Source: an uncultured Eubacteriales bacterium (GTDB taxonomy: Bacteria > Bacillota > Clostridia > Christensenellales > Christensenellaceae). From it: a stretch of DNA of 26,926 bases. Positions 1-26,926 of this stretch are shown piece after piece; the first letter of the stretch is position 1, and each line of letters opens with the position of its first letter. The notes below the pieces were generated by a model. The model was not told the DNA's origin. It saw nothing but the letters and a program-made list of their open reading frames with translations, and searched no databases. Location: positions 1 to 26,926 of the forward strand of contig CACZNR010000009.1 in assembly GCA_902782475.1 (NCBI GenBank), written 5' to 3'. A program made the translations under genes and the position numbers.

Positions 1-1
1 G

Positions 2-196
2 TTCGTTAAGGGAGACAGGATAAACATCCTTTCACCTGACAGGAACAACTACAACAGGGAATTCGTAATGGAAGGATTCCTTGATACCGAAGGGAATGAA
101 AGGGATCAGGCACCGCATCCTCAGGAGATACTCAGGATCAGGTGTCCGTATGATCTGAGACCCGGAGACATACTGAGGACGGTCCTTGAACAATGA
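2..196 (+). CDS. Peptidase U32 family protein, C-terminal end (partial)
   Basis: This is the last 64 codons of a gene whose start lies before the window. The reading frame opens at base 2 and ends at TGA 194-196. The sequence contains FVKGDRINILSP, a later QAPHPQEILRIRCPYDL and a final LRPGDILR, which match the small beta-barrel C-terminal domain of U32 peptidases (collagenase-like proteases, some of which act in RNA modification). The catalytic part is outside the window, so the subfamily cannot be told. The stop overlaps the start of the sirtuin gene (ATGA), so it is the first visible member of the following operon. Confidence 0.75.
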   Translation, partial: FVKGDRINILSPDRNNYNREFVMEGFLDTEGNERDQAPHPQEILRIRCPYDLRPGDILRTVLEQ

Positions 197-918
197 TCAG
201 AGATAAAGTAATAAGCACCATAGAAGAGAGCAGTAACATAGTATTCTTCGGAGGAGCCGGAGTGTCCACAGAGAGCGGGATACCGGATTTTCGGAGTGCA
301 GACGGCATATATAACAGCAGTGATTCACTTATCCCTCCGGAAGAGATATTAAGCCATACCTTTTTCATGAAGCATCCGCATGAGTTCTATGATTTCTATT
401 ATCATCACATGATATTTGAGGATGCAAAGCCCGGGGTGACACATCTGGCCCTTGCAAGACTTGAGCAGAGAGGAAAGCTTCGTGCTGTCATCACCCAGAA
501 TATCGATGGCCTTCATCAGAAGGCAGGAAGCAGGAATGTGATAGAGCTCCACGGAACAGTCAACAGCAACTACTGCATGAGATGCGGAAGATTCTATCCG
601 CTTTCATACATAGTTTCATTCAAGGGAGACGTACCTGTATGTGAGGATGACGGGGACATCATAAAACCAAAGGTCGTACTTTACGAAGAGGGCCTTGACC
701 AGGATGACATCATGCGTTCAGTACAGTACATTTCAGAAGCCGATACCTTAATAGTCGGAGGCACATCCCTTAATGTCTATCCTGCAGCAGGTCTCATAAG
801 GTATTTTGGCGGGAAGCATCTGATACTCATAAACCGTGATGAGACACCATATGATCATCTGGCCGAGTACGTGATACATGATGACCTAAGCTCTGTATTC
901 GGAGAATTTCTAAAATGA
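193..918 (+). CDS. Sir2-family NAD-dependent protein deacylase (sirtuin)
   Basis: Sirtuins remove acyl groups from lysines in cytoplasmic proteins using NAD+, giving nicotinamide and O-acyl-ADP-ribose. The 241-residue length is normal for a bacterial sirtuin. Residues 20-35 hold the NAD-binding motif GGAGVSTESGIPDFRS, residues 101-108 hold TQNIDGLH, and His120 in ELHGT is the expected catalytic base. GTSLNVYPAAG (190-200) is the second NAD-contacting segment. The zinc site is unusual: Cys128, Cys131 and Cys150 are present, but the fourth position (153) is Asp, in VPVCEDDGDIIKP. Asp could bind the metal, or zinc binding could be weak. The start overlaps the upstream U32 stop, and the stop overlaps the glycerate kinase start, so translation is probably coupled. 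The cellular substrates cannot be inferred. Confidence 0.93.
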   Translation: MIRDKVISTIEESSNIVFFGGAGVSTESGIPDFRSADGIYNSSDSLIPPEEILSHTFFMKHPHEFYDFYYHHMIFEDAKPGVTHLALARLEQRGKLRAVITQNIDGLHQKAGSRNVIELHGTVNSNYCMRCGRFYPLSYIVSFKGDVPVCEDDGDIIKPKVVLYEEGLDQDDIMRSVQYISEADTLIVGGTSLNVYPAAGLIRYFGGKHLILINRDETPYDHLAEYVIHDDLSSVFGEFLK

Positions 919-2009
919 AGATAGTACTAGCACCTGATTCCTTCAAGGGCAGTCTTACACAGGAAGAGGCCATAGCGGCCATGACTGACGGCATCAGGGA
1001 AGTCAGTGAAGACATCATAATAGATAGCATCCCTGTGGCTGACGGAGGGGAAGGGACCCTTTATTCAGTAAAAAGGCTTTTCGGCGGGCAGACCGTGACA
1101 AAAAAGGTCACGGGACCGTACGGGGACCCGGTGGAGGCAAGCTACCTTCTGAAGGCCGGTACGGCTCTGATCGAGATGGCGGAGAGTTCAGGGCTCAATC
1201 TCACTGACAAGAGGGATGTCATACATTCTTCAACATATGGTACGGGAGAGCTCATCATGGATGCTGTCAGAAGAGGTGCAAAAAGGATATACGTCACCTT
1301 TGGAGGCAGTGCCACGAATGACGGGGGAGCAGGCATACTCTGCGCTCTCGGGTTCAGGCTCACCGATGATGAAGGAAATGACATAGAACCGTCAAATTTC
1401 GGACTTCAGAGGCTTTACTGTATAGATGATTCAGGAGTGGACGGAAGGCTCTATGACACTGAGTTCATCCTTGCCTGTGACGTAAGGAACACTCTGTGCG
1501 GAAAGAACGGAGCCACATATGTCTTCGGTCCCCAGAAGGGTGGAAGAGGCGAAGAACTTGAGATCATGGATTTCAACCTTTTCAGGTACGCAGGGCTGCT
1601 GGAGAAGCAGACAGGAAGGAAGATACTTTCTGTGGAGGGTAGCGGAGCTGCAGGCGGAGCGACTGTACCGTTCCTGGCATTTTTTGATTCCAGGGTGGAA
1701 AGAGGCATAGACTTCGTGCTGTCACTGTCCGGATTTGAAGACAGGATAGGGGATGCTGATCTCATATTTACAGGTGAAGGAAGATACGATTCTCAGACTG
1801 GATACGGCAAGGTCATATCCGGGATCAGGCAGGCAGCAGACAGAAAGGGCGTAAGGCTCATCGTTTTTGCAGGAAGCACTGAGATGGATGAGAAAGATGT
1901 ATTTGAGATAAGCGACAGGACAAGGAGCCTTGAATATAATATGGCAAATGCCTATGAGAATCTTAGGCATTGTACGGCAGGTTTTCTTAGAAGGGAGATA
2001 TCAAAGTGA
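915..2009 (+). CDS. Glycerate kinase (GarK/GlxK family)
   Basis: Phosphorylates D-glycerate, most members of this family giving 2-phosphoglycerate that feeds glycolysis. The 364-residue protein opens with KIVLAPDSFKGSLT, followed by PVADGGEGT near residue 42 and GGSATNDGGAG near residue 135. These are hallmark motifs of the type I glycerate kinase family. The later ADLIFTGEGRYDSQT segment is also typical of the family. The ATG at 915 overlaps the sirtuin stop by four bases, and GGAG lies ten bases upstream of it. Its neighbour glyA at the end of the operon makes serine/glycine, so a shared link to serine-glycerate carbon flow is possible but is inference. The 2-kinase versus 3-kinase specificity cannot be settled from the sequence. 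Confidence 0.92.
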   Translation: MKIVLAPDSFKGSLTQEEAIAAMTDGIREVSEDIIIDSIPVADGGEGTLYSVKRLFGGQTVTKKVTGPYGDPVEASYLLKAGTALIEMAESSGLNLTDKRDVIHSSTYGTGELIMDAVRRGAKRIYVTFGGSATNDGGAGILCALGFRLTDDEGNDIEPSNFGLQRLYCIDDSGVDGRLYDTEFILACDVRNTLCGKNGATYVFGPQKGGRGEELEIMDFNLFRYAGLLEKQTGRKILSVEGSGAAGGATVPFLAFFDSRVERGIDFVLSLSGFEDRIGDADLIFTGEGRYDSQTGYGKVISGIRQAADRKGVRLIVFAGSTEMDEKDVFEISDRTRSLEYNMANAYENLRHCTAGFLRREISK

Positions 2010-2728
2010 GTACAGTTCTTGTTACCGGATCCTCAAGAGGGATAGGAAGGGCAATAGCCAGGAAGTTCTACAGTGAAGGATATAACCTGGTCATAAACTA
2101 TAACAGAAGAGATGACCTGGTGGATGAACTTGAAAGGGAGTTTCCCGGTGCACTCATAGTAAAGGCCGATATCTCATCCGAAGAAGACGTGGAAAGGCTT
2201 TTCAGGGCTGCTGAAGAGAGATTTCTTGGTATAGATGTCCTGGTTAACAATGCGGGCATATCTGAATCCGGTCTTTTCATAGACAAGGACAGAAATGACT
2301 ATGACAGAATAGTGGGCATCAACGTATATGGAATGCTCAACTGCACAAAACAGGCACTGAAACTCATGCTCAGGAAAAAGAAGGGGAGCATAGTAAACAT
2401 CTCTTCCATATGGGGCGACAAGGGAGCCTCATGCGAGAGCCTTTATTCCCTTACCAAGGGAGCTGTGAATGCTTTTACGAGATCCATAGCAAAGGAATAT
2501 GCGGAAGAGAACATAAGGGTGAATGCGGTGATGCCGGGCTTCATAGATACAGAGATGAACAGCGGCTATACTGCTGATGAAAGAAAGGCTCTAGAGGATG
2601 CGATACCTCTTGGAAGGGCAGGGACTCCGGAGGAAGTGGCAGACCTGGTGTATTTCCTTGCAGGTGATCAGGCTTCATACATAACAGGCCAGCTCATATA
2701 CTGTGACGGCGGATGGTCTGTGGAATAG
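2006..2728 (+). CDS. SDR-family reductase, YmfI-like (candidate EF-P 5-aminopentanone reductase) or FabG-like
   Basis: A 240-residue classical short-chain dehydrogenase/reductase. The NADPH-binding TGSSRGIG is at 7-14, NNAG at 81-84, and the catalytic set is Asn106, Ser134, Tyr147 and Lys151 (YSLTK). PGFIDTEM follows at 177-184 and the end ITGQLIYCDGGW is typical. The segment NISSIWGDKGASCE (131-144) resembles the YmfI group, which reduces 5-aminopentanone on elongation factor P in Bacillus. FabG (3-oxoacyl-ACP reductase) is the other reading. No other fatty acid synthesis gene is nearby, which mildly favours YmfI. The start is GTG at 2006, overlapping the glycerate kinase TGA, with AGGGAG a suitable distance upstream. 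Family assignment is firm; the substrate is inferred. Confidence 0.88.
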   Translation: MSTVLVTGSSRGIGRAIARKFYSEGYNLVINYNRRDDLVDELEREFPGALIVKADISSEEDVERLFRAAEERFLGIDVLVNNAGISESGLFIDKDRNDYDRIVGINVYGMLNCTKQALKLMLRKKKGSIVNISSIWGDKGASCESLYSLTKGAVNAFTRSIAKEYAEENIRVNAVMPGFIDTEMNSGYTADERKALEDAIPLGRAGTPEEVADLVYFLAGDQASYITGQLIYCDGGWSVE

Positions 2729-2736
2729 GATAAAAA

Positions 2737-4632
2737 GTGGAACTTATAAACATAAATGACGTCTCTCTGAGCTTTGGGGATGAAGAGATACTAAATGACA
2801 TCTCCCTTACTGTAAGAGACGAGGACAAGATAGGAATAATAGGTGTCAACGGAGCGGGAAAAACGACTCTGTTCAGGCTCATAATGGGAGAGCTTGAATG
2901 CACTTCGGGAAACATAATCAGGAGAAAGAACCTGAATATCGGATATGTTCCCCAGAGGGTGGAATACCATTCACAGCGGACTGCATATGAGGATGCCCTT
3001 GAAACGTTTTCTGATCTAATTCATCTGGAGGAACGGCTAAATGAATTAAATGAGCAAATGATAGCATCCTCTACCATGGAGTCCGTGGAAGCATACAACA
3101 GGACACAGGAGCGCTTTGTAAACGAAGGAGGTCTTACATACAGATCCCTTACAAGGTCCATGCTTCTTGGACTGGGCCTTTCAGAGAATGAGCTCGATAT
3201 TCAGATCGAGAAGCTCAGCGGCGGCCAGAGGACCAGGGTGCTCATAGCAAAGATACTTCTTTCAAAGCCAGACATACTCCTTCTGGATGAGCCTACGAAC
3301 CATCTCGACATAGAGGCACTGGAGTGGCTTGAAAAATATCTTTCTGATTACAGAGGCTCCATCCTTGTCATCTCCCATGACAGATATTTCCTGGATAATT
3401 TCGTAAACAAGATATTTGAGATCTCCTTCACAAGGGGAGAACTGTATAACGGCAACTATACCAAGTATGCACAGCTCAAGGAGGAGAGGGATGAATTCCT
3501 CCGCCGTGACTATGCCAAGAAAGAGCGGGAAGTACAGCGCATAGAAGCCATGATCGAACAGCAGAAGCGCTGGAACACCGAAAGGTCATTCATAACTGCA
3601 AGGCACAAGGAAAAGATGGCTGACAGGATCAGAAAGACCATGGTAAAGCCATCCGAAAAGGAAAAGAGCATCAGGATCTCATTTTCAGAGGACAGGAAGT
3701 CCGGAAATGATGTTCTGAGGATCACAGGCGTTTCCAAGAAGTTTGGGGATACTGTTCTGTTCCGTAATGCCGGTTTTGAGATAAAGAGAAATGACAGGGC
3801 CTTCATACTGGGAAGGAACGGAACGGGAAAGACGACACTTTTAAGGATGATACTTGGTGAGGTGGAGGATTTCGAAGGAGAGATATTCATAGGCACCAAT
3901 GTGGACATAGGCTACTATGCACAGGGTCAGGAGAACCTTCCAATGAATGACACCATAATCGAGGCGGTATACAAGAATACTGATGAGACTCAGCTTGGAA
4001 AGATAAGGAACATACTTGCACTGTTCCTCTTCACGGACGATGAGGTGGAGAAGAAGGTCTCATCTCTGTCCGGAGGAGAGAAGGCCAGGGTGGCTCTTGC
4101 CATACTCATGCTCTCCGGATGCAATCTGCTGCTCCTTGATGAGCCTACCAACCATCTGGACATGGCTACAAGGGAGATACTTGAAAATGCCCTTTTAAGA
4201 TATGATGGCACCATACTTGCAGTATCCCACGACAGATATTTCATAAGGAAGCTTGCTACAAAGGTGATAGAGCTGGACAGGGACGGAACTGACATCTATC
4301 CGGTGGATTATGACCAGTATCTTTTCGACAAATCCAAGAAAACAGTGGATGAGGCTCCTGTCCAGAAAAAGAAGTCTGATGCAGGAGAAGAGTACAGAAG
4401 GGCAAAGGAAGCGGAAGCAGAGATAAGGAAAAGGAAAAACAGGTTTGCAAAACTGGAGGAACTCATACAAAACACGGAAGATAAAATAAATATTCTTACA
4501 AAAGAGCTTGAAAATCCTGAAATCTCCAGTGATTATGGTAAACTTATGGATACCAATTCCAGGATAGAAGCTCTGACGACACAGCTGCAGGAATATTACA
4601 CTGAATGGGAGGATCTTGCGGAGCTCTTATGA
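2737..4632 (+). CDS. ABC-F family ATPase (YdiF/Uup type)
   Basis: A 631-residue soluble protein with two ABC ATPase domains and no membrane segments, so it belongs to the ABC-F group that acts on the ribosome rather than in transport. Domain 1 has Walker A GVNGAGKTT at 36-44, signature LSGGQRTR at 160-167 and Walker B LLLDEPTNHLD at 181-191. A charged linker (about 240-305) joins it to domain 2, which repeats GRNGTGKTT, LSGGEKARVALA and LLLLDEPTNHLD. The last 90 residues are a lysine/glutamate-rich coiled coil, as in Uup and YdiF. The start is GTG at 2737, eight bases after the SDR stop, with a modest AGGA. Translation-factor and antibiotic-resistance ABC-Fs share these motifs, so the exact role is open. 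Confidence 0.94.
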   Translation: MELININDVSLSFGDEEILNDISLTVRDEDKIGIIGVNGAGKTTLFRLIMGELECTSGNIIRRKNLNIGYVPQRVEYHSQRTAYEDALETFSDLIHLEERLNELNEQMIASSTMESVEAYNRTQERFVNEGGLTYRSLTRSMLLGLGLSENELDIQIEKLSGGQRTRVLIAKILLSKPDILLLDEPTNHLDIEALEWLEKYLSDYRGSILVISHDRYFLDNFVNKIFEISFTRGELYNGNYTKYAQLKEERDEFLRRDYAKKEREVQRIEAMIEQQKRWNTERSFITARHKEKMADRIRKTMVKPSEKEKSIRISFSEDRKSGNDVLRITGVSKKFGDTVLFRNAGFEIKRNDRAFILGRNGTGKTTLLRMILGEVEDFEGEIFIGTNVDIGYYAQGQENLPMNDTIIEAVYKNTDETQLGKIRNILALFLFTDDEVEKKVSSLSGGEKARVALAILMLSGCNLLLLDEPTNHLDMATREILENALLRYDGTILAVSHDRYFIRKLATKVIELDRDGTDIYPVDYDQYLFDKSKKTVDEAPVQKKKSDAGEEYRRAKEAEAEIRKRKNRFAKLEELIQNTEDKINILTKELENPEISSDYGKLMDTNSRIEALTTQLQEYYTEWEDLAELL

Positions 4633-5300
4633 ATCATTCATTGCTTGAAAAAAAGATAGGTTATTCATTCGAAAATAAGAATCTTCTTACGGAAGCTCTC
4701 ACCCATTCATCCAAGGGACTTGAGTATTCATACGAACGCCTTGAGTTCCTTGGAGATGCAGTACTTGAGCTGGTAGTCAGCGAGAATCTGTTCGTTGAGA
4801 ATCCTGGTTTTACAGAAGGCCAGCTTACTTCCATGAGGTCCAAGCTGGTAAGGGAGGATTATCTCTCAAAATGGGCTCTGGAGAACGGTCTTGGGGAGTT
4901 CCTGATACTAGGAAAAAGTGAGGAACACTCCGGAGGAAGACAGAAGAGATCCATTTTATGTGATATGGTCGAATCGATAATAGGGGCAATGTATCTTGAC
5001 AGCAGCTTTGAACAGGCTAAGAGATTCTGTCATGATGTGCTTTTCAGCGGTAACGGCATAAAGCTGGAAACAGACTACAAGTCTGCCCTTCAGGAATTGA
5101 TACAGAAAGACGGAAAGGATCATCATATAGTATATGAGATCGTGAAGGAAGAAGGCCCGCCCCATTCCAGGACCTTTTACAGTAAGGTCACTGTGGATGG
5201 CAGGGAACTTGGCCAGGGGAAGGGTTCTTCCAAAAAGGAATCAGAAAAGAAAGCAGCACAGACTGCTTTGAAAGTTTTGGCGGAGGTTGAAGAATGTTGA
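4629..5300 (+). CDS. rnc: Ribonuclease III
   Basis: Cuts double-stranded RNA, including rRNA precursors. The catalytic domain holds the signature [14 protein letters not shown], and [13 protein letters not shown] supplies the second acidic pair. The C-terminal third, from [11 protein letters not shown] to [11 protein letters not shown], is a double-stranded-RNA-binding domain with [15 protein letters not shown] chose ATG 4629, which overlaps the ABC-F stop (ATGA) and has GGAG five bases upstream; an in-frame ATG at 4605 inside the previous gene would add eight residues but has a poorer context. From 4629 the protein has 223 residues, the usual length. In many Firmicutes rnc sits with smc and ftsY; here it lies instead between an ABC-F gene and glyA. 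Confidence 0.97.
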
Positions 5301-6535
5301 ATTATGAAGAGGTAAGGAAGACTGATATCGAAGTTTTCTCTGCCATGGAGGAAGAACTCGGAAGACAGAACAGGAATCTGGAACTGATAGCTTCTGAGAA
5401 CATAGTCTCTGAGGCAGTAATGCAGGCCATGGGATCCCATCTCACAAACAAATATGCCGAGGGTTATCCCGGAAAACGTTATTATGGCGGATGTGAATAT
5501 GTGGACATAGTCGAGAGACTTGCCATAGAAAGAGCAAAGAAGCTGTTTGGAGCAGAACATGCAAACGTACAGCCGCATTCAGGTGCACAGGCAAACATAG
5601 CTGTCTATTTTGCACTGCTGGAGCCTGGTGACACCATAGTTGGAATGAACCTTGCTCACGGTGGACATCTTACACACGGAAGTCCAGTGAACATATCAGG
5701 TAAGTATTTCAATGTCGTACCTTACGGAGTCAATGAAGTCACAGAACAGATAGATTATGACGAACTGGAAGAGATCGTAAGGAAGAACAGACCGAAGCTG
5801 GTGGTGGCCGGAGGAAGTGCATATCCAAGAAAACTCGATTTTGAAAGGTTTGCACAGATAGCTCATGAAAACGGTGCACTTCTCATGGTGGACATGGCTC
5901 ATATTGCAGGACTTGTTGCAGCAGGGGTACATGATAATCCGTTCCCGCATGCAGACATAGTCACATCGACCACACATAAGACACTGCGTGGCCCGAGAGG
6001 AGGCCTCATACTCTGCAAGAAGGAGTTTGCAAAGGCAATAGACAAGGCCATATTCCCGGGCACACAGGGAGGTCCTCTCATGCATACCATAGCTGCAAAG
6101 GCTGTATGCTTCAGGGAGGCTATGGAGGACAGTTTCATTGAATACCAGAAGCAGGTCGTAAAAAATGCCGCAGTCATGGCTGAAAGGCTGAAGGCAAATG
6201 GTCTTAGACTGGTGTCCGGGGGTACGGACAATCATCTGATGCTGGTGGATGTAAGTGAGAAGGGAACTACGGGAAAAGAGATAGAAGCTCTTCTGGACAG
6301 GGCACACATAACCGTGAACAAGAACACCATTCCATTTGAGAAGCTCAGTCCTTTCGTAACAAGTGGCATAAGGATCGGAAGTCCTTCCATAACCTCAAGG
6401 GGAATAAAGGAAGACGAGGCTTCTGTCATAGCAGACCTGGTATCCAGGATCATCTATGAGAAGGAAGATTCGATCGAATCTGTTGCAGCAGAAGTGGACA
6501 GGATCTGCAGCAGTCATCCGGTATATGTATCCTGA
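5294..6535 (+). CDS. glyA: Serine hydroxymethyltransferase
   Basis: A PLP enzyme that interconverts serine and glycine with tetrahydrofolate, supplying one-carbon units. The 413-residue length is standard. Conserved features include LIASENIVS (31-39), [15 protein letters not shown] (54-68), HSGAQAN (95-101), the Asp200-containing [10 protein letters not shown] and the PLP lysine Lys229 in [14 protein letters not shown]. The start overlaps the end of rnc by seven bases. It is the last gene of the seven-gene operon and is followed directly by a strong terminator hairpin. Confidence 0.98.
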
Positions 6536-6548
6536 AAAAGCATAGGAT

Positions 6549-6587
6549 AAAAGTCAGGGACGTGTCGGTTGAGGCACGTCCTTTTAT
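6549..6587. terminator. Bidirectional terminator between glyA and the MocR-like gene
   Basis: GGACGTG (6558-6564) pairs with CACGTCC (6575-6581), with AAAAG before and CTTTTAT after, so the hairpin has a T-run on either strand. It ends the glyA operon on the + strand and overlaps the stop codon of the converging MocR-like gene. Confidence 0.85.
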
Positions 6588-7663
6588 CTTGTCTGGGACT
6601 GGTGGACAGCCTTTCTTTTTGCTCTTCTTACCCTGTTTATATGTCTTTCGAATTCTCCTGAATCCAGAAGCTCTGTTATCACTAGCTGTTCAAGTGTAGG
6701 AACGGTGCATGAATAGGCTCCGACTATCCTGTAGTAGTCCTCGCACAGCTTTTTAGGCAGAACCATGTAGCCGACCCTTATGGAAGGGGAGATGGTCCTG
6801 GAAAAGGAGTTAAGGTATATTATGTTGTCGTTTTCTGATAGCAGGAACAGGGTATCCTCATTTTTCCTTGAAAGGGAGTATTCTGAAGAATAGTCATCCT
6901 CTATGATGAAGCGGTCCTTTTCTGCCCACCGTATATATTCATAACGTTTGGAGGCGGAAGCGGATATCCCGCTTGGATAGCTGTTGTACGGTGTCACGTG
7001 AAGGACACTTGCCTTTGATGAGGCAAGTTCTGAGCTCAGTATGCCATCCTGGCCCAGCTGCAGTTCTTCGAACCTTACACCAAGGGATTTGTAGATGGTG
7101 TGTATCTGGCTGTAGGAAGGTCTTTCAAGGGCATATATCCGCTCATGACCCAGCAGCAGCACAAGCATTCCGTACAGATATTCTGAACCGGAGCCAACGA
7201 TTATCTGTGAGGAGTCCACGTCTATGTTCTTGGATCTGGAAAGGTATGAGCGGATGGCATTTCTCAGCTCATGCATTCCTGTATTGGGAGACCTGGAATA
7301 GATGTATTCGCCTGAGACAGAGAGGACTTTCCTTACAGCCCTTGCATATGACTGCAGCGGAAACAGGTCTTCTGATACCTGATGGTCAGAAGAAACGCTG
7401 ATGGCCTGTTCGTGGTCAGGGAAGGAGAGGAAGCTGTCAGTCTTCTTGTAGGCCACGAAGTATCCGCTCCTTTCACGGGATTCGATGTAGCCTTCATCTT
7501 CAAGTATGGAATAGGCTCTCTGTATGGTTATGACGCTTACGTTCCTGGAGTCGGCAAGAGTCCTCTTTGACGGAAGTTTGGTTCCGTACACATATGCTCC
7601 GTCGACTATGTTGTCCCTTATCTCCTGATAGATCCTCAGATATGCAAAACCTTTATTGTTCAT
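6584..7663 (-). CDS. MocR/GntR-type regulator with degenerate aminotransferase domain
   Basis: A 359-residue protein. Residues 5-72 form a GntR winged helix (YGTKLPSKRTLADSRNVSV and the following RAYSILEDEGYIESRERSGYFV). The rest is a type I aminotransferase fold, as in PdxR and GabR, which sense PLP. EDDYSSEY (255-262) keeps the Asp and Tyr expected to contact PLP. However, the residue at the PLP lysine position is Arg289 (SFSRTISPS; codon AGG at 6799-6797) instead of Lys. The protein also ends right after the HINRVRRAKRK helix, about 80-110 residues short of usual MocR proteins, and only 48 bases separate its stop from glyA. The ATG at 7663 has AAGGG seven bases upstream. It is transcribed divergently from an ECF S component, a likely target. 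It may be a PLP-independent regulator or a decaying gene. Confidence 0.85.
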   Translation of the reverse strand: MNNKGFAYLRIYQEIRDNIVDGAYVYGTKLPSKRTLADSRNVSVITIQRAYSILEDEGYIESRERSGYFVAYKKTDSFLSFPDHEQAISVSSDHQVSEDLFPLQSYARAVRKVLSVSGEYIYSRSPNTGMHELRNAIRSYLSRSKNIDVDSSQIIVGSGSEYLYGMLVLLLGHERIYALERPSYSQIHTIYKSLGVRFEELQLGQDGILSSELASSKASVLHVTPYNSYPSGISASASKRYEYIRWAEKDRFIIEDDYSSEYSLSRKNEDTLFLLSENDNIIYLNSFSRTISPSIRVGYMVLPKKLCEDYYRIVGAYSCTVPTLEQLVITELLDSGEFERHINRVRRAKRKAVHQSQTR

Positions 7664-7761
7664 ATGCTATCCCTTCTGGTTATATAAAAAATATAGATAC
7701 TGGTTATTTTTATAATACCAAATTATCATATAATGTAAATATGTAAAGGAGAGGACCTAGT
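7664..7761. promoter_or_regulatory. Divergent promoter region with direct repeats (candidate MocR operator)
   Basis: The 98-bp AT-rich gap between the MocR-like gene and the ECF gene has two exact copies of CTGGTTAT (7676-7683 and 7700-7707), 24 bp apart start to start, plus a related inverted ATACCA at 7715-7720. MocR regulators such as GabR and PdxR are known to bind direct repeats. TATAAT occurs at 7711-7716 and 7729-7734 as candidate -10 boxes for the + gene, but no good -35 is visible. AGGAGAGG at 7747-7754 is the ECF gene ribosome binding site. Confidence 0.45.
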
Positions 7762-8286
7762 ATGAACAGGAACAGGATAATCAAACTGACAGTATCGGCA
7801 TTGTTTCTTGCCATCAATATCGTGCTTAGCTCAAGCATCTTTTCCGTGGCAGTGCCCGGAGGGCATGTATATCTCAACGATGTCCTGATAGTTCTTGCAT
7901 GCGTTCTCCTTGATCCTCTTGAAGCCACCATAGTTTCGGGACTGGGAGCCTTTCTTGGAGATCTGTTCTTCTATCCTGCGCCGATGTTCGTTTCACTGGT
8001 GGTGAGGGCACTGCAGGGATTCCTGATATCAGTGATAGCACACAGGACCATGAAGGAAAGACCCTTTGCTGCATCCGTATGGGGAGCTGTGATAGGAGCG
8101 ATAATAATGATCGTGGGATATTCACTGGGAAGAGCATACATCTATTCAACTCCTGAGTATGCGATTCTGAAACTTCCTTATCAGATACTGCAGGCGTTGG
8201 CAGGAGTAGTCCTTGGAGAGATACTATGCTGGGCAACAGGGATCAGGAAGCTTTACAACAAAACAGTTAACAATATGACCTATTAA
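7762..8286 (+). CDS. ECF transporter S component (substrate-binding membrane subunit)
   Basis: A 174-residue hydrophobic protein with about six membrane segments and little else, typical of S components that capture vitamins and dock on the shared EcfA/A'/T module. The N-terminal RIIKLTVSALFLAINIVL and the loop PGGHVYLNDVLIVLA followed by GLGAFLGDLFFYPA are characteristic of this fold. No EcfA or EcfT gene is in the window, as expected for group II systems with a shared module. The substrate is not readable by eye. The divergent MocR-like regulator suggests a vitamin B6 compound (PdxU-like), but hydroxymethylpyrimidine, thiamine, folate or others are possible. The start has AGGAGAGG seven bases upstream. 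A strong terminator follows. Confidence 0.85.
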   Translation: MNRNRIIKLTVSALFLAINIVLSSSIFSVAVPGGHVYLNDVLIVLACVLLDPLEATIVSGLGAFLGDLFFYPAPMFVSLVVRALQGFLISVIAHRTMKERPFAASVWGAVIGAIIMIVGYSLGRAYIYSTPEYAILKLPYQILQALAGVVLGEILCWATGIRKLYNKTVNNMTY

Positions 8287-8287
8287 T

Positions 8288-8329
8288 AAAAAGTGCAGGG
8301 AATGGATTGATCCACGACCTGCACTTTTT
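8288..8329. terminator. Bidirectional terminator after the ECF gene
   Basis: AAAAAGTGCAGG (8288-8299) pairs perfectly with CCTGCACTTTTT (8318-8329). The loop contains GGAT/ATCC, which can extend the structure. T-runs exist on both strands, serving the ECF gene and the converging alaX-like gene. Confidence 0.9.
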
Positions 8330-8341
8330 CCTATGTCTTTT

Positions 8342-9496
8342 TTAATTCATGTTTTTCAGATAAGCTGTGATGGAATCTCTGTCTGAGCTGACAGACCCCT
8401 GACAGAAGAACGGGTCCCTTCCGCCACCACGGCCTGACAGGGCAGCATTGAACGCCTTTACCATGGCTCTTATGTCACTTCCTGTTTTTCCGATAGCATA
8501 TCTGTAGCCGTTTTCGTCATTTCCGGAGAAGACACTGACAAGTCCTGAGGTCTTATCCATTACCATCACACAAAGCTCCCTTATGGAGTCTGAATCCAGT
8601 CCGTCCATGAACAGCAGGGCTTCTTCACTTCCCAGATAGCCTGATGCAATGGACTCAAAATGCAGTCTTGAAAGCTCCTTCACTCTTTCCTTCAGGATGT
8701 CTCTTTCGGAGAGGAGCCTCTTTACTGCTTCGTCCGTTTCCAGCATCTTTGCAGAAAGAAGGGCAGATATGCTGTGATTCCTGTCAAATATCTGGCCAAG
8801 GTATCTGCGGGCACGCTCTCCGCAGATTATCTCAAGGCGTGTACCGTCCCTGAGATTTGTTGAGCTTACGATCTTTACAAGACCGATCTCACCTGTACGT
8901 CTTACGTGTGTTCCGCAACAGGCACATGTATCGGCTCCCGGGAACTCCACTATCCTTATCTCTCCATGTATCTCTTTCTTGCTCCTGTAGTCAAAAGGAA
9001 CTTCGAAGAAGGAAGGGTATACGTTTATCACTACCTCATGATCCTCCTGGATATACCTGTTGGCCATATCCTCAAGAAGCACTATGTCTTCCTCAGGTAT
9101 CCTTCCGGAGAAATCAATCTCGGTGAAAAGCGCTCCCATGTGGAAGCCGACGTTGTCATATCCGTATCTTTTATGGATCAGTCCGGAAAGCACATGCTCA
9201 CCTGAGTGCTGCTGTGTAAGATCATCCCTGCGAAGGCCATCGACCTTCCCGCTGACGGTCTTTCCGGGTTCTATGGGAGTTCTGGAATAGTGGTATATGA
9301 TGCCGTTTTTCTCATGGACATCAAATACTTCGGCACCGTCTATCTTACCGTGATCTGCAGGCTGACCTCCTCCTTCAGGATAGAAGGCCGTCTGGTCAAG
9401 CTCTATAAGGTAATGATCGTTTTTTTCCGTGCATGAGAGCACAGTGGCATCAAAGATCCTCAGAAGCGGATCGCTTTCATATAATTTTACTGTCAT
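8342..9496 (-). CDS. Alanyl-tRNA editing protein, AlaX-L type (AlaRS editing plus DHHA1 domain)
   Basis: Free-standing trans-editing enzyme of the AlaRS family that hydrolyses wrongly charged Ser- or Gly-tRNA(Ala). The 384-residue protein lacks the aminoacylation domain. FYPEGGGQPADHG (38-50) is the usual entry to the editing domain. The zinc site is formed by HSGEH (97-101) and CCGTH (193-197). A coiled linker is followed by a DHHA1-type end with SGRGGGRDPFFCQG, the glycine-rich motif of the long AlaX-L form. The start at 9496 has AAGGA eight bases upstream. It is a single-gene unit facing a terminator shared with the ECF gene. Confidence 0.93.
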   Translation of the reverse strand: MTVKLYESDPLLRIFDATVLSCTEKNDHYLIELDQTAFYPEGGGQPADHGKIDGAEVFDVHEKNGIIYHYSRTPIEPGKTVSGKVDGLRRDDLTQQHSGEHVLSGLIHKRYGYDNVGFHMGALFTEIDFSGRIPEEDIVLLEDMANRYIQEDHEVVINVYPSFFEVPFDYRSKKEIHGEIRIVEFPGADTCACCGTHVRRTGEIGLVKIVSSTNLRDGTRLEIICGERARRYLGQIFDRNHSISALLSAKMLETDEAVKRLLSERDILKERVKELSRLHFESIASGYLGSEEALLFMDGLDSDSIRELCVMVMDKTSGLVSVFSGNDENGYRYAIGKTGSDIRAMVKAFNAALSGRGGGRDPFFCQGSVSSDRDSITAYLKNMN

Positions 9497-9587
9497 AATC
9501 TACATCCTTGAAAAGATATGGTTATTATAACAGAAAGCATGAGCTTTGTTTATGTGATAAAATCATAATACAGGTGAGGTCATGGAT

Positions 9588-10574
9588 ATGAAACGTTTTG
9601 TTATGGGTATCGACGGCGGAGCTACAAAGACTCACGTCATGATATGTGATACTGAATTGAATAAGGTCTGTCTCATGGAAGGGGGAGCTTCAAGCCACGA
9701 ATTCCTTCCGGGCGGATTTGATGAGGCTGCAGGAGTACTTGAAGCCCTCATAGACGATGCTCTCTTTAAGGCAGGGATAGGTATCGGTGATGTGGAGTGC
9801 GCTGTCTTCGGACTTGCAGGTCTTGATGTCTCATACCAGTATGACGAGATGGAGAAACGGATAAAGGCGTTTCTTGGATGTCCTTTCCTTTTATTCAATG
9901 ATGCATTCCTTCCGATACTGGCAGGTTCTGACAGCGGATATGGCATAGGGGCAATAAACGGCACGGGCTTTTCAGTAGCAGGACTGGACAGAAATGGGAA
10001 CAGGCTACAGATAGGCGGTTTCCATGAGTTTTCCGATGATTTCGGCGGAGGCAAGTGGTATACGGAACAGGTGATCTCTGCTGTCTACAGATACATGTAC
10101 AAGCTGGGAGAGAAGTCTGTCATGGTAGATCTTGTAACGGAAGGACTTGGCTTTCCTGCCGATGAGATGTTCATGGAGAATGTAAACAGGCTTTTCACTT
10201 CTGACAGGAATGCACTTAGGCTCACCTGCTGCAAAGCGCTTCACAGAGCTGCTGACGAAGGAGACAGGACGGCACGCAGCATAATTGAAAAGTCCGTTTC
10301 AGAGTATTCCCTCATATTTGACTCGATGCTCGATAAGCTTGATTTCGGTGAAGATAAGGTAAACGTGGTAGTGACCGGCTCCCAGTTCACAAGAGGTTCT
10401 GCCTTCATAATGGAAAGCCTCAGGGATATCATGGACAGAAGACTGGAGCTTATGACCTTCTCGGATCCTCCGGTATTCGGAGCAGTTGCTGAGGCACTCA
10501 GGAGCCTTGGGAAGATACAGGAAAGAAAGGTCCTGTTCCATGTGCTCAGGGAGAACATGAATCATGGAAAGTAA
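9588..10574 (+). CDS. BadF/BadG-type ATPase, N-acetylglucosamine kinase-like
   Basis: Member of the ASKHA sugar kinase / BadF superfamily. Residues 2-15 (KRFVMGIDGGATKT) hold the phosphate-binding loop. AVFGLAGLDV, LFNDAFLPILAG and GIGAINGTGFSVAG follow in the order seen in GlcNAc/glucosamine kinases, and VVVTGSQFTRGS gives the adenosine loop. I prefer ATG 9588 over ATG 9582, because the strong AGGTGAGG (9572-9579) is eight bases from 9588 but only two from 9582; the protein then has 328 residues. It overlaps the next flavoprotein gene by 11 bases, so the two are co-transcribed. The exact sugar substrate is not readable, and some members are activators of dehydratases, though the length and motifs favour a kinase. 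Confidence 0.87.
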   Translation: MKRFVMGIDGGATKTHVMICDTELNKVCLMEGGASSHEFLPGGFDEAAGVLEALIDDALFKAGIGIGDVECAVFGLAGLDVSYQYDEMEKRIKAFLGCPFLLFNDAFLPILAGSDSGYGIGAINGTGFSVAGLDRNGNRLQIGGFHEFSDDFGGGKWYTEQVISAVYRYMYKLGEKSVMVDLVTEGLGFPADEMFMENVNRLFTSDRNALRLTCCKALHRAADEGDRTARSIIEKSVSEYSLIFDSMLDKLDFGEDKVNVVVTGSQFTRGSAFIMESLRDIMDRRLELMTFSDPPVFGAVAEALRSLGKIQERKVLFHVLRENMNHGK

Positions 10575-11604
10575 TTACGATATCATAGTTGTCGGTGCAG
10601 GTCCTGCATCGAGCATATTCTGCAGATATATCAGTAACAGATACAGTGTTCTGAGGCTCGACGGAAGCTTCGGAAGAGAAAAGCCCTGCGGCGGGCTCCT
10701 GGCTCCGCAGAGCGTTTCATTCCTTAAGGAGATGGATCTTTGTGTCCCCGATGAGGTGATGGTGGAGCCAAGGGTAAGGCATATAAGGACCATGGACCTT
10801 GGAACGGGAAGGGAAAGGAACTATCCGAGGAACTATGTGAACATGGACAGGAAGAAGTTCGATAACTGGCTCAAGGGACTTTCGGGAGACAATGTGGTGA
10901 CAGTGCCTGCAAAGGCCGTCAACATACGAAAGGGCAGAAATCAGTATATAGTGTCCCTGAAGTTTGAGGACGGTCTTCAGAGAAAAGTCACATGCAGGTA
11001 TCTGGTGGGAGCAGACGGTGCAGGCAGCATCGTCAGAAGGGAGCTCTTCAAGGGCAGGAAGGATGCCATCAAGCACTATGTTTCCATTCAGGAGAGATAC
11101 CGGCTGAAGGATGATGAGATCTTTGCATGCATTTTTGACAGAGAGACGAGCCCCAGCTGTTCATGGCTCTTTACAAAGGAAGATGAGATAAGCTTCGGAG
11201 GAGCCTATGAACCTCAGGGAGCAAGAGATAATTTTGAAAAGCAGAAGAAAAAGCTCAGCGATGATCAAGGCTACAGGCTGGGAGAGGTGCTGGAATCAAG
11301 TGCCTGCATGATATACAGGCCAAGGAGAAGATCCGACTTCATGCTCGGTGACGGCACCATGTTCCTTGCAGGGGAAGCGGCTGGATTCATATCTCCCACA
11401 TCATTTGAAGGCATAAGCTATGCAATGAAGACAGGAAAGGCACTGGCTGAAGCCTTTGACAGTGAAGACATATTGTCCTCATACGGGAAGAAGGTAAAGC
11501 ATCTTCAGGGAGACATCCTGAAAAAGCGTTTCAAGCGACCGTTCATGTATGATCAGCTGCTGAGAAACCTTGTACTCATAAGCGGGATACAGGCAGAGAA
11601 ATGA
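10564..11604 (+). CDS. FAD-dependent oxidoreductase, geranylgeranyl reductase-like
   Basis: A 346-residue flavoprotein. The FAD-binding Rossmann motif is VGAGPASSIF near residue 11, where most relatives have GPAGS. KPCGGLL (about 40-46) and VGADGAGSIVRREL (about 148-161) are typical of the geranylgeranyl-reductase/halogenase-like group. The second FAD motif reads FLAGEAAGFISPTSFEGISYAMKTG split over about residues 276-300, with Glu in place of the common Asp of GDAAG. Archaeal relatives reduce isoprenoid lipids; many clostridial relatives have no known substrate. AGGGAG lies about ten bases before the start. Pairing with the upstream kinase by an 11-base overlap is clear, but a joint pathway is not known to me. 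Confidence 0.85.
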   Translation: MESNYDIIVVGAGPASSIFCRYISNRYSVLRLDGSFGREKPCGGLLAPQSVSFLKEMDLCVPDEVMVEPRVRHIRTMDLGTGRERNYPRNYVNMDRKKFDNWLKGLSGDNVVTVPAKAVNIRKGRNQYIVSLKFEDGLQRKVTCRYLVGADGAGSIVRRELFKGRKDAIKHYVSIQERYRLKDDEIFACIFDRETSPSCSWLFTKEDEISFGGAYEPQGARDNFEKQKKKLSDDQGYRLGEVLESSACMIYRPRRRSDFMLGDGTMFLAGEAAGFISPTSFEGISYAMKTGKALAEAFDSEDILSSYGKKVKHLQGDILKKRFKRPFMYDQLLRNLVLISGIQAEK

Positions 11605-11626
11605 GACCATAAGGTCTCTTTTTTTT
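11603..11626 (+). terminator. Intrinsic terminator after the flavoprotein gene
   Basis: GAGACC (11603-11608), loop ATAA, GGTCTC (11613-11618), then eight Ts. The stem begins inside the stop codon of the flavoprotein gene. Confidence 0.9.
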
Positions 11627-11629
11627 GGG

Positions 11630-11656
11630 TTGACATATACCCCCATAGGGTATACT
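11630..11656 (+). promoter_or_regulatory. csoR-copA promoter with CsoR operator
   Basis: TTGACA at 11630-11635 is the -35 box. TATACT (11651-11656, 15-bp gap) or TACTAT (11653-11658, 17-bp gap) is the -10. Between and overlapping them lies TATACCCCCATAGGGTATA (11636-11654), with 7-bp inverted arms TATACCC/GGGTATA. This matches the known G/C-tract operator of CsoR repressors, so the operon is expected to be shut off until Cu(I) binds CsoR. Confidence 0.9.
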
Positions 11657-11691
11657 ATATCTGTGATATTCAGATGAATGGAGAAACAGAG

Positions 11692-11988
11692 ATGGCTGAT
11701 TGCTGTGAAATAAAACTGAAACACAGGACTGAAGATGAGATAAAGAGCCTCGTAAACAGGCTCAGCAGGATAGAGGGACAGGTCAGAGGACTTAAGAAGA
11801 TGGTGGAAGAAGATGCCTACTGTACTGACATACTGGTACAGTCACAGGCTGTAGGTGCAGCCATAAACTCATTCAACAAGGATCTGCTGGCATGTCACAT
11901 AAGGAACTGTGTGGTTGAAGATGTAAGAAACGGAAAGAACGAAGTTATAGATGATCTGGTGGCTACCATCCAGAAGCTCATGAAATAA
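11692..11988 (+). CDS. csoR: Copper-sensing transcriptional repressor CsoR
   Basis: All-helical DUF156 repressor that leaves DNA when it binds Cu(I). The ligands are Cys44 (YCTDILVQ), His69 and Cys73 (ACHIRNC), the classical C-H-C set. RLSRIEGQVRGLKKM (23-37) is the family DNA-binding helix. I chose ATG 11692, which has GGAG eight bases upstream and gives 98 residues; an in-frame ATG at 11674 has no ribosome binding site and lies close to the expected transcript start. The operator just upstream indicates autoregulation. copA begins ten bases after its stop. Confidence 0.95.
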   Translation: MADCCEIKLKHRTEDEIKSLVNRLSRIEGQVRGLKKMVEEDAYCTDILVQSQAVGAAINSFNKDLLACHIRNCVVEDVRNGKNEVIDDLVATIQKLMK

Positions 11989-11998
11989 GGAGAGGACA

Positions 11999-14776
11999 AT
12001 GACACAGTATAACGTTACCGGTATGAGCTGTGCAGCATGTGCTGCCAGGATAGAAAAAGCAGTCTCAAAGGTGAATGGTGTCACATCCTGCACCGTGAGC
12101 CTCCTTACCAATTCCATGGGAGTAGAAGGAAGCGCTTCTGAAAGCGATGTGATAAAGGCAGTGGTAGATGCCGGATATGGTGCAAAGGTCAAGGGACAGG
12201 AAAGTGTAAAAAGATCTGCGGAAGAAGATGCACTGGAAGACCACGAGACTCCTGTCCTCAGGAGAAGGCTCATAGCATCCATAGGCTTTCTTGCAGTGCT
12301 CATGTATGTCTCCATGGGACATATGATGTGGGGATGGCCTCTTCCTGCATTCTTTAATGACAATCATGTTGCAATGGGCATCGTACAGATGCTCCTTGCC
12401 ATCATAGTAATGATCATAAACAAGAAGTTCTTTGTCAGTGGTTTCAAGTCACTTCTTCACGGAGCACCAAACATGGATACCTTGGTGGCAATGGGTTCAA
12501 GTGCAGCATTTGTATACAGCACATTTGCACTTCTAATGATGACAAGGGCTCAGGTGGACATGGATACAGAGAAAGTCATGGGATACATGCATGAGTTCTA
12601 TTTTGAATCTGCGGCCATGATACTTACTCTTATCACTGTTGGAAAGATGCTGGAGGCCAGGGCAAAGGGAAAGACCACAAGTGCCCTCAAGGGACTTATG
12701 AGCCTTGCACCAAAGACTGCTACTGTCGTAAGAAACGGTGAAGAAGTCACGGTCCCTGTGGAGGAAGTCAGGAAGGGCGATATATTTGCAGTAAGGCCGG
12801 GAGAGAGCATCCCAGTGGACGGGATCATTCTGGAAGGGTCCTCTGCTATAAATGAGTCTTCACTTACAGGTGAGAGCATACCTGTGGACAAGACTAAAGG
12901 AGACATGGTATCTGCTGCAACCATAAACACTTCAGGATATATAAGATGCGAAGCTACAAGAGTAGGGGAAGATACGACCCTTTCACAGATAATACAGATG
13001 GTATCGGATGCTGCTGCCACAAAGGCACCTATAGCCAAGGTGGCTGACAAGGTAAGCGGGATCTTCGTTCCGGTGGTCATAGGAATAGCGACTGTTACAC
13101 TAATAGTATGGCTGCTTCTGGGACAGACCTTCGGTTATGCCATAGCAAGGGCAATATCAGTGCTTGTAATAAGCTGCCCATGTGCACTGGGACTTGCAAC
13201 GCCTGTTGCCATAATGGTGGGCAACGGAAAAGGTGCAAAGAATGGGATACTGTTCAAGACAGCCGTTTCACTTGAAGAAACAGGAAAAGTGCAGATCATA
13301 GCACTGGACAAGACAGGCACCATCACATCAGGGGAGCCAAAGGTCACTGACATCATACCTGCTTCAGGTTTCAGCGAAGAAGAACTCATGGATCTTGCAT
13401 ATGCCCTTGAAGCAAAGAGCGAACATCCTCTTGCACGTGCCATAGTGGAGAAGGCAGTGGAAGCAGGAAGGGAAGCCAAGGAGATATCTGGGTTTGAGGC
13501 ACTGCCTGGAAACGGCCTTAAGGGACAGCTTGATGGTAAAATGCTCTATGGTGGAAGCAAGAGATATATAACAGGCAAAGTAAAGGCTGACAGTGAGATA
13601 ATAAGTGAGGCTGACAGGCTGGCCGAGGAAGGCAAGACTCCGCTCCTCTTTGCAAAGGAGGACAGATTTGCAGGACTCATAGCCGTAGCTGACGTCATAA
13701 AGCCTGACAGTGCCGAAGCGATAAAAGAACTCAAGAACATGGGCATAAGGGTAGTCATGCTCACAGGTGACAATGAAAGGACTGCAAAGGCCATCGGAAA
13801 GTCTGCCGGTGTGGATGAGGTGGTTGCAGGCGTGCTTCCTGAAGGAAAGGAAAGCATAATAAGGGAACTTCAGAAGCATGGCAAGGTAGCTATGGTTGGT
13901 GACGGCATAAATGATGCTCCGGCTCTTACAAGGGCTGACATGGGTATAGCCATAGGAGCAGGAACCGATGTGGCCATAGATGCAGCTGACATAGTACTGA
14001 TGAAGAGCTCATTAAAGGATGTGGCTGCTGCAGTGAGGTTATCAAGGGCGACTCTGACCAACATCCATGAGAATCTGTTCTGGGCATTCATATACAATTC
14101 TATAGGTATACCTCTTGCCGCAGGTGCGCTCATTCCTTTCGGAATAACCCTGAACCCGATGTTTGGAGCTGCAGCAATGAGCCTTTCAAGCTTCTGTGTA
14201 GTAAGTAATGCCCTCAGACTCAATTTCTTCAGGATGTATGATCCTTCAAGGGACAGAAAACACAGGAATGCCATTGAGACTGACATATTTGAAGTAAATG
14301 AGGAACAGGAAGACAGAAAACTCACGAAGATCATGCACATAGAAGGCATGATGTGCGAACACTGTGAAGCAACTGTAAGGAAGGCTCTTGAAGCTGTACC
14401 AGAAGTTGTTGCCGCAGAAGTAAATCATGTAAAAGGTACAGCAGAGATCACACTGGACGGACCTGTGGATGATGCTGTTCTTATAAAGGCCGTGGAGGAT
14501 AAGGACTACAAGGTGATATCTGTGGAAGATCCTTCAGGGGCAGATAAAAAAGTGGAGGAAAAGAATATGAAACATACTGTAGTCATCGAAGGAATGATGT
14601 GCATGCACTGTGAAGCAACGGTCAAGAAAGCACTGGAAAACATCGAAGGTATCGAAAGTGCAGAAGTGAGCCACGAGAAGGGAACAGCTGTCATAACTAC
14701 AACATGTGACGTTGATCCTGAGGTCATAAAAAAGGCTGTGGAGGACAAGGATTACAAGTTCGTTTCCATGGACTGA
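11999..14776 (+). CDS. copA: Copper-exporting P1B-type ATPase with one N-terminal and two C-terminal HMA domains
   Basis: Pumps Cu(I) out across the cytoplasmic membrane. The 925-residue protein starts with an HMA metal-binding domain (GMSCAAC, 8-14). It has the intramembrane copper motif CPC at 393-395, the phosphorylated Asp437 in DKTGT, TGDN, and GDGINDAPAL around 634-643. The C-terminal NSIG and FGAAAMSLSS motifs mark Cu+ pumps. Unusually, the usual end of CopA is followed by a linker and two further HMA domains with GMMCEHC (783-789) and GMMCMHC (865-871). These two domains resemble each other (both contain KAVEDKDYK) and look like a tandem copy. Most CopA proteins end after the last membrane helix. 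AGGAGAGG precedes the start. There is no separate copZ gene in the operon; see the internal start at 14567. Confidence 0.96.
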   Translation: MTQYNVTGMSCAACAARIEKAVSKVNGVTSCTVSLLTNSMGVEGSASESDVIKAVVDAGYGAKVKGQESVKRSAEEDALEDHETPVLRRRLIASIGFLAVLMYVSMGHMMWGWPLPAFFNDNHVAMGIVQMLLAIIVMIINKKFFVSGFKSLLHGAPNMDTLVAMGSSAAFVYSTFALLMMTRAQVDMDTEKVMGYMHEFYFESAAMILTLITVGKMLEARAKGKTTSALKGLMSLAPKTATVVRNGEEVTVPVEEVRKGDIFAVRPGESIPVDGIILEGSSAINESSLTGESIPVDKTKGDMVSAATINTSGYIRCEATRVGEDTTLSQIIQMVSDAAATKAPIAKVADKVSGIFVPVVIGIATVTLIVWLLLGQTFGYAIARAISVLVISCPCALGLATPVAIMVGNGKGAKNGILFKTAVSLEETGKVQIIALDKTGTITSGEPKVTDIIPASGFSEEELMDLAYALEAKSEHPLARAIVEKAVEAGREAKEISGFEALPGNGLKGQLDGKMLYGGSKRYITGKVKADSEIISEADRLAEEGKTPLLFAKEDRFAGLIAVADVIKPDSAEAIKELKNMGIRVVMLTGDNERTAKAIGKSAGVDEVVAGVLPEGKESIIRELQKHGKVAMVGDGINDAPALTRADMGIAIGAGTDVAIDAADIVLMKSSLKDVAAAVRLSRATLTNIHENLFWAFIYNSIGIPLAAGALIPFGITLNPMFGAAAMSLSSFCVVSNALRLNFFRMYDPSRDRKHRNAIETDIFEVNEEQEDRKLTKIMHIEGMMCEHCEATVRKALEAVPEVVAAEVNHVKGTAEITLDGPVDDAVLIKAVEDKDYKVISVEDPSGADKKVEEKNMKHTVVIEGMMCMHCEATVKKALENIEGIESAEVSHEKGTAVITTTCDVDPEVIKKAVEDKDYKFVSMD
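14567..14776 (+). CDS. Possible CopZ-like copper chaperone made from an internal start within copA
   Basis: In the copA frame, Met857 (ATG 14567-14569) is preceded by GGAGG at 14554-14558 with an eight-base gap, as good as any start in the window. Initiation there would give a complete 69-residue HMA protein beginning MKHTVVIEGMMCMHC and ending DYKFVSMD. That is the size and layout of free CopZ, the cytoplasmic Cu(I) carrier. The csoR-copA operon lacks the separate copZ often found next to copA. The sequence shows the SD, ATG and frame; that ribosomes use them is inferred. It could also be a relic of a former separate copZ that fused to copA. Confidence 0.4.
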   Translation: MKHTVVIEGMMCMHCEATVKKALENIEGIESAEVSHEKGTAVITTTCDVDPEVIKKAVEDKDYKFVSMD

Positions 14777-14880
14777 TAATAATGGATAAAAGAAAAGAAG
14801 ACACAGGTAAAATAAAATTCTATTTTTGAACGAAGTTAAATAAAAAAGGAGTATGCTGTGTCTTCTTCGTCTGTTATTAT
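14776..14880. repeat. Long imperfect inverted repeat just after copA
   Basis: AAGAAGACACAG (14795-14806) is an exact inverted copy of CTGTGTCTTCTT (14856-14867), 49 bases apart. Outside it, ATAATAA (14776-14782) faces TTATTAT (14874-14880). Inside, AAAATA and TATTTT can form a small hairpin. The whole could fold into a long stem acting as a copA terminator or be a small palindromic element. No clear T-run follows directly. Confidence 0.55.
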
Positions 14881-15148
14881 ATACTATTCTTGGAAAAAAA
14901 GAAGCCTTTTTTCTGGAAATATTAGAGAAATATTATAGCTTTATATGAAAATATATGTGAAATCTTTGTAAACACGTGTTTGAAGTAAACTTTAACGTTT
15001 AATTGATTGATTAAACGGGATATAACATTAAACTATCTTTAATGATTTTTATCGGACAAAGCACTAGGATCACATTATTCATGAGGGTCTGAGAACGGCC
15101 TTCCTTACAGAGATCATCACAAACAACACCATATGATGCATGCCGGGT

Positions 15149-15177
15149 TTGACATTTTCATAGGTCAAGAATATAAT
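15149..15177 (+). promoter_or_regulatory. cysK promoter
   Basis: Full consensus sigma-A-type promoter: TTGACA (15149-15154), 17-base gap, TATAAT (15172-15177). The expected transcript start is near 15184, inside the palindrome that follows. Confidence 0.88.
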
Positions 15178-15197
15178 ACCTACTAATATAGTAGGTA
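15177..15197. promoter_or_regulatory. Palindromic operator at the cysK transcription start
   Basis: TACCTACTA (15177-15185), a three-base centre ATA, then TAGTAGGTA (15189-15197), a perfect 9-bp inverted repeat. It begins at the last base of the -10 box and covers the expected start site, so a bound protein would block transcription. The shape is compatible with an Rrf2-family regulator of cysteine or Fe-S metabolism (CymR or IscR type), but the regulator is not in the window and the assignment is inference. Confidence 0.7.
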
Positions 15198-15270
15198 ATT
15201 GATCCGCACGCGTCATTTTAAGATGCAGTGAATCATTTACATAGATCTTTTTTTGATACAGGAGGAACAC

Positions 15271-16203
15271 ATGAGAACGTATGATAACATCAGTCAGCTT
15301 GTAGGCAGGACTCCACTTGTAAGGCTTTCAAATTACATGAGAAATAATTGCCTGAAGGCAAACATATATGCAAAGGTGGAGTATTTCAATCCTGCAGGAA
15401 GTGTTAAGGACAGAGTGGCACTGGCCATGATAGATGATGCAGAAGAAAAAGGCCTCCTGAAAAAAGGCTCCGTGATCATTGAACCCACCAGTGGGAATAC
15501 CGGCATAGGCCTTGCAGCCATAGCAGCAGTAAGAGGATACAGGGTCATACTTACAATGCCTGATACCATGAGCGTAGAGAGAAGGAACCTTCTCAAGGCA
15601 TATGGAGCTGAGATAGTACTTACTGAAGGAAAAAAGGGAATGACCGGAGCAATAGAGAAAGCGGAGGAGCTGGCAAAGGAATATGAGAACAGCTTTATCC
15701 CCGGACAGTTTGTGAACCCTGCAAACCCGGATGCACATTACCGTACCACAGGACCGGAGATATGGGAGGACATGGACGGTAAGATAGATGTATTTGTTGC
15801 CGGAGCAGGTACCGGCGGGACCATAACCGGCATCGGAAGATATCTTAAGGAAAAAGATCCTTCCATAAAGGTAATAGCTGTGGAGCCTCAGGACTCTCCT
15901 GTACTGTCGCAGGGAAAGTCCGGTCCTCACACCATACAGGGGATAGGTGCAGGCTTTGTTCCTGAGATTCTTGATACTGACATATACGATGAGGTCGTAC
16001 CTGTCTCAGGTGATGATGCATTCAGGACGGGGAGGGAACTTGCAAGAAAAGAAGGACTCCTTGTTGGAATATCATCAGGAGCTGCAGTCCATGCAGCTGC
16101 CATGATAGCAAAAAGGGAAGGGTACGAAGGAAAGAATATCGTCGTACTTCTGCCTGATACCGGAGAAAGATATCTGTCAACTCCGATGTTCCAGGATACC
16201 TGA
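15271..16203 (+). CDS. cysK: Cysteine synthase (O-acetylserine sulfhydrylase)
   Basis: PLP enzyme that joins O-acetylserine and sulfide to make cysteine. The 310-residue protein has the PLP lysine Lys46 in NPAGSVKDR, the substrate loop [12 protein letters not shown] (71-82), the phosphate-binding [10 protein letters not shown], and the ending [15 protein letters not shown] chose ATG 15271, with AGGAGG five bases upstream; an in-frame TTG at 15253 lies before this ribosome binding site. It has its own consensus promoter and palindromic operator, so it is probably regulated by sulfur or cysteine supply. Its stop overlaps the ATG of a short azlD-like remnant. Cystathionine beta-synthase-like paralogues look similar, but the length and motifs favour CysK. 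Confidence 0.95.
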
Positions 16204-16346
16204 TGGCTGCAGTGTATCCTTTCGGATTTCCGGAGATCCTTCCTGTCATCTGTGTAGCCGGGATCCAGATATGGAAGAGAAATTCCATATTCAGCATCAT
16301 CGGAGGAACGGGGCTTTACATGCTCATTTCAAGGGTCGTTTTCTAG
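16203..16346 (+). pseudogene. Remnant of azlD-like branched-chain amino acid exporter subunit
   Basis: A 47-codon frame starting at ATG 16203, which overlaps the cysK TGA (ATGA), and ending at TAG 16344. The translation includes FPEILPVICVAG, IQIWKRNSIFSIIGGTGLYM and ends RVVF. This resembles the last third of AzlD proteins, which commonly end with a WKRNTLLSI-GGT-YM-like helix. A full AzlD is about 100-110 residues with four membrane helices, so the first half is missing; no azlC partner is present. It may still be translated by coupling with cysK, making a one- or two-helix peptide, but deletion of the 5' half during cysK rearrangement is the simpler reading. The match is from memory of the family and needs a search. 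Confidence 0.6.
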
Positions 16347-16386
16347 GGACAGGTCATTCGGGCAGATGCTCAGGCGGTTGATATTT

Positions 16387-17202
16387 TCAGATCATCCTCT
16401 TGTAGATGTCCAGCATGCTGTTTATCTGGTAATTCAGAAGCCACGCGGCGTCATTGTAGCGTGGTTCGTTTTTTATCACATCAAGAAGAGCAGGATAATA
16501 CCTTTCCGTTTCCGTTATCATCCTTATCTGTTTGCTGTTTGAAAGACCATACGACATGGTGCTCAGGTTGTGGCATCTGTCCAGACATTTTATGAGGGAA
16601 GCATCGGGATCACGGGAGATGTCCCTGTAGTAGGCATCCATGACTTCCTGTCTTGAAGAGGGCTCGGTATCTCCGTGTGTAAGGAGCTGTACGAGTTTCC
16701 TGGCCCTGTCGCTTACAGGAAGGTCTGACATTTCTTTTCCGCAGTCTTCCACCACATCATGGAGAAGACAGGCAGAGATGACATCATCATCCCTTATCCC
16801 AAGGGCTATTGCATGGCATGCAAGCATAAGGGGATGATAGATGTAGGGAACATCAGTATTCTTTCTTTTCTGGCCTTCATGGGCATCCTCTGCAAAACTC
16901 AGGGCCTTAAGGGTGCCGGACAGTCCGTTCTCCCTGGCCGTTGCCTTTATAAAGGTCTTCATATGTTCGGGGTCGAACAGTCTGTCCCTTAAGCTGAAAG
17001 AGGAAGCACTGTCGTTTACCAGTGCAGAGACAGAAACGTCAAGGACATCAGTAAGCTTAAGAAGCTTTTCAGTCTCCGGGAGATATTCTCCTCTTTCCCA
17101 GGATGATACCGCCTGGAACGTCACGTCCAGCTTTTCCGCCAGGACCTCCTGGGTCATCCTTTTTTCAAGTCTTATCCTTCTCAGATTATCTTTGAAACTC
17201 AT
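16387..17202 (-). CDS. XRE-family regulator fused to a SpoT/MESH1-like HD (p)ppGpp hydrolase domain
   Basis: A 271-residue two-domain protein. Residues 6-61 are a Cro/CI-type helix-turn-helix (RMTQEVLAEKLDVTFQAVSSW). Residues about 95-250 are an HD domain of the RelA/SpoT hydrolase kind: AHEGQKRKNTDVPYIYHP, LLHDVVED and KCLDRCHN. All four expected metal ligands are present (His123, His148, Asp149, Asp208), as are the Glu-Asp after the HD pair, so hydrolysis is plausible. No synthetase, TGS or ACT domain is present, as in small alarmone hydrolases. I chose the start at 17202, with AAAGGAGA just upstream; an in-frame GTG at 17247 would add 15 residues. It is a lone gene convergent with cysK. 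Whether it acts on (p)ppGpp, and what it regulates, is inference. Confidence 0.85.
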   Translation of the reverse strand: MSFKDNLRRIRLEKRMTQEVLAEKLDVTFQAVSSWERGEYLPETEKLLKLTDVLDVSVSALVNDSASSFSLRDRLFDPEHMKTFIKATARENGLSGTLKALSFAEDAHEGQKRKNTDVPYIYHPLMLACHAIALGIRDDDVISACLLHDVVEDCGKEMSDLPVSDRARKLVQLLTHGDTEPSSRQEVMDAYYRDISRDPDASLIKCLDRCHNLSTMSYGLSNSKQIRMITETERYYPALLDVIKNEPRYNDAAWLLNYQINSMLDIYKRMI

Positions 17203-17274
17203 GCTGTCTCCTTTCTGCTGCCCCCGGCATATCTCCTTCTGTTCCACCTACATGTTACAGTTTTTCCGTAATCT

Positions 17275-17303
17275 ATTGTAGAGAGCAGGGGCTGATATTT
17301 CAA
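17275..17303 (-). promoter_or_regulatory. Promoter of the XRE-HD gene
   Basis: On the minus strand, TTGAAA (17303-17298), a 17-base gap and TACAAT (17280-17275) form a good promoter. The leader before the start at 17202 is about 65 bases. Confidence 0.7.
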
Positions 17304-17361
17304 CCGGATATTCAAGCTGTACTTGAAAAAATAAAAATGGATGATCATGCCATTATTGATG

Positions 17362-17390
17362 TTGACGTAAAGTTTCAAAAAGTGTATATT
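17362..17390 (+). promoter_or_regulatory. thrS promoter
   Basis: TTGACG (17362-17367), a 17-base gap and TATATT (17385-17390). Transcription would begin near 17397, exactly where the T-box leader begins. Confidence 0.8.
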
Positions 17391-17396
17391 ATTGCC

Positions 17397-17616
17397 ATAA
17401 AATCGATGAAGAGACCAGTAGGCAGTGGATATCTGCAAGAGAATGGATGCAGTATGGTGGAAGCATCCTGAGACGAGAAATTGCTGAATACCAGCTTGGA
17501 GAGGTAACAACCCGGGTAGCTCCGTTAAAGGTGTAATGAGTGCCATTTATATGGAAATTGGGTGGAACCACGTGTATGCGTCCCTTTATAAGCTATAAGC
17601 TGTAAAGGGCTTTTTT
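17397..17616 (+). ncRNA. T-box leader controlling thrS (tRNA-Thr sensing)
   Basis: The leader carries the T-box features in order. Stem I starts with GAAGAGACCAGTAGG and contains the AGAGA bulge and a GGATGC/GCATCC arm. The specifier is most likely ACC (Thr) at 17490-17492, followed by the purine A and CTTGGAG. The T-box proper is TTGGGTGGAACCACG (17558-17572), whose TGGA bulge pairs with the tRNA 3' end. Uncharged tRNA-Thr would stabilise the antiterminator and allow thrS transcription; the downstream terminator forms otherwise. Confidence 0.93.
17582..17616 (+). terminator. T-box-regulated terminator before thrS
   Basis: CCCTTTA (17582-17588) pairs with TAAAGGG (17603-17609), followed by C and six Ts. 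This is the conditional terminator of the T-box leader. Confidence 0.9.
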
Positions 17617-17636
17617 ATTTGTATCGGAGGAATAAG

Positions 17637-19565
17637 ATGAAATTAATACTTAAGGGCGGAGAAGAAAGAGAATTTGAGAACGGCAAGAGCGGAATACAGA
17701 TCGCTGAAGAGATCAGCCCGAACCTTGCCAGAGCAGCATGTGCCGTAAGCATCAACAAGGTGGCACATGATCTCAGGACAGAGATAAACGAAGACTGCGA
17801 ATTCAGTGTCTATACATTTGATGATATCGAAGGTCAGTCAGCATTCCATCATACAACGAGCCACATCCTGGCACAGGCAGTAAAGAGACTGTATCCGGAT
17901 ACAAAGCTTGCAATTGGACCTGCCATAAAGGAAGGATTCTATTATGACTTTGAGTTTTCCTTCACACTGAGACAGGAAGACCTTGAGAAGATCGAGAAGG
18001 AGATGGAAAAGATAGTTTCAGAGAATCTCCCTATCGAAAGATTCACCCTCTCAAGACCTGAAGCAATAAAGCTGATGCAGGACAGGGAAGAACCATACAA
18101 GGTAGAGCTCATAGAGGATCTTCCGGAAGACGAGGAACTTAGCTTCTACAAGCAGGGCGAGTTCGTTGACCTCTGTGCCGGGCCACATCTTATGACAACA
18201 AAGCCTGTAAAGGCCTTCAAGCTGATCTCCATAGCAGGAGCTTACTGGAGAGGCGACGAGCACAAGCAGATGCTCACAAGGATATACGGAACATCATTCC
18301 CGAAGAAGAGTCAGCTGGAGGAACATCTTGCCAAGCTTGAGGAAGCAAAGCTGAGAGACCACAGAAAGCTCGGAAGGGAACTCAAAATATTCATGACACA
18401 CGACCTGGTGGGAAAGGGCCTTCCAATGTATCTGCCAAACGGATACATCATCTGGGAACAGCTTGAGAACTACATAAAGGACAAGGAAAAGAAGCTTGGA
18501 TACAAGCATGTCCTTACACCTCCTCTTGGAAACGTAGAGCTCTACAAAACTTCAGGACACTGGGATCACTACAAGGATTCAATGTTCCCGAAGATGGAAG
18601 TGGAAGGCGAAGAGTTCGTTTTAAGACCAATGAACTGCCCGCATCACATGATGATATATTCAAACGAGATGCACTCCTACAGGGAGCTCCCTATAAGGAT
18701 CGGTGAAGTTGCAAGAGACTGCAGATTCGAGGCGAGCGGTTCCCTCAAGGGAATTGAAAGAGCAAGATCGTTCTGCCAGAACGATGCTCACTTATTTGTG
18801 ACACCTGAGCAGATAGAGTCAGAGTTCAAGAACGTTGTTGACCTGATACTTGAAGTGTATGAGGAACTCAACATAAAGGACTTCCACTTTGAACTGTCAC
18901 TGAGAGATCCTGAGGACAAGGTCAAGTACTATCCGGATGACGAGATGTGGAACAATGCCGAGACAAAGCTGAGACAGGTCCTCGATGATATCGGTATCGA
19001 ATACATAGAGAAGATAGGTGAGGCTGCCTTCTACGGACCAAAGCTCGACGTACAGGTTCAGCCTGCAGTAGGAAACGAGTATACGCTCTCAACATGTCAG
19101 CTGGACTTCTGCCTCCCGATGAGATTCGATCTTACATACATCGATTCCAACGGAGAGAAGAAGACACCTGTAGTCCTTCACAGGGCGATACTCGGAAGCA
19201 TAGACAGATTCATGGCATATTACCTTGAAGAGACAAAGGGAGCACTCCCACTGTGGCTCTCACCGCTTCAGGTAAAGGTCATACCTATCACAGACAATCA
19301 GTATGACTATGCAAAGAAGGTAAACGATGCACTTCTTGCTGAAGGCTTCAGGACAGAGATAGACTCAAGGTCCGAGAAGATGGGATACAAGATAAGGGAA
19401 GCTCAGGTACAGAAGGTACCTTACATGATCATCGTGGGACATAAAGAGGTCGAGGATGAGAAGGTATCTGTAAGAAGCAGATACGGCGGAGACCTTGGTT
19501 CAAAGTCACTTGATGAGCTCATGGCTGAACTCAAGGAAGAAGTTGCAAAAAAGATAATAAAATAA
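17637..19565 (+). CDS. thrS: Threonyl-tRNA synthetase
   Basis: Class II synthetase that charges tRNA-Thr. The 642-residue length is standard. Domains in order: TGS (1-60), editing domain with HTTSH (72-76) and FVDLCAGPH, then the class II core with NCPHHMMIY (zinc Cys), the motif 2 region RDCRFEASGSLKGIERAR, HRAILGSIDRF (zinc His and motif 3) and the anticodon-binding domain at the end. I chose ATG 17637, with GGAGG six bases upstream; a frame extended to 17619 would start before the ribosome binding site. It is controlled by the T-box leader directly upstream and followed by a terminator, so it forms a single-gene unit. Confidence 0.98.
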   Translation: MKLILKGGEEREFENGKSGIQIAEEISPNLARAACAVSINKVAHDLRTEINEDCEFSVYTFDDIEGQSAFHHTTSHILAQAVKRLYPDTKLAIGPAIKEGFYYDFEFSFTLRQEDLEKIEKEMEKIVSENLPIERFTLSRPEAIKLMQDREEPYKVELIEDLPEDEELSFYKQGEFVDLCAGPHLMTTKPVKAFKLISIAGAYWRGDEHKQMLTRIYGTSFPKKSQLEEHLAKLEEAKLRDHRKLGRELKIFMTHDLVGKGLPMYLPNGYIIWEQLENYIKDKEKKLGYKHVLTPPLGNVELYKTSGHWDHYKDSMFPKMEVEGEEFVLRPMNCPHHMMIYSNEMHSYRELPIRIGEVARDCRFEASGSLKGIERARSFCQNDAHLFVTPEQIESEFKNVVDLILEVYEELNIKDFHFELSLRDPEDKVKYYPDDEMWNNAETKLRQVLDDIGIEYIEKIGEAAFYGPKLDVQVQPAVGNEYTLSTCQLDFCLPMRFDLTYIDSNGEKKTPVVLHRAILGSIDRFMAYYLEETKGALPLWLSPLQVKVIPITDNQYDYAKKVNDALLAEGFRTEIDSRSEKMGYKIREAQVQKVPYMIIVGHKEVEDEKVSVRSRYGGDLGSKSLDELMAELKEEVAKKIIK

Positions 19566-19583
19566 GGTCATGATGACTATTGG

Positions 19584-19610
19584 GGTCCTCTGCATCGCAG
19601 GGGACCTTTT
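19584..19610 (+). terminator. Terminator after thrS
   Basis: GGTCCTCTGC (19584-19593), loop ATC, GCAGGGGACC (19597-19606) with one G-U pair, then TTTT. Confidence 0.85.
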
Positions 19611-19666
19611 ACGTTTTGTCCTTCCGGAATGTATAATAGTATCAGGGTAGGAAAGGAGACAGGAAT

Positions 19667-20812
19667 ATGAGATACAGAAAACTTGGAAAGACCGGTCTTA
19701 TGGTCAGTGAGATAGGCGTTGGTGCAGAATGGTTTGAAAGGCACACCACTGAAGAATGTGTCAGGATCATGGACTACTGCAGGGAGAAGGGGATAAATAT
19801 CCTGGACTGCTGGATGCCTGGCCCACAGGTAAGAAGCGACATAGGTCAGGGCCTTAAGAGATGCCGTGACAAGTGGTATATCCAGGGACATATCGGTTCC
19901 ACATGGCAGGACGGTCAGTATGTAAGGACAAGGGACATGTCAAAGGTGGTTCCTGCCTTTGAGGATTATCTCAGGAGATTCGATACGGATTACATAGATC
20001 TCGGAATGATACATTATGTCGATCAGGAAGAGGACTGGCACAACGTCATAGATACAGATTTCATAAAATATGTTGAAGAACTGAAGAGGACAGGTGTGAT
20101 AAAGCACGTGGGACTCAGCACCCATAACCCGAGGATCGGCAAGCTTGCCATAGAGTCAGGGATAGTCGAGATGATAATGTTCTCTGTAAATGCTGCATTT
20201 GACCTGCAACCTCCGACAGAGGATCTTGATGTCCTTTTCAGGGAGGACTATGAAGAAGAATTGAACGGAATGGATCCGGAAAGAGCGGAGTTCTACAAGC
20301 TGGCTGAACAGAATGACATAGGACTTACGGTAATGAAGCCTTATGCAGGAGGAAGGCTCCTTGATGAGAAGAGGTCTCCTCTTGGAGTTGCGCTTACACC
20401 TGTTGAATGCATCCACTACTGTCTGACAAGACCGGCTGTATGTGCTCTTATGATAGGCTATGATTCTGTTGAGCATGTGGATGCTGCACTGGCATATGAG
20501 ACTGCCACGGACGAGGAAAAGAACTATGCTGCAAAGATAGCCAATGCGCCAAAGCACTCCTACAGGGGACAGTGCACATACTGCGGGCACTGCAAGCCAT
20601 GTCCTATGGACATAGACATAGCAATGGTGAACAAGTTCTATGACCTTGCCACCATGCAGAAGGAAGTTCCTCAGTCAGTTAGAGAACACTATCTGTCACT
20701 GGATGTGAAGGCAGGTTCCTGCATAGGCTGCCAGTCCTGCGAGACAAGATGCCCGTTTGGCGTTGAGATAGCTTCAAGGATGCAGAAAACTGCAGAGCTT
20801 TTCGGTGAATGA
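19667..20812 (+). CDS. Aldo/keto reductase with C-terminal 4Fe-4S ferredoxin-like domain
   Basis: A 381-residue protein. The first 270 residues form the aldo/keto reductase barrel: MRYRKLGKTGLMVSEIGVG at the start, Asp/Tyr/Lys-type active-site stretches, GVIKHVGLSTHNP, and LTVMKPYAGG. The tail carries two Cys clusters, CTYCGHCKPCP and CIGCQSCETRCPF, each fit for a 4Fe-4S cluster as in a bacterial ferredoxin. Such proteins are common in anaerobes; the substrate is generally unknown. AAAGGAGA precedes the ATG. The gene overlaps the next (rsmJ-like) start by eight bases. A TATAAT at 19632-19637 is a possible -10, but I see no matching -35. Confidence 0.93.
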   Translation: MRYRKLGKTGLMVSEIGVGAEWFERHTTEECVRIMDYCREKGINILDCWMPGPQVRSDIGQGLKRCRDKWYIQGHIGSTWQDGQYVRTRDMSKVVPAFEDYLRRFDTDYIDLGMIHYVDQEEDWHNVIDTDFIKYVEELKRTGVIKHVGLSTHNPRIGKLAIESGIVEMIMFSVNAAFDLQPPTEDLDVLFREDYEEELNGMDPERAEFYKLAEQNDIGLTVMKPYAGGRLLDEKRSPLGVALTPVECIHYCLTRPAVCALMIGYDSVEHVDAALAYETATDEEKNYAAKIANAPKHSYRGQCTYCGHCKPCPMDIDIAMVNKFYDLATMQKEVPQSVREHYLSLDVKAGSCIGCQSCETRCPFGVEIASRMQKTAELFGE

Positions 20813-21566
20813 GCACAGGAACGGAGCAGAAGAATTGGAACTTTTCGTGATATGTGAAAAAAGTGAATTTCAGGGAAAAGCAGATGCATTATCTGCTTTT
20901 CTTGGCGTTCCGTGTCTTAATGGGAGCGATGCCGGTCATGAGTGTGAGCTCATCTTTACAGAGGATGGGATTGTACTTCGAAACGGGGAAATGGAGATAA
21001 GGGGAGATTTCACAAGGCTCTTAAGAAGGATAAGGAATGTAAATTCAGAGCAGATCGTAAAGGCTGCTAGGATCAGGGGACATGAGGGACCTCTCAGGAT
21101 CATTGATGCCACTGCAGGCCTTGGGGAGGATTCTTTTCTTCTTGCTGCTGCAGGGAACACTGTAAAGCTCTTTGAATCCGACAGAGTCATATATTCACTT
21201 CTTCGCGATGCACTTGAAAGGGCAGAGGCAGATCCGGTGCTTCAGGGCATTGCACAAAGAATGGAGGTCCAAAATTCCGATTCCATAAGATACATGTCAG
21301 GTATCACTGAAAGTCCTGACGTAGTTTTTCTTGATCCGATGTTTCCCGAGAGACAGAAGAGCTCTCTTGTAAAGAAAAAACTTCAGCTCATACAGCAGTT
21401 TGAGCGTCCCTGCAGCAATGAAGGGGAACTGTTTGATGCCGCCATATCATGCGGCCCCAAAAAAGTCATAATAAAAAGACCCGTTAAGGGTCCTTTTCTG
21501 GACGGCAGGAAGCCGTCGTATTCCATTACCGGCAAAGTCATAAGATATGACTGCTATGTCCTTTAA
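20805..21566 (+). CDS. RsmJ-like class I SAM-dependent rRNA methyltransferase
   Basis: A 253-residue methyltransferase. DATAGLGEDSFLLAAAG (about 105-121) is motif I, and the set RLLRRIRN, PDVVFLDPMFPERQKSSLVKKKL resembles RsmJ, which methylates G1516 of 16S rRNA in E. coli. The first 75 residues include short segments that also fit RsmJ. The start is uncertain: GTG 20805 overlaps the upstream stop but has a weak ribosome binding site, while TTG 20835 has GGAG eight bases upstream and would give 243 residues. The stop overlaps that of the converging MFS gene. The activity is inferred by family and target identity has not been shown outside proteobacteria as far as I know. Confidence 0.82.
   Translation: MNEHRNGAEELELFVICEKSEFQGKADALSAFLGVPCLNGSDAGHECELIFTEDGIVLRNGEMEIRGDFTRLLRRIRNVNSEQIVKAARIRGHEGPLRIIDATAGLGEDSFLLAAAGNTVKLFESDRVIYSLLRDALERAEADPVLQGIAQRMEVQNSDSIRYMSGITESPDVVFLDPMFPERQKSSLVKKKLQLIQQFERPCSNEGELFDAAISCGPKKVIIKRPVKGPFLDGRKPSYSITGKVIRYDCYVL
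21473..21497 (-). terminator. Terminator of the MFS gene, embedded in the rsmJ-like coding end
   Basis: On the minus strand, GGACCC-type arms (complement of GACCC 21478-21482 and GGGTC 21488-21492, loop of five) are followed by TTTTT, complementary to A-run 21473-21477. This fits a terminator for the MFS transcript about 65 bases after its stop. Confidence 0.6.
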
Positions 21567-22831
21567 CTGTAGAGCTTCTGCATGATCTCCTTTGATACTT
21601 CATCCTTGGAGGCATCGTAATGCTCTATCTTCCTTACTTTTCCTATATAGAGTGTAAGAGCGAACATCACTATCGCTATTACCATGCTTGAAACTGTCAC
21701 CACGTATATGCTCCTTACTCCGAACGTATCGATCAGCGGTCCGCTGATGAGGCTTCCGACTATGGAGATGGCTGAACATGAAGCTGAACAGAATGTCTGT
21801 GATGTTGACACGAGCTCCGGAGGTACCAGTGAGAACAGGTATCCCGCAGCGGCTCCGAGAAGAAGACCGTTGATGGAACCATGGACTATCTGGAATATGA
21901 TGACCTCTATGAGATGGTCAGCAAGTATATATGAAAGCTGCTCTATGCCAAGCACAGTTCCGATGATGAAAAGCGTCTTAACATAGCCGAGCTTCTTTAT
22001 TATCTTTGTTGAGAGGAACAGCAGAGGCACTTCGCAAAGAGCCCTTATGGCTCCGAGCACTCCTACGAAGACTGCATTCATCCCCATGTCCTTCAATAGC
22101 TGAGGTATGTATGATGTACCGATGTATCCAGGAATGTTTATCAGCATGTAGATGAAGAAAAACGTAACGAAGTAATAGTTCTTAAGGAGCCTTCCTGGCT
22201 TCAGTTCCTTTAATGAGAGCTTTCTTGATACAGGCACTGCCTTTCTGTCAGACTGCGTCTCCTTATATGTGGATACCAGTATGAAGCATGCCACTGCAAG
22301 GCTTGCAGAGATGAGCCAGTTGAATCTGGTGCTTACGTTGAGCCTTGTAAACAGGAAATAGAATATGAGCGTAGCCAGTGCATATCCGATGGAACCTGCA
22401 CTTCTTACAGGTCCGTAGTTTATCCTGCTTCCGGAAAGGTCAGGGGTATTCACTTCCGTTATGAGCCAGCTGTCTGTGATGGCTGATACTGAACCGCGGA
22501 AGACGATGACTGAGAACATGAGAAGTATGGTCAGTGCAACATTTCCAGTAAGTATGGAAGTAAGTGTTCCGAATATCGCTATGCCCGTATACAGTATGAG
22601 AAGAGTCTTTCTTCTTGAGCCTATCTTGTCAGCCACCATGCCCCATACAGGAAGGAACATGAAGCTTGCAAGATTGATGGCTGCAAGTCCCAGTCCTATC
22701 TGGGAGTTGTTGAAGCCCTGATCCTGCATGAATACGACGGTATATGCAGAAGGGGCCATCATAGCCCAGAACAGGGCTTCCAGTGATGAAAAGAAAACGA
22801 ATCTATAATCAAGTTTGTTTGATCTGAACAT
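21563..22831 (-). CDS. MFS transporter (LacY/PPP-like family)
   Basis: A 422-residue membrane protein with about 12 membrane helices. The conserved loop between helices 2 and 3 reads GMVADKIGSRRKT, the MFS signature. FFSSLEALFWAMMAPSAYTVVF at the start and the order of helices resemble the oligosaccharide/nucleoside/3-phenylpropionate type (MFS_1_like). The substrate is unknown. AAAGG lies about ten bases before the start. On the minus strand TATAAT (complement of 22864-22869) is a likely -10, but the -35 is weak. The gene is alone and convergent with the rsmJ-like gene, sharing its final bases. Confidence 0.88.
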   Translation of the reverse strand: MFRSNKLDYRFVFFSSLEALFWAMMAPSAYTVVFMQDQGFNNSQIGLGLAAINLASFMFLPVWGMVADKIGSRRKTLLILYTGIAIFGTLTSILTGNVALTILLMFSVIVFRGSVSAITDSWLITEVNTPDLSGSRINYGPVRSAGSIGYALATLIFYFLFTRLNVSTRFNWLISASLAVACFILVSTYKETQSDRKAVPVSRKLSLKELKPGRLLKNYYFVTFFFIYMLINIPGYIGTSYIPQLLKDMGMNAVFVGVLGAIRALCEVPLLFLSTKIIKKLGYVKTLFIIGTVLGIEQLSYILADHLIEVIIFQIVHGSINGLLLGAAAGYLFSLVPPELVSTSQTFCSASCSAISIVGSLISGPLIDTFGVRSIYVVTVSSMVIAIVMFALTLYIGKVRKIEHYDASKDEVSKEIMQKLYS

Positions 22832-23002
22832 TTTTAAATGACCTTTCCCCTCGTAATAATCACATTATAACCCTATTGGGACTGTACAAAACTGAGATAA
22901 TATGACATGTCAAAAAGTTTAAATCATTGCTTTTTGGGATTATGTATTGTGTTATACTTTATATAGGAAAATTTGGTTATCTGATGAAAGGATTTTATTA
23001 TT

Positions 23003-24505
23003 ATGGATCTAATGAAACTTCGTAATGAGAGCGATATAAGAGGTATTGCTGTTGAAGGCATCGAGGGACAGCATGTAAATCTTACAGATGAAGCTATATA
23101 TGAGCTCAGCTGCGGATACATCACATGGCTGAGGAACAGGCTTGGCAAGGATGACCTGAGAGTAGGCATCGGCAGAGATTCAAGGATCTCAGGCCCTCAC
23201 ATCCTGGAATGCGTAGAGAAGGCATGCAAGGATATGGGAATTGCACTTTTCGATACAGGCCTTGCTTCAACACCCGCAATGTTCATGTCCACCATCACAC
23301 CAGGATTTGAATATGACGGTTCAATCATGATCACGGCAAGCCATCTTCCATTCAACAGGAACGGACTCAAGTTCTTCGTAAAGGAAGGCGGACTTGAAGC
23401 GTCAGACATCAAGGACGTGATCAAGATCGCAGAGGAAGGAAACTTCAAGAAGCTTGGAAACGGAAGCCTTGAGAGCATCGATTTCATGAGCGTTTATGCA
23501 GATATACTCGTCAATAAGGTAAGACAGGGAACAGGAAAAGAGAGACCTCTTGAAGGAAGCAAGGTAGTGGTCGACGCAGGAAACGGCGCAGGCGGATTCT
23601 ATGTAGAGAACGTTCTGAAGCCTCTTGGTGCTGACACAGAAGGAAGCCAGTTCCTTGAACCGGATGGCATGTTCCCGAACCACATTCCGAACCCTGAAGA
23701 CAAGGAAGCAGGAGAATCCATATCAAGAGCTGTCGTAAATGCAAAGGCAGACCTTGGTATCATATTTGATACAGACGTTGACAGAGGCGGATGCGTTGAT
23801 CCTACAGGAAAGGTCATCAACCGTAACAGGCTCATAGCACTCATAGGAAAGATCCTTCTTATCGAGCATCCTGGAACAACCATCGTTACAGACTCCACAA
23901 CATCCAGCGGACTTGCAAAGTTCATAGCTGAGAACGGCGGTGTTCATCACAGGTTCAAGAGAGGATACAAGAACGTCATAAACGAAGGAATAAGGCTCAA
24001 CAATGAGGGACATGACTGCCAGCTCGCAATAGAGACATCAGGACATGCTGCAATGAAGGAGAATTACTTCCTTGACGACGGTGCGTATCTCGTAACAAAG
24101 ATCCTCATCACCATGGCTAACATGAAGGCTGAGGGCAAGAATATGTTCGATCTTATCTCAACACTTGAGGAACCTGCAGAAGCTGAGGAATTCAGACTCA
24201 ACATCAAGGCAGAGGACTTCAAGGCATACGGAGCAAAGGTCATAGAAGATATCACAAGGATAGCAAACGAGGATAACGAATTCACGCCGGCTCCTACAAA
24301 CTATGAAGGCATCAGAGTATCACTGGACAAGGAGAACGGAAACGGATGGTTCCTCGTAAGGATGTCACTGCATGATCCTCTTATTCCTGTAAACGTAGAG
24401 AGCGACAGCAAGGGTGGAGTAAGGATAATTACTGAAAAGCTCTACAACATCCTTAAGGATTATGACCTCGATCTCGGAAAGATGGAGAGCTATCTTGGAA
24501 AATAA
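23003..24505 (+). CDS. Phosphomannomutase/phosphoglucomutase family phosphohexomutase
   Basis: Interconverts sugar 1- and 6-phosphates. The 500-residue protein has the active-site serine Ser113 in ITASHLPFNRNGLKFF, the metal loop DTDVDRGG (about 256-263), the sugar-binding ETSGH (about 346-350), and the phosphate-binding end NYEGIRVSLD. The ASHLP form is typical of a PMM/PGM subgroup that includes plant-type and many Firmicute enzymes. Sugar specificity is not readable. The start at 23003 has AAAGGA ten bases upstream; an in-frame ATG three codons later is possible. The promoter is unclear: TATACT (22953-22958) is a candidate -10. A small gene follows, likely translated by coupling. Confidence 0.93.
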   Translation: MDLMKLRNESDIRGIAVEGIEGQHVNLTDEAIYELSCGYITWLRNRLGKDDLRVGIGRDSRISGPHILECVEKACKDMGIALFDTGLASTPAMFMSTITPGFEYDGSIMITASHLPFNRNGLKFFVKEGGLEASDIKDVIKIAEEGNFKKLGNGSLESIDFMSVYADILVNKVRQGTGKERPLEGSKVVVDAGNGAGGFYVENVLKPLGADTEGSQFLEPDGMFPNHIPNPEDKEAGESISRAVVNAKADLGIIFDTDVDRGGCVDPTGKVINRNRLIALIGKILLIEHPGTTIVTDSTTSSGLAKFIAENGGVHHRFKRGYKNVINEGIRLNNEGHDCQLAIETSGHAAMKENYFLDDGAYLVTKILITMANMKAEGKNMFDLISTLEEPAEAEEFRLNIKAEDFKAYGAKVIEDITRIANEDNEFTPAPTNYEGIRVSLDKENGNGWFLVRMSLHDPLIPVNVESDSKGGVRIITEKLYNILKDYDLDLGKMESYLGK

Positions 24506-24887
24506 TACTAACGATGTGAAGGAAACTGCCGTAGTGCCTGCTGAAGGCAGTGAGGCTCCGGTGGCAGAGGAGAAAAAGAAAAGCTTTTCCGGATCCCTGA
24601 AGGAGATGTGGAACAAGGTGGCAGGGGGAGTATCGAACACCATCGAGAAAGCCGGGAACACTTTTGAAGCAAACAGGATAAGGGAAGAGTTAAGACAGCT
24701 CGACCTTGAAACTGACAGTCTCTACAGGAAGATAGGGGAAAGGATATACCGTTCGGCAGAGGAGACTTTTTCAAAGGATGACTTCAGAGACATACTTGAA
24801 GAGATATCATCAAATTATGAAAAACAGAAGGATCTCCTGCTTAAGGAAGTTATGGTAACTTCCAAACAGGATGATAAAGAAGAATGA
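24495..24887 (+). CDS. Small coiled-coil protein of unknown function
   Basis: I do not recognise the family. About 130 residues, with no signal peptide or membrane helix. The first 30 are acidic and Pro/Ala-rich, followed by KKKSFSGSLKEMWNKVAGG, then a long charged amphipathic helix (about 55-130) typical of coiled coils; RIREELRQLDLETDSLYRKIG resembles helices seen in small cytoplasmic Firmicute proteins. I chose TTG 24495, inside the end of the mutase gene with GGAG seven bases upstream. An in-frame ATG at 24462 has AGGA only two bases away, and would add 11 residues. A terminator follows. Confidence 0.65.
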   Translation: MENNTNDVKETAVVPAEGSEAPVAEEKKKSFSGSLKEMWNKVAGGVSNTIEKAGNTFEANRIREELRQLDLETDSLYRKIGERIYRSAEETFSKDDFRDILEEISSNYEKQKDLLLKEVMVTSKQDDKEE

Positions 24888-24891
24888 ACTT

Positions 24892-24924
24892 AAGGACCGC
24901 AGGTTCGCATACTTGGCGGTCCTT
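24892..24924 (+). terminator. Terminator after the coiled-coil gene
   Basis: AAGGACCGC (24892-24900) pairs with GCGGTCCTT (24916-24924), 15-base loop, followed by a weak T-rich tail. Confidence 0.7.
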
Positions 24925-24966
24925 TCGCTGTTTACCCCGTAAAGCCTGTCGGACCATATCATTAAA

Positions 24967-24995
24967 TTGACTATTGGCACTGCGGGAATTATAAT
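24967..24995 (+). promoter_or_regulatory. Promoter of the SecD/SecF-like pair
   Basis: TTGACT (24967-24972), 17-base gap, TATAAT (24990-24995). The leader before ATG 25046 is about 45 bases. Confidence 0.85.
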
Positions 24996-25045
24996 TATGA
25001 AGGTTTTCTATCTTGAATAGAATAATAACAATGTGAGGGCAGAAC

Positions 25046-26326
25046 ATGAAATTGCGCAATACAATCTTGATATTATTGATCGCAGCCATACTCATAGCTG
25101 GTGCTCTTTCATCATTTATAGGGATACCTGTAAATAATGGTGAGTACAACCCTCTGAGATCACTGACATACGGAAGTGACCTGGGAGGAGAAAATCATAT
25201 CTACATTAAGACTGCGGCTGACAGCGATATTTCAGGTAAAGAAAAAGAAGTTGTATCGATACTGAGAAAAAGACTCAAGGTCTTCGGACTTAACGGGTCA
25301 TCTATCGAAAGCACAGGGGAAGGATCATTCCTTATAAGGATACCTGTCAATGAGACATATACCGAGCAGGAAGCTGCACAGATAGCTGAGATGCTCATTA
25401 CCGTCGGTGATATCGAAGTCAAGACATACGATGATTCAGAGACTTTCCTGAAGAGGGATCATATCCAGCAGGTCGATATTATGGAGAACTCCCTTGGAAG
25501 ATACAGTATCTATCTTCTGATGACTAATGAAGGAATGACCATCCTCAATGACCGGACCGAGAAGATAGCCAACACTGAAACAGCAAACGAGAAATACATC
25601 CATGTATTCTATGATGGTGAGCAGATCGCTGAACTTACCGTGAGACAGGCCATCGACAACGGAATACTCGGATTCAATACTTCATATACCCAGCAGCAGG
25701 CTGAGTACTTCAAGAAGCTCATAAACACAGGAAAGCTTCCAGTGAAACTGGAGATCGATTCAGTTGAAAAGGTCGGTGCTATAAGCAGCAACGGAATAGG
25801 GGACTATATCAATGTACTGCTGATACTGAGCTGTCTGTATGCCGTATACATGATCATCGTGTACAGGCTCGCAGGAATACTTAGCGTTGTATCATATGCA
25901 GGACTTCTTGGAAGCTACATCACACTTGCTTCCCTTACAGGTCTTCGCATGAGCCATCTGTCATTTGCAGGTACATTCGTTGCACTTATCTTCTACATGA
26001 TATGCTCGATAGTACTCATGGAGAAGACAAAGGACGAGTACAGGATAAGGAAGCACATGTCCACATCTTTCAGGAACGGATATCAGGCACTGCTCAAGAT
26101 AGCAACGACTTCCGGATTCATGCTTATCCTTGCTTTTGTGGTATACATCGCAAGTGACAATGCTCATCTTGAGACAGCAGGATTCGGTCTTGGACTTCCG
26201 CTGATACTTGCATACATATTTGCAGTGGTATTCAACTGGATATTCATGAAGCTCCTTACAGGACTTTCAGACAGCAACGGGCTGTTCTTCTCATACAGTG
26301 AGAACAAGGGAGGTGCTGAGAAATGA
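25046..26326 (+). CDS. Divergent SecD-like protein translocase subunit
   Basis: SecD and SecF help drive secretion at the SecYEG channel using the proton gradient. This 426-residue protein has an N-terminal membrane helix (7-27), GSDLGG at 43-48 (the SecD GLDLxGG motif), a large extracytoplasmic region with VVSILRKRLKVFGLNGSSIE and AEYFKKLINTGKLPVKLEI, and five membrane helices after about residue 250. The usual fourth-helix motif VDANVLIFERIKEE is missing: the same place reads VALIFYMICSIVLMEKTKDEY, with no Asp in the helix, and DANITT has become KIATTSG. It is therefore a divergent SecD, or a relative with another job. GAGGGC precedes the start. The next gene starts at its stop (ATGA). Confidence 0.82.
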   Translation: MKLRNTILILLIAAILIAGALSSFIGIPVNNGEYNPLRSLTYGSDLGGENHIYIKTAADSDISGKEKEVVSILRKRLKVFGLNGSSIESTGEGSFLIRIPVNETYTEQEAAQIAEMLITVGDIEVKTYDDSETFLKRDHIQQVDIMENSLGRYSIYLLMTNEGMTILNDRTEKIANTETANEKYIHVFYDGEQIAELTVRQAIDNGILGFNTSYTQQQAEYFKKLINTGKLPVKLEIDSVEKVGAISSNGIGDYINVLLILSCLYAVYMIIVYRLAGILSVVSYAGLLGSYITLASLTGLRMSHLSFAGTFVALIFYMICSIVLMEKTKDEYRIRKHMSTSFRNGYQALLKIATTSGFMLILAFVVYIASDNAHLETAGFGLGLPLILAYIFAVVFNWIFMKLLTGLSDSNGLFFSYSENKGGAEK

Positions 26327-26926
26327 AAAAGAATCTGTCAATGATCGCGATCATCATAGCAGCAGTGATAGTCGTGCTTTCAGTGGTCATCGGAACACGT
26401 TTCGGATCTGATCTCGGAAAATACGATATCATAAGGATCAGCAGCACCAAGGAGATATCCCTGGAAAAGGCTCAGGCAGCAGCATCAGGCCTTGGGATCA
26501 GGGATCTCAAAGTAGTGACTGCAAAGGAAAACTTCAATTCACAGGTAATAATCACCGGCAAGGAGATCTCCGACAAGGATGCAGAGACCATACTTGCTGA
26601 GATAAAGAAGGATAACGAAGATGCATATCTCAGAAGCACAGGTTCCGCTTCAAACAGCGAGAAGACAGGCTTCATCATAAAGATGTTCATCGTCATGGCA
26701 ATAATAGCAGTACTCACTTCTGCATTCTGTGCTTACAGGCTCGGAATGAAGGCAGGCATCTTCCTTCTCGTTTCCGAGATTTGTGCAGCTGTACTTTCAG
26801 TATGCATCAACAGCCTTGCAGGCATTGCAGTCTCATATAACACCGTTGTCGGAGGAAGCCTTATCGCACTGTGCGTAACAGTAGTCTTCTACTACAGCGT
26901 GGTGGCAAGGATGGACCTTCGCGGCA
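26323..26926 (+). CDS. Divergent SecF-like protein (partial, cut by window end)
   Basis: The first 201 codons are visible. There is an N-terminal membrane helix (about 6-26), then GSDLGKYDIIRI near residue 28, matching the SecF/SecD GxDxxGG region but without the glycine pair. A short soluble domain (IRISSTKEISLEKAQAAASGL) follows, then membrane helices from about residue 113. YRLGMKAGIFLLVSE parallels the helix entry in SecF, but the usual helix sequence with Asn-Asp and DRIRE is not seen in the visible part. ATG 26323 overlaps the SecD-like stop, with AGGGAGG about nine bases upstream. The pair is clearly an operon. Family assignment depends mostly on the neighbour. Confidence 0.72.
   Translation, partial: MKKNLSMIAIIIAAVIVVLSVVIGTRFGSDLGKYDIIRISSTKEISLEKAQAAASGLGIRDLKVVTAKENFNSQVIITGKEISDKDAETILAEIKKDNEDAYLRSTGSASNSEKTGFIIKMFIVMAIIAVLTSAFCAYRLGMKAGIFLLVSEICAAVLSVCINSLAGIAVSYNTVVGGSLIALCVTVVFYYSVVARMDLRG

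Follow-up and report, generated by a model that had tools for sequence, protein, structure and literature searches.

Does a copper-pump gene that runs on into copper-chaperone domains still deliver the free chaperone? This question is raised by the csoR-copA operon of the window, by which we mean the whole stretch of DNA analysed (26,926 nt). We propose that copA ends in a fused copZ gene with a retained ribosome-binding site, which would be used as an internal start giving free CopZ. Judged from sequence, we assign this reading a probability of roughly 85%. The features of the locus are the following.

11630–11658, forward strand: sigma-70-like promoter of csoR-copA (TTGACA, 17 nt, TACTAT), from the promoter scan
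11636–11654: palindrome TATACCC-N5-GGGTATA between the −35 and −10 elements of the csoR-copA promoter, from the sequence
11692–11988, forward strand: csoR, copper-sensing repressor of the CsoR family (Pfam PF02583, 99.9 bits)
11999–14776, forward strand: copA, 925 aa, Cu(I)-type P1B ATPase with CopZ-like domains fused C-terminally, from the open reading frame and Pfam and NCBIfam matches
12008–12178, forward strand: N-terminal HMA (PF00403, 61.6 bits; 71.5 bits to the N-HMA profile versus 44.1 to the CopZ profile)
14333–14512, forward strand: C1, the inner C-terminal HMA, CopZ-like (PF00403, 54 bits; 66.0 bits to the CopZ profile versus 35.9 to the N-HMA profile)
14554–14558, forward strand: internal Shine-Dalgarno (SD) sequence GGAGG, 8 nt before the internal ATG (−9.3 kcal/mol)
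14567–14776, forward strand: nested copZ, from ATG (Met857) in the copA frame to the copA stop, 69 aa (HMA, 58.3 bits)
14579–14758, forward strand: C2, the last C-terminal HMA, a CopZ domain (PF00403, 57.4 bits; 74.9 bits to the free-CopZ profile versus 37.6 to the N-HMA profile)

The palindrome resembles the operator type of CsoR repressors and is a likely CsoR operator. For csoR itself, the list of open reading frames gives a start at 11674 (SD −3.5), but ATG 11692 has the better SD (−6.4) and is the likelier start. copA begins 10 bases past the csoR stop and consists of one N-terminal HMA, the P-type ATPase core and the two C-terminal HMAs, C1 and C2. The preliminary description of this DNA had reported that copA runs on into two C-terminal HMA domains, that Met857 is preceded in frame by GGAGG with an eight-base gap, and that initiation at 14567 would give a 69-residue protein of CopZ size; domains, spacing and reading frame were all confirmed. 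It had further associated the internal start with the HMA pair, which holds for the last HMA only: C1 lacks a start signal and carries CTC at the position equivalent to the ATG of the last HMA. The promoter scan found no promoter-like site on the forward strand in 11659–14750, and so none ahead of 14567 inside copA; a separate short copZ transcript is therefore not supported.

The anti-SD energy at 14567 is the strongest among the 41 in-frame Met positions of the copA open frame, which include the start of copA itself (−8.2 kcal/mol). Since 10.8% of synonymous recodings equal or beat the GGAGG site, the SD of the window is weak evidence by itself, and the case beyond chance rests on the relatives. 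The nested product has the HMA fold with a CxxC metal site (GMMCMHC; 58.3 bits to PF00403 against a cut-off of 24.8), and its relatives of solved structure include CopZ (6ff2, E 6e-9). When scored against profiles of 25 free copZ proteins and of the N-terminal HMAs from unfused copA genes, the nested domain is closer to free CopZ than to the ATPase N-terminal HMA (values for C2 above). It does not reach the curated CopZ cut-offs of NCBIfam (59.7 of 85 bits for NF047957, 46.2 of 91 for NF033795), which control proteins show to be strict and not decisive: of four separate operon copZ proteins, one reaches the cut-off of a CopZ model (91.1 of 91), another passes TIGR00003 alone and two pass neither. 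Two more short database relatives of the nested product likewise pass no NCBIfam CopZ model. A 69-aa database protein, P0001, is identical to nested CopZ and is listed from a contig of 27,324 bases; either some gene prediction placed its start at Met857 or the gene also occurs in split form, and we do not count this entry as evidence.

We compared relatives in two kinds of sample: (i) a tail-blind search, in which only the last transmembrane part of the pump (109 aa, without the tail) served as query against 243 genomes of the class and 199 of the phylum, and (ii) searches with a query that included the tail. From the tail-blind matches listed, which were ranked by likeness to the pump of the window, 100 (class) and 60 (phylum) stretches were hand-picked, in most cases a single one for each genus or family; 99 and 54 of these were readable, giving 153 copA genes. 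The tail-inclusive relatives comprise one set of 29 that were read and another of 80 fetched records, 78 of them read, and the 80 are mostly Clostridia (64) with Erysipelotrichia, Negativicutes and two Spirochaetia. As their query contained the tail, they say nothing on the frequency of fusion, for which only the tail-blind samples are used. Left out were L001–L006 (the window's own genome), L076, L082 and L210, in which the script did not recognise the pump end (L210 can be seen to be a fusion, its last HMA being preceded by a Met), and, from the phylum sample, L251, L254, L255, L256, L268 and L275; L170 was excluded as a false inner HMA.

Among the matches listed, a C-terminal CopZ-like domain is present in 73 of the 153 tail-blind copA genes (58 of 99 in the class, 15 of 54 in the phylum), and every one of the 73 has a start codon at the beginning of CopZ: 71 ATG, one GTG (L123) and one TTG (L196), so that both departures from ATG are themselves bacterial start codons. 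This codon lies 9–13 residues ahead of the first Cys of the last HMA in all 73 and exactly 11 residues ahead in 60. An SD of −6 kcal/mol or stronger accompanies it in 68 of 73 genes, and one of −5.5 or stronger in 72. Across all fused copA genes read, the window included, a start codon stands at the right offset in 178 of 181; the exceptions are L028 and L061, which have none, and L014, whose ATG is at the wrong offset. A few fused genes have weak SDs (L010, L068, L158). The SD and ATG are thus kept in relatives, which the preliminary description had proposed as a check. Met at the nested start forms a sharp conservation peak with an entropy of 0.25 bit, and the adjoining linker is near-random (~3.2–3.7 bits at positions −10 to −6). 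The idea that relatives of the same genus have stop codons between copA and copZ was dropped, as the reverse-complemented loci are fused and carry SD and ATG.

The nucleotides of the SD are conserved beyond the encoded amino acids. In the 73 tail-blind genes the mean SD energy is −9.47 kcal/mol versus −6.46 for synonymous recodings, with a p-value (6e-12) that is too small, because related sequences are not independent. For 161 distinct upstream stretches, recoded with the codon usage of the gene itself, the corresponding means are −9.60 and −6.25 kcal/mol; other internal Mets average −3.13 and all positions together −3.40. An SD and a start codon inside a longer open reading frame, conserved beyond the need of the protein, are one mark of an in-frame gene within a gene made by internal initiation, and this mark is present at the 3′ end of copA.

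Unfused and duplicated copA genes provide natural controls. In the class sample, a separate HMA open reading frame of 67–75 aa lies within 1.5 kb downstream of 25 of the 41 unfused copA genes, at a median gap of 38 bases and with a mean SD of −10.4; in the phylum sample, a separate copZ follows 10 of 39 unfused genes. The free-CopZ and N-HMA profiles assign all 164 fused C-terminal domains to CopZ and none of 129 N-terminal domains. Since both the profiles and the separate counterparts identify the tail as copZ, loss of a stop codon is the natural reading of its origin, and the stop loss between copA and copZ suggested in the preliminary description fits these data. Where tails carry several HMAs, the start signal is found at the last HMA only: ATG is present at none of the 11 inner C-terminal HMAs, and GTG lies in range at three, each time with a weak SD (−2.0 to −3.8). 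The C-terminal CopZ-like domain has grown in tandem to three copies in L038, L039 and L041 and to two in L036, L037, L095, L172 and the window; the last HMA of L095 looks shortened, with a nested open reading frame of 54 residues.

We placed 100 pumps on a tree built by a quick method, with SH-aLRT as the sole branch support and midpoint rooting. The window falls in a starred clade of 32 pumps, of which 30 are fused, two are without the domain and none has a separate copZ. All 30 fused members have the start codon (29 ATG, one GTG), and 28 have an SD of −6 kcal/mol or stronger. The tree as a whole requires a minimum of 10 changes of the fused state, four of them forced by starred branches.

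These data bear on the rival explanation that survives best, namely that the site is a leftover of the copZ start from before the fusion, now unused, and that the domain serves the pump solely as a tethered metal-binding module. P1B ATPases commonly carry tethered HMA domains, and the reading frame leaves no doubt about the fusion. Against a disused start stand its persistence in the clade of 32 pumps without a separate copZ, beside a near-random linker, the retention of the synonymous positions of the SD, and the replacement of Met only by GTG or TTG in the tail-blind sample. Moreover, the duplicated inner copies did lose the signal, which shows the outcome when selection is absent. A site so old, in a variable linker, would presumably be lost if it were neutral, and we regard an unused relic as unlikely.

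Two further explanations can be weighed against the codon phase of the SD core. The core falls in phases 0, 1 and 2 in 116, 36 and 4 of the 164 fused genes, eight having no core, and in 43, 26 and 2 of the 73 tail-blind genes. Different peptides, KE(E/D), Gly-Gly and Arg-Arg, are therefore encoded by the same nucleotides. At the 74 sites with Glu at −4 and a codon starting with G at −3, G is the last base of the preceding codon in 65 (33.6 expected), and GAG encodes the Glu in 66 (33.1 expected); for the like peptide pattern elsewhere in the same genes, the values are 1012 of 3510 (956 expected) and 1585 (1515 expected). The second codon of the nested open reading frame ends in A in 142 of 177 genes (77.9 expected), and A-ending second codons are a bias of real start sites. 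Folding of the start region is weak, at −1.35 kcal/mol versus −2.62 for synonymous recodings (n = 59); the wider gap to other parts of the gene (−1.5 versus −9.7) comes mostly from the amino-acid make-up.

One of the two explanations is that CopZ is released by proteolysis in a charged linker and that the start signal is incidental. The linker, which varies in length (12–105 residues) and is rich in K, E and N, is for these reasons exposed. What is conserved, however, is a run of nucleotides in three codon phases together with start codons, not a peptide motif, which makes proteolytic release very improbable. The other takes the SD-like run for a pause signal, or for a Lys-Glu-Glu linker motif at the protein level, rather than for an initiation site. 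At −5 and −4, Lys and Glu occur most often, and the amino acids account for about two thirds of the SD strength (the synonymous mean of −6.46 out of −9.47), but Gly-Gly or Arg-Arg substitute with the same nucleotides, the distance to the start codon is kept and the second codon is biased towards ending in A, as at starts. We give a pause or linker motif as little credence as proteolysis.

Use of the internal start is thus strongly indicated by the comparison of sequences. Ribosomes starting at 11999 would produce CopA with two CopZ-like domains tethered C-terminally, and other ribosomes, starting at the internal SD-ATG (14554–14567) on the same copper-induced mRNA, would produce the free 69-aa CopZ, which would supply the pump, and perhaps CsoR, with Cu(I). 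Both the making of the short product, in whatever amount, and its copper transfer are predictions, the carrier role being taken from knowledge of the family. The arrangement would have arisen when the stop between copA and a following copZ was lost; the fusion would be old, and selection on the internal start would maintain it.

A single copA gene that yields the copper pump together with a chaperone some 70 aa long is familiar from the E. coli CopA(Z) system, in which programmed −1 frameshifting in copA was reportedly described by Meydan and by Drees, both in 2017. The routes differ: in E. coli the N-terminal HMA is ended by a frameshift, and in the window the C-terminal HMA would be begun by a second start codon. 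E. coli copA makes its pump and 70-aa chaperone by −1 frameshifting (PMC5009743, PMC9548414). That frameshifting releases the N-terminal HMA as the chaperone here too, with the C-terminal site uninvolved, is extremely improbable: the window copA has no X XXY YYZ heptamer, the only slippery form scanned, after the N-terminal HMA within its first 200 codons, its three heptamers lying at codons 222, 223 and 910.

Internal starts that yield a C-terminal domain as its own protein are likewise documented for Rpn (RpnL/RpnS) and Cas10d/Cas11d (PMC10327210) and for infB, clpB and mrcB (PMC11005335); evidence of a second start is given for 42 E. coli genes (PMC11005335). These cases resemble copA in that an in-frame internal SD and start codon give a separate C-terminal domain. 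The short Rpn product is described there as an antitoxin of the long one, whereas that of copA would be a metal chaperone serving the long product; and, unlike for Rpn, the ancestral separate gene still adjoins copA in relatives. The copA-copZ and csoR-copA-copZ operons of Firmicutes (PMC4938975) share gene order, CopZ size and copper regulation with the window, which differs by having no stop between copA and copZ, so that copZ is invisible to gene callers and ortholog counts. A known Cu ATPase also bears an extra C-terminal metal-binding domain; in the species concerned, CopZ is a separate protein joined to an iron-sulfur domain. The component parts are thus known. In the literature we searched on copper and internal initiation, which was mostly outside subscription journals, we found no report of CopZ made by internal initiation in copA.

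The finding is real and broader than the preliminary description had seen. Across much of Bacillota, CopZ is likely nested in copA rather than absent: the fusion would be ancient, the old copZ start held by selection through the history of large clades, and one gene would give a fixed or copper-adjusted ratio of tethered-CopZ pump to free CopZ. A 2016 study of CsoR regulation in gut Firmicutes reported that CsoR regulates its own expression and CopA but no CopZ, and that a CopZ homolog is present in only one of the ten commonest Clostridiales genera (PMC4938975); nested CopZ, if true, could explain the missing copZ. It would also be a second route, besides the E. coli frameshift, from one copA to pump and chaperone, and a clear evolutionary case in which copA persists in unfused, fused and duplicated forms. 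Such proteins would be missed by gene callers that assign one start per open reading frame. Hiding a small soluble partner at the 3′ end of the gene for its target, by a fusion that keeps the ribosome-binding site, may be a general strategy.

The preliminary description had stated that no separate copZ lies in the csoR-copA operon. This is correct, as no copZ adjoins csoR-copA within the window; other free HMA genes lie outside the operon in the same genome. An HMA open reading frame was counted as free at E 1e-6 and a length of no more than 150 aa, and as strong at 50 bits or more. The genome of the window, whose assembly is 85% complete and might thus miss a copZ, contains two such frames besides the nested one, at 34.3 and 28.1 bits. 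They encode 82 aa (L004) beside a ZIP-like transporter frame and 72 aa (L005) beside an ArsR-like frame, the neighbours being named by eye, and they may serve other metals. Among 22 fused genomes picked by hand out of 58, six are without any free HMA open reading frame and 16 have one or more; given these and the two in the window's genome, the nested copy is not always the sole free CopZ-like gene. A strong free HMA gene occurs in 2 of the 22 fused genomes versus 10 of 16 genomes with neither a fused nor an adjacent copZ (Fisher p 0.001, kinship ignored). Downstream of copA, at 14802–14868, AAGAAGACACAG and its inverted partner CTGTGTCTTCTT lie ~45 bases apart, and this pair is possibly an end signal or a small element.
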